Below, in pieces: positions 1 to 63,767 of a stretch of DNA of 63,767 nucleotides (positions are counted from its first letter, which is position 1; each line of letters begins with the position of its first letter). Location of the stretch: NCBI GenBank assembly GCA_015066095.1, contig SVPC01000009.1:1-63767 (forward strand), written 5' to 3'. The notes under the pieces were generated by a model. The model was not told the DNA's origin. It searched no databases and saw only the letters and a program-made list of their open reading frames with translations. A program made the translations under genes and the position numbers. Source of the DNA: Oscillospiraceae bacterium (GTDB lineage: Bacteria > Bacillota > Clostridia > Oscillospirales > Acutalibacteraceae).

Positions 1-2039
1 GCAATAGCAGCTCCAATTTTGGGGAATATGACTGTGCCTGCTGGTGCAGTTCCCCATTTCTTTGATGTGGCTAATTCATTGGAAACATAGTTGTTGCTGA
101 GATGCATTTCAACTTCGTTCCCTTTTGTGTTCATATCTCCCACTTTATAAAAGGGTATCGTTCCATCTTTACCCTGTAAAGCCATAGGGAAAGCATATCC
201 ACTAACCAGAGACGCAACAGATCCAATGGTAACAATTTTGTAGCTTGATTGGATTTCTTTCTGTTCCCGATATCTGCTTCCGACCAGAATACACGAATTC
301 CTGCGCACTTTTTCAAGCGGAATTACCTCGAATCCCACATTAAGCATATCAGCAGTCTGTTCCTCGTCTAACTTGCGGTATTCTTCATATTTTGCAAGAT
401 CACTTGGCGCATCAAGCTTGCGGCGGTGATTATCCAGAGTATAGCCATCGCTCTTTACATCAAAATACCAAAAACTCTTTTTCTTTTCAGAAGTTTTAAC
501 TTTTTTGTTAACTTTAGTTGCGTAGATAATATCAGTCTTTACGCCAGTATAGGGAAGAAAAACACCTTGCGGCAGAGAAATGATGCTCTGGAGCTGGCAG
601 TGATCCAGTAAATACTCACGTGTTTTCGCAAGATCTTTGCGGAACAGGAAGCCTTCCGGAACAACGAGTGCCATACGTCCATTTTCGGCAGTACTATTGA
701 TTGCCTTCATGCAATGCTGTACACAGATGCTATCGCCATTTGTACTGGGAAGATCATAAAGACTTCCGTGTTTGGTTTTTTGTGAATACGGCATATTTGC
801 AAGGACAATATCAAATCCTCTGTGATGCAAAACTCCATTTTCATCCGTATAGGTTTCAGTTCCATCAACAGGATTAGCCAAACTATCAAGCATTTGAATG
901 TTGCTGTGTCCATCACCGGCCAAAATCATATTCATTTTTGTAATACGGGCAGTGTTTGTAATTTCGTTTCCGTATACTGTAGACTCTCGCAAAGTTTTCA
1001 TATTAGCATCGGTTCTCGCCATATTGTTATGAATATACCGAAAACTTTCAATTAGGAATCCGCCAGTTCCACAGAATGGATCATAAATTTTCTCTCCAAT
1101 CTGAGGATTGACCAAGCGTACCATTGTCTTTACGATATGACGAGGCGTAAAATATTCACCTAAATCGTTCTTCGTAGAAGTAGACGCCTTTAAGAAATAT
1201 TCAAAAGCATCGCCCTTAACATCGCTATCTACATCGGTAAGCATAAGAGGATCAAGCTTATCCATAATTTCTTTAAGGATACTAGCATCTCTTATCTGCA
1301 ACGGGGTAAAAATATCGGTATTATACAGTGCGTTCAGCTTGTCATATACTGTTTTGTTGATATATTCAATACGAGTAGAGGAAGGAATCTGCTTGATACT
1401 ATCCCAACTGCAAGCAATATCAAATTTGGTCTGAATGCCATTTTCACGCTTTATCTGTTCGCTTTCGCTGATAAGTTTTAAGAATAGGATATTTGCAAAT
1501 TCTCCGAAGCGTTCAATACCAGCACGCAAACCTTCACCGCGAAGCATATTATTGGCTTCATCAAAAATACGGATAAGTTCTTTACGGTCATACTGAACTT
1601 TGGGACTGACGGTATTTACTTCATAGGAAGTCAAATAACGCAAAGCAAGAGCTTCACGCATAAACTCATCTACTTCTTCACCGTTAAGGATCGGAGGTCT
1701 ATTTGCAACAGTGTGAAATGCCTTGCAGAAAACGCCGTCAGTAGCGAAAACGAGAGGGGCCTCAATAGCTTTTGCATACTGAATACCTTGTTCCAATGCA
1801 GAATCTAAACGAACACCCTTCTTTTTCGCTTCGATTACAATAAGCGGTTTATCACTCTCTTTTGAATAGAGAACATAGTCGGGTCGCTTTCCACCTAGTT
1901 TCTTTTTCTCTGATTCAGAACGAGGTTGCTCGTAATAAACATTTTGATCTTTGCCGTTTAATTTCCAACCGAGATTTTCAAGGCTGCGGTCGATGAGTAT
2001 GCGAGTTTCCGCTTCTAAAGGCATAGTATTAATATTCAT
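1..2039 (-). CDS. Single-chain restriction-modification-specificity enzyme (Type IIG/I-like), partial
   Basis: This minus-strand reading frame is open for 679 codons and runs off the left edge, so the C-terminus is missing. The N-terminus carries a PD-(D/E)xK nuclease signature of the HsdR_N type (RPDYVLY, then VIEAKKK, roughly residues 50-75). An HsdM-like helical region follows, then an N6-adenine methylase with motif I (DPFCGTGGF) and motif IV (NMPY). The last visible 70 or so residues resemble an HsdS target-recognition domain (YKIVTIGSVASLVSGYAF, then FYKVGDMN). By family knowledge this fusion would both methylate and cut DNA at sites chosen by its own specificity domain. The start overlaps the upstream winged-helix gene in a TAATG, so translation is probably coupled. 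A separate HsdR or HsdS could lie outside the window. Confidence 0.85.
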   Translation of the reverse strand, partial: MNINTMPLEAETRILIDRSLENLGWKLNGKDQNVYYEQPRSESEKKKLGGKRPDYVLYSKESDKPLIVIEAKKKGVRLDSALEQGIQYAKAIEAPLVFATDGVFCKAFHTVANRPPILNGEEVDEFMREALALRYLTSYEVNTVSPKVQYDRKELIRIFDEANNMLRGEGLRAGIERFGEFANILFLKLISESEQIKRENGIQTKFDIACSWDSIKQIPSSTRIEYINKTVYDKLNALYNTDIFTPLQIRDASILKEIMDKLDPLMLTDVDSDVKGDAFEYFLKASTSTKNDLGEYFTPRHIVKTMVRLVNPQIGEKIYDPFCGTGGFLIESFRYIHNNMARTDANMKTLRESTVYGNEITNTARITKMNMILAGDGHSNIQMLDSLANPVDGTETYTDENGVLHHRGFDIVLANMPYSQKTKHGSLYDLPSTNGDSICVQHCMKAINSTAENGRMALVVPEGFLFRKDLAKTREYLLDHCQLQSIISLPQGVFLPYTGVKTDIIYATKVNKKVKTSEKKKSFWYFDVKSDGYTLDNHRRKLDAPSDLAKYEEYRKLDEEQTADMLNVGFEVIPLEKVRRNSCILVGSRYREQKEIQSSYKIVTIGSVASLVSGYAFPMALQGKDGTIPFYKVGDMNTKGNEVEMHLSNNYVSNELATSKKWGTAPAGTVIFPKIGAAI

Positions 2040-2305
2040 TACACACCCTCCTTGTTACCCATTCTTCTAAGTTCGGCATTTGCTTTATCGGTAAGCGAAT
2101 ACTTTCCTCGTATACTGAGTTGCACAATATAACCATTCGCTTTCAATTCACCTATAATTGTGTTTACTTTCGTTTTTGTAAAATGCAATATATCGGCAAT
2201 TTCTTGTTGTGATAATTTGACAACTTGCTCATTATTAACAGAAATCTGCCGATTTGCCATACATTCTAAAACTCTGTATTTATCATTTACAAAGAATTCA
2301 GACAT
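2039..2305 (-). CDS. Winged-helix DNA-binding protein next to the RM enzyme
   Basis: This 88-residue protein has a MarR/Crp-like helix-turn-helix (LSQQEIADILHFTKTKVNTI, about residues 32-51), followed by a wing ending in RGKYSLT. The ATG at 2305 is preferred because a GGAGG lies 9 bases upstream; a TTG two codons earlier is possible. Its stop overlaps the start of the restriction-modification gene, so the two form one operon. A controller role for the RM genes is an inference from position, since classical C proteins are Cro-like rather than winged helix. Confidence 0.75.
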   Translation of the reverse strand: MSEFFVNDKYRVLECMANRQISVNNEQVVKLSQQEIADILHFTKTKVNTIIGELKANGYIVQLSIRGKYSLTDKANAELRRMGNKEGV

Positions 2306-2339
2306 TTGCAAATACCTCCAAACGCACTTCGGTCTTAAA

Positions 2340-2368
2340 ATTATACCATATCAGTCTAAAAACGTCAA
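2340..2368 (-). promoter_or_regulatory. Sigma-A promoter of the wHTH-RM operon
   Basis: Read on the minus strand this is TTGACG, a 17-base spacer, then TATAAT. It lies about 35 bases upstream of the winged-helix start, so the RM genes have their own promoter independent of the 132-aa gene. Confidence 0.75.
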
Positions 2369-2421
2369 TATATTAGTTTGGATTTAGAACCCTCGATCCT
2401 CGAAAATTAGCAGAGTGATTT

Positions 2422-2820
2422 TTACTCCGCTTTGGTTGCTTTTTCTTTTGCTTCTTCCTCTTTGAGCCATTCTTCGTATTGACGATTTCCTTCTTCGGTT
2501 TCAAAAAAGGCATATATATCTGGAAGGATCGTTCTTACGTACGAGGCGAGCGCTTCTCGTGGAATTGTGCATTTAGCGTTCCTATTTACAAGCACTAAAT
2601 ATTTTAAAATTAAGAAGGCCTTTTTGAAAGGGTTGGCATGCTGCATTTCCTCTAGTTTGGGTTGAATTTGCCGAGCAACTGTTTTTGCTAAGATTTTATC
2701 CTCGGATTCAACTGCCTCTTTCAACTCCGCCTCAGTCATATTGGAATATGCAAAAGAGGCGTTCTTGATTAAAAACTGCAGTTCATCTTTCGCTATATTT
2801 TTGAGAGTGATTCTATTCAT
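2422..2820 (-). CDS. Hypothetical 132-aa protein with acidic/lysine-rich tail
   Basis: I do not recognise this protein. It is predicted to be soluble and mostly helical, with no signal peptide or membrane segment, and ends in a charged tail (WLKEEEAKEKATKAE). The start has an AGAAAGGA ribosome site 8 bases upstream. The 5' leader (3056 to 2821) is unusually long and contains four hairpin repeats and a leader motif also found upstream of the serine recombinase. That makes co-regulation with mobile-element genes plausible, but no function can be assigned. Confidence 0.65.
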   Translation of the reverse strand: MNRITLKNIAKDELQFLIKNASFAYSNMTEAELKEAVESEDKILAKTVARQIQPKLEEMQHANPFKKAFLILKYLVLVNRNAKCTIPREALASYVRTILPDIYAFFETEEGNRQYEEWLKEEEAKEKATKAE

Positions 2821-2843
2821 AATAAATTCCTTTCTGCGAGGGT

Positions 2844-2866
2844 ATTAGGGAGCCGTCCCTAACAAG
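2844..2866 (-). promoter_or_regulatory. Shared 5' leader motif, copy 1
   Basis: On the minus strand this reads CTTGTTAGGG, a short gap, then CCCTAATACCC, and can form a hairpin (TAGGGA/TCCCTA). It is followed by AGAAAGG and the 132-aa start. The same order of motifs precedes the recombinase gene at 5905-5946 on the plus strand. Confidence 0.6.
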
Positions 2867-2890
2867 TGGCGAAGCAAGCAGTGTTATATA

Positions 2891-3050
2891 AAAACACGAT
2901 GCTTGCGAAGACTGCGTTGTGGATATCCATTCGCGATGCTTGCGGAGACAAGGACGCGCAATGATATCAAAACACGATGCTTGCGAAGACAAGGTCGTGT
3001 TATCATTGTGGTATCACAAACGCGATGCTTGCGAAGATGCTGACGTTATA
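2891..3050. repeat. Array of four hairpin-forming repeats (left array)
   Basis: Four copies of a core close to CRCGATGCTTGCGAAGA lie with their GATG at 2898, 2935, 2976 and 3024. Spacing is 37, 41 and 48 bases. Copies 2 and 3 form nested hairpins: an outer stem (in copy 3 AACACGA with TCGTGTT) and an inner stem (CTTG with CAAG). Around copy 3 the pairing extends to CAATGAT/ATCATTG. The array fills the gap between the 346-aa and 132-aa genes. The spacers are too short and irregular for a CRISPR. Inverted copies lie at 5825-5886. Confidence 0.8.
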
Positions 3051-3056
3051 TGATGT

Positions 3057-4097
3057 TTATATCATTAACGCTCCATTATTTGCAGGCAAGCTATCAGTAT
3101 CAATACCATTAGCCTCACAATAATACTCAAAAAATTCTTTCGCTAATTCAGCGTCCGAAGTATCTTTTTTAACTTCAACTATATCTCGCAAAATTTGAGC
3201 CGAAATAATATCGTTAATGTATCTATATAAACCCGAAGCCCAAGCAGCTTTTTCTTCGTCCTTTTGATTTTTATAATAATTCCAAAACAAGATCTTGTTT
3301 GCTTCATCGGGGGCAAGTTTCAATTTATATTTTGAATCGGTAGTTACGTAACCCTCTGCTTGTTCATCGCCCTCATAGGATTTATCAACAAGGAATACAC
3401 CAAATACCATACGTTCCGTTTCAATAGAATCTGGTTTTACCGTAGTTAATATACAAAGGCTATTCTTTTGAACTTTCTTCAATTTGCGCGGTCTATCCAT
3501 TTTACCGTTTTTAACATCGGTTCCGGCAGAAGCCTTCCAGTTTATTAACATACTGCTTTCATAACACAAAAAGTTGTTTGCATCATAAATCTCGCACAAA
3601 TCTTTATATGTTAATTCTCCATTCAAGAACTTTTTACACTCACATTGTTCGCTTGAACACCATGTGCGCTTCGCTTCAACAATGTTATGCTCTATTATAT
3701 TTTTACTGCAAACACCTGCGTAACCAATTTGCTTGCCAGATGCACCACCATCGCAATAGTTGCATTTAAACGCGATATTTTCTCTTTTATATGTCTTTCT
3801 TGCGGGTTTTTTAATAGAAGTTTTTTCTTTCACAATTAGTGTGCGCTGCTCTGCTTGCTTTCTTTTCAGTTCCTCTTTTTGAGCTGCATCATTTAAGATT
3901 TCCTGCTGTAACTCATCATTATCAATGATTTTCAAGAAACCACCAACAAATGCAGATGGATAAGAAAACTTAACGATATTTGTATCTTTTCCTATAGGTT
4001 TATTTTGGAACTTTACATACAGGTTTTGACCATCAAACTCAACTATTGCACCTTGTCCCCATAATTTATGTAATACTGATTTGTTTAATAAATCCAT
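3057..4097 (-). CDS. SH3-like plus cysteine-cluster protein, unknown function
   Basis: This 346-residue protein starts with a small beta-barrel-like segment (residues 8-30, LHKLWGQGAIVEF) resembling the SH3/Tudor-like tails of some helicases. A charged coiled-coil stretch follows (about 60-90). Next comes a cysteine cluster (C112, C115, C130, C147, C152, C154) that looks like a zinc-binding or modified-base-recognition fold. The C-terminal half has no motif I recognise. It starts 20 bases after the HD-DUF429 gene and is almost surely co-transcribed with it. The nucleic-acid-binding role is an inference from the barrel and the cysteines. Confidence 0.7.
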   Translation of the reverse strand: MDLLNKSVLHKLWGQGAIVEFDGQNLYVKFQNKPIGKDTNIVKFSYPSAFVGGFLKIIDNDELQQEILNDAAQKEELKRKQAEQRTLIVKEKTSIKKPARKTYKRENIAFKCNYCDGGASGKQIGYAGVCSKNIIEHNIVEAKRTWCSSEQCECKKFLNGELTYKDLCEIYDANNFLCYESSMLINWKASAGTDVKNGKMDRPRKLKKVQKNSLCILTTVKPDSIETERMVFGVFLVDKSYEGDEQAEGYVTTDSKYKLKLAPDEANKILFWNYYKNQKDEEKAAWASGLYRYINDIISAQILRDIVEVKKDTSDAELAKEFFEYYCEANGIDTDSLPANNGALMI

Positions 4098-4117
4098 TTA
4101 TAAATAATCTCCTTTAG

Positions 4118-5350
4118 TTAAAAATCTGCAACTACTATTTGCATTTTCAATCCTCTGCTATCCTCCTTGGGATCAGCAGGAATAGACTTAAATCCAAGTT
4201 TTGCAGTTACAGCAAGAGCAAGTGCATCCAAAATATCTTCTCTTGCGTTACGTGGTGTCATCCTGAGGAAGTCTTTTACATTTCTTACGTATTTCGATAG
4301 AATTTGAGTTCTTAGTTCAATTCCCTCGTCACTATGTTTTGAGAACTCAAGACCTTGACCGTTGTTAAGTGCTTGAAATGCACATTCAGGATGACTTTCT
4401 AAAAGTCTATTTTTCCACTCGGGATTTAAACTTAAAAACTCATCAACATCTTTGATGCATTTAATTATGCCAAAACTTTGAGAAGAAACCTTAGCACTCA
4501 ATTTCTTGTTAAGTGTCCAAAACTCCTCTTTATTTTCTGCATATATCATTTGTCTGAAAGGCACGTTAAAAATTGAGGATTTTCGGTTTTTGACTTTTAA
4601 ATAATCTCTTGCAGATTGATCGGGTCTATTTTCAGCTTCAGCAGAATTTTCAGGCAGACCTATTGGAGCATCAATTAAAATTACATCAGCATTTTCATAA
4701 TGTTCACAGAGAAGTTCAATATTATCGAACGTATCATAATGAACAATGTTATTATGCAATTCTACCGCAAGCCATTTGCCTTTTAACCAATCAACACCGA
4801 CAAATCGATTTTCTTTGATTCCGGTAAGAAGATTAAACTTGCTGATAAACTTGTTTTCAATTTCAGAAAAATCACAAAAATCATATTCTAATTCTGCTAC
4901 AATATTTGGCTCCTCATCACTTGTTTTTTCATCCATTAAATTTAAAAACTCGTGATACAAAACCGCATCGTCAATTTCGAATACTAATTTTCTTTCCTCG
5001 TCAGTAAGTGCGGGAGTGAGCCATTTATCAAATATTGTGTTTTGCAGTTTTTCTTCAACTTCTAAATATTTAGGTAGTTGCGCTTTGATTGGTCTTGTTA
5101 CATCGGAAAGATATGCTTCGCTTGCATCGTGCAACAAACAACCCAACTGAACACGCTTTGAATATCCACGCATCTTTGCTTCTTTTGCACAGTTCAAACA
5201 ATGTTGTGCTACAGAATAAAAATGCACGAAATGACCGTTTGCGCGACAAAGCAAAGATAGAGCATGAGCAATATCTGCAATTTCAATATCATTTATATCT
5301 GCATTAACGGGATCAAAATGTTTTTTGAGATAAGTTGTAATATAACTCAT
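4118..5350 (-). CDS. HD phosphohydrolase fused to DUF429 (RNase H-fold)
   Basis: Residues 1-140 match the HD family of (deoxy)nucleotide phosphohydrolases, with H50, the H74-D75 pair in LLHDASEAYL, and D127/D128 as likely metal ligands. Residues 183-410 match DUF429, a predicted RNase H-fold domain, with GVDW at 185-188 and IDAPIGLP around D228. The HD half would remove phosphate from nucleotides; DUF429 has no settled activity. Fusion of the two in one chain is unusual. The gene sits between a Cro-like regulator and the cysteine-cluster protein, beside a restriction system and a recombinase. A nucleotide-depleting or nuclease-type defence role is an inference. Confidence 0.8.
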   Translation of the reverse strand: MSYITTYLKKHFDPVNADINDIEIADIAHALSLLCRANGHFVHFYSVAQHCLNCAKEAKMRGYSKRVQLGCLLHDASEAYLSDVTRPIKAQLPKYLEVEEKLQNTIFDKWLTPALTDEERKLVFEIDDAVLYHEFLNLMDEKTSDEEPNIVAELEYDFCDFSEIENKFISKFNLLTGIKENRFVGVDWLKGKWLAVELHNNIVHYDTFDNIELLCEHYENADVILIDAPIGLPENSAEAENRPDQSARDYLKVKNRKSSIFNVPFRQMIYAENKEEFWTLNKKLSAKVSSQSFGIIKCIKDVDEFLSLNPEWKNRLLESHPECAFQALNNGQGLEFSKHSDEGIELRTQILSKYVRNVKDFLRMTPRNAREDILDALALAVTAKLGFKSIPADPKEDSRGLKMQIVVADF

Positions 5351-5455
5351 TGAAATACACCCTTTTGAATAAAACTTTTTTGTTACAACATTATTCTAAC
5401 ACAACTAAAGTCCCATATAACGGACAGTAAGTGGTGTATAATACAGATACTGAAG

Positions 5456-5662
5456 TTACTTTTCGGGAACAACTTCAACAATATCTTCAATGTTGCAATC
5501 TAAGGTGTAGCAAATTTTTTCGAGGGTTTCAATAGATACCGGTTCATCACGCCAAATCTTCGCCATAGCGTTGGTGGTGATTTTGGTCGCTTGTCTGAGT
5601 TGGGTATTGGTAATCTTTTTGTCTATCATAAGTTTCTTTAATTTGTCATAAGAACGTGCCAT
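5456..5662 (-). CDS. Cro/CI-type (XRE) transcriptional regulator
   Basis: This 68-residue protein is a single Cro/CI helix-turn-helix domain (TNTQLRQATKITTNAMAKIW), ending in LDCNIEDIVEVVPEK. The start at 5662 is chosen because GGAGG lies 8 bases upstream; the frame is open for five more codons. It is transcribed divergently from the recombinase, with a perfect inverted repeat between the two promoters, so it probably represses itself and/or the recombinase. A 105-base gap separates it from the downstream HD-DUF429 gene. Confidence 0.85.
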   Translation of the reverse strand: MARSYDKLKKLMIDKKITNTQLRQATKITTNAMAKIWRDEPVSIETLEKICYTLDCNIEDIVEVVPEK

Positions 5663-5695
5663 ATTGTAATCCTCCAATACAATAATTCATTTTAA

Positions 5696-5724
5696 ATTAT
5701 ATCATATCCTTCGACAATAGACAA
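5696..5724 (-). promoter_or_regulatory. Promoter of the XRE regulator
   Basis: On the minus strand the sequence is TTGTCT, 17 bases, then TATAAT, about 34 bases before the start codon. Confidence 0.6.
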
Positions 5725-5730
5725 CAATTT

Positions 5731-5749
5731 ATTTTGAAGTTCTCAAAAT
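5731..5749. promoter_or_regulatory. Candidate operator between divergent promoters
   Basis: ATTTTGA and TCAAAAT form a perfect 7-base inverted repeat around a 5-base centre, sitting between the XRE and recombinase -35 boxes. This is a typical spot for a Cro-like dimer, but binding by the neighbouring regulator is inferred. Confidence 0.5.
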
Positions 5750-5765
5750 ATTTTTGATTTTCTTG

Positions 5766-5794
5766 TGGACATAGCGTTTGCAATGTGCTATAAT
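5766..5794 (+). promoter_or_regulatory. Promoter of the serine recombinase gene
   Basis: The sequence is TGGACA, 17 bases, then TATAAT. The start codon is 161 bases further on, so the transcript would carry a leader of about 155 bases containing the hairpin repeats. Confidence 0.7.
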
Positions 5795-5824
5795 CAATTC
5801 ATAGAGAAAATTATTACGGCATCA

Positions 5825-5886
5825 TCTTCGCAAGCATCGCGTTTGGTCACCCACACTCCCGCGTCCTTGCCTTAGCAAGCATCGCG
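5825..5886. repeat. Two inverted copies of the hairpin repeat (right array)
   Basis: TCTTCGCAAGCATCGCG (5825-5841) and CCTTAGCAAGCATCGCG (5870-5886) are reverse complements of the left-array core. The second also keeps the GCGTCCTTG flank seen in left copy 2. Both lie in the recombinase 5' leader. Confidence 0.8.
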
Positions 5887-5904
5887 TTTGTGTACACAAA
5901 ACAC

Positions 5905-5930
5905 CTTGTTAGGGTGAGCCCTAAAACCCC
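5905..5930 (+). promoter_or_regulatory. Shared 5' leader motif, copy 2
   Basis: CTTGTTAGGG, a short gap, then CCCTAAAACCCC, followed by AGAAAGG. It matches the minus-strand leader of the 132-aa gene in content and order, and can form a TTAGGG/CCCTAA hairpin upstream of the recombinase ribosome site. Confidence 0.6.
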
Positions 5931-5955
5931 AATAAAAGAAAGGCAGGTGAAAAGT

Positions 5956-7515
5956 ATGACCGGTGTAATATATGCTAGATATTCAAGCGACCATCAGCGT
6001 GAAGAATCCATTGAAGGTCAAATTCGCGAATGCGAGGCTTATGCCAAGAAAAACGGAATAAGAGTTCTTAAGGTTTACACTGACCGTGCTTTCTCTGCCA
6101 AAAGTGATAACCGACCCGATTTTCAGAAAATGATTACTGATAGTCACCGTAAACTATTTGACGTGATTATTGTTTGGAAATTGGATAGATTCTCTCGTGA
6201 CCGCTATCACATGGCGCACTACAAACACATTTTGCAAAAGAACAATGTGCAGTTGCTTTCGGCAACAGAACCGATTCCTACGGATCCTGCGGGTATAATG
6301 ATGGAATCTATGCTCGTTGGTATGGCGGAATATTATTCGGTTGAGCTTGCTCAAAAAATCAATCGCGGTATGACCGAAAACGCGCTCAAATGTAAATATA
6401 ACGGTGGAACGCTCCCTGTAGGTTATAAAATCAACAAGCAGACTCGCCTTTACGAAATCGATACAACAACTTCACCGATTGTTAGAGAAGTTTATAATGC
6501 CTATCTCGACGGCAAAACCATGAAGCAAATTGCCGACAATCTCAACGAGCGTGGCTACCGCAACACTATTGGCAGAAAGTTTTCCATTGATAGCATTTCA
6601 CGAATGCTTCAAAACCGCCATTACATAGGCGAATACAAATACAAAGATATGATAACACCAAATGGTGTTCCCGCGATTATTTCTCCCGAGTTATTTGACG
6701 CTGTTCAAGAGAGAATCTCCAAAACAAAAAAGGCACCATCAAGCCATAAGGCAGTTGATGATTACCTTTTAACAACAAAATTGTATTGTGGACATTGCGG
6801 GTCCTTTATGGTTGGTGAAAGTGGCACAAGCAACAGTAATCGTATCTATCGTTATTACAAATGCGTCACCGCTAAAAGGCGCAAAGGATGCCACAAAAAA
6901 GCCGTTCGTAAAGAATGGATTGAAGATATCGTAATAAACGAAATCAGAAAGTTTCTTTACGATGATGAAGCCATTGATGAAATGATTAAGCTTGTAATGC
7001 AAGCTCAAAGGCAAGAGAATAAGAAGTTGCCGTTACTTAAAAAGGAATTACGCAGTGTTGAAAAAGGCATAAATAATATGCTCAACGCGATTCAAGACGG
7101 CATATATAATTCCTCCACCAAGAGACGCTTGGATGAGTTGGAGGAACGAAAAGAAGCGTTGGAAACTGAGATTGCTAATGAGCAGCTAATAAAACCGCTG
7201 TTAGAGCCCAAAAAGTTAAAATTTTATTTTATCAATCTCAGAAAACTTGATACCACAAAGCTGGAAGACCGGCGTTCGTTGATAAACAATTTCGTAAATG
7301 CAGTTGTTCTGCACGATGACCGCATTGATTTTGTTTTCAACTATCAAGACGGAACAAAAACCGTCACATTTGAAGAATTGAAAGAGGAGTCCGCCGATAG
7401 TTCGGATTTACTCGTGTCTGCTCGACCATATCGAGTGTTCATAACCAACTTGAATGTTAGAAATGAGCACTCGATTTCTTTTATCATAAAATCAGGATTT
7501 CTTTTAATGTTTTGA
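5956..7515 (+). CDS. Large serine recombinase
   Basis: This 519-residue site-specific recombinase has an N-terminal resolvase domain with the catalytic serine in IYARYSS and the arginines of KLDRFSRDR. Next come a recombinase domain (about 160-260), a zinc ribbon (CGHCGSFM, then CVTAKRRKGC), and a coiled-coil C-terminal region. The length is typical for integrases of Clostridia conjugative or prophage-like elements. The ATG at 5956 follows AGGCAGGTG; the frame is open for 22 codons upstream but lacks a ribosome site there. It probably integrates or excises the island containing it. I could not identify attachment sites. Confidence 0.92.
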   Translation: MTGVIYARYSSDHQREESIEGQIRECEAYAKKNGIRVLKVYTDRAFSAKSDNRPDFQKMITDSHRKLFDVIIVWKLDRFSRDRYHMAHYKHILQKNNVQLLSATEPIPTDPAGIMMESMLVGMAEYYSVELAQKINRGMTENALKCKYNGGTLPVGYKINKQTRLYEIDTTTSPIVREVYNAYLDGKTMKQIADNLNERGYRNTIGRKFSIDSISRMLQNRHYIGEYKYKDMITPNGVPAIISPELFDAVQERISKTKKAPSSHKAVDDYLLTTKLYCGHCGSFMVGESGTSNSNRIYRYYKCVTAKRRKGCHKKAVRKEWIEDIVINEIRKFLYDDEAIDEMIKLVMQAQRQENKKLPLLKKELRSVEKGINNMLNAIQDGIYNSSTKRRLDELEERKEALETEIANEQLIKPLLEPKKLKFYFINLRKLDTTKLEDRRSLINNFVNAVVLHDDRIDFVFNYQDGTKTVTFEELKEESADSSDLLVSARPYRVFITNLNVRNEHSISFIIKSGFLLMF

Positions 7516-7539
7516 GTAGGCATTTGCCTACTCTTTTTT
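7514..7539 (+). terminator. Terminator of the recombinase gene
   Basis: GAGTAGGC, a 4-base loop, GCCTACTC and then six T. It overlaps the stop codon. Confidence 0.85.
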
Positions 7540-7585
7540 GTTATACTAAATAACGTGCGAAATATATAAAATATTTCTTAAATAG

Positions 7586-7633
7586 AAAAATGTCCCATTA
7601 CGAATGCAGATATTACTGCGTTCCCAACGGGAC
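7586..7633 (-). terminator. Terminator of the pilus operon
   Basis: On the minus strand a GTCCC/GGGAC hairpin with an inner AACGCAG/CTGCATT stem is followed by ATTTTTCT. It lies 25 bases past the last pilus gene. Confidence 0.7.
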
Positions 7634-7657
7634 TCTATCATTTGCGTCAATTAAGAA

Positions 7658-8251
7658 TTAACAATTTAAAACATCACAAGAAACAATTAAATACTCAAAA
7701 TCATACACATTTTTAATAAACAGGGTAAGAGCAGATTTTTCGCGGCTTAAGGTGGTTTGGTTTGCGCGGCGTTCATATTTCAGATTTGTCACTGCATAGG
7801 TATACCTATTACCTTCTACATCGGTAACTATTACAGTATCACCAACGGAGATTTCACGGTAAAAATCGTATTGTCCCTTTTGGGAGGTTGCTCCAATTTG
7901 CATGGTGCCATTGTAAATACTACCATTAAATCTACAAGGATATTTTGTAAGATTTCCCCAATTGGCACCAACAGGAAGTGCCGACTCAAATCGTGGCATT
8001 TCCAATATGCCAACAAAATCTGTTTTATCAATAGAAAGAATTGGCATCCTATTATCTGTTCGTTCTTCCGGAACTGCGCCTTGCGGTTCATCGATTAGAT
8101 TGCGGAGAGTCTCAACATAAGTTTCTGATTTTTGCGCAGAAGAATAAATATTCCATTGCCAAGAAATCAGAAGTAATACACCAATCAAAAGCAAACAAAT
8201 ACCTGATAAAACGCAAAATTTCTGAATGACTGGTTTATTTATTTTATTCAT
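7658..8251 (-). CDS. Sortase-fold protein lacking the catalytic triad
   Basis: This 197-residue protein has one N-terminal membrane segment (residues 13-32), then a domain that aligns with sortases: VGILEMPRF, then GSIYNGTMQIG, then ISVGDTVIVTD. Compared with the active class C sortase two genes upstream, all three catalytic positions are changed. The histidine is T122 (IGATS), the cysteine K180 (LTLFIK) and the arginine Y187 (FEYLIV). It is the last gene of the pilus operon and overlaps the minor pilin by 8 bases. An assembly chaperone, anchor or pilin-binding role is an inference; transpeptidase activity is unlikely. Confidence 0.75.
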   Translation of the reverse strand: MNKINKPVIQKFCVLSGICLLLIGVLLLISWQWNIYSSAQKSETYVETLRNLIDEPQGAVPEERTDNRMPILSIDKTDFVGILEMPRFESALPVGANWGNLTKYPCRFNGSIYNGTMQIGATSQKGQYDFYREISVGDTVIVTDVEGNRYTYAVTNLKYERRANQTTLSREKSALTLFIKNVYDFEYLIVSCDVLNC

Positions 8252-9203
8252 ATGTATTTCTCTTTCCTATGATACCTAAAACAATCAACACACTTCCTGA
8301 GACAATTATAAGTATCACATACAACATAATGTTAGAAGTATCACCGGTTTGCGGAGCATCAAATGGTCCATCAGGACTATCCGGCGTATATGTATTAGTC
8401 AAAATGAATGATTTGCCACGTTTTTTGAGCGTCATAGTATATTCGGATGGAGTATTTCGCTCTATTACAGTCCATTTGGCACCATCATCTTTTGCGGTCC
8501 AACTATATAACCAATTGTTATCCTGTGAGAGAACTACCTTTTTATGGCTTTTTCCGTCTCGAAATATCTCTACCTCAACATTTTTTGGACGACTGTCTTT
8601 TCCTTCGTCACCTTTCCAAAGTTTAAGAACTTTTAGCTCTATCTCTTTATCACTTGGCGGTATCATCTCTGACTTAGAAGCAACTGTAACCCGATACTGT
8701 GGGCGGCCATCAGCACTGAGTCCAGGCAAAGCAACCAATGCAGAATCAAAATGACACATTAATTCTCCTTTGGTTATAGCGCCAACAACCGCAAGATATA
8801 AACCAGGATTTAAGTTTTCAAAACAAGCTATTCCCGTAGAATCTGTTTTTTCAATAGCGTCGGCGTTTATGTTATTTGCAATAATATTTGCCTCAAGTGT
8901 GGATTGTATCACATTCCATTCACTATTGGTATTTATACCATTCAAAACTAGCTCTGACGATTCAAAATGGGAAGTTAATGTGTACTGAAAAGCAGAGGAT
9001 ACATCGGCTATTTTATACAACTTCACAGATATATTCTCAAACGCTGTTCCATCACAAATATAAGAAAGCGTTAGTGCGCATTCCTCATTCACGTTGATTG
9101 GTTCAGATGCATCGGTAGTTGAAGCAGCTATTACAGTGCAAGAAGGTAGCCAAAAACAAAAACATATTAAAGCTATAATTATTGCCAATCTTCTTTTAGC
9201 CAT
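8244..9203 (-). CDS. Minor pilin with Cna_B domain and APQTG sorting signal
   Basis: This 319-residue surface protein has a signal peptide (residues 1-26), an N-terminal SpaA-like region (about 40-175), and a Cna_B-type domain (about 188-272). The C-terminus has an LPXTG-type signal, APQTG, at about 283-287, followed by a membrane segment and a KRNTYE tail. Replacing L with A in the motif is unusual but tolerated in some pilins. The start is preceded by AGGAGG and overlaps the sortase gene end by 25 bases. It probably forms the pilus base or is decorated along the shaft. Confidence 0.8.
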   Translation of the reverse strand: MAKRRLAIIIALICFCFWLPSCTVIAASTTDASEPINVNEECALTLSYICDGTAFENISVKLYKIADVSSAFQYTLTSHFESSELVLNGINTNSEWNVIQSTLEANIIANNINADAIEKTDSTGIACFENLNPGLYLAVVGAITKGELMCHFDSALVALPGLSADGRPQYRVTVASKSEMIPPSDKEIELKVLKLWKGDEGKDSRPKNVEVEIFRDGKSHKKVVLSQDNNWLYSWTAKDDGAKWTVIERNTPSEYTMTLKKRGKSFILTNTYTPDSPDGPFDAPQTGDTSNIMLYVILIIVSGSVLIVLGIIGKRNTYE

Positions 9204-10042
9204 TCATCTTCCTCCTTTGAGATTAAGGGTTTGCTTCCCTTATCTCGATATTTTATCATCAAAACAATCAATAGAATAAGCAGAATCGGTGCTGCTACAG
9301 CAGGGGTTGCCACAAGAGAATCTATTCGATAAGCATTAGAAGTAACATGCAGCACGGGTGCCGCAGATTCAATACGCTTTCCCCTAACTAACAATCTGTG
9401 AGAATTAATGCCGTAGGGAGTACAAGTAAGTAAGGTGCATAAATCTTCTCCTTGGGCAATTTGAATATCGCTCGTTTCATTTGGAAGAACAACTTTAATT
9501 TGGTCTACCTGATAAGTAACTGTTCGGTCAATTACTGTAATAGTAAATGTGTCGCCAACTTCCATTTTATCCAGTTCGGTAAATAACTTAGCGTGTGGTA
9601 ATCCGCGGTGTGCCGATAGAACACAATGTGTATTTTCTCCTCCTATAGGTAAAGAGGTTCCCTCTATATGGCCGCAGGCCTTGTTTAAAACCTCAGCAGA
9701 AATTCCGTGGTATAACGGCAATTCTACACCAAGTTTTGGAATGGATACATAGCCCATAATACCTGTTTGGCTTACATTAAGGATATCGTTATATCCCTTA
9801 AGGTTATGATAATCATTTAATGGGAAATTTAGTTTATTAAGCTCTGCATTATAATTTTCTGCTTCTTGAAAAAAAACATCATAATCTTCAGGCTTTAAAG
9901 AATCTAAAATTTCTCGATAATTTTCAACAGCTTTAGTTTGCGTTTTAGAATTCCAATACTGGCTAACAGATGGATAAAGCAATCCACAGACGCCTACGAA
10001 TAGCATCACAACCAATAGAATTCCTATTTTGTTTTTCTTCAT
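9179..10042 (-). CDS. Class C (pilus) sortase
   Basis: This 287-residue membrane enzyme cross-links pilin subunits through LPXTG signals. It has an N-terminal membrane segment (6-24) and a C-terminal one (about 245-263), both typical of class C. The catalytic residues are H145 (SAHRG), C207 (LLTCTPYG) and R216 (HRLLVRG). An N-terminal stretch around 75-100 may hold the lid. It follows the backbone pilin after a 130-base gap with two strong hairpins, consistent with lower expression than the pilin. Confidence 0.93.
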   Translation of the reverse strand: MKKNKIGILLVVMLFVGVCGLLYPSVSQYWNSKTQTKAVENYREILDSLKPEDYDVFFQEAENYNAELNKLNFPLNDYHNLKGYNDILNVSQTGIMGYVSIPKLGVELPLYHGISAEVLNKACGHIEGTSLPIGGENTHCVLSAHRGLPHAKLFTELDKMEVGDTFTITVIDRTVTYQVDQIKVVLPNETSDIQIAQGEDLCTLLTCTPYGINSHRLLVRGKRIESAAPVLHVTSNAYRIDSLVATPAVAAPILLILLIVLMIKYRDKGSKPLISKEEDEWLKEDWQ

Positions 10043-10073
10043 AAGTATCTGTCCACCGCCTTATTTATAGATT

Positions 10074-10102
10074 GCGGTGGATGACGGATAAACATCCACC
10101 GC
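10074..10102 (-). promoter_or_regulatory. Intercistronic hairpin 2 (pilin-sortase gap)
   Basis: A 10-base perfect stem (GCGGTGGATG with CATCCACCGC) around a 9-base loop. There is no T run, so it looks like an RNA-stability or processing structure. Confidence 0.6.
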
Positions 10103-10116
10103 CAATCTTAAACCTG

Positions 10117-10146
10117 GTCTAAACTGTGCTTGAGCACAGTTTAGAC
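10117..10146 (-). promoter_or_regulatory. Intercistronic hairpin 1 (pilin-sortase gap)
   Basis: A perfect 13-base stem (GTCTAAACTGTGC with GCACAGTTTAGAC) around 4 bases, 25 bases after the backbone pilin stop. The lack of a T run suggests it protects the pilin message 3' end or partly stops transcription. Confidence 0.65.
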
Positions 10147-10171
10147 ATAATTAGTTTAAGTAAGTTAATTT

Positions 10172-11659
10172 TTAGTCTTCAAAAACAGACATTTTCTTGC
10201 GAGTAATCATAAATACACCAGCCAAGATTACGAGCATTGCACCACCGATAATTAACCACATGGTACCCATACCGCCGGTTTCAGGAAGAACTGTACCGGT
10301 AAGGTTTACAACTACATCGCTGATTTTACCAGCGTCTGCATCTGTTGTCATACCATCAACAGTCAAAGTATCAATGCCATCAATGTCATATGTTGCAGCA
10401 ATTGTGAATTCTAGGTCTGCCATTTTGTTATATCCTTCAGGAGCTTCATCTTCTTCAAGAATATAGTCGCCATCATCAAGACCAAGCCATTCGAAGGTGG
10501 TTTGGTCACTTGCGGTATATGAACCTATAAGGGTTTTAACGCCATCAACCATTTTGTAAAGAGAGAATGCTGCGCCCGGAAGAAGTGCTCCATTTTCAGT
10601 AAGAGCTCTCTTTTCGATTACTAACTTATAGGTATATACTACAACGTTATCAGAAGTAGTACCAGTAGAATTAGTATCATAAGGATTGTTAGAGAATACT
10701 AATTTAACGGTATTGGGGTTGCCATCTTCGCCAATGGTAGCGCCATTTGCAAGTTCTGCCTTATATGTAACCTCAAAAACAGAATCAGCAGTAACAGCAA
10801 CGCCGTCAAGTGTTTTAATGTCTTCTAAAACAACCTTGAAATCGGGGTCTGTGCCTGTTGTAACGGAGTAATGTGTGTTTAGTGTAAGTGTTTTTGCATC
10901 TGCTTCAACTTTTTGATTGTTAGGATAAACCTTAACTACGATTGACTCTTCTTTAAGGTTATATCCTTCAAAGTTATCTTGGAATTCAAGCTTATAAGAA
11001 TTGTAAGAAGCAAGGTGGTCGTGTACGGTTGCGGTTAGTTTGAACTCAACATCTTCGCCGATACGAGCATCAGCAGCCTTGCCCCAAAGTTTTGTTGTTG
11101 CATCTTTAACTTCCTTTGTAATAGAGGGAAGACCTTCTTTGGGATTAACTGTAATTTCGCCTTTGCCTTTGGTGTCAACCATAACAACAGAGTTTGCCTC
11201 TTTACCTTCTTTATTAAGGTCGGTTACGTCGGCAAACAGCCAATAACCCTGGTCGAGTTCGGTAGGAGTGTTGCCAGCAATTTGTTTAGGAGTGAAGGTT
11301 CCTTCAGGTTTGCTCTTAATTGCACGATAGATATCGTCAGCAATTTTCTGCATTTCTGCTGTATTGCTTTGAACTTCGGTGCCAAGATATTTAATAATAT
11401 CAGCTTTGGTGTCTTTTCCGGTAACATCTTTTAGAATATCGAAATATTCATCGTTTACGCTGTATGCGTAGTTGTAGCAAGTGTCTTCATGATTATGGTT
11501 TTCAGCACACTTTAAGCTAGTGGTTACGGTCATCAGTTGATAACCTAAATATTCGCGACCAACGGTTCCGATAGTCACGTCAGTGTCAGCCGCAAGTGCA
11601 GGGATGGTAATGGCAAAAATCATTACCAATGCCAGGAAAATAGATGCTAGTTTTTTCAT
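10172..11659 (-). CDS. Major (backbone) pilin, LPETG-anchored
   Basis: This 495-residue protein has a signal peptide (1-23) and several Ig-like/Cna_B-type domains that form isopeptide bonds in this family. The C-terminus carries LPETG (about 458-462), a membrane segment and a basic tail. A pilin-motif-like VKVYPN occurs about the middle, with N where the usual lysine of YPK stands. Nearby lysines may serve instead. Near the N-terminus is a CAENHNHEDTC cysteine-histidine motif that echoes two copies in the tip protein. It starts in an ATGA overlap with the tip gene. Confidence 0.88.
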   Translation of the reverse strand: MKKLASIFLALVMIFAITIPALAADTDVTIGTVGREYLGYQLMTVTTSLKCAENHNHEDTCYNYAYSVNDEYFDILKDVTGKDTKADIIKYLGTEVQSNTAEMQKIADDIYRAIKSKPEGTFTPKQIAGNTPTELDQGYWLFADVTDLNKEGKEANSVVMVDTKGKGEITVNPKEGLPSITKEVKDATTKLWGKAADARIGEDVEFKLTATVHDHLASYNSYKLEFQDNFEGYNLKEESIVVKVYPNNQKVEADAKTLTLNTHYSVTTGTDPDFKVVLEDIKTLDGVAVTADSVFEVTYKAELANGATIGEDGNPNTVKLVFSNNPYDTNSTGTTSDNVVVYTYKLVIEKRALTENGALLPGAAFSLYKMVDGVKTLIGSYTASDQTTFEWLGLDDGDYILEEDEAPEGYNKMADLEFTIAATYDIDGIDTLTVDGMTTDADAGKISDVVVNLTGTVLPETGGMGTMWLIIGGAMLVILAGVFMITRKKMSVFED

Positions 11660-14600
11660 AATTTTTTCCTTCCTTTTTTTATATTTTTCTTTCTCCTTTT
11701 TGTGCTTGCAGAGTAAGGAAAGTTATCCGTTGCCTTTCCTTCTCGCTTACGCTTTCGGATAAATATATATACAAACGGTGCAATAATAAATAATGCACTC
11801 GAAAGTAATATTGGATAAACACCAACTGAACCTGTTGCCGGTAGGTTGTAGGATAAAAGTTCGTTAGTTAAGTCAATATGTCCTACGCTATTAAATGGAA
11901 TGCGAACTAAATCTTTTCCAGCAACTAAATCTTGATATAAATTGCAATTTTCACCTGAGCTTGAACAGAAGCAGAACCAATGTTTGGCATCATCTAATTT
12001 ATAGCCAGAAGGTGCTTCAATTTCTTGAACGTAATATAGTTCGTGCTCTCTAAGAATAATACCTTCTTCAACGTTGGTTTCAAAAAGAATTTTTCCTTCT
12101 GAGTCGGTATAGGTTTCAATAATTAAACCCCCGTGCTCGTTAAATACACCAAATTTTGCACCAGGTAAGTTTTTACGGTCAGTAGCCGTAATTTTGTGCA
12201 ATATTACCGCATAGTAGCTCGATGCAATATTGATATCGGGATAAACTCGTTCTGTACTTATATCGGTTACTTTCTTGTTCCATAAGGTAACCGTTGCCGA
12301 GTTGTTATAGGTAACGCTGTCCTTAGTACCTGGCGGAATTATCAAGGTTGTATCGTAATCTAAGAAGTAGGTGACAGGTTGTGGGTGCAGTATCTCAATT
12401 TCAAGAACATGTACCTTTTGTCCATTAACAACCTTTTCTCCCGTACCATCATAAGTATAGGTGTAATCAACGTTTTCTTGTAAATAAACCTCATTACCTG
12501 CGGCATCTACCGATTTAACAACCAAAGTACCTCTGATAAAAGCTAAGGTTTCGGTCATTTCATCATGAATTAACAGTGGTGTGCCATCGGTTAAGTTAAG
12601 TTTTGATTCATTTACCGTAATTGTATATTTAGCAATTAAATCTTTAAACTCGGTACCTTTTTTCTCAACAACACTCGGTATAGGAATATCTGTATTGATA
12701 TATTCACCATTATAACCAGATTTGCCTAATCCAACTCTATTTCGCATATAGTAACCTAAACCACTATATTGTGCTATTTCGTCAGTAATGTCCGTTTTGT
12801 ATGTAATAGTAAAGGTTGTATCTTCTGTTTCTAACCAGCAACGACAATAATCCGTTAATATCTCCCGTCCATCTTTCCAATACACTTCTTTCCAGCAAGG
12901 ATTTCCACAAGGGTTTTTGTCACAATTACATCTAGATAAAAATAATATTTGCCTAACATTTTGTATTTGATTAGTCCCTTGATCTTCCGGCCAGGTATAA
13001 AGTTGATATGCGTACGGATCATCTTCAGTGGCATCGGTGATAAATGGAACATTTATGGTTTGTCCGTAAAAGTTTGCTGTAACAGAAGCAACGTCTAAAT
13101 CATTATAAATATATTCTACTCTACTACCATTAGAGTCAATTAGATTCATTGAATCAAGTACGTACCACTCATAATCTATATTTTCCTTTTTGCCAGGAAT
13201 AGTTGCTTTTATCTCCCAAATAATATTTGCACCATTAGCATCGGTTACAATGGTGCCATTTTTAAATATCGCCGCATTTATTTCTGTTTGTGTAAAGCCA
13301 CCCCAACCTTCTTGTTTTTGATTATCTGTTTCTATGCTATTGGTGTATGAAAGTTCACCTGCCACGTCGGTATGGGTTGGTGTTGAAGTATACTCAATAT
13401 AGTAACTCCAATATTCATTACCAAGTACCGCCTCATGACCCATGGTACACCAAATCGTTTCAGGCATAGTATAACTCCAACCTTTCTCGGTCCAAGTTAG
13501 GTTCTCGTCTCCTGGGTAAACTGTCCATTGGTGCCAAAAGGTTTCGGTGGTGTCATTTGGGTTAACTACCGAAGCACCAAATCTAATACCTGCATCCATA
13601 TCAGATTGAGTATAGGTGTGTTCGTAACTCCAATCATATTGAATAATGTTGTCTTTAATTGTGCTTCCGGGGATATTAGAATCGGCGTTACCCTCAATTA
13701 AAACCGTCCAATATAATTTTGATTCATCGGTTTTGGTTGCCATAGAAGGATTATTTACATTAGCTTCATTTCCTTGAATGCCCCATTTTTGAACCTCAGT
13801 AACGGCAATTTCTTCTCTAGGTGGTTCAATAGTAACCATAATCTTGCCATCAAAATCAATGGGTTCGTCTTGTTCCGGGAAGGACACGCCGATAGTTGCA
13901 CTAATAGTAACGTCTGTACGGGTATTCATATTATCGTTAAACACTATGCTTAAAAGACCGTTTTTGTTGATACTCCAACTACCAACGTTGGTTTTATCGG
14001 TTAATATGAAGTCTCCCTTAAATTCGTTTTCGTGGCCCTCAATAGTTATTCCCTCAGGTAATTGATATGTATAAGTGCCGGGTGCAAAACCTTTGGAGCT
14101 ATGAGTTGTTAGTGTTATTTTATAAAGTGTGTTAGCGTGCACTATTAAGTTGCCGTTTTCATCTTTTGGTACCGCATGGTTATAAGCATCTAATAGCGTG
14201 AAAGAATAAGAACCACCTTTTGTATTTAAGTAGGTAATTAAGTCGTTAATTTCGTCATTTCCGTTTTTAGTAGTTCTAAGATTATAGGTTCTAATGGTTG
14301 AAGTAACAGTTGTGCCGCTTTCACCATCAAAAACAAATACTGCAGGACCATTTGAAATGTCTAACAGTTCTTCTAATGAAAGTGAGTTGCTTATAGTACC
14401 GAAGCCATCAATTGAAGAATCAGCCAACTGAATTAACTCCCCACACACACTACCATCAACATCACCCCGAATAACGTAGAAAGAACTATTTAATAGGTCT
14501 GAAACTATGCCAACCGTATTGTCTTTAAAGAATATCAAGTCGCCAACAATGGGTTGATATGAATTTGCAGATTTATACTTACCTAAAGTTTTCCATTGAG

Positions 14601-15156
14601 CCGCCATTGCATTAGCACCAGAATTTGAGGGGAATTGGTCATTATCAGCACCTGCATAATGCAAGCAGAACGATACAAATATTGCAGACCAATTACTATA
14701 TGGTGTTCCATACCACTCACCATATCGTGTATATCCATGTCTAACACCAGATTGGTCCACTTGGAAATTCAATTTGCTTTCTGAATAACCAACCTGTGTT
14801 TTGGCAATACCGACTAAGTCCTTACCAAGATTTCCTGTAAAAGGATAATCTTCAAACATTTTCTGCCAATCAAGTTGTGATTCTACATCAGCAGTTTCAT
14901 CAGAATAGCAATCAATGGTATGAATGTGTTCTACTATCTGACATGAGCTTTCACCGTTTTTGCATAATTCATTGTGTGAATGCTCGGTTATACCACAATC
15001 GGCATTTCCTGCCAAAGTAAGACCGGGTTGACGTAAAGACCAGAAGACGTCTAATGAAACTACGAGGGAGAGAACAAGCAGAATGGCAACCATCCGCGTT
15101 CTTCTAACTCGCTTTTTCTTTAATTTCTTTAGGCTTTCGTTCAAGATATCCTGCAT
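11656..15156 (-). CDS. Large pilus tip/ancillary protein with degenerate CHAP-like domain, LPATG
   Basis: This 1166-residue surface protein has an N-terminal signal/anchor (20-42). Two identical-spacing C-x4-H-x-H-x3-C motifs follow (about 54-65 and 72-83), then a CHAP/NlpC-like domain (about 107-260). In the latter the usual catalytic cysteine after W156 is S157, and the histidine before GIV is T214. Long beta-rich repeats and a cysteine-rich patch follow, then a Cna_B-like domain near 990-1075. LPATG lies at about 1105-1109, then a membrane segment. A 33-residue, very basic tail follows the membrane, far longer than normal; its last codons form the ribosome site of the pilin gene. It probably sits at the pilus tip and binds a surface. 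Confidence 0.85.
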   Translation of the reverse strand: MQDILNESLKKLKKKRVRRTRMVAILLVLSLVVSLDVFWSLRQPGLTLAGNADCGITEHSHNELCKNGESSCQIVEHIHTIDCYSDETADVESQLDWQKMFEDYPFTGNLGKDLVGIAKTQVGYSESKLNFQVDQSGVRHGYTRYGEWYGTPYSNWSAIFVSFCLHYAGADNDQFPSNSGANAMAAQWKTLGKYKSANSYQPIVGDLIFFKDNTVGIVSDLLNSSFYVIRGDVDGSVCGELIQLADSSIDGFGTISNSLSLEELLDISNGPAVFVFDGESGTTVTSTIRTYNLRTTKNGNDEINDLITYLNTKGGSYSFTLLDAYNHAVPKDENGNLIVHANTLYKITLTTHSSKGFAPGTYTYQLPEGITIEGHENEFKGDFILTDKTNVGSWSINKNGLLSIVFNDNMNTRTDVTISATIGVSFPEQDEPIDFDGKIMVTIEPPREEIAVTEVQKWGIQGNEANVNNPSMATKTDESKLYWTVLIEGNADSNIPGSTIKDNIIQYDWSYEHTYTQSDMDAGIRFGASVVNPNDTTETFWHQWTVYPGDENLTWTEKGWSYTMPETIWCTMGHEAVLGNEYWSYYIEYTSTPTHTDVAGELSYTNSIETDNQKQEGWGGFTQTEINAAIFKNGTIVTDANGANIIWEIKATIPGKKENIDYEWYVLDSMNLIDSNGSRVEYIYNDLDVASVTANFYGQTINVPFITDATEDDPYAYQLYTWPEDQGTNQIQNVRQILFLSRCNCDKNPCGNPCWKEVYWKDGREILTDYCRCWLETEDTTFTITYKTDITDEIAQYSGLGYYMRNRVGLGKSGYNGEYINTDIPIPSVVEKKGTEFKDLIAKYTITVNESKLNLTDGTPLLIHDEMTETLAFIRGTLVVKSVDAAGNEVYLQENVDYTYTYDGTGEKVVNGQKVHVLEIEILHPQPVTYFLDYDTTLIIPPGTKDSVTYNNSATVTLWNKKVTDISTERVYPDINIASSYYAVILHKITATDRKNLPGAKFGVFNEHGGLIIETYTDSEGKILFETNVEEGIILREHELYYVQEIEAPSGYKLDDAKHWFCFCSSSGENCNLYQDLVAGKDLVRIPFNSVGHIDLTNELLSYNLPATGSVGVYPILLSSALFIIAPFVYIFIRKRKREGKATDNFPYSASTKRRKKNIKKGRKKL

Positions 15157-15194
15157 GTTTCTCCCTCCTTTCTTTTAAGTGGTTTTAAAAGTTC

Positions 15195-15785
15195 TTAGTT
15201 AACGAATCCGAATTCGGAAATTGGCCATACTCTTATGAAAACCTTTCCGATAATATCATCTCTTGAAATTGCTCCAACTACCGAATTTCGACTGTCCACC
15301 GAATTGGAGCGTTTATCACCAAGTACAAAGTAACTGGTTCCCGGTACTTTATAGGGGAATTCCAAGTCACAATCTCCAAGTTCCTTATTGGTAACATAAG
15401 GTTCTTCTAATAATTCACCATTAACATAGACATTACCATCGGCGTCAATAGCCAGCTCTTCATCTGGCAAAGCTATAACTCGTTTAAGTAAAATTTTACC
15501 CTGATAATAGAAACCAACCAAGTCGCCACGTTCAAATGACTTTGTTTTTAAAAGAACAACTATTTCATCATGTTCCAAAGTGGGTGACATACTGTCCCCC
15601 GAAATTTGAAGTATTGGTAAAAACAAAGTGGTAATTAAAACTGCGACGGCGGCTACAACCAAGAGCACAGAAACCGTACCTCGAAGAGCTTGGCGATAGT
15701 ATGTTCCTCTTCGTATGCGTTTGCGCTCACTTTGAATTTCTGTTAGTGAAGGAATAGAAACCTTTTTTGCGTGTTTATTAGCCAT
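15195..15785 (-). CDS. Signal peptidase I of the pilus locus
   Basis: This 196-residue membrane protease cleaves signal peptides. One membrane segment lies at about 33-57. The catalytic serine is in SGDSMSPT and the lysine in LLKRVIALP. The later boxes GDKRSNSVDSR and GKVFIRVWP fit type I signal peptidases. A dedicated signal peptidase in a sortase-pilus cluster (compare SipA) is common and may process or chaperone pilins. It overlaps the upstream coiled-coil gene by 8 bases. Confidence 0.92.
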   Translation of the reverse strand: MANKHAKKVSIPSLTEIQSERKRIRRGTYYRQALRGTVSVLLVVAAVAVLITTLFLPILQISGDSMSPTLEHDEIVVLLKTKSFERGDLVGFYYQGKILLKRVIALPDEELAIDADGNVYVNGELLEEPYVTNKELGDCDLEFPYKVPGTSYFVLGDKRSNSVDSRNSVVGAISRDDIIGKVFIRVWPISEFGFVN

Positions 15786-16224
15786 TTTCTACATCCTCAC
15801 ATGATTCCGGTCTATTTGCTTCAAGTGCAGCGTTTTGTGTTCTGAGTTGTTGCCACTTAGTATACTCATTTTTATAAGCGACTTTTAATATATGAAACTT
15901 TTTTTCACCATCGCTTAGTATTTCTTTGACTTTTTTCTCGGCATCTTCAATCTTTTTTGCACACGCTTTTTCAGTATCTTCTTTCATAAGGGATATTTCG
16001 CGCAAATAAAGATCAGCTGTCATTTGTGCAGTAGAAAATACATTCGTCACCGACATAGCCGCATCAGCAATAGAACCGGCCTCAGAAATACGGATGCGTT
16101 TGTCTTCAAGCTCCTTTTTAAGCGATTCTAGTTCATTTTGCATTTCTTGCTCATTTGTCTTTAATTGATAAATTATATCAACTAATTCTCGGCGACTTAA
16201 ACGCTTTATATCTTTATTTATCAT
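15778..16224 (-). CDS. Coiled-coil protein of the pilus operon, unknown function
   Basis: This 148-residue soluble protein has two predicted coiled-coil stretches (about 20-50 and 80-125) rich in E and K, with a short alanine-rich link (SIADAAMSVTNVFSTAQMTA). It looks superficially like DivIVA-type scaffolds, but I would not assign it there. It overlaps its neighbours by 4 and 8 bases, so it belongs to the pilus operon. A scaffold for locating the export machinery is only a guess. Confidence 0.7.
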   Translation of the reverse strand: MINKDIKRLSRRELVDIIYQLKTNEQEMQNELESLKKELEDKRIRISEAGSIADAAMSVTNVFSTAQMTADLYLREISLMKEDTEKACAKKIEDAEKKVKEILSDGEKKFHILKVAYKNEYTKWQQLRTQNAALEANRPESCEDVENG

Positions 16225-16610
16225 GCGTTTGCCTCCTTGTAATTAAGACTTTTACTTGCTATTGAAATTTTTCCGTGTGGTCTATGTGTCATATCGCCTT
16301 TGGTGCAACGTTCATATTCGACACGCAAAATAGTCTTGAGTGTATGCACAGCCTGCTCATCCAGTGCAGCAAGCATTGTACAAATTTCATAACAGTGTTC
16401 ATTAAACACAGTAAGATCCGCACCATATGCTTGTTTTAGATTAAGTAAATTGCAAATTTTGATTACCGTTTCGTAAGATGTTCCGTTGATACCTTTAGAC
16501 AAAGCGTTAGAAAGCGTGCTATATGGAATGCCGCTCTTTTCAGAAAACTTTAGCACACTTTTATATTGTCTTTTGATTTCAGCCCTAATAAGTTGTGTAA
16601 TATTATCCAA
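16221..16610 (-). CDS. HTH regulator at the head of the pilus operon
   Basis: This 129-residue protein has an N-terminal Cro/CI-like helix-turn-helix (FSEKSGIPYSTLSNALSKG, about residues 22-40) and a helical C-terminal half of unknown fold. Translation seems to start at TTG (16610), with AGGTAGGA 7 bases upstream. As first gene after the promoter it is likely to control the pilus operon, possibly including phase-like or autoregulation. Confidence 0.75.
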   Translation of the reverse strand: MDNITQLIRAEIKRQYKSVLKFSEKSGIPYSTLSNALSKGINGTSYETVIKICNLLNLKQAYGADLTVFNEHCYEICTMLAALDEQAVHTLKTILRVEYERCTKGDMTHRPHGKISIASKSLNYKEANA

Positions 16611-16653
16611 TATAGAATCCTACCTTTCTACATTTTAGACACTTATTCATAAT

Positions 16654-16682
16654 ATTATAACACCATTAAACGACAAATACAA
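16654..16682 (-). promoter_or_regulatory. Promoter of the pilus operon
   Basis: On the minus strand the sequence is TTGTAT, 17 bases, then TATAAT, about 44 bases before the first start codon. Confidence 0.6.
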
Positions 16683-16834
16683 TATATATTAGCGAAATTT
16701 GGTGAATTTTTATCTTATTTTTTATCGAAAATTAATGATAGAGAAAATTCCATCTCACTGCTGCATAGTAATTATGATAAATTAATTCTGCTTTTACAAT
16801 TGCAGTTACTTGATTTTGGATATTATTCATCAAA

Positions 16835-16867
16835 AAATCCCAAAGAAATGTAATTTCTTTGGGATTT
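16835..16867. terminator. Terminator after rubrerythrin (bidirectional)
   Basis: AAATCCCAAAGAAA pairs with TTTCTTTGGGATTT around a 5-base loop. T-rich flanks occur on both strands. It separates the pilus locus from the core genes. Confidence 0.8.
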
Positions 16868-16887
16868 CTCTTTTTATCCGATTTTCA

Positions 16888-17493
16888 TTAATTTTTATTA
16901 GATTTTGTATACGGTGCTAATTCTAATCTAATAAAATAGCCCTTTTCGTGATGGCAAACAGGACAAGCTTCAGGCGCTTGTTTTCCTTTGAAAACATTAC
17001 CACAATTAAGACAAACCCAGTCACATTCACAATCGTTTACAAATAACTTGTTTTGCTTTAAAAGGTCAGCAAATAGTTTAAAACGCTTTGCGTGTTCATT
17101 TTCAATTTTACCGATATTTTCAAAAGAAGTTGCAACCGCTAAATTTTCTTCCGCTTTTGCATCTTCCGCAAAATTTTTATAAACATCTTCATACTCTTCT
17201 GTTTCGTTATGAACGGCATTTTCAAGCAATTCTATAACCGAATTTGTAACTTCTACGGGATAAGCGCCATCAATTTCCACAGTTTCGCCATTAAGTTCAC
17301 TTAAATGTTTCATAAAAACATTAGCGTGTGCAAGTTCTTGGTCTGCAGTATATTTAAACACCGCCTCAATAACATATAATCCTTGTTTTTTTGCTATTTC
17401 TGCGGCAAAGGTATAACGGTTACGCGCCTGACTCTCCCCTGCAAACGCTCTCATTAAATTTGTTTTTGTTTTACTTTCTTTAAAATTTATCAT
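16888..17493 (-). CDS. Rubrerythrin
   Basis: This 201-residue non-haem iron protein reduces peroxide in anaerobes. The N-terminal ferritin-like domain carries the diiron ligands (AGESQARNRY, DQELAHANVF, then ENEHAKRF). A rubredoxin-like C-terminus follows (CLNCGNVF and CPVCHHEKG). The ATG at 17493 is chosen because AAGGAG lies 8 bases upstream; the GTG that extends the frame lies inside that ribosome site. It is a single-gene unit between two terminators. Confidence 0.95.
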   Translation of the reverse strand: MINFKESKTKTNLMRAFAGESQARNRYTFAAEIAKKQGLYVIEAVFKYTADQELAHANVFMKHLSELNGETVEIDGAYPVEVTNSVIELLENAVHNETEEYEDVYKNFAEDAKAEENLAVATSFENIGKIENEHAKRFKLFADLLKQNKLFVNDCECDWVCLNCGNVFKGKQAPEACPVCHHEKGYFIRLELAPYTKSNKN

Positions 17494-17540
17494 AATAACC
17501 ACTCCTTAAAAATAGAGTGTCCAATTTTTTACAAAATATT

Positions 17541-17565
17541 AAAAGCGAGGTTAACCCTCGCTTTT
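17541..17565 (-). terminator. Terminator after the 106-aa gene
   Basis: AAAAGCGAGG and CCCTCGCTTTT pair around a short loop, immediately beyond the 17568 stop. Confidence 0.75.
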
Positions 17566-17567
17566 AA

Positions 17568-17888
17568 TTATTTTCTATAGTATGTGTAGTATGCTGTAAC
17601 AGTATCATATTTACCTGTTACAGTATTTTCACCCTCTACGGTAACACCGTCACCGCTCATAAGCAAATAATACTTTGAGTTATCAATTTTACAATTAAAA
17701 ACATCAATTTCACCGCAAATAATACGAATATATTCGCCTATAACGGCAATTCTGCCGAGTTTACCAATTATATCATAAGTAACGGTTCCATCAGGATGCT
17801 TGTTACGTTTGGTGACATATTTAAGTTCTCTGCCGTCAAAAGTACGCAGCAAGTCTTGGTTTTTATGCTTTTTGTGAAACAAACCCAT
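17568..17888 (-). CDS. Conserved hypothetical 106-aa protein
   Basis: This small, beta-rich, soluble protein has no motif I recognise. It contains a basic N-terminus ([11 protein letters not shown]) and a C-terminal half rich in alternating hydrophobic residues, as in a small barrel. Its start overlaps the tyrS stop in a TAATG, so it is translated from the same message. No function can be given. Confidence 0.7.
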   Translation of the reverse strand: MGLFHKKHKNQDLLRTFDGRELKYVTKRNKHPDGTVTYDIIGKLGRIAVIGEYIRIICGEIDVFNCKIDNSKYYLLMSGDGVTVEGENTVTGKYDTVTAYYTYYRK

Positions 17889-19111
17889 TATGCTACCACA
17901 AACTTAACAAAGTTCTTTTTACCTTTTTTAAGAATAATTTCAGTTGCAAAATCGTCTGTTGTAAGAGAGTAAGACGGGTCGGTTATCTTTTGGTCGTTAA
18001 TAGAAACGCCGCCTTGTTGTACAAGACGTCTTGCTTCACCATTAGAAGCGGCAAGACCTGCTTTTACCATCATAGCAAGTACACCGATTTTGCCGTCGGT
18101 AAAGTCGGCAGCCAAAAGTTCTGTAGTAGGCATATTTTGGTGAGAACCTGCACCGCCAAAAACAGCACGTGCAGTATTTTGAGCGTTGGTAGCTTCATCT
18201 TCACCATGAACGAGTTTTGTAAGTTCAAAAGCCAAAATTTCTTTTGCAGTATTAAGTTGAGCGCCTTCCCAACTATCCATCTTGTCAATTTCTTCAAGCG
18301 GTAAGAAAGTAAGCATTCTAATGCACTTTAATACATCAGCGTCGGCAACATTGCGCCAGTATTGATAAAATTCGTAAGGACTTGTCTTTTTGGGGTCAAG
18401 CCATACCGCGCCGCCAACAGTTTTACCCATCTTTTTACCCTCTGAATTTAGAAGCAAAGTAATGGTCATAGCATAAGCATCTTTACCGAGTTTTTTACGG
18501 ATAAGTTCAGTACCGCCGAGCATATTAGACCACTGGTCGTCACCGCCGAATTGCATATTGCAACCATACTCTTTATAGAGATGATAAAAGTCATAACTCT
18601 GCATTATCATATAGTTAAATTCAAGGAAAGAAAGACCCTTTTCCATACGCTGTTTATAACACTCTGCACGAAGCATATTATTAACCGAGAAACAAGCGCC
18701 AACTTCACGCAAAAGGTCGATATAGTTGAGTTTTAAAAGCCAATCGGCATTATTAACCATTTGTGCTTTACCTTCGCCAAATTCAATAAACTTGCTCATT
18801 TGCTCTTTAAAGCAATCACAGTTGTGTTGAATTTGTTCGGCAGTCATCATAGAACGCATATCTGTTCTGCCTGAAGGGTCGCCGATATGACCTGTACCAC
18901 CGCCGATAAGTGCAATAGGTTTGTTACCTGCCATTTGAAGACGCTTCATAAGACAAAGAGCCATAAAGTGACCAACGTGCAAACTGTCAGCTGTGGGGTC
19001 AAAACCTATATAAAAGGTTGCCTTACCGCTATTGATAAGTTCTCTGATTTCATCCTCATCAGTAACCTGTGCTATAAGACCACGGGCTACAAGTTCTTCA
19101 TAAATTTTCAT
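17888..19111 (-). CDS. tyrS: Tyrosyl-tRNA synthetase
   Basis: This 407-residue class I synthetase charges tRNA-Tyr. The HIGH-type box is [10 protein letters not shown], and the KMSKS loop is present as KMGKT. A C-terminal S4 RNA-binding domain follows ([18 protein letters not shown]). It overlaps recN by 14 bases at its start. No T-box leader is visible, so expression probably depends on the upstream operon. Position downstream of recN is unusual, since spoIVB usually holds that place in Firmicutes. Confidence 0.96.
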
Positions 19112-20771
19112 AATTATTGCTCCTATCTATTAGTTCCTTAGCGGAATTATATAAGTTTTCAGTAATTTCTGTACCCGACATAATACGCGCGATTTCATTT
19201 ATCTTTTGCTTGTAATTAAGCGGTGTAACATTTGTAAAAGTATGTTTACCGTCGGTCGTTTTTTCGATAAGCAAATGCTCATCTGCGACGGCGGCAATCT
19301 GTGCTAAATGTGTAACGCAGATTACTTGACGTGCAGTTGCTACTTTTTTAAGTTGAGTTGCAACCTTGCCTGCGGCAAAACCGCTGATACCGGTATCAAT
19401 TTCGTCAAAAATCATAGTGCCAACATTATCTTTATCAAGCAAAACACTCTTAATGCTTAACATAACGCGTGATAATTCGCCGCCTGAAGCGGTTTTGTGC
19501 AAGGGCTTAAGACTTTCGCCGTTGTTGGCAGAAATCAAAAATTCGGCGGTATCACAGCCGTTTTTCTGGTATCTTCCCTGCTTGATATCAACCACAAACT
19601 TGACATTAGGCATATTAAGATAAGACAGAGTGTCACAAACCTGTGCCGAAAAATCTTCTGCCGCTTTAATGCGGCTATTTGATAATATTTTTGCTTTTTC
19701 TACAAGTTCGAATTTTGCATTTTCAAGGCTTTCAGAAAGTTCCAAAATACGCTTGTCCGAAAGAGAAATATTTTCAAGTTCTATTTGTGCGGTGCTTAGA
19801 AAATCAAGCATTTTTTGTTCACTCGAACCGTATTTTATCATAAGCCGTGATAGAAAATCAAGTCTCTGATTTAGGCTGTCGGGGTCTAAATTTTCAAACT
19901 CGTTATTACCCAAAAAACTGTCTAAATCTGCGCGAACATCTTCGATTAAAGTAAGCGCTTCGTTAAGTTTTGAATAACTGTTATCAAAATCTGCATTTTC
20001 AAGCGATTTTATAAGTTTTAAAGCATTAGAAATTTGTGTAACTGTGCCGTCGGTATCGTCGTTACCACCCAAGAAAAACTCAACACCGCTTAATGCCTTA
20101 TGCACCTTCTCATAAGAGTTAGCAATAGAAAGTTGTTTTTTAAGACTATCATACTCGCCAACCTTAATATTAGCGGTTTCAAGTTCGTTTATTTGATACT
20201 TTAACATATCAATTTTACGCTGTTTTTCGTCTTCGTCCATTTGGAGTGCCTGTAATTCTTTTCTAATAGAATTCAGTTGTTTGAAAACAGCATAATAATC
20301 ATCAATCAGTTGACTGTTTTCCGCAATTAAATCGATAAAATCTAAATGTTTTTCAGGATTTAAAAGGGCTTGATTATCGTGTTGACCATGTATATTGATT
20401 AAATTTTTAGAAATCTCACGCAAAACTGCCGATGTAACAGGCACATTATTGATTTTAATAAAACCTTTACCTGAAACACTTAACTTTCTTGTAATAATAA
20501 TGTCTTCATCATCGAGTGAAATTCCGTTTTCTTTTAGTAAAGCAACAGTTTCATTATTGGGGTTATCAAAAACCGCCGAAACAATGGCGCTATCGCACCC
20601 TGTACGAATTAAATCTTTAGATGTTCGTTCACCTAAAACCGCGTTTATGGCATCAATAACAATTGACTTACCCGCGCCGGTTTCACCAGTGAGTACATTA
20701 AAACCGTCTTTAAAATCAATATCAGTTTTTTCAATAACCGCAATATTTTCAATATGTAAAAATTTTAACAT
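19098..20771 (-). CDS. recN: DNA repair protein RecN
   Basis: This 557-residue SMC-like ATPase acts in double-strand-break repair. The Walker A is GETGAGKS near residue 30. Long coiled coils fill the middle (about 155-370). The signature [13 protein letters not shown] and Walker [12 protein letters not shown] sit near 430-480. It belongs to the long operon that starts at nusB, 13 bases after argR. Confidence 0.96.
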
Positions 20772-20784
20772 AAAAATTCCGCCG

Positions 20785-21231
20785 TTATAAAATATTATTT
20801 AATTTTTCAAACAAAGTTTTTGAGTCTTCAACACAACGGGTAACAATAATAATCGTATCGTCACCTGCTAAAGACCCTAACATAAATTCGTGAAACATAC
20901 CATCCAGCGCAACACAAGCGCCCGAAGCTAAACCACCGCGGCACTTAATAACAACATTGTTTAGTGCATAGTCAACAGACAGTACCGACTTTGCAAAAAT
21001 ATCCCTTTGATGGCTTATTTCATCATCGGTTGAAACGTTATTTGCGATATATCGGTAATTGCCGTTACGGTCGCGACCTTTCATAAGTTTTAATTCCTTA
21101 ATATCACGCGATACGGTTGACTGGGTAACATCAAAACCCAAACTTAAAAGTTCATTTTGTAAATCTTCTTGGGTTAAAATGATTTTTTGTTCTATAATTT
21201 CCATAATTTGTTTTTGACGTACTTGTTTCAA
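20785..21231 (-). CDS. argR: Arginine repressor ArgR
   Basis: This 148-residue regulator has an N-terminal winged helix (ITQEDL-like LTQEDLQNELLSLGF, then TQSTVSRDIKEL). The C-terminal arginine-binding/hexamer domain contains the GxxAGxDTI-like LAGDDTI. The TTG at 21231 is preferred, because GCAGGAG lies 8 bases upstream and the protein then starts KQVRQKQ like other ArgR. An ATG at 21249 lacks a ribosome site. In this conserved operon ArgR lies next to nadK and recN. Confidence 0.92.
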   Translation of the reverse strand: MKQVRQKQIMEIIEQKIILTQEDLQNELLSLGFDVTQSTVSRDIKELKLMKGRDRNGNYRYIANNVSTDDEISHQRDIFAKSVLSVDYALNNVVIKCRGGLASGACVALDGMFHEFMLGSLAGDDTIIIVTRCVEDSKTLFEKLNNIL

Positions 21232-21232
21232 T

Positions 21233-22078
21233 TTAAAAACTCCTGCCATCTTTAAATTTTACCGAAAGTGTTTTATAAAAAGAACGGTCGTTAAGCCTTA
21301 TAAGTTTAACTGAATTAGGCGATTTAGTGATTTTAATTTGGGTATATGGTTTTACATTGGTAACCTTTCTGCCGTCAACCGTTAAAAATATCTCGGTGCG
21401 TTTTTTAGAAAAAGATTTTAATGAGATTTCCTTTTCAGCGCCTAAAAGTATCGGCTTTGCCGACAGAGAATGTGAACAAATAGGTGTAATGCACATATTC
21501 TCGGTAGATGGGTCAATTATAGGACCTCCCGCCGACATTGAATATGCAGTTGAACCTGTCGGAGTTGAGACAATTAAACCATCGGCAAGATAGTTAATTG
21601 TATCCTTTCCTACCGAAACCGAAATATCCACAATTCTTGAAATAAAACCGCTTGTTATAACTGCATCATTAAGGGCAGTATAACTGTTTATAAGGTTTCC
21701 GTTTTCAAATACATCGACAGACAGCATCATTCGGTCTTCCACGAAATATTCTTTACTTTTTAATTTTGAAATAAGTGAAAGTTCATTTTGTTCAATATTA
21801 GCAAGATAGCCCATACGACCGGCATTTATACCCAAAACAGGCTTATTATCGAGAGCGGCACGTTTTGCGTAACGGATAATAGTACCGTCACCGCCAATGG
21901 TGATGATAACATCGGCAAGGCTATATAAACTGTCTTCGGGGGCTGTTTTAAAATTAGGACTGCAAATGGTATCAGGCAAATAAGCCACTATTCCCTCTTG
22001 TTTTAAAATTACGCCGAGTTTTTCAACAACCTCTGCCGAGCCTCTTTTATCAAGATTAGGTAAAATGGCTACTACCAT
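21233..22078 (-). CDS. nadK: NAD kinase
   Basis: This 281-residue enzyme phosphorylates NAD to NADP. The diagnostic GGDGT is in ITIGGDGTIIRYA, followed by GINAGRMGYLA and a TPTGSTAYSMSAGGP loop. The ATG at 22078 follows GGAGTGAGG; the GTG inside that site would extend it by three codons. It lies between tlyA and argR in the conserved operon. Confidence 0.95.
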   Translation of the reverse strand: MVVAILPNLDKRGSAEVVEKLGVILKQEGIVAYLPDTICSPNFKTAPEDSLYSLADVIITIGGDGTIIRYAKRAALDNKPVLGINAGRMGYLANIEQNELSLISKLKSKEYFVEDRMMLSVDVFENGNLINSYTALNDAVITSGFISRIVDISVSVGKDTINYLADGLIVSTPTGSTAYSMSAGGPIIDPSTENMCITPICSHSLSAKPILLGAEKEISLKSFSKKRTEIFLTVDGRKVTNVKPYTQIKITKSPNSVKLIRLNDRSFYKTLSVKFKDGRSF

Positions 22079-22083
22079 AAGCC

Positions 22084-22890
22084 TCACTCCTTTAATGTTT
22101 GGTATGAATTTTCGACAACCTCACTTGCCGTAGTGTTACATAAATTTTCGAAAACAGCAGTTTTCTTGATATGACATAAATATTCAATATTACCCTCAGG
22201 ACCTTTTACGGGTGAAAAATCAAGCCCTAACAAGGTAAACTTATTTTCTTCTAAAAGATTAATAATTTTTTCAATTACAGCGATGTGAACATTTTTATCC
22301 CTTACCACGCCTTTTTTACCCACATTTTCTTTACCCGCTTCAAACTGCGGTTTAATAAGGCATACCGCTTGACCGTTATCCTTTAAAAGTGTACGCATTA
22401 CGGGTAAAATCAGCGAAAGCGAAATAAAAGAAACATCAACCGAAGCAAAATCAAGTTCTTCGGGAATTTGTTCGCTAGTTACATATCTAAAATTTGTGCG
22501 TTCAAGGTTTATAACACGCTCATCTGTACGCAATTTCCAAGCAAGTTGACCGTATCCAACATCAATAGCATAAACCTTTTTAGCGCCGTTTTGAAGCATA
22601 CAGTCGGTAAAACCGCCCGTAGAAGCGCCAATATCGGCACAAATGGTATTTTCAAGCGAAAAATCAAAAACATTTACCGCTTTTTCAAGTTTCAAACCAC
22701 CGCGGCTAACATATTTAAGGGTTTCTCCCCTTACTTCTATTATGTCATCAGGCTTTATAGTATTACCTGCCTTGTCAGATTTTTGATTATTGACATACAC
22801 AATGCCCGCCATTATGAGCGCTTTTGCCTTTTCGCGGCTTTCGGCAAAACCCTTTTCGCACAAAGCCACATCTAAACGAATTTTAGCCAT
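22084..22890 (-). CDS. tlyA: TlyA-family RNA 2'-O-methyltransferase
   Basis: This 268-residue protein has an N-terminal S4 domain (RLDVALCEKGF) and an FtsJ-like methyltransferase domain with the SAM loop ADIGASTGGFTDC. In other bacteria TlyA methylates ribosomal RNA; it is often annotated as hemolysin, which is misleading. The start has AAGGAG 5 bases upstream and overlaps dxs by 8 bases. Confidence 0.94.
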   Translation of the reverse strand: MAKIRLDVALCEKGFAESREKAKALIMAGIVYVNNQKSDKAGNTIKPDDIIEVRGETLKYVSRGGLKLEKAVNVFDFSLENTICADIGASTGGFTDCMLQNGAKKVYAIDVGYGQLAWKLRTDERVINLERTNFRYVTSEQIPEELDFASVDVSFISLSLILPVMRTLLKDNGQAVCLIKPQFEAGKENVGKKGVVRDKNVHIAVIEKIINLLEENKFTLLGLDFSPVKGPEGNIEYLCHIKKTAVFENLCNTTASEVVENSYQTLKE

Positions 22891-24709
22891 TTATACTCCT
22901 TAACATTGTATCGGCACAAAGTCCGTTATTTTTTAGTGCAGATTCAATACTTGCACCGGCTATAAATTTATTTTCTATAGCGTGTATTTGCACTTTATTT
23001 TCGAAACCGTTATTATAAAGTATACTTACGATATGTTCACCAATACCGCCGTTTTTCACAGTTTCTTCAAAAATTTGTATATTTTGATACTTAGTAAGCG
23101 TTTTGATAAGTTCGTCGCTTAACGGATATATTTTATTGAGTTTTATAATATCGAAGCCGCCGTCTTTTTGTGCTTTTAAGGCTTCCGTAAACAATCTGCC
23201 GTATGTCAGAATTGCGTTTTTGCCGTCACCCTTAATGACATCAAATTCATTACCGATTTGATAGTTAGGTCTGTCTCCACTTTCACAACCGCGCGGATAA
23301 CGAATTGCAGTAACCGTGGAACTTACGGCGGATTTTTTAATATAAAACTCCAACTCGTCAAAATAACAAGGTGAAAAAATCTCAACATTTGGAATAAGCG
23401 AAAGATAAGAAACATCAAATAAACCTTGGTGGGTTTCGCCGTCTTCCCCAACAATTCCCGCACGGTCAATAAGAAAACATACGGGTAAATTTTCAATTGC
23501 ACAGTCGTGAATAATTTGGTCAAAACCACGCTGTAAAAATGAAGAATATACCGCAAAATACGGCTTCATACCGCCTTTTTTAAGACCCGCACAAAATGTT
23601 ACAGCGTGTTGCTCGGCAATACCAACATCGAAAAAACGGTCACTGTATTTTTCTGCAAATGGGGAAAGTCCCGTACCGCTTGTCATTGCAGCGGTTATAG
23701 CGCAGATAGTGGGGTCGGTATTTGCCATTTCGCAAAGTGTATTACCCGCTATATCAGAATAGGTTAATTTATCGCCGAATTTTGCACCCTCATCAATATC
23801 AAACGGAGATACACCGTGATAATTTTTAGGGCTTGTTTCGGCATAAGAATAGCCTTTTCCCTTTGTGGTTATTACATGGATAAGTGACGGGCGGTTATAA
23901 CTTTGTGCTATTTTAAACAGTTCTTCCAAAGCACCGATATCGTGCCCATCAACCGGACCTAAATAGTTAAAACCGAGAGATGTAAAGAAATTATTTTTAT
24001 AAATAAAGCCTTTTATAACTTCCTTAAACTTAAAAACAAAAGAATAAAGTGCTTTACCGATAAGAGGTAATTTTTGTAAAAACTTTGAAAGCGCAAATTT
24101 AAAGTTATGATATTTTGGTTTATTACGCATTTTTGTAAGGCTGCGCGAAAGTGCGCCGACATTACTGGAAATGGACATTTTGTTATCGTTTAAAACAACA
24201 ATAAAATTACTCTTATCATTACCAACGTTATTAAGCGCCTCGTAAGCCATACCGCCTGTGAGAGCGCCGTCACCTATAACCGCAACCGCACTGCCATTTT
24301 GGTTTGTTAACCTTTTAGCGCGGTAAATGCCGTATGCCGCCGAAATTGAATTACTGCTATGACCTGTGATAATCGGGTCGTGTTCACTTTCACTCGGTCG
24401 CATAAAACCCGATATACCGCCCTCGGTACGCAAGGAAGAAAAACGTTCAAAACGGCCTGTTAAAAGTTTGTGAGTATAGCATTGATGTCCTACATCAAAA
24501 ATTATTGCATCTTGCGGTGAATTAAAAGCGCGATGTAACGCAACTGTTAATTCAACCGAGCCTAAATTGGACGCCAAATGACCACCGTTTTTAGAAACAG
24601 TGTCGATAATACATTCCCTGATTTCGCTACAAAGCGTTTTCAGTTGTTCATTATTGAGTTTTTTAACATCTTCAGGTGAATTAATGTTACCTAAAATCTC
24701 AAAATTCAA
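22883..24709 (-). CDS. dxs: 1-deoxy-D-xylulose-5-phosphate synthase
   Basis: This 608-residue thiamine-diphosphate enzyme makes DXP from pyruvate and glyceraldehyde 3-phosphate, the first step of the MEP isoprenoid pathway. The TPP site is GDGALTGGMAYEALN. The transketolase middle domain carries VGIAEQHAVTFCAG and DRAGIVGEDGETHQG. Translation appears to start at TTG (24709), with AAAGGA about 9 bases upstream. It follows ispA, so two isoprenoid genes lie together. Confidence 0.96.
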   Translation of the reverse strand: MNFEILGNINSPEDVKKLNNEQLKTLCSEIRECIIDTVSKNGGHLASNLGSVELTVALHRAFNSPQDAIIFDVGHQCYTHKLLTGRFERFSSLRTEGGISGFMRPSESEHDPIITGHSSNSISAAYGIYRAKRLTNQNGSAVAVIGDGALTGGMAYEALNNVGNDKSNFIVVLNDNKMSISSNVGALSRSLTKMRNKPKYHNFKFALSKFLQKLPLIGKALYSFVFKFKEVIKGFIYKNNFFTSLGFNYLGPVDGHDIGALEELFKIAQSYNRPSLIHVITTKGKGYSYAETSPKNYHGVSPFDIDEGAKFGDKLTYSDIAGNTLCEMANTDPTICAITAAMTSGTGLSPFAEKYSDRFFDVGIAEQHAVTFCAGLKKGGMKPYFAVYSSFLQRGFDQIIHDCAIENLPVCFLIDRAGIVGEDGETHQGLFDVSYLSLIPNVEIFSPCYFDELEFYIKKSAVSSTVTAIRYPRGCESGDRPNYQIGNEFDVIKGDGKNAILTYGRLFTEALKAQKDGGFDIIKLNKIYPLSDELIKTLTKYQNIQIFEETVKNGGIGEHIVSILYNNGFENKVQIHAIENKFIAGASIESALKNNGLCADTMLRSING

Positions 24710-24722
24710 ATTTGACAGTCCT

Positions 24723-25604
24723 TTAATAATTTCTTTTAAGTAAGTATTCCGTAAGTTCTGTAAGTCGTGTTTTATCGCCAGAGAATGTGCTTAAACATTC
24801 CATTGCGTTATCGGTATATTGTTTAGCAATTTGGCGAGACTTATCAATGCCGTAAATTGTTACAAATGTGGTTTTATTATTTTTCTCATCACTGCCCACA
24901 GGTTTGCCAAGCAAATTTTGGTCAGCGGTACAGTCGAGAATATCATCAATTATCTGAAAAGCCAGACCAAGGTTATTTGCATAGTTTTTAGCGTTCTCAA
25001 TTGTATTTTGGTCTAACATACCTGCCGCGATACAACCGAGTGTAGCAGCAGCAATTAAAAGTCCGCCCGTTTTACGGGAGTACATATCAATAAGTTGGTC
25101 TGCGGTAGGTGTAATTTTTTCAAAACTTAAATCAAGCACCTGGCCGCCAATCATACCATGCAGACCTGAAAGCGATGACAAATACTCAACCGCTTTTACA
25201 ACACGCTCTGGCGGTAACTCTGCTTTTGATAAAACACCAAACGCTTCGGTAAGTAAAGTATCACCTGCTAACAGTGCGGTATCTTCACCGTATTTTATAT
25301 GACAAGAAGGTTTTCCTCGGCGCATATCATCATTATCCATACACGGTAAATCGTCATGTATAAGCGAATAGGTATGAATCATTTCGAGTGCTACCGCAAA
25401 AGGTGCAGCTTTTTTTATGTCACCGCCAAGCATACGGCAAAATTCAAGCAAAATAATCGGTCGGATACGCTTTCCGCCGAGTGTAAGACTGTAACGCGAT
25501 GCATCACTAACAGTTTTATAACCACAATCATTAATTTCGGGGAAATATATTTCTATTTGCTTTTCAATATTGTTTATATATTCTTTAAGCCAATTATCAA
25601 CCAT
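24723..25604 (-). CDS. ispA: Polyprenyl (farnesyl/geranylgeranyl) diphosphate synthase
   Basis: This 293-residue prenyltransferase builds C15-C20 diphosphates from IPP and DMAPP. The first aspartate motif is DDLPCMDNDDMRRG and the second is QIIDDILDC. The ATG at 25604 lies directly after the xseB stop; a GTG four codons earlier would overlap xseB by 11 bases. Neither has a strong ribosome site. Product chain length cannot be read from sequence alone. Confidence 0.94.
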   Translation of the reverse strand: MVDNWLKEYINNIEKQIEIYFPEINDCGYKTVSDASRYSLTLGGKRIRPIILLEFCRMLGGDIKKAAPFAVALEMIHTYSLIHDDLPCMDNDDMRRGKPSCHIKYGEDTALLAGDTLLTEAFGVLSKAELPPERVVKAVEYLSSLSGLHGMIGGQVLDLSFEKITPTADQLIDMYSRKTGGLLIAAATLGCIAAGMLDQNTIENAKNYANNLGLAFQIIDDILDCTADQNLLGKPVGSDEKNNKTTFVTIYGIDKSRQIAKQYTDNAMECLSTFSGDKTRLTELTEYLLKRNY

Positions 25605-25605
25605 T

Positions 25606-25800
25606 TTATTCTTCACTCTCGGCTTCCGTTAATGAAATGATTTTTTGTTCGGCTGTTTCCAAAGTCTTTCGGCAATCGTTTGAGAGTTTAACGCCCTTTT
25701 CAAACAAGGCAATTGACTCATCTAAAGAAACATCTTCATTTTCAAGTTTATTTATAATATCTTCAAGTTGATTTAACGATTTTTCAAAACTGTTTTCCAT
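25606..25800 (-). CDS. xseB: Exodeoxyribonuclease VII small subunit
   Basis: This 64-residue helical protein has the family pattern FEKSLNQLEDIINKLENEDV. It wraps XseA to make exonuclease VII. The ATG at 25800 has AAGGAGAG 4 bases upstream. The xseA stop lies 2 bases away. Confidence 0.94.
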   Translation of the reverse strand: MENSFEKSLNQLEDIINKLENEDVSLDESIALFEKGVKLSNDCRKTLETAEQKIISLTEAESEE

Positions 25801-25801
25801 A

Positions 25802-27001
25802 TTACTCTCCTTTAGTATCAACAATACAATTCAAACTGCCATCTTTAAGTTTTAAGGTGAATTTATCACCAACCGAAATATCTTTACTGCTCTTTAAAAT
25901 TTTGCCATCTTTCTCGGCAACAGAGTAACCGCGCGAAAGCACTTTTAACGGACTTAACGCATCAAGAGTGGCTAAATTTGTCTTAAAACGCATTTTGTTA
26001 ATATTGAGTATATCGGTATATCGTTTAGTTAAGCGGTCAAACAATGTATCAACCGTCAGGTTTCGTTGTTCTATAATAGACTGAACACCTTTTTTAATAT
26101 AGGGTGAGTTCTCTGCTTGTGAAAAACGGGATTTTGCAAGTGTGAGTTTACCATTTAGAGCCTTAATAAGTCTTTGCTTGTTAGAATTAAGACGATATTT
26201 CATTTCACCCATATCGGGTACTGCTAATTCTGCCGCCGCAGAAGGTGTTGGTGCGCGTAAATCAGCCACTAGGTCGCAAATAGTAAAATCAGTTTCGTGA
26301 CCCACTGCCGAGATTACAGGTATTGGCGATTCGTAAATCTTACGAGCAAGTATTTCGTCATTAAATGCCCATAAATCCTCAATAGAACCGCCGCCGCGAC
26401 CGATAATAATAAGGTCGCAACAGTCTATCGGATAAACACGCTCTAACGCGTTTAGCATTTCAGGCACCGCATTTTCACCTTGCACAGATACGGGACACAT
26501 AACAATATTACAAAGCGGCCAACGACGGGTTAAAATATTTAAAATATCTTGCACTGCAGCCCCCGTTTCGGAAGTGATAACCGCAATTTTTTGGGGGAAC
26601 TTTGGTATAGGTCGCTTCTTTTCGGGGTCTAAAAGACCTTCTTTTGAAAGGCGTTCTTTAATTTGTTCAAACGCAAGAGCAATATCACCTAAACCGTCGG
26701 GGTGCATTTCTTGTGCGTAAAATTGATATTGGCCATCCTTTTCATAGATTGACACACGACCGCGCAGTATAACCTTTAAGCCGTCGGTAACATCGAATTT
26801 TACCTGTTGTGCATAACCGCGAAACATTACACAACGAATAGAAGCATCATTATCTTTTAAAGTAAAATACAAATGTCCACTTGCGTAATGATTTTTAAAG
26901 TTAGATATTTCGCCCACAACATAAATATCGTTAAGGCGCATATCCCCCTCAATCAAAGATTTAACAAACAGATTTAACTGTTTAACAGTAACAGTTTGCA
27001 T
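25802..27001 (-). CDS. xseA: Exodeoxyribonuclease VII large subunit
   Basis: This 399-residue nuclease subunit degrades single-stranded DNA. An OB fold covers about 1-100. The catalytic region has VITSETGAAVQDI, IIIGRGGGSIEDLWAF and SAVGHETDFTI. A coiled coil follows from about 265. It lies between nusB and xseB with 1-2 base gaps. Confidence 0.96.
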   Translation of the reverse strand: MQTVTVKQLNLFVKSLIEGDMRLNDIYVVGEISNFKNHYASGHLYFTLKDNDASIRCVMFRGYAQQVKFDVTDGLKVILRGRVSIYEKDGQYQFYAQEMHPDGLGDIALAFEQIKERLSKEGLLDPEKKRPIPKFPQKIAVITSETGAAVQDILNILTRRWPLCNIVMCPVSVQGENAVPEMLNALERVYPIDCCDLIIIGRGGGSIEDLWAFNDEILARKIYESPIPVISAVGHETDFTICDLVADLRAPTPSAAAELAVPDMGEMKYRLNSNKQRLIKALNGKLTLAKSRFSQAENSPYIKKGVQSIIEQRNLTVDTLFDRLTKRYTDILNINKMRFKTNLATLDALSPLKVLSRGYSVAEKDGKILKSSKDISVGDKFTLKLKDGSLNCIVDTKGE

Positions 27002-27002
27002 A

Positions 27003-27395
27003 TTAAGCCTTTTTTTCTACGGAAGACAAAATACCGTTGATAAAAGAAGCATCTTCTTTTGTTGCATATTTTTTCGCAAGTTCCACTGCTTCGTTAATAG
27101 ATACCGAAACAGGAATATCATCCATATACTTTATTTCATAAATTGCAAGTCTTAAAATGCATAAAGCAACCTTTGCAATTCTGCCGATTTTCCAACCGAT
27201 TGCATTTTCTGAAATGATATTATCAAGTGTCAAAAGATTATCGTAAACACCGAAAAATACCGACTTAATGTAATCATTTGGTTTTAAATCGCGCACTTCT
27301 TGTGCTAATTCTAAAATTTCTTCGGCAGAAGCCTCATTAAACTGTTTTTCAAAAATCAAAATAAAAGCTTCTTCTCTTGCTTCGCGTCTTGTCAT
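27003..27395 (-). CDS. nusB: Transcription antitermination factor NusB
   Basis: This 130-residue all-helical protein acts in rRNA antitermination with NusE. It starts TRREAREEAFILIFE and has the C-terminal pattern VSINEAVELAKKYATKEDASFINGIL. The ATG at 27395 has GAGGTGG 3 bases upstream. It is the first gene of the operon that runs to tyrS. Confidence 0.95.
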   Translation of the reverse strand: MTRREAREEAFILIFEKQFNEASAEEILELAQEVRDLKPNDYIKSVFFGVYDNLLTLDNIISENAIGWKIGRIAKVALCILRLAIYEIKYMDDIPVSVSINEAVELAKKYATKEDASFINGILSSVEKKA

Positions 27396-27442
27396 AATCC
27401 ACCTCGGAACAAAATTATACAGTATATATTTTAACATAAAAA

Positions 27443-27478
27443 ATGCATATTTTCAAGAAATTTCTTAAAAATATGCAT
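27443..27478 (-). terminator. Terminator after the ttcA-like gene
   Basis: ATGCATATTTT pairs with AAAATATGCAT; on the minus strand six T follow. It lies about 8 bases after the stop and just before the nusB operon. Confidence 0.75.
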
Positions 27479-27485
27479 AATTAAA

Positions 27486-28322
27486 TCAATATTTTTCCAA
27501 AAATGAATGTGTTTCTCCTGAATCGCTGTCACGCCAACCCGGAATTGTAGCAAGATTAACATTATGTAAACTGCGAAAAATGTTATCATCAGCCTCTTTA
27601 TTAAAGGTTTTAATGTATTTAATAAGCGCCTTAGTTTCCTTTCTTTTGGAAAGGTCTTCTTTTTCGGTGCTTTTTTCTGTAAATTTGCAAGCACACTGTA
27701 AAAAGCGCAAACCATTATAATTTGCCCAAGAAATAATATCATCTTCTTTGACTTTATAAAGCGGACGGATAAGTTCCATACCATTAAAATTTGTGCTATG
27801 AAGTTTTGGAAGCATTGTTTTAATTTCGGACGAGTAGCACATACTCATAAGTACTGTTTCTATAACATCGTCAAAATGGTGTCCTAATGCGATTTTATTA
27901 CAACCAAGTGACTGAGCCTTGCTGTACAAACAACCACGCCGCATACGAGCGCATAAATAACAAGGCGAACCCCCTGCCCTTGTGGTAACTTCGAAAATAT
28001 CACTTTCAAAAATCTCAACTGGTATATCCAAAAGTTTAGCATTTTGTTCTATTAGTGTACGGTTTTCTTTGTTGTAACCAGGGTCCATAACCAAAAACAC
28101 CAACTCAAAAGGGACTGCGCTATGTCTTTGCAATTGTTGCATACATTTAGCCATCAGCATAGAGTCCTTACCGCCCGATATACATACCGCAATTTTATCG
28201 TTCTCCTTAATTAGTTCATACTCTTGCACACTTGCAATAAAGTTACTCCAAATACTTTTACGGAACTTTTTTATAATACTGCGTTCTATTTCAATATGTT
28301 TTTCTAACTTTCTTTCTGCCAT
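27486..28322 (-). CDS. ttcA: TtcA/TilS-type tRNA thiolation enzyme
   Basis: This 278-residue PP-loop ATPase has SGGKDSM near residue 52 and the cysteine pair CYLC (about 125), with a further cysteine pair in QCACKF. Such proteins put sulphur on cytidine 32 of tRNA (TtcA) using an Fe-S cluster. It is shorter in the tail than E. coli TtcA, so another tRNA substrate is possible. The ATG at 28322 follows GAGGTG. It forms a single-gene unit between two terminators. Confidence 0.85.
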   Translation of the reverse strand: MAERKLEKHIEIERSIIKKFRKSIWSNFIASVQEYELIKENDKIAVCISGGKDSMLMAKCMQQLQRHSAVPFELVFLVMDPGYNKENRTLIEQNAKLLDIPVEIFESDIFEVTTRAGGSPCYLCARMRRGCLYSKAQSLGCNKIALGHHFDDVIETVLMSMCYSSEIKTMLPKLHSTNFNGMELIRPLYKVKEDDIISWANYNGLRFLQCACKFTEKSTEKEDLSKRKETKALIKYIKTFNKEADDNIFRSLHNVNLATIPGWRDSDSGETHSFLEKY

Positions 28323-28341
28323 TACACACCTCAAAAAATAA

Positions 28342-28372
28342 AGCCGTTACAGATATTATACCTGTAACGGCT
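28342..28372. terminator. Terminator after the NhaC-family gene
   Basis: AGCCGTTACAG and CTGTAACGGCT form an 11-base stem. The minus-strand flank is TTTATTTTTTG. Confidence 0.85.
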
Positions 28373-28389
28373 AAAAGTTTCAAGAAAAA

Positions 28390-29973
28390 TTATGCTTTAT
28401 TCTTGGTAATAGACTTGATGATAAACAAGGTGCCAATAACCAAACCTGCGGAAATTGCAAGAGAAATGTAAACATTCTGAACAAAAGCGGCTATTATGTA
28501 AGAAACAAACGAAACACCGGCAACTGTCAAAGCGTAGGGCAACTGTGTAGAAACGTGGTTGATATGGTCGCATTGTGCACCTGCTGATGACATAATAGTT
28601 GTATCAGAAATAGGTGAACAATGGTCACCGCAAACTGAACCTGCAAGGCAAGCCGACATACTCATAATACCGAGTGTGCTTTGAACATCGAAAATACTTG
28701 TTACAATCGGAATAAGTATACCGAATGTACCCCAAGAGGTGCCTGTTGCAAAAGAAATACCACAAGCAACTATGAAAATAATTGCAGGTAAGAAATTACT
28801 AAGACCACTTGCGTTTGCTAATGCTGTTTTTACAAATGTGTCAGACTCTAAAAGGCCTGTCATATTCTTAAGTGCAGTTGCCATTGTAAGGATAAGTATT
28901 GCGGGAACCATAGCGTTAAATCCTTTTGGGATACAAGCCATAGCATCTTTAAAGCTAACCAAACGACGGGCAATAAAGTATATAATCACAATAACAAGTG
29001 TTATTAAACCGCCCCATGGCAGACCTACTGTAGCATCGGTATTACCAAATGCTTCTGTGAAACTGCTCTTGCCGTCTTGACCGATATAATAAAGACCGTA
29101 AACACAAATTCCTATAAGAGCAATAATAGGAAGAACAAGGTCAATAACACGTGCTTTATTATTTGTTACAACCTCTTCTTCGTCGTTAGCATTACCACTA
29201 CCAGAAGTAAATAAATCGCCATTAGAAGCATTAAACTCGTGTAACTTCATAGGACCGTAGTCAAATTTCATTAAAGTAATTGCGATAATAAACACAAAAG
29301 TTAAAAGTGAATAGAAATTATAAGGAATTGCTTTAATAAACATATTAAGACCGCTAACACCTTCGGGTGCATATTCTGAAACTGCTGCCGCCCAAGATGA
29401 AATGGGTGCAATCATACAAATAGGTGCCGCGGTGGCATCAATTAAATATGCCAATTTTGAACGGGAAATCTTTGCTTTATCTGTTACCGGACGCATTACT
29501 GCTCCAACAGTCAAACAGTTAAAGTAGTCATCAATAAATATTAAAACACCAAAAGCAAAAGTGGCAAGAGATGCACCAATTTTACCTTTAACATGCTTTG
29601 CCGCCCAGTTGCCGAATGCCTGAGCGCCGCCTGCTTTGTTAATTAGAGCTACTATTACACCTAAAATAACCAAAAATACAAAGATACCAGCGGTATCAAC
29701 AACAGCAGATATCAAGCCTTCGTTGATTACTTTATCAACTGTGCCTATTGCTTTAAAGTTGGTTACAAGTAAACCGCCTGCTACGATACCAACGAACAAA
29801 GAAGAATATACTTCCTTTGTAATCAGCGCCAAACCGATAGCAATTACAGGCGGAAAAAGTGACCAAAGAGTGCCTACAGGGCTGTTAATATCACCCAAAA
29901 AAGCACAAAGAACACCAAAACCCACAACAAAAGCTACGATTAGCAATTTTGAAATAATTTGTTTTGCTTTCAT
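28390..29973 (-). CDS. lysW: NhaC-family transporter, probable lysine carrier
   Basis: This 527-residue polytopic protein has about 11-12 membrane segments and the NhaC/antiporter family pattern (FIDDYFNCLTVGAVM, then ACGISFATGTSWGTFG). It would be annotated as a Na+/H+ antiporter by homology alone. A lysine riboswitch with a terminator in its 5' leader points instead to a lysine-repressed lysine importer, as proposed for riboswitch-controlled NhaC members (LysW). The ribosome site is AGGAGA just upstream of the ATG. The symbol is an inference from this regulation. Confidence 0.85.
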   Translation of the reverse strand: MKAKQIISKLLIVAFVVGFGVLCAFLGDINSPVGTLWSLFPPVIAIGLALITKEVYSSLFVGIVAGGLLVTNFKAIGTVDKVINEGLISAVVDTAGIFVFLVILGVIVALINKAGGAQAFGNWAAKHVKGKIGASLATFAFGVLIFIDDYFNCLTVGAVMRPVTDKAKISRSKLAYLIDATAAPICMIAPISSWAAAVSEYAPEGVSGLNMFIKAIPYNFYSLLTFVFIIAITLMKFDYGPMKLHEFNASNGDLFTSGSGNANDEEEVVTNNKARVIDLVLPIIALIGICVYGLYYIGQDGKSSFTEAFGNTDATVGLPWGGLITLVIVIIYFIARRLVSFKDAMACIPKGFNAMVPAILILTMATALKNMTGLLESDTFVKTALANASGLSNFLPAIIFIVACGISFATGTSWGTFGILIPIVTSIFDVQSTLGIMSMSACLAGSVCGDHCSPISDTTIMSSAGAQCDHINHVSTQLPYALTVAGVSFVSYIIAAFVQNVYISLAISAGLVIGTLFIIKSITKNKA

Positions 29974-30001
29974 TTTATCTCTCCTAAAAGTTTTTTAAAA
30001 T

Positions 30002-30034
30002 AAAAAAACCGTAATTGGACAGAGCCAATTACGG
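30002..30034 (-). terminator. Riboswitch-controlled terminator
   Basis: CCGTAATTGG and CCAATTACGG form a 10-base stem followed on the minus strand by seven T. It lies between the lysine aptamer and the transporter start, so it should stop transcription when lysine is high. Confidence 0.9.
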
Positions 30035-30043
30035 AAATTTAAA

Positions 30044-30217
30044 AAATCACCGATAGCTCTCCACTTAAAAAAGTGACAGTCTACTACATATTTTGCAGTA
30101 AACCAACAAGAAACCTTTGACAGAAGAATTTCTCATTTCGGCGATTGCCCCTTTGGTATGCAAACCTGTCAGTTTGCAAAGCATACTACTTTTGGCGAAC
30201 CGCGCCTCTATCATTAT
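30044..30217 (-). promoter_or_regulatory. Lysine riboswitch (L box)
   Basis: The minus strand carries the conserved L-box blocks in order: GATAGAGGCGC, AGTAGTATG, GGGGCAATCGCCGAA, and near the 3' end GGAGAGCTATCGG. The first and last blocks pair as stem P1. The aptamer is followed by a terminator and then the NhaC-family gene. Confidence 0.93.
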
Positions 30218-30223
30218 GGAAGT

Positions 30224-30252
30224 ATGATAACATACAGAACAAAAAATGTCAA
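30224..30252 (-). promoter_or_regulatory. Promoter of the riboswitch-transporter unit
   Basis: TTGACA, 17 bases, then TATCAT on the minus strand, directly upstream of the aptamer. Confidence 0.8.
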
Positions 30253-30255
30253 TAA

Positions 30256-32070
30256 TTATTTTGAATTATGAAAAAAAGTGACAATATCCTGTGCATTTTG
30301 TGGTGAAATAGATTTAACTTTAATTAAATCTTCGATTGTTGCCGATTTAATCTTAGATATTGTTTTAAAATATTTAAGTAAAGAATCGGCTTTTTTCTTG
30401 CCGATACCGTTTATTTGTATCAGTTCACGGCTTAACAATTTTTTAGACTGCAATTTGTGTTGATAACTGATAGCAAAGCGGTGTACCTCGTCCTGAATTG
30501 CGGTGATAAATGAAAAGGTTTTTTGATTGGCTTTAATATCAATATCACCGCCAGTAGTGGCAATAGCGCGTGTGCGGTGTTTAGAGTCTTTTACCATACC
30601 AAATACAGGTATATTGATGTTATGCTTTTGTAAAACAGGCAATACAGCCGAAATTTGTCCTTTAGCACCGTCTAAAAGAATTAAGTCGGGCAAAGTGGAA
30701 AAGACGGTGTCCTCCCCTTTTTCGTACTCACAAAAACGTCTGTCTAAAACCTCTGCCATTGAACGGTAATCATCCTGACCTATAAATGACTTGATTTTAA
30801 AGCGTTTATACGCTTTTTTATAAGGCTTTGCATCTTTAAAAACTACCATACCTGCAACATTATTTTCACCTGCAGTATTTGATATATCATAGGCTTCAAT
30901 ATATCTTGGCGCAGTTGAAAGTCCCAAAATCTCTGCTAAATTATTAAGCACAGACATATCTTTAGTGTCGTGTTTAGTGCGTTCAGATAAATTTTGCGCC
31001 GAATTGCGAAGACACATATCTATTAACTTCTTACCGTCACCCTGTTTTGGGCATAACAAAGAAACTTTTTTGCCTGATTTTTGCGAAAGCCATTGTTCAG
31101 TAAGCAAAAAGTCATCGGGTATAACATCCAACAAAATTCTTTCGGGAATATCATCTTTATCGGCGTAATATCTTAATATAAATTCTTCATAAATTTCCTT
31201 TTTATCCGATACGTCACTAATAAAATAATGCTTTTTATCAACTAAACGGAAATTGCGGAAAATCAATACTTCGCTACACGCAATATCGCCGAAAACGGTT
31301 GTTGCAATAACATCTTGATTTTTATAACTGATTGACACAACTTTTTGTTTACTTGAAATCTTAGATATAGCATTTATGCGGTCGCGAAGTCTCGCCGCGC
31401 GTTCAAATTCTAAATTTTCGGCTGCTTCTTCCATTTTTTTAGTCAAAAGTTCAACCGAATTTTCGGTAACCTTGCCGTGTTTTATATATTCTTTTGCCGA
31501 ATTTATTGTGTCAAGATAATCTTCAATCGGAATTTGATTAACACAAGGTGCAAAACAAATGCCGATATGATAGTTAAGACAAGGTTTGCTCTTTTTATCG
31601 AAACTGCGTGAGCAATCGGGCAATTTAAAAATTTTGCGTACTTCATCAACAGTTTCCTTAACAATAAACCCTGAATTATATGGACCTAAATACTCACCGT
31701 CTTTATCGATTTGCTTACTGGTTTCAATTTTTTTCCACTTTTCATTAGTTATTTTAATATAAAAATAGCCTTTATCATCTTTAAGTAAAATATTATATTT
31801 TGGCTGATTTTGTTTAATTAGTGAGTTTTCAAGAATTAAAGCCTCAAACTCGCTATCACAAATTATATATTCAAAATCATCTACATTTTGTACCATTCTG
31901 CGCACCTTTTCGGTGTGTTGATTACCTAAACCAAAATACTGCGTAACACGATTTTTAAGCGCTTTTGCTTTGCCAATATAAATTATCTTACCGCTTTCAT
32001 CCTTCATTATATAAACACCTGGTTTTAGCGGTAGATTATTGGCTTTTTGCTTTAATTCGGTTAAATTCAC
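30256..32070 (-). CDS. uvrC: Excinuclease ABC subunit C
   Basis: This 604-residue nucleotide-excision repair endonuclease has an N-terminal GIY-YIG nuclease (GVYIMKDESGKIIYIGKAK) and a UVR motif (EEAAENLEFERAARLRD). A C-terminal RNase H-like nuclease (EAYDISNTAG, LILLDGAKGQ) and helix-hairpin-helix end the protein. It starts with GTG at 32070 after AGGCAGGTG. It stands alone, divergent from a lipoprotein gene. Confidence 0.97.
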   Translation of the reverse strand: MNLTELKQKANNLPLKPGVYIMKDESGKIIYIGKAKALKNRVTQYFGLGNQHTEKVRRMVQNVDDFEYIICDSEFEALILENSLIKQNQPKYNILLKDDKGYFYIKITNEKWKKIETSKQIDKDGEYLGPYNSGFIVKETVDEVRKIFKLPDCSRSFDKKSKPCLNYHIGICFAPCVNQIPIEDYLDTINSAKEYIKHGKVTENSVELLTKKMEEAAENLEFERAARLRDRINAISKISSKQKVVSISYKNQDVIATTVFGDIACSEVLIFRNFRLVDKKHYFISDVSDKKEIYEEFILRYYADKDDIPERILLDVIPDDFLLTEQWLSQKSGKKVSLLCPKQGDGKKLIDMCLRNSAQNLSERTKHDTKDMSVLNNLAEILGLSTAPRYIEAYDISNTAGENNVAGMVVFKDAKPYKKAYKRFKIKSFIGQDDYRSMAEVLDRRFCEYEKGEDTVFSTLPDLILLDGAKGQISAVLPVLQKHNINIPVFGMVKDSKHRTRAIATTGGDIDIKANQKTFSFITAIQDEVHRFAISYQHKLQSKKLLSRELIQINGIGKKKADSLLKYFKTISKIKSATIEDLIKVKSISPQNAQDIVTFFHNSK

Positions 32071-32094
32071 TCACTCTCACCTGCCTTTTTTATT

Positions 32095-32142
32095 ATTTTA
32101 TAATATTTTGCTATTTACTTCAACCATTATTTTTTGTATAAT
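32095..32142. promoter_or_regulatory. Overlapping divergent promoters: uvrC and lipoprotein gene
   Basis: The plus-strand promoter is TTTACT (32114), 17 bases, TATAAT (32137). The minus-strand promoter is TTGAAG (32118-32123), 17 bases, TAAAAT (32095-32100). The two -35 boxes overlap, so the promoters may compete. Confidence 0.55.
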
Positions 32143-32157
32143 AACTTTGGTGATTAT

Positions 32158-32520
32158 ATGAAGAAAATTTTTCCAATAATTTTAATTGTTTCAATAATAC
32201 TTTCGCTTGGCGGTTGTAACTGTGACACACAAAACCAAAATTCCGAAAAAACACCAGTTATAATAAATGTACCAAGCGACACAGAAACCATTGAAAATGA
32301 TACTGATAATAAAGCCGAAACACCGAGTATTACCACCCAACAATCGGTCACTGTTGATAATCAATCTATTTCATATTGCGGTAATAAAAACAGTAAAAAG
32401 TTTCACAAAAGCACTTGCGGCGCTTTAAAAACTACAAAAGATGAAAACAAGGTATACTTCAAAAACCGTAGCGACTACATAAACCAAGGTTTTGTTCCTT
32501 GTAAAAAATGCAACCCTTAA
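32158..32520 (+). CDS. Lipoprotein with Ada-type metal-binding C-terminal motif
   Basis: This 120-residue lipoprotein has a signal peptide and lipobox (LSLGGC, about residues 15-20), then a linker rich in T, D and N. The C-terminal domain is YCGNKNSKKFHKSTCGAL, later GFVPCKKCNP. This repeats the Ada metal-binding fold seen in bacterial surface and nuclease-like proteins. The ATG at 32158 has GGTGAT just upstream and lies only 15 bases after the -10 box. Function is unknown. Confidence 0.8.
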   Translation: MKKIFPIILIVSIILSLGGCNCDTQNQNSEKTPVIINVPSDTETIENDTDNKAETPSITTQQSVTVDNQSISYCGNKNSKKFHKSTCGALKTTKDENKVYFKNRSDYINQGFVPCKKCNP

Positions 32521-32541
32521 CTGATTCGGTTAAGGGTTTTA
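32512..32541 (+). terminator. Terminator of the lipoprotein gene
   Basis: AACCCTTAA and TTAAGGGTT pair, followed by TTTATT. The stem includes the stop codon. Confidence 0.75.
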
Positions 32542-32570
32542 TTATAAATATATAAAACATTACATATAAT
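32542..32570 (+). promoter_or_regulatory. Promoter of the 166-aa membrane protein gene
   Basis: TATAAT at 32565-32570 with a weak TTATAA 17 bases before. The ATG follows 16 bases after the -10 box. Confidence 0.45.
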
Positions 32571-32586
32571 AAATTTTGGTGATGTT

Positions 32587-33087
32587 ATGAAATTAAAGTT
32601 TTCGATTATCGCGTTTTTATTTATTGCAGCATTGGGTACTGTCGGTCACTTTTTATATGAATGGACAAATAACAATATAATAATGGGTTACTTTTTTCCT
32701 GTCAATGAAAGCACTTGGGAGCATTTAAAACTTTTATTTTTCCCTACCGCTTTATTTTCGGTTATAGAATATTATTTTGTAAAAAATGAAATAAAAAATT
32801 ATGCCGCCGCGGTTACACTTTCAAAAATAATAGGTATGTTATTTATAGTGACCGCTTTTTATACCTATAGCGGCATCTTAGGTTTTAATGTCGATTTTAT
32901 AAATATTGCTATTTATTATTTAGCAGTAATAGTTTCACTCTTAGTAAAAAATAAAGTAATAAGTAAAGAAAAATTTAGTGGCACAAATTGTTCGCTGATT
33001 TCGCTTATTATTTGTTTTGTAATCTCTTTACTATTTATATTGTTCACATACAACCCGCCGAAAATAGGGCTGTTTTCAGAACCATAA
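32587..33087 (+). CDS. DUF6512-like integral membrane protein
   Basis: This 166-residue protein has about five membrane segments and the conserved-looking patterns VGHFLYEWTNNN and FFPVNESTWEHLKLLFFP, typical of a small Clostridia membrane family (DUF6512). Function is unknown. It is a single-gene unit with a very short leader. Confidence 0.75.
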   Translation: MKLKFSIIAFLFIAALGTVGHFLYEWTNNNIIMGYFFPVNESTWEHLKLLFFPTALFSVIEYYFVKNEIKNYAAAVTLSKIIGMLFIVTAFYTYSGILGFNVDFINIAIYYLAVIVSLLVKNKVISKEKFSGTNCSLISLIICFVISLLFILFTYNPPKIGLFSEP

Positions 33088-33210
33088 ACAATACAAAAAT
33101 TGTTTTCTTTACGCGGCTCACCCTCTCAGAGTTCGAATCTTCTTTTTATTTAAAATAATAATACCCACACTAAAAAGTGTGGGTATTATTATTGGCGCGC
33201 TGAAGAAGAT
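33086..33210. repeat. 125-bp direct repeat, copy 1 (tRNA-Arg 3' end and terminator)
   Basis: This block is repeated at 33287-33411 with one mismatch, exactly 201 bases away. It holds the last 18 bases of the tRNA-Arg gene with CCA (minus strand, 33193-33210), the tRNA terminator hairpin, and 70 bases beyond. After 33210 the sequence leaves the tRNA. Confidence 0.9.
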
Positions 33211-33286
33211 GCACCCGCTTCGCGTTTGCCGTGCTCGTCGACCCAACGCTCCGCGTTCGGTACCCGACTTCACACTTCGCCGCTAA
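33211..33286. repeat. 76-bp GC-rich segment between the direct repeats
   Basis: This stretch is much more GC-rich than its surroundings and contains no plausible gene. It replaces the 5' part of the tRNA in copy 1. With its flanks it is bounded by AAGAAGAT and ATCTTCTT, like a small element with inverted ends. Confidence 0.6.
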
Positions 33287-33411
33287 AAACAATACGAAAA
33301 TTGTTTTCTTTACGCGGCTCACCCTCTCAGAGTTCGAATCTTCTTTTTATTTAAAATAATAATACCCACACTAAAAAGTGTGGGTATTATTATTGGCGCG
33401 CTGAAGAAGAT
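33287..33411. repeat. 125-bp direct repeat, copy 2
   Basis: This is the copy that continues into the intact tRNA-Arg. The GAGTTCGAATCTTCTT at 33330-33345 is a 16-base inverted copy of the tRNA T arm at 33402-33417. Confidence 0.9.
33355..33394 (-). terminator. tRNA-Arg terminator
   Basis: A perfect 17-base stem (ends AATAATAATACCC and GGGTATTATTATT) around 6 bases, immediately after the tRNA CCA. The same hairpin is in copy 1 at about 33154-33193. Confidence 0.8.
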
Positions 33412-33470
33412 TCGAACTCCCGACCTTCTGGTCCGTAGCCAGACGCTCTATCCAGCTGAGCTATCAGCGC
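33394..33470 (-). tRNA. tRNA-Arg (anticodon ACG)
   Basis: The minus strand folds as a cloverleaf of 77 bases including an encoded CCA. The acceptor stem is GCGCTGA/TCAGCGC, the D arm contains AGCTCAGCTGGATAGAGC, and the anticodon stem TCTGG/CCAGA encloses CTACGGA, giving ACG. The T arm is GGGAG, TTCGAAT, CTTCT with two G-U pairs. Confidence 0.95.
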
Positions 33471-33561
33471 AAATGCGGTTTTTTGACCGCCATAGTATAA
33501 TATCACATTGAATTTAAAAAATCAAGTGTTTTTTTAACTTTTTTTAAAAATCAATAAATCC

Positions 33562-34923
33562 TTATATTTTAAGAACTGAAACTGCGATATTAAAATAAAC
33601 AATAAGGGCAACCGCATCCACAATTGTGGTTATAAACGGACTTGCCATAACCGCAGGGTCAAGTTTACATTTCTTTGCTAACATAGGCAGTATAGCACCA
33701 ACAATTTTGGCAATAAAAACTGTAAAGAACAATGTCAGTGAAACTACAACGATTTCAGCCATATATTTACCTGCATCAAAGGTATTAAATATCATATGGT
33801 CCACCAAAATCATCTTTATGAAATTAACAACCGACAAAACAATACTGCACACAATCGCAACGCGTGTTTCTTTCCAAACCACGCGGAAAATATCACGCCA
33901 TTCAACGTCACCAAGCGACAATGCACGAATAACAGTAACCGATGACTGACTACCACCGTTACCCGCGGTGTTCATAAGCATTGGTATAAAGGTTATTAGC
34001 GCAGGTAAAACAGTAAGTTTTTCTTCAAATGATGTTATAATAGCGCCTGTAAATGTGGCCGATATCATCAAAAGTAATAGCCACGGGATGCGCGATTTAA
34101 ATGTTGTCCACACACTCGTCTTAAAATACGATTTATCACTTGGTAAAATAGCCGCCATTTTTTCAATATCTTCGGTAGCTTCTTCTTGCAAAACGTCAAT
34201 AGCATCGTCAACCGTTACAATACCAACCAAACGATTTTCGGTATCGACAACCGGTAAAGCCATAATATCATACTTATCAAAAAGATTTGCAACTTCTTCT
34301 TTGTCATCCAAAGTATTAGCCGAAATCACAGCTTCATCCATAATATCGGCAAGTATCGTATCCTTTTGATTTAAAAGCAAATCTTTAATTGTAACTACAC
34401 CTAAAAGTCTACGATGAGCACCAATAACATAACAGGTATCAATGGTTTCACTCTGTAAACCGATTTGACGGATACGGTCGATAGCATCATCAACCGTCAT
34501 GGTCTTTTTAAGGTCGATATACTCGGTAGTCATAATACTGCCGGCGCTGTCTTCTGGGTACGCCAATAAATGATTTATCATTTTTCGCTTTTCGGCAGTA
34601 GTTTGTTTTAAAATACGTTTTGTAACATTTGCTGGCATTTCTTCCAAAATATCAACCGTATCATCCATAAAAAGCTCGTCAAATACTTCTTTTAATTCAG
34701 TATCACTAAGTTTTTCAATAAGAAACTGTTGCATATCAGTTTCAAAATAACTAAAAACCTCTGCCGCTTGTTCTTTAGGTAAAATTCGAAAAACAACAGG
34801 TAAATCTTTTTCTTCTGCCTCTTCTAAAATAAGCGCAATATCGGTGGGGTTCATTTCAACGAGAAGTTGCTTTAATTTTTGAAACTTCCTATCAACAATT
34901 AGCGACAATATTTGTTCTTGCAT
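33562..34923 (-). CDS. mgtE: Magnesium transporter MgtE
   Basis: This 453-residue protein has an N-terminal MgtE_N superhelix (about 1-130), two CBS domains (about 135-255) that sense cytosolic Mg2+, and five C-terminal membrane segments containing the pore motif (NTAGNGGSQS). It has no M-box-like leader here; the 5' leader is short. A GGAGGAG ribosome site precedes the start. Confidence 0.96.
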   Translation of the reverse strand: MQEQILSLIVDRKFQKLKQLLVEMNPTDIALILEEAEEKDLPVVFRILPKEQAAEVFSYFETDMQQFLIEKLSDTELKEVFDELFMDDTVDILEEMPANVTKRILKQTTAEKRKMINHLLAYPEDSAGSIMTTEYIDLKKTMTVDDAIDRIRQIGLQSETIDTCYVIGAHRRLLGVVTIKDLLLNQKDTILADIMDEAVISANTLDDKEEVANLFDKYDIMALPVVDTENRLVGIVTVDDAIDVLQEEATEDIEKMAAILPSDKSYFKTSVWTTFKSRIPWLLLLMISATFTGAIITSFEEKLTVLPALITFIPMLMNTAGNGGSQSSVTVIRALSLGDVEWRDIFRVVWKETRVAIVCSIVLSVVNFIKMILVDHMIFNTFDAGKYMAEIVVVSLTLFFTVFIAKIVGAILPMLAKKCKLDPAVMASPFITTIVDAVALIVYFNIAVSVLKI

Positions 34924-34981
34924 TGCAACTCCTCCTTAAAATAAAAAAATTATCCTTGTGCCACAAAGATATTACAAAATT

Positions 34982-35010
34982 ATTATACCAAAAATATATT
35001 AGATTGTCAA
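34982..35010 (-). promoter_or_regulatory. Promoter of mgtE
   Basis: TTGACA, 17 bases, then TATAAT on the minus strand: a perfect sigma-A promoter about 60 bases before the start. Confidence 0.85.
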
Positions 35011-35021
35011 AATAAAATTAA

Positions 35022-35047
35022 AACACCTCAATTGAGGTGTTTTTTTG
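35022..35047. terminator. Terminator of the 103-aa gene (bidirectional)
   Basis: AACACCTCA and TGAGGTGTT pair; T runs on both strands. The stem includes the stop codon of the 103-aa gene. Confidence 0.75.
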
Positions 35048-35339
35048 TTTTATACCATTTTATTATTTTTGGTCCGTATGCTAAGGAAACATAACAAACC
35101 GCAAAAAATATTGCTAAATAAATAAAATTATTCATATCTCGCATAGCATACCAAAAGTGGCGTTTTTCTAATGCAATTTCGCCTTCAATACCGAAATTTC
35201 CAGTAACATATTTATCGTATGTAGAGTGTATATAGTCAGCAAACAAAGGCCAAGCAACCGCTAAAATCGCAGACAACAATGTCAAAACTGCCAAAACCTT
35301 ACGCAAAAGAGAAATTGTAAAATATTTTAAAAATTTCAT
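35028..35339 (-). CDS. Small membrane protein, unknown function
   Basis: This 103-residue protein has two membrane segments (about 10-35 and 70-93) and a basic C-terminus (KIIKWYKTKKHLN). The ATG at 35339 follows GGGTG; three more codons are open upstream. I do not recognise a family. It stands alone between mgtE and spoVAD. Confidence 0.65.
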   Translation of the reverse strand: MKFLKYFTISLLRKVLAVLTLLSAILAVAWPLFADYIHSTYDKYVTGNFGIEGEIALEKRHFWYAMRDMNNFIYLAIFFAVCYVSLAYGPKIIKWYKTKKHLN

Positions 35340-35460
35340 AATTAGCACCCATTAAAATTATTACTGAAATTATACAACATAACTGACTCTTTGTCAAATG
35401 AAGATTTAAAAAGAGCAAAAATTCTATAAAACAATTTCAGAAAAATCTCATTATAAAACA

Positions 35461-35480
35461 ATCCCCGTTTACACGGGGAT
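35461..35480 (-). terminator. Terminator after spoVAD
   Basis: ATCCCCGT and ACGGGGAT pair, then TTGTTTTAT on the minus strand, 5 bases beyond the stop. Confidence 0.7.
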
Positions 35481-35484
35481 TTAA

Positions 35485-36492
35485 TTAAATTTTTATATTT
35501 ATTAAATGTGAAACACCGGGTATGCTTTCACCCTGAAACGAAGATGTCGGTGAAAGTAACGCGCCTGTCGACATAAATAAAATATTTTTAAAATCTCCAC
35601 TTTCAAAACGGTGCATAATAAACGAAGCCAAAATACTTGCCGAACAACCGCAACCCGACCCACCTGCGTGAGCATCCTGTCCTTCGTTATCATAGATAAG
35701 CAACCCACAGTCAGCGTGACGACATTTAAGGTCATATCCTTCCCTTTCCATCAGTTCATAAAGTAATAGTGTTCCTACACTGCCCAAGTCACCTGTATAA
35801 ATCACATCATAATCTTCTGGGGTTGTGTTAGTATCTTCAAAAAAATTCTTCAAAGTGGAACAAGCCGATGGTGCCATTGCCGCGCCCATATTGTTAACAT
35901 CAGTTATATCATAATCTTCAATTTCGCCGAATGTTATTTTATCAATATACGGTTTGTGTTCTGCTTTTGAAATAATCAAAGCGCCACTGCCTGTTACTGT
36001 CCATTGTGCGGTTGGAGTACGCTGAGAGCCGTAATTAAGTGGAAAACGGTATTGTCTTTCCGCAGAGCAAAAATGCGAAGAAGTAACCGCAATAGCATTT
36101 TCTGCCGCGCCACAATCCACAAAAATTGAAGCCAAAGCAGTTGAGAGTGCCATAGTAGAACACGCACCGTATAAACCGATAAACGGTATACCAAATTCAC
36201 GAAGACCAAAAGAACTGCCTATACACTGATTTAAAAGGTCACCTGCAAATATTTTATCAATGTTTTCTGGCGATAAATTTGCTTTTTTAAGTGCAGTTTC
36301 TACTGCTGTTTTTTGCAACTGACTTTCTGCTTTTTCAAAAGATTTTTGACCAAAAAAACTATCGGTTATAAACTGGTCAAATTCGTGACCTATCGGTCCT
36401 TCGTGTTCTTTTTTACCTACAATTGAACCATAACTTATAATGCTTGGTCTGTTTTCAAGACCAATTGTTCTTTTTCCTATTTTAATTGCCAT
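35485..36492 (-). CDS. spoVAD: Stage V sporulation protein AD
   Basis: This 335-residue thiolase-fold protein binds dipicolinic acid and forms part of the SpoVA channel that loads it into spores. Family landmarks are GLYGACSTMALS and SSHFCSAERQYRFPLNYG. It is usually flanked by spoVAC and spoVAE. Here neither is present, so the gene is an orphan or the operon is split. The ribosome site is AGGTG upstream of the ATG. Confidence 0.94.
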   Translation of the reverse strand: MAIKIGKRTIGLENRPSIISYGSIVGKKEHEGPIGHEFDQFITDSFFGQKSFEKAESQLQKTAVETALKKANLSPENIDKIFAGDLLNQCIGSSFGLREFGIPFIGLYGACSTMALSTALASIFVDCGAAENAIAVTSSHFCSAERQYRFPLNYGSQRTPTAQWTVTGSGALIISKAEHKPYIDKITFGEIEDYDITDVNNMGAAMAPSACSTLKNFFEDTNTTPEDYDVIYTGDLGSVGTLLLYELMEREGYDLKCRHADCGLLIYDNEGQDAHAGGSGCGCSASILASFIMHRFESGDFKNILFMSTGALLSPTSSFQGESIPGVSHLINIKI

Positions 36493-36545
36493 AAATACAC
36501 CTCAAATGTATTTTTCGCAAGAATCATAGGATTATTAAATGAATT

Positions 36546-37460
36546 TCAAAATATTCTTAATGCATTTTTATAACAAATTTTTTCTGCCAAATGATAACCA
36601 AATTTCTTTTCTATCGCATCAGTCAAAATCTGCATACCCGAGCAATTTTCAATAAATAATTCACTATCAATACCGTCAAAATCGGTACCTATGGCAGGGC
36701 AGTCTTCTCCACCAATTTTTATTAGATGCTCGATATGACGGATAATATCGGCAACCTCAGTTGTTTTAGTATCTTTTAAGAATAAATCGTAAAAAGGAAC
36801 ACCCACTATACCGCCCGTGTCGGCAATTGCCTTAATCTGGTCATCATAAAGGTTTCTTGTGTGGTCTTTAAGTCCGCGACAAGCCGAATGAGTTGCCACA
36901 ACCGGTTTTTTAGAAAGTTTTATCACATCCCAAAAACCGCCCACATTTAAATGTGATACATCAACAACCATACCCGTATTGTTTATAGCATCTACAACTT
37001 CCTTACCAAACGGTTTTAAAGGCGCATTAGCATCACCACCGTGCCAATACCCTAAACAGTTATCATCATTATGTATAAGACCGAAAATTTTAAAATTTCT
37101 TTTATCAGTTAATGTAAGTCTTTCAATTTTACCGTTTAAATACTCACCGTTTTCAACAGTTAAAATTGCCGATACTTTGTTGTCGTTTGTGTTTTTTATA
37201 ATCTCATCACGGTTTATTGCTACAGAAATATTTGCACACTCCGCAAATAATTTTTGCGCGTGGGCATATCGTTCTTCAAAATAGTTATAAGCGTCTTCGC
37301 CTTTAAGTTTTATTGATGTATATATAGCAAAGCATTGCGCCATATAATCCCCATCGAGCAAACCTTTTTCGCTTATATGACCGTCATTATCAAAAAAGGA
37401 ATATTCCCTGTCTTTCCCGCATTTCCATAGCGTATCACAATGCAAATCAATTATTTTCAC
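36546..37460 (-). CDS. M19 membrane-dipeptidase family protein
   Basis: This 304-residue zinc peptidase has DLHCDTLW at the N-terminus (zinc ligands), a glutamate in LTVENGEY, and DVSHL, THSACRGL and GTDFDG further on. It would split dipeptides. There is no signal peptide, so it acts in the cytosol. The GTG at 37460 is preferred because AAAGGAGG lies just upstream, even though the frame stays open for 37 codons further. Confidence 0.9.
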   Translation of the reverse strand: MKIIDLHCDTLWKCGKDREYSFFDNDGHISEKGLLDGDYMAQCFAIYTSIKLKGEDAYNYFEERYAHAQKLFAECANISVAINRDEIIKNTNDNKVSAILTVENGEYLNGKIERLTLTDKRNFKIFGLIHNDDNCLGYWHGGDANAPLKPFGKEVVDAINNTGMVVDVSHLNVGGFWDVIKLSKKPVVATHSACRGLKDHTRNLYDDQIKAIADTGGIVGVPFYDLFLKDTKTTEVADIIRHIEHLIKIGGEDCPAIGTDFDGIDSELFIENCSGMQILTDAIEKKFGYHLAEKICYKNALRIF

Positions 37461-37522
37461 AATATCCCCTCCTTTAAGATGATTATACAATTTTAAAATT
37501 AAAAATGCAACATTAAATAAAA

Positions 37523-37545
37523 GGCTCCCTTGTGTAAAGGGAGTC
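37523..37545. terminator. Hairpin upstream of the dipeptidase gene
   Basis: GGCTCCCTT and AAAGGGAGTC pair around a short loop, with CTCTTT on the plus side. It is beyond the fructokinase gene's end and next to the three-arm palindrome. Confidence 0.5.
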
Positions 37546-37549
37546 TCTT

Positions 37550-37605
37550 TGTAGGGAATGGATTCATCCATTCCTCAGACGGAAGGCATAAATGCCTTCC
37601 CTACA
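37550..37605. repeat. Three-arm palindromic element (MITE-like)
   Basis: The ends TGTAGGG and CCCTACA pair. Between them lie two perfect hairpins: GGAATGGA/TCCATTCC and GGAAGGCA/TGCCTTCC. The result is a three-way junction with no coding content. Such short palindromes are often dispersed repeats. Confidence 0.7.
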
Positions 37606-37641
37606 TTACGACACTTTTTTTAATTGTTCATTACAATCAGT

Positions 37642-38520
37642 TTAAAGAAAATAACTGATATTGTAATTAGGAATTGCTTCATATTTTGAAACAACATATG
37701 CTGCAATCTTAGTAGCATATTCCAAACAGAATTGTATGTCTTTTTTTTGGAAAAATTGATACAGGAAAGCTGCAGAAAAACTATCCCCTGCTCCTACGGT
37801 TGAAGCAACTTCAACTCTTTGTGATTCACAGCTATATTCTTGCTTGTGTTCAGTATCATAGCAATACGCACCTTCGCTGCCTAAAGTAATAACTATTATT
37901 CTTAAATTCTGAAATTTCTCTTTTAGAATCTTTACAAACTGTTTATAGCCAATCGTATTATCAATTGATAATATATTTGCAATTAACGGCATTTCTTCAG
38001 AACTTATTTTAAGCAAAGTAGCATTGTTCATACAAAACATTACCGACTCGTAACTATAGAAAGGTGCTCGTATATTAATATCCACAAAAACTTCTTTAAA
38101 GTTTTGTTTTTTTAAAAGGTTACCAAGCGAGTCAAAATTATATTTGTTGCGCAAAGCCAATGTGCCGAAATACAGTACATCAAAATTTTCATTAACATTA
38201 TCACAAACAATATAATCATATGCAACATCCTGTTTTAAATTATAGGACGGAATAGCATTTTCATCAAGGGTTACAAAGCATTGACCTGTTTGCTTTATAT
38301 CAGATATAGAAATGTAATCAGTTAAAATGCCACATTCTTTAAGGTGGAATAAAGCTTTATCTCCCAAGTCGTCATTACCCAAGCAAGATAGCATATAAGA
38401 CATTTCGCCATGTTTTGCAAGATGAGCCGCAAAATTATATGGTGCGCCACCGATGCACTTTTTGTCAGTATAAATATCCCACAAAATTTCTCCGAAAGAT
38501 AAAACTTTCACATTATTCAC
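37642..38520 (-). CDS. PfkB-family fructokinase
   Basis: This 292-residue sugar kinase has the PfkB patterns GGAPYNFAAHLAKHG near residue 24 and TVGAGDSFSAAF near 245 (catalytic aspartate). It overlaps the GH32 gene by 8 bases, so the substrate is very probably fructose released by that hydrolase. No transporter lies in this operon. Confidence 0.9.
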   Translation of the reverse strand: MNNVKVLSFGEILWDIYTDKKCIGGAPYNFAAHLAKHGEMSYMLSCLGNDDLGDKALFHLKECGILTDYISISDIKQTGQCFVTLDENAIPSYNLKQDVAYDYIVCDNVNENFDVLYFGTLALRNKYNFDSLGNLLKKQNFKEVFVDINIRAPFYSYESVMFCMNNATLLKISSEEMPLIANILSIDNTIGYKQFVKILKEKFQNLRIIVITLGSEGAYCYDTEHKQEYSCESQRVEVASTVGAGDSFSAAFLYQFFQKKDIQFCLEYATKIAAYVVSKYEAIPNYNISYFL

Positions 38521-40075
38521 CCCATATAGAATTCAAAGAATGGATTTCTATATTATCTAATGTCATTTTTTCATCTGATTTAATTGTTAAGTAAGGAACG
38601 TTATAATCGCTTACAGTATTATTATTTAGACATGACATTAATATTTTTCCGCCATCTGCAAACACTTCAAAACTGCATTTATCAACAAGTATCGTGACGT
38701 CAAAACCGCTTTGTATAATACTAATAGGCGCTGTACAACCACCAATATTCATTTTGTTGTGATGGAAATCAAAACCTAAACTTCTACCAAATATGCTAAT
38801 GTTCATTACACCGCTTTCGGGTATTTCGCCTTTAAGCTTCAACAAATATGCACCGCAATCTAATTCTTCTTTAAACATTTCATCGGTGCCAAGAGAAACA
38901 TTCTCGCATATTTTAGTCTTTTTATAAATATTTTCAATTTCCTTAACAGGATTTGCTTGAAGATAATAATTATCTTCAAACTTACAAAGTGTCATTTCCA
39001 TTGGGATACTCATTTGCCCCTTAAAGCTAAAGGTCGGCAAATTCCACCTATTCCAAAGAATTCTAACTATTCTGTTATTAGGTAAATTGCTGTAAGTTTG
39101 ACCGGCATAACCTTCAGCGCCATATTGTAGTGACAATGATGACTGCTCGGCTACAAATTTTCCGCTATCAAACTTGCCAACCAAGTATTTATCCTTTGCG
39201 CCAATAAGTATCCACCTCTTAACACCATTGTCGTCATATAGCGGGAAAATATCGGGGCATTCTCTATCACCTTGTATCGTTAATCGTTGTATTTCTTCCC
39301 AATCGATTAGATTATCCGACTTTAAAATACAATAAAGGTCATCCATCAAGAAAAGAGCCATAATATAGCAATCTAACTCTTCACAAAAAATAACCTTAGG
39401 GTCTCTATTAGCATCAAGTATATGCGGAACAATCGGTTTATCGCTATATCTATGAATTGTTTTGAAATTATCAACCGAATAAGACAAATGTTGAGAAAAT
39501 GGCGCCGTTGTTGTGTAATACAACAATGCGGCTTTTTTGTTACCCTCATTTTTGCCAAGCAAGTTTTTATCATCTAAGATAGCGCTACCCGAAAACATAG
39601 TGCCACGCTCGTCAGGAAAAAGTGAAATATCCTTTTCTTCCCAATGAATTAAATCACGGCTGACAGCATGACCCCAATGCATATTATGTTCCCAATTAGG
39701 CTCGACAGGGTTATGTTGATAAAACAAGTGATACACACCATCAATTTGTATAAGCCCATTAGGGTCGTTCAACCACCCGTTTTTTGTAGTAAAATGCACT
39801 TGCGGACGCATCGGCTCGTGATATAAGTTTTCTATAACCATTTCATTTGTTTCACGAACTTCAATTTTCATTTCAGGCGTGATAAAAATATCCATCGTTT
39901 GTCCCATAAATCTCGATACATCAACATAAGAATAAAAATCAGGATTTGAATAGTCTAGCTTAATATGTAATTGATATACAGGTTCATTATCCCTTTTAAA
40001 TATTAAAAGTTTGTTTGTAGCTAAAGTATTTACAGGAAAAATTAAATATTTAGTTTTAATCCTAATTTTCATCAT
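38513..40075 (-). CDS. GH32 fructan/sucrose hydrolase
   Basis: This 520-residue enzyme splits beta-fructosides. It has the catalytic nucleophile in WLNDPNG, the RDPK box, and the acid in ECPDIF, plus a beta-sandwich C-terminus (FEVFADGG). An N-terminal extension of about 90 residues precedes the catalytic domain. No signal peptide is seen, so it acts inside the cell on imported sucrose or short fructo-oligosaccharides. The ATG at 40075 follows GGAGG. Confidence 0.93.
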   Translation of the reverse strand: MMKIRIKTKYLIFPVNTLATNKLLIFKRDNEPVYQLHIKLDYSNPDFYSYVDVSRFMGQTMDIFITPEMKIEVRETNEMVIENLYHEPMRPQVHFTTKNGWLNDPNGLIQIDGVYHLFYQHNPVEPNWEHNMHWGHAVSRDLIHWEEKDISLFPDERGTMFSGSAILDDKNLLGKNEGNKKAALLYYTTTAPFSQHLSYSVDNFKTIHRYSDKPIVPHILDANRDPKVIFCEELDCYIMALFLMDDLYCILKSDNLIDWEEIQRLTIQGDRECPDIFPLYDDNGVKRWILIGAKDKYLVGKFDSGKFVAEQSSLSLQYGAEGYAGQTYSNLPNNRIVRILWNRWNLPTFSFKGQMSIPMEMTLCKFEDNYYLQANPVKEIENIYKKTKICENVSLGTDEMFKEELDCGAYLLKLKGEIPESGVMNISIFGRSLGFDFHHNKMNIGGCTAPISIIQSGFDVTILVDKCSFEVFADGGKILMSCLNNNTVSDYNVPYLTIKSDEKMTLDNIEIHSLNSIWGE

Positions 40076-40116
40076 TAAAACCTCCATATACTAAAACGAT
40101 GTAGTTTTATGTTGGA

Positions 40117-40133
40117 ATTATAACATATATGTT
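40117..40133 (-). promoter_or_regulatory. Promoter -10 and candidate operator of the GH32-kinase operon
   Basis: TATAAT (minus strand, 40117-40122) directly abuts the perfect palindrome AACATATATGTT (40122-40133). A second near-palindrome, TAAAAC-GATGTA-GTTTTA, lies downstream at 40091-40108. Both suit LacI-type sugar repressors, but no regulator gene is next door. Confidence 0.45.
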
Positions 40134-40213
40134 TTACTAATGGAAGAAAAAATTTTTTAACAAAAAATATAATTTTAAATCAAAAAAGCGACAGTGAAAA
40201 CTGCCGCATTTAA

Positions 40214-41458
40214 TTATGATGCATCTTTTAATTGTTGTTCCGACACACCTTGTGCTGTTTCCAACATATTTTCCGCAAATATGGCATATCCCCTCGTCGG
40301 GTCGTCGATAAGCACGTGAGTAACTGCACCTATGAGTTTTCCGTTTTGTAAAATCGGACTACCCGACATTCCCTGCACTATTCCGCCTGTTTTTTCGAGC
40401 AGTTTTTTATCTGTAACCGTTACAATCATATTTTGTGTTGCGTTATTAAAATTAGATTTTTGTATTTCAATTTTGCAACTATAACTTTGCGGTGTTTCAC
40501 CGTCAATTGTACACAAAATTTCGGCTTCGCCGTTTTTAATTTGCTGTTTTAAAGCAATTTCGGTAAGGTCGGTAAATTTCAAATTGCCACTAAAATTTGA
40601 ATAAACCCCTTGGTGACAATTTAATTTTATGTCACCTAAAGTTTCATACTTAAATCTGCCTTTTAATTGACCCGGTGTGCCATATTTACCCTTGTTTATA
40701 GCAATAATTTGTGCCGAAACAATCTCACCAGAATTGATTTTAATAAGTTGACCTTTGTCCCCTTCACAAATCCCGTGACCCAGACCACAAATAATATTTT
40801 CGGTAGGACTGTAAAAAGTCAGTGTGCCAATACCTGCCGTACTGTCTTTTGCCCAAACACCTATTTTATATTGGTTGGAATTGCTTTCTTTCACACCGCA
40901 AAAATGCAAATAAACTTTTGTGTTGTTACGCATTATTTCGAACTGCATTTTTTTGCCGCCCGAATTTTCAACAATATAACCCAAATCTTCGTTTGTGTAA
41001 ACCTTTTTACCATCTACCGATAAAATATAGTCACCAATTTTAAGTCCTGCTTCTTTAGCAGGGTTTTTACTGCCATTGGCTGTATTTACCGCAGAAATGT
41101 CGCTTACAAGTATACCATCGGTATATATTTTCATACCAAAAGGTGTTCCTAAAACTGCTATTTGAAGGTCGTTTACTATCTCTACCTTTGCGCTTGATAT
41201 AGGTATTAGCCCAAATGCTTTTAAGTCTACCTCAAACTCTTGCCCAGGTGCATAAACGCCGCTAACTCTTGTCAAATTTTGCCCTTTATAAACCGCAGTT
41301 ATAGGGATTTTTGACTCGATTTCCAAAGTTTCGCCGTTTTTAACTTTATAATTTTCTTCAACATTACGGTTTAAATAAATTACTCCCGAAAAAAGTGTAA
41401 TTGATGCTATTAAAAAACCGAAAAAAACGGTTTTAATAATTCTGTTTAAAATCTTCAA
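40214..41458 (-). CDS. spoIVB: SpoIVB sporulation signalling protease
   Basis: This 414-residue protein has an N-terminal membrane anchor, a PDZ domain (about 110-190) and an S55 peptidase domain with the catalytic serine in GMSGSPI. SpoIVB signals from the forespore to activate sigma-K processing. In Firmicutes it usually lies between recN and spo0A. Here it is on its own, and tyrS occupies that place by recN. Confidence 0.93.
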   Translation of the reverse strand: MKILNRIIKTVFFGFLIASITLFSGVIYLNRNVEENYKVKNGETLEIESKIPITAVYKGQNLTRVSGVYAPGQEFEVDLKAFGLIPISSAKVEIVNDLQIAVLGTPFGMKIYTDGILVSDISAVNTANGSKNPAKEAGLKIGDYILSVDGKKVYTNEDLGYIVENSGGKKMQFEIMRNNTKVYLHFCGVKESNSNQYKIGVWAKDSTAGIGTLTFYSPTENIICGLGHGICEGDKGQLIKINSGEIVSAQIIAINKGKYGTPGQLKGRFKYETLGDIKLNCHQGVYSNFSGNLKFTDLTEIALKQQIKNGEAEILCTIDGETPQSYSCKIEIQKSNFNNATQNMIVTVTDKKLLEKTGGIVQGMSGSPILQNGKLIGAVTHVLIDDPTRGYAIFAENMLETAQGVSEQQLKDAS

Positions 41459-41532
41459 AAAATCACCCTATAATATCTTGCACTTATTCTACAATTTTAA
41501 TAAATGTAAAAAATGAGAAAACGTTAATTAAC

Positions 41533-41561
41533 TTGCTATTTTATTTTGGGTGTGTTATTAT
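41533..41561 (+). promoter_or_regulatory. Promoter of the phosphatase-ruvX operon
   Basis: TTGCTA, 17 bases, then TATTAT; the ATG lies 16 bases beyond the -10 box. Confidence 0.6.
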
Positions 41562-41577
41562 TATATTGGTGATTAAT

Positions 41578-42243
41578 ATGACAAAAATTTATTTTGTGCG
41601 CCATTGTGAAGCAATGGGCAATTTAAAGCGTCTTTTTCAAGGTCTCAGCAATTTTGACATAAGCGAAACAGGCGCTAAACAGTTAGAATTTTTAAATAAT
41701 CGTTTTAAAAACATTAAAATTGATAAAGTTTATTCAAGTCCCCTTACCAGAGCCTATAAAACAGCTCTTGCGGTAAAGGGTAACAAAAAAATCGAAATTG
41801 AAAAATGCGACGGACTTATAGAACTTAACGGCGGTATTGTTGAAGGTAAGCCTTTTGCCGAAACCTTTAGCGCAATGCCCGAACTTGCCGACGCGTGGGA
41901 CAATCACCCCGAAGATTTTCACCCCAAAAACGGTGAATCTATGCGCAGTGCTTATGAGCGTATTTATGAAACGATTAAAAAATTAGCACAAGAAAACCGT
42001 GGTAAAACAATCGCCTGCACCACACACGGCGGTGTCACACGCTGTCTTTTGTGTAGAATTCTTTTTAATGATATTCATAAATTAAAAGATACACCTTGGG
42101 CAGACAACACCGCGATTTCTCTTATTAATATTGAAGACGATGGCAAAATGTCAGTCGAATTTTACAACGATACTTCCCACTTACCGCAAGAATTTTTACC
42201 AAAAAGAACCAGAATTTCTACATTTATGAAGGTGGAAAAATGA
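41578..42243 (+). CDS. Histidine phosphatase family protein
   Basis: This 221-residue phosphoglycerate-mutase-like phosphatase has the catalytic FVRHCEA at the N-terminus, SSPLTRAYKTA, and the second histidine in TTHGGV. The substrate cannot be told from the sequence. The ATG at 41578 follows TTGGTGAT. It overlaps ruvX by 4 bases. Confidence 0.9.
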   Translation: MTKIYFVRHCEAMGNLKRLFQGLSNFDISETGAKQLEFLNNRFKNIKIDKVYSSPLTRAYKTALAVKGNKKIEIEKCDGLIELNGGIVEGKPFAETFSAMPELADAWDNHPEDFHPKNGESMRSAYERIYETIKKLAQENRGKTIACTTHGGVTRCLLCRILFNDIHKLKDTPWADNTAISLINIEDDGKMSVEFYNDTSHLPQEFLPKRTRISTFMKVEK

Positions 42244-42659
42244 TTATAATGTCTGTTGATTTAGGCAAAGCGCGTACAGGTATCGCCATAAGTGATAACG
42301 GCGAAAGTTTTGCTTTTCCGAAAACTGTAATTAACGAATATAACACCCAAAAACTTATAACAAAAATTATCGATTGCGCGAAAGAATATTCTGCCGAACT
42401 TATCGTTGTGGGTCTTCCTAAAAACATGGATGGCAGTGAGGGTGAACGCGCCGAAGAATGTCGCGAAATCGGGCTTGAAATTGCAAATCAGAGCGGTATC
42501 GAAGTTGTAATGTGGGATGAACGCTGTACAACAGTTTCGGCGCATACAGCACTTAATTTCACCGATACACGAGGCAAAAAACGCAAAGCGGTTGTCGATG
42601 CCGTCGCCGCTGTTATTATTTTGGAAGATTATTTAAAATTTAGAAAAAACAATGCTTAA
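42240..42659 (+). CDS. ruvX: YqgF/RuvX-type Holliday junction resolvase-like protein
   Basis: This 139-residue RNase H-fold protein has SVDLGKARTGIAIS at the N-terminus, GLPKNMDGSEG, and WDERCTT. RuvX family members process pre-16S rRNA and may act on Holliday junctions. It is translationally coupled to the phosphatase and overlaps the next gene by 8 bases. Confidence 0.93.
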   Translation: MIIMSVDLGKARTGIAISDNGESFAFPKTVINEYNTQKLITKIIDCAKEYSAELIVVGLPKNMDGSEGERAEECREIGLEIANQSGIEVVMWDERCTTVSAHTALNFTDTRGKKRKAVVDAVAAVIILEDYLKFRKNNA

Positions 42660-43182
42660 AAGATTTTTGAAATGTTTTGAAAAAGTATTTTCCCATTATT
42701 TTTACGCAATCGGTATTAGTTTTGGATTATCATTGATATATTCTTTAATATTTACAATGCTAAGGGCAACCTCCTTTAGAGCAACTATAGACCAATACGA
42801 ACCCAACATAATACATTTTACGGTTCATTTTTTGATTTTTATTGTTGCTTTATTTATATTTTTTTATAAGTTAGGCTATAAGGAAAAACAATTAAAAATT
42901 AAAAGCTTTTCGCTATCATTAGTATTATTGTTAACTTTACTTTTATTATTTGCGTTCTTTATAGGTCATGCCATATATGTATCGGGCGCTACTGTTTACT
43001 TGGGTGATTATTTATTTAAAAAGTTCCAACCGGAACTATACGGTTTAAATATCCAAACGCGAAATCTTTACCAGATAGCATCACTCTTTAGTACTTATTG
43101 TTTTGTTTATACCCCGATAATGATAATCGCAAAATATTTAGGCATTAAAAAGCACAAACGTGATTATAGTAAAATAAATTAA
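42652..43182 (+). CDS. Integral membrane protein, unknown function
   Basis: This 176-residue protein has four predicted membrane segments. No motif is recognised. It overlaps ruvX by 8 bases and is followed by the YdcF-like gene after 18 bases, so all four genes are likely co-transcribed. Confidence 0.7.
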   Translation: MLKRFLKCFEKVFSHYFYAIGISFGLSLIYSLIFTMLRATSFRATIDQYEPNIIHFTVHFLIFIVALFIFFYKLGYKEKQLKIKSFSLSLVLLLTLLLLFAFFIGHAIYVSGATVYLGDYLFKKFQPELYGLNIQTRNLYQIASLFSTYCFVYTPIMIIAKYLGIKKHKRDYSKIN

Positions 43183-43200
43183 TTACAATAAGGAATTTTT

Positions 43201-43962
43201 ATGAGTTATTTATTTTCTTTTAAAAATTTAACAAAATTTTTATTCCTGTTTATAGGTTGTGCGCTTACCGCAAACGGCGCTATTATGCTTATAACCACCA
43301 ACTTTAATATAGGTAACATTTTAACATTAGCATTGGGTCTTATACTTCTTTTATACGGTATATATTTCGATAAAGTAAATACTAAAACTCCTAAATGGAT
43401 AAAAGCGGTATTTGTTTTAGGTCTTTGCGTTATTATTGCTTTCTCGGTATTTATAATGGCTTATGGTAGTAATGATAATGTCACTTACAAAGAAGATGCG
43501 GTTATCGTTCTGGGTGCAGCAATACATGGCAAAACACCAAGCCTTGTGCTTAAAGACCGTTTAGACACCGCGGTGGAATATCACAAGCAAAACCCCGATG
43601 CTTATATAATTGTAAGCGGTGGTCAAGGGCCGCAAGAAGATATTACCGAAGCCGAGGCTATGGAAAAATATCTTATAGAAAAAGGCGTTAATAAAGACAA
43701 AATTATAAAAGAAGAAAAAGCCACAAGCACTTATGAAAATTTTCTTTTTTCAAACAAAATTTTAAAAGAACGCTTTGGCGAAGATATAAATATTTCTTTT
43801 ATAACAACAGATTTTCACATTTACCGCGCATCCAACATAGCAAAAAGTGCAGGTATAAACGATATCACCCACATACATAGCAATACTCGTTGGTACTCAA
43901 TTGCAACATCAGTTTTGCGCGAATGTCTGGCAGTTACAAAATTTTGGATTTTAGCTAATTGA
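43201..43962 (+). CDS. YdcF/ElyC-family membrane protein (DUF218)
   Basis: This 253-residue protein has three N-terminal membrane segments (about 10-90) and a DUF218 domain: AVIVLGAAIHGKTPS, then IIVSGGQGPQEDITEAEAM. Members are linked to envelope polysaccharide and vancomycin-related processes. The exact reaction is unknown. It is the last gene of this operon. Confidence 0.88.
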   Translation: MSYLFSFKNLTKFLFLFIGCALTANGAIMLITTNFNIGNILTLALGLILLLYGIYFDKVNTKTPKWIKAVFVLGLCVIIAFSVFIMAYGSNDNVTYKEDAVIVLGAAIHGKTPSLVLKDRLDTAVEYHKQNPDAYIIVSGGQGPQEDITEAEAMEKYLIEKGVNKDKIIKEEKATSTYENFLFSNKILKERFGEDINISFITTDFHIYRASNIAKSAGINDITHIHSNTRWYSIATSVLRECLAVTKFWILAN

Positions 43963-43974
43963 ATTTACATTTAG

Positions 43975-44000
43975 CACTCCCGTTAATCGGGGGTGTTTTT
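43975..44000 (+). terminator. Terminator after the YdcF-like gene
   Basis: CACTCCCG and CGGGGGTG pair around 5 bases, then five T. Confidence 0.8.
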
Positions 44001-44070
44001 ACTTTGTCACAAACCAACTAATTTCGAAATATATTGTTATAGGGACAAGAAATTATAAAGGAGTATGTTA

Positions 44071-44334
44071 GTGGACAGTAGAATTTATGAAATGCTTGAA
44101 CTTTACAAGCATAAAAACGAACCTATGACAACAAGAACCCATGCAAAAGAATGTCTTGATACCGATTTTTGCATCCCTACCGATTACAACCCAAAAGAAT
44201 CTAATGTTCTTACAATGGCATTTGTTAATATGCAACCGATAGAAACCGTTTATGAAACCGAGCAAGGTTTCTGTAAAGGTACAATCTTCCCCAATATTGA
44301 CAAGCCTTTCTATGGGGGTAAAAAATATGAATAA
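44071..44334 (+). CDS. cotJA: Spore coat protein CotJA
   Basis: This 87-residue protein is similar to spore-coat CotJA, with a mid-protein AFVNMQPIETVYETEQGF pattern and IFPNIDKPF. GTG at 44071 is preferred, 7 bases after AAGGAG; ATG at 44065 is too close to that site. It heads the cotJABC operon, probably made in the mother cell under sigma-E, though the promoter is not clear. Confidence 0.88.
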   Translation: MDSRIYEMLELYKHKNEPMTTRTHAKECLDTDFCIPTDYNPKESNVLTMAFVNMQPIETVYETEQGFCKGTIFPNIDKPFYGGKKYE

Positions 44335-44584
44335 AAAAGCACTAAAAAACAAAATCCATGCACTTGATTTTGCTATACACGAATTGGTGCTCTATCTCGA
44401 CACCCATCCCACTTGCAAAAAAGGTATGGAACTTTTAAAGGAATACCGCAAAAAAAGGAAAGAATGTATTGCACTTTATGAAGAAAAATACGGCACGTAT
44501 ATAGTAATGCCTGCCGATGTACCTGCCGAAGGCTGTTGGAAATGGTTGAGTTCTCCGTGGCCTTGGGAAAATGAGGAGGTTTAA
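44327..44584 (+). CDS. cotJB: Spore coat protein CotJB
   Basis: This 85-residue helical protein carries the typical LDFAIHELVLYLDTHP and a tryptophan-rich end (WKWLSSPWPWENE). It starts in an 8-base overlap with cotJA, with GGGGGT as the ribosome site. Confidence 0.9.
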   Translation: MNKKALKNKIHALDFAIHELVLYLDTHPTCKKGMELLKEYRKKRKECIALYEEKYGTYIVMPADVPAEGCWKWLSSPWPWENEEV

Positions 44585-44586
44585 GT

Positions 44587-45198
44587 ATGTGGCAATATGA
44601 GAAAAAACTGCAATATCCTATAAACATTAAAAATCCTAATCCTAAGTATGCACAGATAATTATCAGCCAATACGGCGGTCCCGATGGTGAACTCGGCGCT
44701 TCTATGCGTTATCTCACACAACGTTTTGGTCAACCTTTTAATGAAGTAAAAGGTATACTAACCGACGTAGGTACAGAGGAACTTGCCCATCTTGAAATGG
44801 TGTGCGCTATGGTTTATCAACTTACAAAGAATTTAACACCGGAAGAAATTAAGAAGAGCGGATTTGACAAATACTTTGTAGACCATACCGCAAGCGTTTA
44901 TCCTGTAGCCGCAGCAGGTTTGCCCTGGCGCGCTGAATATATCCAGTCAAAGGGTGACGTTTTAGCGGACCTTCATGAAGACCTTGCCGCAGAACAAAAA
45001 GCCCGTGTCACCTATGATAATCTAATTAGACTTATCGACGACCCCGATATACTCGACCCGCTTAAATTCCTGCGTCAACGCGAAATAGTGCACTACCAAC
45101 GCTTTGGTGAAGCATTAAGACTTACAACCGACAAACTTAATCAAAAGAATTTCTATGCATTCAACCCCAATTTCGACGGAAAACCGTGTAAAAATTAA
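44587..45198 (+). CDS. cotJC: Spore coat protein CotJC / manganese catalase family
   Basis: This 203-residue ferritin-like protein is homologous to dimanganese catalases, with metal ligands in GTEELAHLEMV, EDLAAEQKARVTY and REIVHYQRFGE. CotJC sits in the spore coat and may detoxify peroxide. It ends the cotJ operon. Confidence 0.94.
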   Translation: MWQYEKKLQYPINIKNPNPKYAQIIISQYGGPDGELGASMRYLTQRFGQPFNEVKGILTDVGTEELAHLEMVCAMVYQLTKNLTPEEIKKSGFDKYFVDHTASVYPVAAAGLPWRAEYIQSKGDVLADLHEDLAAEQKARVTYDNLIRLIDDPDILDPLKFLRQREIVHYQRFGEALRLTTDKLNQKNFYAFNPNFDGKPCKN

Positions 45199-45203
45199 AA
45201 TTC

Positions 45204-45233
45204 GCAGACGAGCAAAAACTCGTCTGCTTTTTT
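45204..45233 (+). terminator. Terminator of the cotJ operon
   Basis: GCAGACGAG and CTCGTCTGC pair around 6 bases, then six T. Confidence 0.9.
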
Positions 45234-45263
45234 ACATATACTAATAAAGTGAATATTTGTTAA

Positions 45264-45341
45264 AAATTTTCCAAAAAGGGACTTGAAATTTATTGACAAA
45301 GGGTATATAATTGGTGTAAAAGGGAGAAAATTGGAAAATTT
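45264..45341. promoter_or_regulatory. Promoter flanked by 11-base inverted repeat, upstream of oadG
   Basis: TTGAAA (45283), 17 bases, TATAAT (45306) drives the decarboxylase operon. AAATTTTCCAA (45264-45274) and TTGGAAAATTT (45331-45341) are perfect inverted copies on either side, suitable for a looping regulator. Confidence 0.6.
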
Positions 45342-45394
45342 AACACAACATTTAGTTGTTTGACTTTTTTCTCAAATTTTAAGGAGGTGCTTTT

Positions 45395-45727
45395 GTGAAC
45401 GAAATACTAACTCTTACCAAAGAACTTGGTGGTAACTTGCTCCATAACGGAGAACCGCAACCCACCACACTGTTCGTTTGCTTGATGGGCATTGCCACTG
45501 TTTTTGCAGGTCTTATCTGCTTGATAATTCTCTGTAAAATTATTGGTGCTTTTTCAAGTAAAGAAAAGAAGACTGCTACACCCGTAGCAACCCCTGTGGC
45601 TACCCCCACAGTTAATCAACCAATCGAAAACCGTCAGGAAATTGTTGCTGCAGTCAGCGCCGCTGTTGCAGAAGAACTTGGTACTGATGTTTCGGCTATA
45701 CGAATTTTGTCATTTAAGAAAATTTAA
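45395..45727 (+). CDS. oadG: Na+-pumping decarboxylase gamma subunit
   Basis: This 110-residue protein has one membrane segment (about 26-50) and a Pro/Ala/Thr-rich tail ending in IRILSFKKI, as in OadG. It anchors the alpha and biotin subunits to the beta subunit. It starts with GTG at 45395 after AAGGAGG. It is the first gene of the four-gene pump operon. Confidence 0.88.
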   Translation: MNEILTLTKELGGNLLHNGEPQPTTLFVCLMGIATVFAGLICLIILCKIIGAFSSKEKKTATPVATPVATPTVNQPIENRQEIVAAVSAAVAEELGTDVSAIRILSFKKI

Positions 45728-45745
45728 GGAAAAGGTGAAAAAATT

Positions 45746-46090
45746 ATGAAAAAATATAATGTTACTGTAAACGGTACTGCTTACGAAATTACTTTAGAAG
45801 TTGTAGACGCTGCTGATGTTAAGGCTGCTCCCGCTCCTGCTGCCCCTGTTGCTGCACCTGCTGCCGCTCCCGCAGGTGGTGAAACTGTTACAAGCCCCAT
45901 GCCCGGTACTATTCTTTCTGTAAATGTTAAAGAAGGCTCCGCTGTTAACAAGGGCGATGTTCTTATGGTTTTGGAAGCTATGAAAATGGAAAACGAAATC
46001 ATTGCACCTTGCAATGGTACTATCGCTTCTGTAAATGTTCAAAATGGTGCTTCTGTTGAAACAGGTGCAACTCTTTGCGTTATTTCTTAA
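45746..46090 (+). CDS. Biotin carboxyl carrier subunit
   Basis: This 114-residue protein has an Ala-Pro-rich flexible arm (about 28-44) and a biotinyl domain with K80 in EAMKMEN as the biotin site. It shuttles CO2 from OadA to OadB. It is separate from OadA here, while many OadA carry this domain at their C-terminus. Confidence 0.94.
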   Translation: MKKYNVTVNGTAYEITLEVVDAADVKAAPAPAAPVAAPAAAPAGGETVTSPMPGTILSVNVKEGSAVNKGDVLMVLEAMKMENEIIAPCNGTIASVNVQNGASVETGATLCVIS

Positions 46091-46115
46091 TTCATATTAA
46101 AAGGAGAATTTTAAT

Positions 46116-47309
46116 ATGAAAGACGCAATTTTTGAATTTCTTCACCAAACAGGCTTTTACCTTTTAAATGACGGCGGTTGGAAAAACCTCGTTATGATTG
46201 GTATTTCGCTCGTACTTTTATACCTTGCTATCAAAAAGCAATTCGAACCACTTCTTCTTATAGGCATTGCTTTTGGTATGCTTCTTACCAACCTTCCCGG
46301 TGCGGGCCTTTACAATCAAGATTTGTGGACCGAATTTATGACCGAAGGCTCAAAACACTATCACAGTTACGGATACATTTTATCAAACGGCGGTTTGCTT
46401 GATTTCTTGTATATCGGTGTTAAAACCTGTATCTATCCTTGCCTTATATTTATAGGTATAGGCGCTATGACCGACTTTGGTCCCCTTATTTCCAATCCTA
46501 AATCTTTACTTTTAGGTGCGGCTGCACAAATCGGTATATTTGCAACCTTTATCGGTGCAAGATACTTAGGTTTTGACGGATACGGCGCTTCCTCTATCGG
46601 TATTATCGGTGGCGCAGACGGTCCTACCGCTATCTTTGTTACTTCAAAGTTGGCACCTGAACTTTTAGGACCTATTGCCGTTGCAGCATATAGTTATATG
46701 GCGTTAGTTCCGGTAATTCAGCCACCGATTATGAAACTTCTCACAACCAAAAAGGAACGCCAGATTATAATGAAGCCCCTTCGTCAAGTTTCAAAAACAG
46801 AAAAGGTTATCTTCCCTATTGTTGTTACCATATTTGTAGCACTGCTTGTTCCATCTGCCACTCCCCTTGTTGGTTGCCTAATGCTCGGTAATCTTTGGAA
46901 AGAATCCGGCGTGGCTGACCGTCTTTGCAAAACTGCTCAGAACGAGCTTATGAATATAGTTACCATTTTCTTAGGTATTTCTGTTGGCGCTACTGCCGTT
47001 GCAGATGTTTTCTTAGATATGCAAACAATTAAGATTATCGTTCTCGGAGTTGTAGCATTCGGTGTTGCTTCTGCTTGCGGTGTGCTCTTCGCTAAGCTTA
47101 TGAACCTTTTCACCAAGAACAAGATAAATCCTCTTATTGGCTCTGCCGGTGTTTCGGCTGTTCCTATGGCTGCCCGTGTTTCGCAAATGGTCGGTCAGAA
47201 AGAAAACCCCTCCAACTTCTTACTTATGCATGCTATGGGTCCGAATGTTGCAGGTGTTATCGGCTCGGCTATTGCCGCAGGCGCTTTAATTGCTTTATTC
47301 CCCGTATAA
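46116..47309 (+). CDS. oadB: Na+-pumping decarboxylase beta subunit
   Basis: This 397-residue membrane protein has about nine membrane segments and the conserved [10 protein letters not shown] and [11 protein letters not shown]. It decarboxylates carboxybiotin and exports Na+, storing energy as a sodium gradient. The four-gene order gamma-biotin-beta-alpha supports the assignment. Confidence 0.95.
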
Positions 47310-47322
47310 TAAGGAGTAAATT

Positions 47323-48717
47323 ATGGAAAATAAAAAACTTTTAATTACTGATACCATTCTTCGTGACGCTCACCAATCACAAGCGGCTACAAGAATGAAA
47401 ATTGAGGATATGATTCCCGCACTCGAGCGTCTTGACCAAATCGGTTACTGGTCACTCGAATGTTGGGGCGGCGCTACATTCGACGTTTGTATGCGCTTTT
47501 TGAACGAAGACCCATGGGTTAGACTTCGCACCCTCAAAAAATATATGCCCAATACCAAACTTCAAATGCTTTTCCGCGGTCAGAACATTTTAGGTTACAA
47601 GCATTATGCTGACGATGTTGTTGACAATTTCGTTGGTAAATCTATTGAAAATGGCATTGAAGTTATCCGTATATTTGATGCTTTAAATGATACTCGTAAT
47701 CTTGAACAGGCTATCAAGAGTTGTAAAAAATACGGCGGTATTTGTGAACCTGCTCTCAGTTATACCGAAAGCCCAGTTCACAATGAAGAATATTTTGTAA
47801 AACTTGCAAAAGAACTTGAACAAATGGGCGCTGATGTAATTTGTATCAAGGATATGGCTAACTTGCTTCTCCCCTTTGATGCTTATTCACTTGTTAAAAA
47901 ACTCAAAGAGAATGTAAGTGTACCAATTCATCTTCACACCCACAACACCACAGGTACAGGCGATATGGTTTACCTTATGGCCGCACAAGCAGGTGTTGAT
48001 ATAGTAGATACCGCTTTGTCCCCCTTGGCAAACGGTACTGCACAACCCTCTACCGAGGCTTTGGTTGCTACTCTTAACGGTACTGCTCGCGACACAGGTC
48101 TTGACCTTGAAAAATTGAGCGATGTTGCTGCTCATTTCCGCCAAGTTGCCGACAAGTTAAAAGCAGACGGCATTCTCGACCCAAAGGTGCTTAATGTTGA
48201 TACCAAAACCCTTTTATATCAAGTGCCCGGCGGTATGCTTTCCAACCTTTTATCACAATTAAAGCAGGCAAATGCCGAAGACAAGTATTACGATGCTTTG
48301 GCAGAAGTTCCGCGTGTTCGTAAAGATTTCGGTTATCCGCCCCTTGTAACCCCCACAAGCCAAATTGTTGGTACACAAGCCGTTCTTAATGTGCTTTCAG
48401 GTGAGCGTTACAAAATGGTGCCAAAAGAATCAAAGGGTCTTCTCCGTGGCGAATATGGTCGTCTTCCCGCAGAGGTTAACCAAGAAGTTCGTAAGAAGGC
48501 TATCGGTGATGAAGAGGTTATCACCTGCCGTCCCGCTGATTTACTTGAACCCGAACTTGAAAAATATGCCAAAGAAATGAAAGATAAAGGCATTGGCAAG
48601 TGTGAAGAGGATGTATTAAGTTACGCTCTCTTCCCCCAAGTTGCTGAAAAATTCTTCAAGGTACGCGACGCAGAAAATACTGTTCGCAACCTTGTTGTTG
48701 AAGATTTATCTTGCTAA
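47323..48717 (+). CDS. oadA: Oxaloacetate decarboxylase alpha subunit (carboxyltransferase)
   Basis: This 464-residue biotin-dependent carboxyltransferase has the TIM-barrel DTILRDAHQSQAATRM. The metal-ligand histidines are in HLHTHNTTG. Its PYC-type fold marks oxaloacetate, rather than methylmalonyl-CoA, as substrate. With its biotin, beta and gamma partners it turns oxaloacetate to pyruvate and pumps Na+. Confidence 0.94.
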   Translation: MENKKLLITDTILRDAHQSQAATRMKIEDMIPALERLDQIGYWSLECWGGATFDVCMRFLNEDPWVRLRTLKKYMPNTKLQMLFRGQNILGYKHYADDVVDNFVGKSIENGIEVIRIFDALNDTRNLEQAIKSCKKYGGICEPALSYTESPVHNEEYFVKLAKELEQMGADVICIKDMANLLLPFDAYSLVKKLKENVSVPIHLHTHNTTGTGDMVYLMAAQAGVDIVDTALSPLANGTAQPSTEALVATLNGTARDTGLDLEKLSDVAAHFRQVADKLKADGILDPKVLNVDTKTLLYQVPGGMLSNLLSQLKQANAEDKYYDALAEVPRVRKDFGYPPLVTPTSQIVGTQAVLNVLSGERYKMVPKESKGLLRGEYGRLPAEVNQEVRKKAIGDEEVITCRPADLLEPELEKYAKEMKDKGIGKCEEDVLSYALFPQVAEKFFKVRDAENTVRNLVVEDLSC

Positions 48718-48724
48718 AATTTAA

Positions 48725-48752
48725 GGGGTGTTCGTAAAAGAACACCTCTTTT
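48725..48752. terminator. Terminator of the decarboxylase operon
   Basis: GGGGTGTTC and GAACACCTC pair around 6 bases, then TTTT on the plus strand. It also abuts the end of the convergent M14 gene. Confidence 0.8.
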
Positions 48753-49653
48753 ACATTATAGCGGTGAGAATTAACAATTCGCGAATTTTCTTATATAGTG
48801 AGAATGCATCATTGGCGGGTAAAGGGTTCTCCCCTTTGCCTATTTCAACCGTAAACCCCGGGCGGTTAAATTCCTTAATAAACCAATCTTTAAAACCGCC
48901 ACCTGAGGCAATACTAATAGGAACATCCAAAGCATATCCGCTTGTGGTTGCCATAATTTCAGCCATTTTTTGTGAGCGGGGTGGCTTAATATTGCCAAAT
49001 GTCCAATAAATAACCTCCCCTTGCGAATGGAGTGCCACTGTGTGTCTTATAGGTACAGTTCGGCAAAGGTTAACAAGCGCCTGTGTTTCGGGTTCACTGT
49101 GAGGTTTATAGCCGCCAAAACGCGTTGGTGCAGGTCCCACTATCCCTAACTCGATTTCCATTTTCCTCAGATTTTCCCAATCTGCATCAAAATTATGGTT
49201 TAAATCGACACCGCGAAAATTTGCATTCCATTTTTCAAAATTGTTACGGCACAAATTACTTATATATTCACTTTTATCACCGCAAGCCTTTGCGCCTAAA
49301 AGTGATATGTCGCAACCATCAGGATTGACGCAAGGCACTACTATTAGACCACAGCCACGCATACCCTGACGCACATTTAGTTCCTCTATACTGCCATTAT
49401 CAACAAAAGCACGGCATAATTGCTCTATAAACATTAAAAGCACAGTAGAAGTTATTCTCTCGCTGCCGTGTGTAGCACCGGTAATAAGCGCATAACTGTC
49501 GCTTTTACCTATTTTAAGCGCTGTAATTTCTTTACCCATACAACTTTTCCCTATTGTAAATGATGTTAAAAACTTATATTTTTGGCATAATCTTTTAATA
49601 CAATCTTGCCTTTCTCTATATGTATATTCTCTTGAAGTAATTATTGCGTTCAT
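48751..49653 (-). CDS. M14-family carboxypeptidase
   Basis: This 300-residue zinc peptidase has the ligands in THGSERI and in TVALHSQG, and the catalytic glutamate in FTVEIGKG. DLNHNFDADW also fits gamma-D-glutamyl-diaminopimelate peptidases. It lacks a signal peptide, so it may act on imported cell-wall peptides. It points toward the oad operon from the right. Confidence 0.9.
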   Translation of the reverse strand: MNAIITSREYTYRERQDCIKRLCQKYKFLTSFTIGKSCMGKEITALKIGKSDSYALITGATHGSERITSTVLLMFIEQLCRAFVDNGSIEELNVRQGMRGCGLIVVPCVNPDGCDISLLGAKACGDKSEYISNLCRNNFEKWNANFRGVDLNHNFDADWENLRKMEIELGIVGPAPTRFGGYKPHSEPETQALVNLCRTVPIRHTVALHSQGEVIYWTFGNIKPPRSQKMAEIMATTSGYALDVPISIASGGGFKDWFIKEFNRPGFTVEIGKGENPLPANDAFSLYKKIRELLILTAIM

Positions 49654-49701
49654 CTCACGTACAACCCCTTTAAAATAATATATTAAAAGCAGGTGACAAA
49701 A

Positions 49702-50250
49702 ATGAATATTACCGAAAAACTCCTTAAAAGTGATTATATTTATAATGGTAGAATAATAAACTTACGAAAAGATACGGTTATTTTGCCAAACGAAAAAAAT
49801 GCATTCCGCGAGATTGTCGAACATAATGGCGGTGTATGTGTAGGCGCACTCACCGATGATAATCAGTTGGTTTTTGTTAAACAATTCAGAAACCCATATA
49901 TGGATATAATTTTAGAACTACCCGCTGGAAAACGCGGCAGCAAAAACGAAGACCCACTCCAATGTGGAATAAGAGAACTAAAAGAAGAAACGGGTATAAC
50001 CGCCCAAAATATGCACTTTTTAGGCGAACTCTACCCGTCTCCCGGTTATTGTGATGAAATAATTTGGCTTTATATGGCTACCGGCCTTTCATACGGCGAA
50101 CAAGATACCGACCCAGATGAATTTTTAGAGGTATATAATATACCACTTGAAAAAGCAGTTAAAATGGTTATGAACGGTGAAATTAAAGACGCCAAAACCC
50201 AAACCTTAATTCTTAAAATTAACCAACTTAAAACTCAAAATAAAATTTAA
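49702..50250 (+). CDS. NUDIX hydrolase, probable ADP-ribose pyrophosphatase
   Basis: This 182-residue enzyme has the Nudix box GIRELKEETGITA with an upstream LPAGK, as in ADP-ribose pyrophosphatases. The ATG at 49702 follows AGGTGA. Its operon context gives no further hint. Confidence 0.9.
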   Translation: MNITEKLLKSDYIYNGRIINLRKDTVILPNEKNAFREIVEHNGGVCVGALTDDNQLVFVKQFRNPYMDIILELPAGKRGSKNEDPLQCGIRELKEETGITAQNMHFLGELYPSPGYCDEIIWLYMATGLSYGEQDTDPDEFLEVYNIPLEKAVKMVMNGEIKDAKTQTLILKINQLKTQNKI

Positions 50251-50303
50251 AGGAAGAAAAATTTCAATACTTTTTAATAGGGTTTATGACAATGGAGATA
50301 TCT

Positions 50304-50328
50304 ATTTACAAATTGCTAATTTACAAAT
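50304..50328. repeat. ATTTACAAAT direct repeat upstream of the DUF4838 paralogues
   Basis: ATTTACAAAT occurs at 50304-50313 and at 50319-50328, and the pair is also imperfectly palindromic with CTATTT/AAATAG ends. It is a possible regulator site in an otherwise empty AT-rich gap (50251-50446). Confidence 0.4.
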
Positions 50329-50377
50329 AGCATTTTTAAAAGTCAACACAAATTTATCACCAAAGCCAAAATAATTA

Positions 50378-50406
50378 TTGCATTATTTGTTAGCTTATGT
50401 TAATAT
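50378..50406 (+). promoter_or_regulatory. Promoter of the shorter DUF4838 gene
   Basis: TTGCAT, 17 bases, TAATAT, about 40 bases before the start. Confidence 0.5.
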
Positions 50407-50446
50407 CTAGATGTAATTAATTTTATGAAACAACGGAGGTAAAATT

Positions 50447-51700
50447 ATGAATAATCAAGTTATTATTTTCGCACGCGAAGAACTGAATAAATACCTCGAA
50501 AAACTATCGGTTAATGCGGAAATTTCTCTTGGACTTTTTAATGAATTCGATGTTGAAATGGAACTTAATGACCCTTGCTACGATGATGCATATGTTATCT
50601 CTGTGAAGGATAAAAAGGGCTTTATTGCAGGTTCCAATGAACGCAGTGTTCTTTTTGGTGTTTACCGCCTTTTAGAAGAATGGGGTATCACTTGGGTGCG
50701 TCCCGGTCCTAATGGTACCAATTATCCAAAAGAATGCACTTGCGACAATATAGAAATTAAGGAAGCTGCTGATACACGTCACCGCATTATGTGTGTTGAG
50801 GGCGCTATTTCTATTGAAAACGCGCTTGATATGATTGAATGGCTACCCAAAGTTGGTTTTAATGGTTACTATATCCAGCCGAATAAAGCTCACGAGTATT
50901 TTGAAAACTGGTATAACCACCAAATGAGCACCGTAAAACAACCTGAGCAGTATACTGTTGAACAAACTGAAGAATATGTAAAACTTATTTCAGTAGAAAT
51001 CGAAAAACGCGGTCTTTATACTTATGCCGATGATTCCAAGATTAGAAACGACCACATTATATCAGACCAAATTTTTGATGCCGGCGGTGAAGCTATTGCT
51101 CGTATCGTTCACAAAGATATACAAAATTTTGATGATTCAGCCCTTAACGGTTTTACCGTTTGTCAGTTACAACGCAATGCTTTCCCATCATCTATCGTAA
51201 TGACGACAATTGCTAAAACACTTTGGAATCATAATACCAATTTCCAAAAATTGCGTTGTGATTTATATGCTGCTGCTTTCGGTAAATATTCGGTAGAAAC
51301 TACTACCGACTATTTTGCACTACTTTCCAAAGCTTTTGATATTGAAGTTATTCACGGTCAAAAACAATTTAACGCATCCGAATTTAAAGCAAATTTAGAG
51401 GCTGCAATTACTGCAATGGAATATTTGGAGTTCTATGTAAACAGAAAGTTTTGGGAAATTGGAGATAGCGACCCTTGTCAAAAAGATTCGTGGGTATATT
51501 TAAACATTCACCGAAAGATTTACACCTTCCTTGCAAGGTCACTTATTGCTAAAATTAATGGTGAATTTAAAAAAGCAGAAGAATATCTAAAAAAATCACA
51601 GGAAATAGCTTTTGAAAATGAAGATATTTTACAACCGGTTTTTGACTGTATGTTCTATGCTAAAATCACCAACGAAAATATAAATTTACTTAATACATAA
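50447..51700 (+). CDS. DUF4838-like protein with internal deletion
   Basis: This 417-residue protein is a paralogue of the next gene. Residues 1-190 align without gaps to residues 1-190 of the longer copy. From residue about 203 onward it aligns to residue 405 of the longer copy. The missing 202 residues hold the central part of the barrel and the cysteine cluster. The frame is intact and has a good GGAGG ribosome site. It may be a non-catalytic partner, a binding protein or a decaying copy. Confidence 0.85.
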   Translation: MNNQVIIFAREELNKYLEKLSVNAEISLGLFNEFDVEMELNDPCYDDAYVISVKDKKGFIAGSNERSVLFGVYRLLEEWGITWVRPGPNGTNYPKECTCDNIEIKEAADTRHRIMCVEGAISIENALDMIEWLPKVGFNGYYIQPNKAHEYFENWYNHQMSTVKQPEQYTVEQTEEYVKLISVEIEKRGLYTYADDSKIRNDHIISDQIFDAGGEAIARIVHKDIQNFDDSALNGFTVCQLQRNAFPSSIVMTTIAKTLWNHNTNFQKLRCDLYAAAFGKYSVETTTDYFALLSKAFDIEVIHGQKQFNASEFKANLEAAITAMEYLEFYVNRKFWEIGDSDPCQKDSWVYLNIHRKIYTFLARSLIAKINGEFKKAEEYLKKSQEIAFENEDILQPVFDCMFYAKITNENINLLNT

Positions 51701-51732
51701 TTTCTGCCTTTGCTCCTATTTTAATTGACAAT

Positions 51733-51760
51733 AACGGACGAGAAATTCTCGTCCGTTTAT
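51733..51760 (+). terminator. Terminator between the two DUF4838 genes
   Basis: AACGGACGAG and CTCGTCCGTT pair, then TATTTTG. Confidence 0.75.
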
Positions 51761-51784
51761 TTTGTAAACATTAATACATTTTAA

Positions 51785-51814
51785 TTGACAACTAATATTG
51801 ACATATGGTATATT
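51785..51814 (+). promoter_or_regulatory. Promoter of the longer DUF4838 gene
   Basis: TTGACA, 18 bases, TATATT. A second TTGACA at 51799-51804 has no good partner. Confidence 0.5.
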
Positions 51815-51851
51815 TAATAAATAAAAAATTTAAGAAATTTGGTGTTTTCTC

Positions 51852-53762
51852 ATGAATAGTAAAGTAATTAAATTTGCATATGAAGAATTAGAAAAATATC
51901 TAAAACTTTTAGGAATTAATGCTACTATCAAACTCGGTCTTTACGAAGATTTTGGTCTCCAAGAGAAAGTTGAAGACCCATTTTTTGATGATGGTTATGT
52001 AATCAAAATACATAACAATAAAGGTTATATTGCCGGTTCTAATGAACGTAGTGTTTTATTTGGTGTTTACCGCGTATTAGAAGAATGGGGTATGACTTGG
52101 GCGCGTCCTGGCAAAAACGGTGACCACATTGCTGAAAATCCCCACTCAGAAGACCTCGAAATCAATGAAAAAGCATATCTAAGACACCGCACAATGTGTA
52201 TTGAAGGTACTATCAGTTTCCAAAATGTACTTGATATGGTTGACTGGATGACCAAGCTTGGTTTCAACGGCTATTTCGTTCAGTTTGAAAACTCTTACCA
52301 ATTTTTTAACAACTGGTATACACACAAGGAAAACCCATATAAAGAGCCCGAAGAATTTAACTATCAAATGGTTGAAGACTTTATGCTCACCCTTGATAAA
52401 GAACTTAAAAAGCGGGGACTTTTATTCCATCGAAAGGGACATGGTTGGCACTCTATCCCCTTTGGTCTTTCCGAAGACCCTGTAAAGAAACCTAAACTTG
52501 AAGACATACCCGAATGGTACACCGAAATTTGCGCTGAAAAAGACGGTGTACGCGCTGTTGACAAACAAGGTATTTACTTTAATCAACTTTGCTTCACCCG
52601 TCCACGCGTTATTGAAACTGTTGCCGATTCAGTTATTGAATATCTAGGTCGCCACCCCGAGGTAGATATTTTACATTTTTGGTTAGCAGATGCCTTTAAT
52701 AACACTTGCGAATGCGATGATTGTACCAAATTCCGATATGCCGATGCTTACGTCAATATTATTAACGAAGTTACCGACCGTATGATAGCCAATGGTATCA
52801 AGGTTAAATTAGCACCGATTGCTTTTCTTAATACACTTTGGCCACCTATTGTTGAGAAATTACGCAATAAAGAATGTCTTATTATGACATGGGCGCCCAT
52901 CACCCGTACCTTTACACAATCATTCCCAAGCGGTCATCAAACAAAGGTTGCACCCGAATATAAAATTAACGGTTATGTAAAGTCATATGATATTGACGAA
53001 AACCTTTCATATCTTTACGAATGGCAACAACATTTCGATGGTGACTGGCTTGACTATGACTACCACCTTATGTGGGACCAAGTGCTTGAAGCAGGTGGTG
53101 AATCTATTGCAAAGGTTATTAGCGAAGATATTAAAAACTTTAAATCATTAGGTCTTACCGGTTTCATCAGTTGTCAGTTACAGCGTAATGCTTTCCCTTC
53201 TTCCATTGCTATGATTACCATGGCAAAAACAATGTGGAATAAGGATGCCGACTTTGAAGAAATCCGTACAAAACTTTATGCGGGTACTTTTAGCCGCTGG
53301 GTTGTAGGTCCGCTTAAAGAATATTTTGCAACATTGTCTGATTGCTTTGATTTAGCACTTATCAAAGACGAAGCTTCTGGACACGATGTTATAGACACCA
53401 GTGTGGATAAATCTGAAGATGTTGCAATTCTCCGTGATAAAATGCTAAAAGCGATTAAAACAATGAAAGAATTTATGCCCACTATTGAAAAGTATCTCAA
53501 TAGTTATGACCCGCATGAAAACGATTCTTGGCATTTACTCAAACTACATAACCATATTTATACCCTACTTGCACAATCAATCATCGCAAGAATTGATGGT
53601 GAATATGAAAAAGCCAACCAACTTCAAGATGAATCTATTGATTTTGCATTTAAAAATGAAGATTTCTTGCAGCCTGTTTTCGACTGCTTCCTCTATTATC
53701 GTATGGTAAGAAACAGAGTTCGCGTAGCAAATCCCGAACTCGGCGCTCCTGAACTTATTTAA
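51852..53762 (+). CDS. DUF4838 / glycoside-hydrolase-like protein
   Basis: This 636-residue cytosolic protein has an alpha-glucuronidase N-terminal-like region (1-100), with GSNERSVLFGVYRVLEEWG. A TIM-barrel-like DUF4838 centre follows (about 110-430), with FWLADAFNNTCECDDC near 276-291. A helical C-terminus ends it. DUF4838 proteins are linked to sugar breakdown but the substrate is unknown. It has no signal peptide. The shorter paralogue directly upstream indicates tandem duplication. Confidence 0.85.
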   Translation: MNSKVIKFAYEELEKYLKLLGINATIKLGLYEDFGLQEKVEDPFFDDGYVIKIHNNKGYIAGSNERSVLFGVYRVLEEWGMTWARPGKNGDHIAENPHSEDLEINEKAYLRHRTMCIEGTISFQNVLDMVDWMTKLGFNGYFVQFENSYQFFNNWYTHKENPYKEPEEFNYQMVEDFMLTLDKELKKRGLLFHRKGHGWHSIPFGLSEDPVKKPKLEDIPEWYTEICAEKDGVRAVDKQGIYFNQLCFTRPRVIETVADSVIEYLGRHPEVDILHFWLADAFNNTCECDDCTKFRYADAYVNIINEVTDRMIANGIKVKLAPIAFLNTLWPPIVEKLRNKECLIMTWAPITRTFTQSFPSGHQTKVAPEYKINGYVKSYDIDENLSYLYEWQQHFDGDWLDYDYHLMWDQVLEAGGESIAKVISEDIKNFKSLGLTGFISCQLQRNAFPSSIAMITMAKTMWNKDADFEEIRTKLYAGTFSRWVVGPLKEYFATLSDCFDLALIKDEASGHDVIDTSVDKSEDVAILRDKMLKAIKTMKEFMPTIEKYLNSYDPHENDSWHLLKLHNHIYTLLAQSIIARIDGEYEKANQLQDESIDFAFKNEDFLQPVFDCFLYYRMVRNRVRVANPELGAPELI

Positions 53763-53785
53763 ACTTTAAAATCAATACAAAAAAA

Positions 53786-53812
53786 GGCACTTGAACATGA
53801 TGTTCAAGTGCC
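53786..53812. terminator. Terminator between DUF4838 and prs (bidirectional)
   Basis: GGCACTTGAACA and TGTTCAAGTGCC form a 12-base stem around 3 bases. T-rich flanks exist on both strands between convergent genes. Confidence 0.9.
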
Positions 53813-53828
53813 TTTTAAAACTTAAAAA

Positions 53829-54953
53829 TTATTTTTCATAATTTGCAACGATTTTCTTAATACGGTCAACAGGGTCTAAAAGACTGCTGATTGAATTGTC
53901 GTAATTAAGAGTTTCAATAAGGAGGGCTATGTACTTGGACATATTTACACTACAGTACCATTCGCGTGATAATAGCTCGGGTGTTTGATAAATAAGGTTG
54001 GTTGTGAAAACCTTATCAATAAGTCCGTTTTCGTAATATTCATCAAACTTTTCAAGACCTTCAACAAACAAACCGAAGGTGGAGAAAACGAAAATTCTTC
54101 CTGCGCCTTTTTCTTTGAGTTTAGCCGCGATATCGAGCATAGATTCACCCGAAGAAATCATATCGTCAACTAAAATCAAATCTTTACCCTTGATTTCGTT
54201 ACCTAAAAATTCGTGTGCTTCAATAGGGTTTCTGCCGTTTACAATTACCGAGTAATTACGGCGCTTGTAGAACATACCAAGTTCTAACCCTAATACAGAA
54301 GAATAATAAATACAACGACCCATACCACCCTCATCAGGAGAAACAATCATAGTATGCTCACGGTCGAGCTTAATATCGGGAACTGTTTTAAGGAGGGCTT
54401 TAATCATCTGATAAGCTGCTTGTACATTATCAAAACCATCAAGCGGAATTGCGTTGTTAACGCGGGGGTCATGTGCGTCGAATGTTATAATATTCTTAAC
54501 ACCCATTGCAACAAGTTCTTGCAAAGCCATTGCACAGTCCATAGATTCACGACTGGTTCTTCTATGCTGTCTGCCTTCGTAGAGCATAGGCATAATTACA
54601 GTAATTCTTCTTGCCTTGCCGCCCAAAGCCGCAATAACACGCTTTAAATCTTGGAAATGGTCGTCAGGACTCATCGGAACAGTTTGCCCGTACATTTTGT
54701 ACTCAACGCTGTAATTAAAGCAGTCGCAAATGATATAAACATCCAAACCACGAGCAGTATGTTTAAGTACTGCTTTTGCTTCTCCAGTACCGAAACGCGG
54801 ACAATTTGCAGGAACTACAAAAGTTTCGTCTTCGGGAATTTCGCGCCATTGTTTTAAATAATAGTCTACCCTTGAGGAAATATCCTCACATCCTCGCATA
54901 CTGATTACAGCCAAATCGCCATAAGGAGTATGCTTAAAATCAACACAAGCCAT
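53829..54953 (-). CDS. prs: Ribose-phosphate pyrophosphokinase, long form
   Basis: This 374-residue enzyme makes PRPP for nucleotide synthesis. The PRPP loop is LVDDMISSGESMLDIA and the flexible-loop region has MPMLYEGRQHRR. It is about 55 residues longer than the usual 315-residue Prs, including extra sequence near the C-terminus, and it has S where most have D/T in the PRPP loop. The ATG at 54953 follows AGGGGG. It may be a secondary isozyme. Confidence 0.9.
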   Translation of the reverse strand: MACVDFKHTPYGDLAVISMRGCEDISSRVDYYLKQWREIPEDETFVVPANCPRFGTGEAKAVLKHTARGLDVYIICDCFNYSVEYKMYGQTVPMSPDDHFQDLKRVIAALGGKARRITVIMPMLYEGRQHRRTSRESMDCAMALQELVAMGVKNIITFDAHDPRVNNAIPLDGFDNVQAAYQMIKALLKTVPDIKLDREHTMIVSPDEGGMGRCIYYSSVLGLELGMFYKRRNYSVIVNGRNPIEAHEFLGNEIKGKDLILVDDMISSGESMLDIAAKLKEKGAGRIFVFSTFGLFVEGLEKFDEYYENGLIDKVFTTNLIYQTPELLSREWYCSVNMSKYIALLIETLNYDNSISSLLDPVDRIKKIVANYEK

Positions 54954-55073
54954 GGTAAAAAGCCCCCTAAAATTTTTATTAATTATATAATAACATAAAT
55001 CTTGCGACAAAAAAAGACTTTTTATTGATTTTTTTATCTTTTTTTAAAAATTGTAATATTTTCAAAAATCTTA

Positions 55074-55102
55074 TTGAATAATTAGGCTTTATTTGTTATA
55101 AT
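55074..55102 (+). promoter_or_regulatory. Promoter of thyX
   Basis: TTGAAT, 17 bases, TATAAT. Confidence 0.7.
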
Positions 55103-55143
55103 TATTAAGATTAAATACACTTTACACGAAAGGTAAAATTTTT

Positions 55144-55917
55144 ATGGCTAAGGTTTATCTTTTAGCACACACTCCCTACCCTGAGCATACTGTGGCTTCG
55201 GCGGCAAAATTATGTTACAGTAGTTCTACCATTTCAGGACTTCGCGAAAATCTTTCAGATGAAAGCGCCGCAAAATTTGTAGAAATGCTTTCTGAAATCG
55301 GTCACGAAAGTCCCATTGAACACGCTTCTTTCACATTTGGCATTGAAGGTGTTTCCCGTGCGCTTTTGGCGCAAATCACCCGTCACCGTATGGCTTCTTT
55401 CTCGGTTAAAAGTCAGCGTTATGTTCGCGAAGGCGCTTTTGAATATGTAACCCCGCCCGAAATTGAATCGGTACCGGAGGCTAAAAAGGTTTATGACGAA
55501 ATTATGGCAGAAGACCAAAAGCGTTACGACTGCCTTGCTGCAATTTTAAAAGAAAAACATATTAAAACATTTTTATCGGAAGGCAAAGACCAAAAAGAAG
55601 CCGAAAAACTTGCCGAAAAGAAAGCCATTGAAGATGCTCGTTTTGTGCTTCCGAATGCTTGTGAAACACAAATGATTATGACGATGAATGCTCGTTCACT
55701 TCTTAATTTCTTTAAACATCGTTGTTGCAACCGTGCACAATGGGAAATAAAAGATGTTGCCGACCAGATGTTGGCGCTTGTTTTACAAGTAGCACCTGAA
55801 CTATTTAAGAACGCCGGTCCCGCTTGTGTTCGCGGCGGCTGTAGTGAAGGTAAAATGACCTGTGGTAAAGCAAACGAAATCAGAGAATTTTATAAAGGAC
55901 TTAAAAACAATGGGTAA
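55144..55917 (+). CDS. thyX: FAD-dependent thymidylate synthase
   Basis: This 257-residue flavin enzyme makes dTMP from dUMP without ThyA. The signature is RHRMASFSVKSQR near residue 80. It overlaps tmk by 8 bases, so dTMP synthesis and phosphorylation are coupled. It ends RGGCSEGKMTCGKANEIR with extra cysteines. Confidence 0.96.
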   Translation: MAKVYLLAHTPYPEHTVASAAKLCYSSSTISGLRENLSDESAAKFVEMLSEIGHESPIEHASFTFGIEGVSRALLAQITRHRMASFSVKSQRYVREGAFEYVTPPEIESVPEAKKVYDEIMAEDQKRYDCLAAILKEKHIKTFLSEGKDQKEAEKLAEKKAIEDARFVLPNACETQMIMTMNARSLLNFFKHRCCNRAQWEIKDVADQMLALVLQVAPELFKNAGPACVRGGCSEGKMTCGKANEIREFYKGLKNNG

Positions 55918-56572
55918 ACTAATAGTTATAGAAGGTCTTGACGGAAGCGGAAAATCTACCCAACTTGAACTTTTACCGCAAAATCTAAAAAAGAATGGCA
56001 TTGATTGTAAGACCGTTTCCTTTCCCGATTATGACAACCCATCAAGCACACTTGTAAAAATGTATTTGAAGGGTGATTTCGGCAAAAAACCCGATGATGT
56101 TAATGCCTTTGCGGCTTCTACCTTTTACTGTGTAGACCGCTACGCTTCCTTTAAAGCGCACTGGGGTGAGTTTTATAACGGCGGCGGAACTGTGGTTGCA
56201 GGTAGATACACCACATCAAATGCAGTTCACCAATGTTCAAAACTACCCGAAAGCGAGTGGGAAACATTTTTAGAATGGCTTTACGACTTTGAATATAACA
56301 AGGTTGCTATTCCAAAACCTGATAAGGTGATTTTTCTTGATATGCCTATTGAAGTTTCGCAAAAACTGCTTTCAGGCAGATACAAGGGTGACGAAAGCAA
56401 AAAAGACATTCACGAAAGCGATACCGAATATCTAGCACGTTGCCGAAAAGCGGCACTTTTCACCGCAAAATATTCGGGATGGGAAATTATCCCCTGCTCC
56501 AAAGACGGAGAAGCCCGTGCCATTGACGAAATAGCAAACGATGTACTAAAAGCATGTTTGTCAATTTATTAA
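55910..56572 (+). CDS. tmk: Thymidylate kinase
   Basis: This 220-residue P-loop kinase turns dTMP to dTDP. The P-loop is EGLDGSGKST. The DRY motif of typical Tmk appears as AGRY, so it is a variant subgroup. The ATG at 55910 lies inside the thyX end, with AAAGGA about 11 bases upstream. Confidence 0.92.
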   Translation: MGKLIVIEGLDGSGKSTQLELLPQNLKKNGIDCKTVSFPDYDNPSSTLVKMYLKGDFGKKPDDVNAFAASTFYCVDRYASFKAHWGEFYNGGGTVVAGRYTTSNAVHQCSKLPESEWETFLEWLYDFEYNKVAIPKPDKVIFLDMPIEVSQKLLSGRYKGDESKKDIHESDTEYLARCRKAALFTAKYSGWEIIPCSKDGEARAIDEIANDVLKACLSIY

Positions 56573-56585
56573 AGGAGAATATATT

Positions 56586-57122
56586 ATGGTTTATTTATTT
56601 TTAGCAAACGGATTTGAAGAAACAGAAGCAATAGTGCCGCTCGATATTTTGAGAAGAGCAAATGTTGATGTGAAAACTGTTGGTATAGGCAGTGATATTA
56701 TTACCGGTAGTCACGGTATTAAAATTGTTTGTGATACCACAAATGAAAATTTGTCTTTTGAAAATTTACAAGGCATTATCTTGCCCGGCGGTTTACCCGG
56801 TGTTACCAACCTTGAAGCAGATGATACTGTACAAAAAGCAATTGACTACTGTCTTGATAATAATCTTTTAATTGGCGCAATATGCGCTGCGCCGCAAATT
56901 CTTGGTCATAGAAATGTTTTCCAAGGCAGAGATGCCGTATGTTACCCCGGTTTTGAATCCGAACTTCCGGGTGCTACCATCCTCAAGCAAAAGACTGCGG
57001 GTGATTTGAATTTAATCACAGCTATAGGCGCAGGTGCTTCCTTTGAATTTGGTTTGGAAATATTAGCATATTTAACTGATGATGCCACAGCGCTTTCTAT
57101 TAAAAAAAGTATGAAATACTAA
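56586..57122 (+). CDS. DJ-1/PfpI family protein
   Basis: This 178-residue protein has the DJ-1 fold with the reactive cysteine in GAICAAPQI and a glutamate near NGFEETEAI. Members act as glyoxalase, deglycase-type or chaperone-like stress proteins. The substrate is not defined. Confidence 0.9.
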   Translation: MVYLFLANGFEETEAIVPLDILRRANVDVKTVGIGSDIITGSHGIKIVCDTTNENLSFENLQGIILPGGLPGVTNLEADDTVQKAIDYCLDNNLLIGAICAAPQILGHRNVFQGRDAVCYPGFESELPGATILKQKTAGDLNLITAIGAGASFEFGLEILAYLTDDATALSIKKSMKY

Positions 57123-57138
57123 ATAACGGAGTTTTAAA

Positions 57139-58344
57139 ATGAACGATAATTTTAATAACACACCTCAAGATGAATATATTATTGGCGAAGGTTTTGAGGT
57201 TGAAGAAATTAAAATTGAACAAGATAAACATTCAAAACGAAAAAATAAGAAAAAAGGTACTCTGCACGCTGTTATTTGGACAGTAATGATTTTCATTGTA
57301 TCTTTTGCTATTGCCTTTACGGTAATTTTTGTAGGCGCAGACCTTTTAGGTTTTACAACCAGTCAACCAAAAGATATGGTTTTAGAAATTCCAAAAGGCA
57401 GCACAGCTTCCCAAATAGCCGATATCTTGGAAGAAAAAGGTCCTGTAAATATCCCCTTTGCTTTCCGTGTTTATGCAAAACTTAAGGGCTTTGACAACCA
57501 ATTCAAATACGGCGTTTACACCTTTAGTTCAGATGATAGTTATAGCGAAATTGCCAAAAAACTTATAGAGCAAGGTGCAAAAGCACAAAGCGTTACTGTC
57601 ACCATTCCCGAAGGTACAGGCATTAACGATTTTACTAAAAATGTTAATGGTCAAAATGTAGTTGTTCCCGGAATTGCTACACTCCTTGAAAAAAATGGTG
57701 TTTGCACTAAAGATGATTTTTTTGCTGCATTGAAACAGATTGAGTATACGGGCGAATATCTTTCAAACTGTGACCCTGACCGCACCTATTACGCGCTTGA
57801 AGGTTACCTTTTCCCCGAAACATACGATTTTTACAACTACGATTCTAAAGAATGTGCCGTATTGGCAATTAAACGTATGATTGCCGAGGGTGAAAAACGT
57901 ATCACTCCTGAAATGTATAAAAAAGCCAAAGAGATGGGTTACAGTATGAACCAAATTCTCACAATGGCATCAATTATACAGATGGAAGCCGGTACTGATA
58001 CAGAGTCTTTGCCTAAAATTGCGGCGGTATTTTATAACCGTCTTAATAGCGACCAATTTGCAACTTTAGGCTCTTCCCCCACCTGTTACTACGGTGATTC
58101 GTTTAAACGCGACGACGAGCGTTACGACACATACAAAGCAAAAGGTTTGCCACCAGGGCCCCTTTGCTCACCCAGTATTGATGCTATAAACGCAGCTTTA
58201 AACCCCGACAGTAATGAGTATTTTTACTTTGTAACCGATGCAAAAGGCAAATTTTATTTCCATAAAACACTTGCCGAACAGAATGCAACCATAAACAAAC
58301 TAAAACAGGATAAAAATTGGATTTATGAGTACTTTAACAAATAA
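57139..58344 (+). CDS. mltG: Endolytic murein transglycosylase MltG
   Basis: This 401-residue cell-wall enzyme cuts nascent glycan strands. It has a basic N-terminus (KHSKRKNKKKG), one membrane segment (about 46-70), a LysM-like domain and the catalytic glutamate in IIQMEAGTD. It overlaps the U32 peptidase gene by 20 bases. Confidence 0.95.
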   Translation: MNDNFNNTPQDEYIIGEGFEVEEIKIEQDKHSKRKNKKKGTLHAVIWTVMIFIVSFAIAFTVIFVGADLLGFTTSQPKDMVLEIPKGSTASQIADILEEKGPVNIPFAFRVYAKLKGFDNQFKYGVYTFSSDDSYSEIAKKLIEQGAKAQSVTVTIPEGTGINDFTKNVNGQNVVVPGIATLLEKNGVCTKDDFFAALKQIEYTGEYLSNCDPDRTYYALEGYLFPETYDFYNYDSKECAVLAIKRMIAEGEKRITPEMYKKAKEMGYSMNQILTMASIIQMEAGTDTESLPKIAAVFYNRLNSDQFATLGSSPTCYYGDSFKRDDERYDTYKAKGLPPGPLCSPSIDAINAALNPDSNEYFYFVTDAKGKFYFHKTLAEQNATINKLKQDKNWIYEYFNK

Positions 58345-59557
58345 AATACCCGAACTTTTATGCCCTGCAGGTGACCTTGCCCGTCTAAAAGCCGCAGTAG
58401 ATTACGGTGCAGATGCAGTTTACCTTGCAGGTGAAGAGTTTGGTATGCGCACCGCCGCCTCTAACTTTGGAATAGTTGACCTTAAAGAGGGTGTAAAATA
58501 CGCCCACGATAACGGCGTTAAAGTTCACCTTGCGTGTAATACAATACCCCATAATGAAGAAATACCGCGTTTACCTGCCTTTTTAGAACAAGTGAATGAT
58601 ATTGGTGTAGATGCGGTTATCTCTGCTGACCTTGGGACAATCGGTCTTGTAAAAAAATATGCTCCCGATTGTGAACTTCACGTATCGGTACAATCTGGTA
58701 TATGCAATTATGAAACCGCCAATGCTTTTTATAATTTAGGCGCTAAACGTGTTGTTTTAGCACGAGAATTATCCTTAGCCGAAATTGCAGAAATCAGAGC
58801 CAAAACGCCTAAAGAACTTGAACTGGAAGCTTTTACACACGGTGCTATGTGTGTATCATTTTCGGCAAGATGTTTGCTGTCGAGTTATATGACAGGCAGA
58901 GATGCCAATCGCGGTGACTGTGCTCAACCCTGCCGTTGGAGTTATTCTTTAATGGAAGAAAAGCGCCCCGGTCAGTTATTTGATATAACCGAAACCGATA
59001 AAGGCACCTACATTCTCAATGCTAACGATTTGTGTATGGCAGAGCATCTCGACAAGATGCGTGATGCAGGTATCGATAGCCTTAAAATTGAAGGCAGAGC
59101 CAAATCGCATTATTATGTAGCGGTTACAACCAATGCATACCGCGGTGCGCTTGACAGTTTAGCAAAAGCCGAATCCGATTGGAAATGCCCCGAGTGGGTT
59201 ATGGAAGAACTTAATAAAATCAGCCACCGCAACTATTCACAAGGCTTTTTCTTCGGCACCCCCGAAAACGCCCAAACCTATGCTAATGCAGGTTATGTAC
59301 GCGATTATTCAGTCGCCGCTATTGTCGACGGATACGAAGACGGCAAAATTATTGCCACTTTAAAAAACAAATTTTTAAAAGGTCAGGAATTTGACTGTTT
59401 AGAACCTAAAAACAAACCATTTATAGTTAAAGCGGATGTGGTTTATGATGAAAAAGACAACGAAATTGAGTCTGCACCACATCCTATGATGACTGTTAAA
59501 ATCCCCTATCCACACCCTGTCAAAAAAGGCTCGTTACTTAGAATGAAAGCAGATTAA
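58325..59557 (+). CDS. Peptidase U32 family protein (TrhP-like)
   Basis: This 410-residue protein starts ELLCPAGDLARLKAAVDYGADAV... typical of U32, with the Fe-S-like cysteines near SARCLLSSYMTGRDANRGDC. Members hydroxylate tRNA uridine 34 or act as proteases. The tRNA role is likely by family knowledge. Confidence 0.9.
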   Translation: MSTLTNKIPELLCPAGDLARLKAAVDYGADAVYLAGEEFGMRTAASNFGIVDLKEGVKYAHDNGVKVHLACNTIPHNEEIPRLPAFLEQVNDIGVDAVISADLGTIGLVKKYAPDCELHVSVQSGICNYETANAFYNLGAKRVVLARELSLAEIAEIRAKTPKELELEAFTHGAMCVSFSARCLLSSYMTGRDANRGDCAQPCRWSYSLMEEKRPGQLFDITETDKGTYILNANDLCMAEHLDKMRDAGIDSLKIEGRAKSHYYVAVTTNAYRGALDSLAKAESDWKCPEWVMEELNKISHRNYSQGFFFGTPENAQTYANAGYVRDYSVAAIVDGYEDGKIIATLKNKFLKGQEFDCLEPKNKPFIVKADVVYDEKDNEIESAPHPMMTVKIPYPHPVKKGSLLRMKAD

Positions 59558-59561
59558 AATT

Positions 59562-59597
59562 ACACCTCTTGCCAATAATAAAGCAAGAGGTGTTTTT
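59562..59597 (+). terminator. Hairpin-terminator overlapping the PBP ribosome site
   Basis: ACACCTCTTGC and GCAAGAGGTGT pair around 10 bases, then five T. AGAGGTG, the PBP ribosome site, is inside the 3' arm and the ATG follows at once. Confidence 0.75.
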
Positions 59598-61199
59598 ATG
59601 TTACAAATAAATTTTTGGGATAATTTTACTAAAAGAGGTATGGTTTGCTATGTAATAATTATGTTGCTACTTTTCACCTGTGTCTTGCGCGTCGCGGTAA
59701 TCGTTAAAGCAGATTACACTCAAGTACAAGCCGAAATGAGCAGTATAAAAATCAAAATCAGTGACACACGCGGCACCGTTTATGACTGTAACAAACAACC
59801 AATTACCAACACTCAAAAGAAAATAATTGCCTGTGTTTCCCCCACACCTCGTGCTATAACCACAATCAGTTCAATATTAGACGGCAATGAACTTAATAGT
59901 GTACTCGAAACATTGAAATCACAAAAACCCACTGTTTGCGAAGTAAATGAAATTATAGAATGTGACGGCATTGCCTATACCGAAATTTATACCGATTCTG
60001 CAAATATACCCGCCATTCACACAATTGGATATGTAAACCAAGAAAATGTTGGTGTAAGCGGTTTACAAAAGGCATACAATAAGTATTTACAAAATGAACA
60101 ACCTTTAACTGTACGATTTGCTTCTGACGGAAAAGGTCGACCGCTTGCCGGTATAAAACCACAAATAGAAAACCAATTTTCAAAAAATACAAAGGGAATT
60201 ATTACAACATTAGATTTACAAATTCAAAAAATCGCACAGGAATGTGCCAAAAATATAACTAAAGGCGCCGTTGTAATTGCAGATGCTAAAAACGGCAAAC
60301 TTCGTGCTGTTGTAAGCCAACCGGATTTTACACTCGAAACAATTGAAGACGCGCTCGACGACCCTAATTTACCTTTATTTAACCGCACACTCGCATCATA
60401 TAACGTTGGTTCGGTTTTTAAACCTTGTGTTGCCGCCGCAGGGCTTGAAAACTCCAAAAACCGGTTCACCTACAATTGTACAGGCAGTTGTAAAATTGTA
60501 GACCGAATATTTAACTGTCATAATACCACAGGTCACGGCAAAACCAATATTTTAAGCGGCATAGCCAATTCTTGCAACACCTATTTTTATAATTTTTCAT
60601 TTAAAATAGGCGGTAACAATATTCTTAATATGGCGCAAAATTTAGGGTTTGGAAAATCAATCTCCATTTGCAACTCTATCGAAACATCTAGCGGCAACCT
60701 ACCAACTCAAGAAAAATTGGAAAATGCGGCGCATTTAGCAAATTTAAGTATAGGTCAAGGTGAACTTACCGCTTCGCCTATATCACTTCTTCCCCTTTAT
60801 TGCGCTATTGCAAATGGCGGTTATTATACTCTGCCAAGTTTAGTTGAAGCGACTATCGAAAACGGCATAGAAACGGCTCTTAAACAAAACAGTCCTACCT
60901 ACGCTTTTTCAAAAAGTAATGCCCTGATTCTTAAAAAAGCGCTTTCAATGGTTATAAAAGACGGTACAGGTATGAGTGCCAACCCAAAAACTGTAACCGC
61001 AGCAGGTAAAACCGCTACCGCGCAAACAGGCAAACACAAAAACGGCAATGAAATCATAAGCAGTTGGTTTTGCGGTTTTTTCCCTTATGAAGAGCCTAAA
61101 TATGTGGTAATTGTATTTTGCGAAGATAATACAAAACAAACAAAATCTTGCGCCGAGATTTTTGCCGAAATTGCAGATAGAATTAACCTTGAAACTTAA
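59598..61199 (+). CDS. Penicillin-binding protein (D,D-transpeptidase)
   Basis: This 533-residue protein has an N-terminal membrane anchor (about 15-38), then a PBP dimerisation-like region, then the transpeptidase domain. The active-site serine is S272 in GSVFK. The SxN motif is SCN in ANSCNTYF. The KTG motif is KTA in GKTATAQTG. The layout is class B. Sporulation- or division-related use is possible, but the exact role is not clear. Confidence 0.9.
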   Translation: MLQINFWDNFTKRGMVCYVIIMLLLFTCVLRVAVIVKADYTQVQAEMSSIKIKISDTRGTVYDCNKQPITNTQKKIIACVSPTPRAITTISSILDGNELNSVLETLKSQKPTVCEVNEIIECDGIAYTEIYTDSANIPAIHTIGYVNQENVGVSGLQKAYNKYLQNEQPLTVRFASDGKGRPLAGIKPQIENQFSKNTKGIITTLDLQIQKIAQECAKNITKGAVVIADAKNGKLRAVVSQPDFTLETIEDALDDPNLPLFNRTLASYNVGSVFKPCVAAAGLENSKNRFTYNCTGSCKIVDRIFNCHNTTGHGKTNILSGIANSCNTYFYNFSFKIGGNNILNMAQNLGFGKSISICNSIETSSGNLPTQEKLENAAHLANLSIGQGELTASPISLLPLYCAIANGGYYTLPSLVEATIENGIETALKQNSPTYAFSKSNALILKKALSMVIKDGTGMSANPKTVTAAGKTATAQTGKHKNGNEIISSWFCGFFPYEEPKYVVIVFCEDNTKQTKSCAEIFAEIADRINLET

Positions 61200-61220
61200 A
61201 GCGAAAAAGGGTTATTTTGG

Positions 61221-61249
61221 TTGACAAAATAGGGTTTAAAGTATATAAT
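61221..61249 (+). promoter_or_regulatory. Promoter of alaS
   Basis: TTGACA, 17 bases, TATAAT, a perfect sigma-A promoter about 38 bases before the start. There is no T-box leader. Confidence 0.85.
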
Positions 61250-61287
61250 TAATATGTATGTTTAAATTTTGACAAAGGATGTTTTTT

Positions 61288-63767
61288 ATGAAATGGACTT
61301 CACTTAACGACCTTAGAGAAAAATACCTTGCTTTTTTTGAGTCGAAAGACCATTTAAGACTCGGCAGTTTCTCTTTGGTGCCAAATAACGATAAATCACT
61401 TTTGCTAATAAATTCAGGCATGGCGCCGATGAAAAAATTCTTCACAGGTGAAGTAACACCGCCAAGTGTTCGCGTTACCACCTGCCAAAAATGTATCCGT
61501 ACCCCCGACCTTGAACGCGTTGGTATTACAGCACGTCACGGCACATTTTTTGAAATGCTCGGTAACTTCTCTTTTGGCGATTATTTCAAAACCGAGGCTA
61601 TTACTTGGGCATGGGAATTTTTGACAAAGACGCTCGAAATACCTGCTGAACTTTTATGGCCTTCTGTTTACGAGCAAGATGACGAAGCATATAATTTCTG
61701 GCGTGATGTTATCGGTGTGCCCGAAGAACGCATTGTAAGAATGGGTAAAGAAGATAATTTCTGGGAGCACGGTACAGGTCCTTGCGGCCCTTGTAGTGAA
61801 ATTTATTTCGACCGCGGCGAAAAATACGGCTGTGGCTCTCATGAATGCAAACCCGGTTGCGACTGCGACAGATATATGGAAATCTGGAACAATGTTTTCT
61901 CGCAGTTTAACAATATGGGCGACGGCACATATACCGAACTTGAACATAAAAACATTGATACCGGTATGGGTCTTGAACGTTTGGCTTGTGTTATGCAGAA
62001 TGTCGACAATATGTTCGAGGTTGATACCATCCGCAATATTTTAGATAATGTCTGTCGTATTTCGGGTAAAGAATATGGAAAAGACAATAATACCGATATT
62101 TCTATCCGCGCTATTACCGACCACGCAAGAGCGGCTACATTTATGATTAGTGACGGCATTATCCCCTCTAACGAAGGCAGAGGCTACGTGCTTCGCCGTA
62201 TCATTCGTCGTGCGGTACGCCACGGTAAACTCATTGGTATTAACCGTCCGTTCTTTATGGAACTTTGTGATACTGTTATAAACGAAAACAAGCAAGGTTA
62301 TCCCGAACTTGTTGAGAAACAGCAATTAATAACAAAAGTTATCAATAACGAAGAAGCATCTTTCAACAAAACTGTCGACCAAGGTCTTAATATGCTTGAA
62401 GAACTGACAAAATCAGGCAAGACATTCTCTGGCGATGATGCTTTCAAACTTTACGATACTTACGGCTTCCCCATCGACCTTACTAAAGACATCTTAAAAG
62501 AAAAAGGTATTGAACTCCAAGAAGACCGCTTCCGCGAACTTATGGAAGAACAAAAACAAAAGGCTCGTAATGCCCGTAAATCATCCGACGGTGAAAGTTG
62601 GAAGAGTGACGGTATCACCTTTGACAATATCCCCGAAACTGTTTTTGTAGGCTATACAGAAAATAGCATTGATACCGAAGTTTTGGATATCGTAGTCGAT
62701 AATGAGCATACAAATAGCGTTTTCGAAAATCAAAAAGCAATTATTGTACTTAAAGAAACACCTTTCTATGCTGAAAGCGGCGGTCAGGTTGGTGACACCG
62801 GTGTAATTAAGACCGAAAACGGTGAATTTGTTGTTCGCGACACCACCAAAACCACAGGCGGTATTATTACACATTTTGGTACTGTTAAAAGCGGCGTATT
62901 GTCTGTTGGTGATATGGTTTGTGCTAAAATTGATGTTATCCGCCGTGATGCTATTCGCCGTAACCATACTGCCGCCCACCTTTTACAAGCAGCTTTACGC
63001 ACAGTTCTCGGCAATCACGTAGAACAAGCAGGTCAGTTGGTTAACGAAAAAGCAGTTCGCTTTGACTTTACACATTTTTCTGCCCTAACTTGCGAAGAAA
63101 TAAAAGCCGTTGAAGATACTGTAAACAATGCTATTTTAAGTGCTATTACAGTTGAAAATACCGAAATGCCGATTGATGAGGCTAAAAAACTCGGTGCCAT
63201 GGCTTTGTTTGGTGAAAAATATGGTGATGTTGTCCGCGTTGTAAACGCAAAAGGCGTTTCTGTTGAACTTTGCGGTGGTACACATGTGGATAACACATCA
63301 AAACTTGGCCTTTTCCACATAAAAAGTGAATCAAGCGTAGCTGCAGGTGTACGCCGTATTGAAGCGGTAACCGGCGCAAATGTGCTTACAGTAATTGAAA
63401 ACTACATTAAACTTGTAACTGATACTGCAGATGTTTTAAAGTCAGCTAACATTAATGATGTTGCAAAACGCGCACAAGCGGTTATGGGTGAACTTAAAAC
63501 CGCTAAACAATCACTTGAAAAATTAGAAAGCAAACTTGCAGGTTCCAAAATCGGCGATATACTTTCAAATGCTACCCCAGTTGGCGACATTAAGGTCGCA
63601 GTTGCCCGTCTTGATGGCACCACACCCGATGAACTTCGCAAAATGACCGACACAGTAAAAGCTGAAAACCCCAATACAGTAATCGTTTTGGGCGCACAAA
63701 ATGGTGAAAAACTCACATTCTGCGCCGCTTGTGGTAAAAGTGCGATTGAAAAGGGTGCCCACGCAGG
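61288..63767 (+). CDS. alaS: Alanyl-tRNA synthetase, partial
   Basis: This frame is open from the ATG at 61288 to the right edge, 826 codons, near the usual total of about 875. The catalytic domain has LLINSGMAPMKKFF. The editing domain has HTAAH and CGGTH. The C-terminal part begins to show the coiled coil and DHHA1 region. The start has AAAGGATG upstream. Confidence 0.97.
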   Translation, partial: MKWTSLNDLREKYLAFFESKDHLRLGSFSLVPNNDKSLLLINSGMAPMKKFFTGEVTPPSVRVTTCQKCIRTPDLERVGITARHGTFFEMLGNFSFGDYFKTEAITWAWEFLTKTLEIPAELLWPSVYEQDDEAYNFWRDVIGVPEERIVRMGKEDNFWEHGTGPCGPCSEIYFDRGEKYGCGSHECKPGCDCDRYMEIWNNVFSQFNNMGDGTYTELEHKNIDTGMGLERLACVMQNVDNMFEVDTIRNILDNVCRISGKEYGKDNNTDISIRAITDHARAATFMISDGIIPSNEGRGYVLRRIIRRAVRHGKLIGINRPFFMELCDTVINENKQGYPELVEKQQLITKVINNEEASFNKTVDQGLNMLEELTKSGKTFSGDDAFKLYDTYGFPIDLTKDILKEKGIELQEDRFRELMEEQKQKARNARKSSDGESWKSDGITFDNIPETVFVGYTENSIDTEVLDIVVDNEHTNSVFENQKAIIVLKETPFYAESGGQVGDTGVIKTENGEFVVRDTTKTTGGIITHFGTVKSGVLSVGDMVCAKIDVIRRDAIRRNHTAAHLLQAALRTVLGNHVEQAGQLVNEKAVRFDFTHFSALTCEEIKAVEDTVNNAILSAITVENTEMPIDEAKKLGAMALFGEKYGDVVRVVNAKGVSVELCGGTHVDNTSKLGLFHIKSESSVAAGVRRIEAVTGANVLTVIENYIKLVTDTADVLKSANINDVAKRAQAVMGELKTAKQSLEKLESKLAGSKIGDILSNATPVGDIKVAVARLDGTTPDELRKMTDTVKAENPNTVIVLGAQNGEKLTFCAACGKSAIEKGAHA

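Follow-up and report, generated by a model that had tools for sequence, protein, structure and literature searches.

The HD-DUF429 fusion protein encoded in the window, by which we mean the whole 63,767-nt stretch of Oscillospiraceae DNA (contig SVPC01000009.1) analysed here, belongs to a family that is enriched near defence genes in comparison with its HD-only relatives. A role in defence was partly supported by the loci surveyed, and the most fitting view of the gene is that of an optional effector, not of one half of a new stand-alone two-gene system. Because relatives of HD-DUF429 and of PZ, its neighbour in the window, lie together in an Azaca gene run, the pair likely helps bacteria against viruses. 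The window locus has the following features.

3..2039, minus strand: N-6 DNA methylase, type I-like, with an HsdR_N-like N-terminus; the contig end cuts the gene
2039..2311, minus strand: winged-helix protein, upstream of the methylase
2422..2820, minus strand: 132-aa protein, no family above cut-off
2880..3050, plus strand: left-edge repeats, four copies, with CGCGATGCTTGCGAAGA cores at 2895, 2932, 2973 and 3021
3057..4097, minus strand: PZ partner protein, 346 aa, predicted tudor/SH3-like barrel plus six conserved cysteines
4118..5350, minus strand: HD-DUF429 fusion, 410 aa, predicted YfbR/Atu1052-like HD plus RuvC-like DUF429
5456..5662, minus strand: Cro/C1-type regulator (HTH_26, PF13443, E 1.3e-20)
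5812..5890, minus strand: right-edge repeats, two inverted copies, with cores at 5825 and 5870
about 5956..7515, plus strand: large serine recombinase with Resolvase, Recombinase and Zn-ribbon domains

A gap of 20 nt separates the HD-DUF429 stop from the start of PZ, which follows downstream on the same strand, and the Cro-like HTH gene, about 105 nt upstream of HD-DUF429 and again on that strand, opens the co-directional set. A first-pass annotation, made from the sequence alone, had placed a Cro-like regulator upstream, as the HTH_26 match bears out, and had the set flanked by a recombinase and a restriction enzyme. The recombinase was indeed found, on the opposite strand to the cassette genes and directly past the right repeats; its start at 5956 is a chosen codon, the frame as listed beginning at 5890. 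The supposed restriction enzyme at 3-2039(-) is an N-6 DNA methylase (N6_Mtase, E 5.4e-50; top PADLOC model type I methyltransferase, E 3.7e-75), and therefore no nuclease subunit is visible. Copies of the CGCGATGCTTGCGAAGA-core repeat lie immediately left of PZ (four) and, in inverted orientation, immediately right of the HTH gene (two). Together the repeats and the recombinase suggest a mobile or invertible cassette. The window genome (1.32 Mb, 28 contigs, 95.5% complete) has one DUF429 match.

That a single 410-residue chain joins the HD domain to DUF429 was confirmed for the frame at 4118-5350(-), in which the HD region occupies residues ~20-150 and DUF429 residues 185-393. The DUF429 profile (PF04250) matched with 157.4 bits against a cut-off of 23 (E 5.5e-46). 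The HD_3 match of the window fusion (E 1.8e-4, 21.9 bits) falls slightly below Pfam's 22.5 bits, a YfbR-like profile gave 15 bits against a cut-off of 25.9, and some HD-DUF429 homologues carry a precomputed PF13023 annotation. The best PDB sequence match of the HD region was Atu1052 (2gz4, E 5.8e-9). Predicted models give the HD part a YfbR/Atu1052-like fold and the DUF429 part a RuvC-like fold, and the folds of this protein and of PZ are taken at the level of such models. The HD site residues are H50, H74, D75, E78 and D127. The DUF429 acids are D187, D227 (D228 in the first-pass annotation, which was one residue off), D372 and D375, and in the predicted model they sit on the early strands and the C-terminal helix of the RuvC-like fold. 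An alignment of 139 rows was built from the window protein, 117 database matches and 21 genome loci, with L024-L026, L032 and L051 absent from it and from the tree. H50, H74, D75, E78, D127 and D227 are invariant in 139/139 rows, and the other DUF429 acids are present in 136/139 (D187), 138/139 (D375) and 135/139 (D372). D187 is missing only in L037, L040 and L041, a single chromosomal clade with ordinary surroundings and an intact HD domain; D372 is missing in these three and in L033, a copy truncated at the C-terminus that lacks the C-terminal DUF429 acids. Both predicted active sites are intact in nearly all HD-DUF429 members, and nuclease and nucleotidase activities are predicted from the domains and from precedent.

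A protein database search gave 1486 matches at E <= 0.001, and because 117 of the best 120 were full-length fusions, the joining of HD to DUF429 is not a chance event. Among the best 80 of 557 relatives on GTDB contigs, 24 had both domains, one of these loci being cut by its contig end, and 56 had HD only. Of 391 genomes drawn from the class, 4 had the fusion, one of them being the window's own, and 18 had HD alone at the same threshold; among 200 genomes of the family the fusion was found only in the window's own. The idea of a plasmid- or phage-borne gene was rejected, since none of 89 matching plasmid records and none of 166 matching phage records covers 80% of the query. A scan of viral contigs with the fusion kept 80 loci, and tblastn showed the DUF429 part in none of them. 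The fused loci were reduced to a non-redundant set of 22. L251 (identical to L024, 100% over 7608 bases) and L051 were dropped, and L252 and L253 were added. L024 and L025 were merged with L023, the three being 99.6-99.8% identical, and L026, which is cut at the gene and whose protein is 93% identical to that of L022, was counted with L022.

For the neighbour comparison we took ORFs of >=100 residues lying no more than 3.5 kb from 22 fused and 22 HD-only loci of the same scan, the fused set in this PADLOC comparison including L026 and not L252. There were 144 ORFs on the fused side and 145 on the HD-only side (144 after removal of one long ORF). PADLOC families matched at E <= 1e-15 numbered 257 around the fused loci versus 29 pooled over the HD-only control loci; because the families overlap, one protein matching many, these figures overstate the number of proteins and give a contrast, not a count of systems. 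The HD-only neighbours include a PglX/type IIG-type protein, WYL and SspH.

Defence-type genes lie within ~7 kb at 10 of the 22 non-redundant fused loci. The neighbours are SEFIR/TIR at L021; DrmA, DrmB, a PLD protein and type III R-M at L022 (Clostridium manihotivorum); type III Res, PDC-M14A, a helicase and WYL at L023; Azaca at L027 (Lacrimispora amygdalina); HATPase, a McrBC match below the Pfam cut-off and NERD at L029; an HEC-02A ATPase at L030; AAA_21 plus DUF4276 at L031; an HsdM-like match (28% identity), WYL and GmrSD at L033; a HerA match below the Pfam cut-off and an ATPase matching NsnB/PDC-M55A at L034; and a PLD-helicase and SIR2/PDC-S25 at L042 (Pfam names are used for L021, L029 and L031). 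The L029 HATPase, one L023 gene (5314-6297) and a 613-aa protein of L032 gave no PADLOC match. By sequence inspection a defence neighbour was absent at eight loci (L019, L020, L035, L036, L037, L040, L041 and L253), L020 being a 4.9-kb contig. The surroundings of the other four, L018, L028, L032 and L252, are ambiguous or short, with a PIN/AbrB-like pair and hydrogenase-type genes at L032. XRE-type genes occur near HD-DUF429 in six loci (L022-L026 and L029). On the tree the defence label is scattered, with 6 changes, and clustering of the label was rejected, as 190 of 500 shuffles were equally low; the labels are the author's reading, with L018 and L028 scored as not defence, the window as defence, and L020 and L252 omitted. 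The window groups with L018 and L019, both without clear defence neighbours. Neither HD-DUF429 nor PZ matches PADLOC (0 families at E up to 1), so that neither belongs to a named system in that library, as the first-pass annotation had thought, and no HD-DUF429 defence gene is described in the limited collection of literature consulted.

Azaca consists of ZacA (DUF6361), ZacB (PLD) and ZacC (helicase), for which PADLOC also has models. Adjacency of HD-DUF429 and PZ was found twice only, in the window and in L027 of L. amygdalina PI-S10-A1B. The latter locus reads, on one strand, WYL, PZ, ZacA (E 3.5e-85), ZacB (2.1e-139), ZacC (9.3e-282), HD-DUF429 and ADP-ribosylglycohydrolase, the Zac values being PADLOC matches; the genes are separated by small gaps or overlap, and the run probably forms one operon. 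In L209 the order is ZacA, ZacB, ZacC, PZ, a protein of 370 aa that by inspection resembles ADP-ribosylglycohydrolases at its start, and WYL. From these two gene orders, PZ is attached to Azaca in two arrangements. Among 24 fusion genomes, full-length PZ was present in one, where it is adjacent, a PZ lacking its N-terminus in one, on another contig, and only shorter, partial relatives in two more; among 24 HD-only genomes PZ was present in none and a fragment in one. A conserved two-gene system was rejected as general because the adjacency occurs only in the window and L027. A DUF6361 search matched 2 of 109 class genomes, and both matches, obtained independently of the two genes, are Azaca loci without HD-DUF429 and without PZ. 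The window was also rejected as an Azaca member, a class that takes zacA, zacB and zacC, as its 95.5% complete genome gave 0 DUF6361 matches by the same kind of search, whose own control genomes were likewise matchless.

The first-pass annotation had proposed a defence module, to be checked by how often homologues of both proteins co-occur next to defence genes, and had counted housekeeping contexts and a seldom-paired set against it. The family's place near defence genes, seen in the 257 versus 29 contrast and at 10/22 fused loci, and the L027 Azaca run uphold the proposal in part. The idea of a conserved pair is not supported, given full-length PZ in 1/24 fusion genomes and two adjacencies, and 8/22 fused loci had no defence neighbour.

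The SH3-like barrel and six clustered cysteines ascribed to PZ were both recovered, the barrel through a weak PcrA/UvrD tudor match (E 0.0042). C112, C115, C130, C147 and C178 are present in 121/121 aligned proteins and C154 in 120/121. The barrel aligns with tudor/CarD-type domains, RNA-polymerase-bound ones included. For the C-terminal part the best structural rows were EVE/YTH (PUA-like) domains, barely above noise; a Pfam search of 24 members with E up to 0.05, which has low sensitivity for remote kin, gave no EVE/YTH match. PZ matched nothing among solved-structure sequences at E up to 1 and nothing in a viral fold library at E <= 0.001, where the top rows were mostly barrel-sized. EVE (PF01878) matches occurred in 4/196 class genomes, a yield too small for comparing profiles. 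On mobile DNA, PZ matched 4 plasmid records (48% of the query), 1 phage record and 1 viral contig. At 17 PZ loci other than the window, defence genes adjoin PZ in L027, L209, L211 (HsdR, helicases and a type IV restriction enzyme), L212 (GmrSD) and probably L274 (an HsdM-like match); at the remaining 12 a recognised defence system was not obviously next door. L271 has an ADP-ribosylglycohydrolase match of 58 residues, which was left out of the reading. Shorter PZ relatives at eight loci, L214-L221, were probed by tblastn only.

We tentatively favour, at somewhat less than an even chance, the reading that HD-DUF429 is an accessory antiviral effector which, with PZ as reader and the Cro-like protein as repressor, forms a travelling add-on set. 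The RuvC-like DUF429 domain would cut nucleic acid arising in phage infection, and the YfbR-like HD domain would take the 5'-phosphate off (deoxy)nucleotides, whether released or free, a removal that would starve replication. As the reader, PZ would use its cysteine cluster and its predicted EVE/YTH-like part to select nucleic acid that is modified or foreign, and repression of the cassette genes would fall to the Cro-like protein. The set would travel as an add-on. In the window it would be a self-contained cassette, enclosed by inverted repeats and next to a serine recombinase; elsewhere it would be an extra gene adjoining Azaca, DISARM or restriction genes. The fusion itself, the intact residues of the active sites, the gene surroundings and the repeats are directly seen in the sequences. 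Cutting followed by stripping is suggested by domains and precedent only, and we infer the catalytic activities, the reader role of PZ, repression, mobility and an effect on phage. In another version, which we consider unlikely, the locus would be a mobile "cut-and-drain" cassette. DUF429 would cut RNA:DNA hybrid or branched DNA, and HD would dephosphorylate the released deoxynucleotides so that the phage could not reuse them. The tudor-zinc-EVE/YTH-like protein would read modified bases and guide this action. The two genes would be exchangeable modules, both fitting into Azaca and HD-DUF429 also into DISARM and restriction loci.

HD-DUF429 might instead serve nucleotide house-cleaning in normal physiology, clearing away RNA:DNA hybrids and (deoxy)nucleotides that are damaged or unusual, and would then lie in islands just because these gather genes. 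HD-only proteins are commoner than the fusion (56 of the best 80 loci; 18 of 22 matching class genomes), and the eight non-redundant fused loci without a defence neighbour fit such a role. So does the L037/L040/L041 clade, where the loss of D187 from DUF429 beside an intact HD domain would make HD the constant function. RelZ, the DUF429 precedent, is tied to replication stress, not defence (PMC7591505), and a 2014 survey considered mobility of DUF429 unlikely on the ground that close relatives conserve its context (PMC3985635). The difference in neighbours from HD-only controls of the same scan, the placement in gene runs with Azaca, DISARM/PLD genes and WYL regulators, and the patchy spread (4/391 class genomes, the window's own included) argue against house-cleaning, which we regard as rather unlikely. 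A regulatory or sensing accessory, in which HD-DUF429 and PZ are not effectors but turn a neighbouring defence system on or off by removing signal nucleotides or binding to modified DNA, would explain why one or the other gene adjoins ZacABC or DrmAB in L022, L027 and L209, the association with WYL and XRE genes, and the likeness of the PZ barrel to tudor/CarD-type domains, some of them bound to RNA polymerase. However, both predicted enzymatic sites are almost invariant, and the window pair has no ZacABC in its own genome by the DUF6361 search (0 matches, control genomes matchless too); we hold this reading to be distinctly unlikely.

A toxin-antitoxin-like unit, with the Cro-like protein restraining a growth-stopping HD-DUF429 and the repeats marking a mobile addiction element, is quite improbable. 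The upstream co-directional HTH gene, the cassette repeats and serine recombinase, and the XRE-type genes at six loci (L023-L025 near-identical, the L022 and L026 proteins 93% identical) would suit it, but the HTH gene is not kept with the enzyme, other loci having WYL, XRE or no regulator. It is very improbable that HD-DUF429 and PZ are unrelated hitch-hikers, independent genes side by side in the window by chance. Each is mostly found without the other, yet both recur in one Azaca gene run of another organism, L027, and in the window they lie 20 nt apart on one strand in a single repeat-bracketed cassette.

Nucleotide depletion by dGTPase or dCTP deaminase is a known principle of antiviral defence, and HD-DUF429 resembles these enzymes by analogy, as a nucleotide-acting enzyme put to antiviral use. 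The dGTPase-type comparison of the first-pass annotation is nevertheless looser than implied: the best-scoring solved HD relatives are Atu1052 and the 5'-deoxynucleotidase YfbR, there is an extra nuclease-fold domain, and PADLOC gave no dGTPase model match, Pfam and NCBIfam giving other HD models. YfbR and Atu1052 are themselves single HD proteins, whereas HD-DUF429 carries DUF429 in the same chain and is often located in defence islands. The likeness to Azaca is that L027 contains both genes and L209 contains PZ; the difference is that the window genome has no DUF6361 match and that two other Azaca loci have neither gene. In L022 HD-DUF429 comes after DrmA, DrmB and a PLD protein, a resemblance to DISARM confined to this single locus, and to our knowledge HD-DUF429 features in no definition of DISARM. 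Unlike EVE/YTH modified-base readers such as VcaM4I (EVE-HNH), PZ has no Pfam EVE/YTH match, carries an extra cysteine cluster and has no nuclease domain.

RelZ (MSMEG_5849) joins a DUF429-type RNase HII to a (p)ppGpp synthetase and is described for replication stress in Mycobacterium (PMC4429107, PMC7591505, PMC3153485), and its nuclease activity is reported (PMC7591505). RelZ thus resembles HD-DUF429 in combining a DUF429 nuclease domain and an enzyme of nucleotide metabolism in one chain, the partner in RelZ being a RelA/SpoT-type synthetase, not HD. If the accessory-effector reading is true, DUF429 would gain a second biological setting beside RelZ, a two-activity nucleotide-destroying effector would be added to the antiviral repertoire, and Azaca would prove to be a locus that can be extended by optional genes for effectors and readers. 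Given the conserved residues and the L027 gene run, the defence question can be tested directly.

With <=2 mismatches allowed, all six CGCGATGCTTGCGAAGA matches in the genome lie at these two edges, and the reversed control gave 0. The inner repeat arms, 3017-3050 and 5812-5845, are 91% complementary. When three repeat units were folded as DNA, two beat 200/200 shuffles and the third was matched by 12/200. A longer, looser repeat pattern matched 19 of 60 genomes, with many backwards-control matches too. Besides the window, only genome G1010 of the 60 has two close copies together, and these lie ~1.3 kb beyond another serine recombinase.

The cassette encoding the Cro/C1-type regulator, the HD-DUF429 fusion and its partner PZ is flanked on both sides by clusters of a hairpin-like repeat, the two clusters being mutually inverted:

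window 2880-3050: hairpin-like repeat cluster, beside the PZ gene
window 5812-5890: hairpin-like repeat cluster in inverted orientation, beside the regulator gene

In a genome-wide pattern search, all of the matches to this repeat in the window's genome (6/6) were confined to these two clusters. Another serine recombinase and two repeat copies, at 4939 and 4988, were seen in a genome of the same genus (L302; G1010, contig C30, 2084-8563). By inspection, their neighbours are a ParB-like gene and an unclassified protein of 864 aa, perhaps another cargo. Elsewhere in the window, ORF lists and inspection showed genes resembling sortase and signal peptidase, plus surface-protein genes, at 7658-15785, perhaps a pilus cluster.

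Alignment and tree showed that a Peptococcaceae clade of fusions (L037, L040 and L041) has lost the DUF429 acid D187 and retained the HD site, and the L033 fusion is truncated ahead of D372. Because of these losses, the nuclease half looks inactive, as judged from sequence, in all of these proteins. An HD domain of the same family is also held by a 461-aa open frame in L241/L254 (G638:C78), possibly another fusion. The 7.6-7.7 kb stretches of the fusion loci L023, L024 and L025 are 99.6-99.8% identical, and the records are labelled Cloacimonadota, Lutispora and Firmicutes, reflecting either recent transfer or a binning error.

ADP-ribose-type genes recurred near several HD-DUF429 or PZ loci:

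L018 7604-12342: region with DUF3990 (Pfam) and a macro-like gene (inspection)
L028 2132-4083: macro-like gene (inspection)
L027 11257-12909: ADP_ribosyl_GH gene (domain match)
L209 10977-12089: ADP-ribosylglycohydrolase-like gene (inspection)

At the PZ loci L210 and L213, PZ is adjoined by a DUF6998 gene (Pfam match in L210) and, by inspection, also has RtcB-like genes beside it; the PZ match of L213 contains internal stops.
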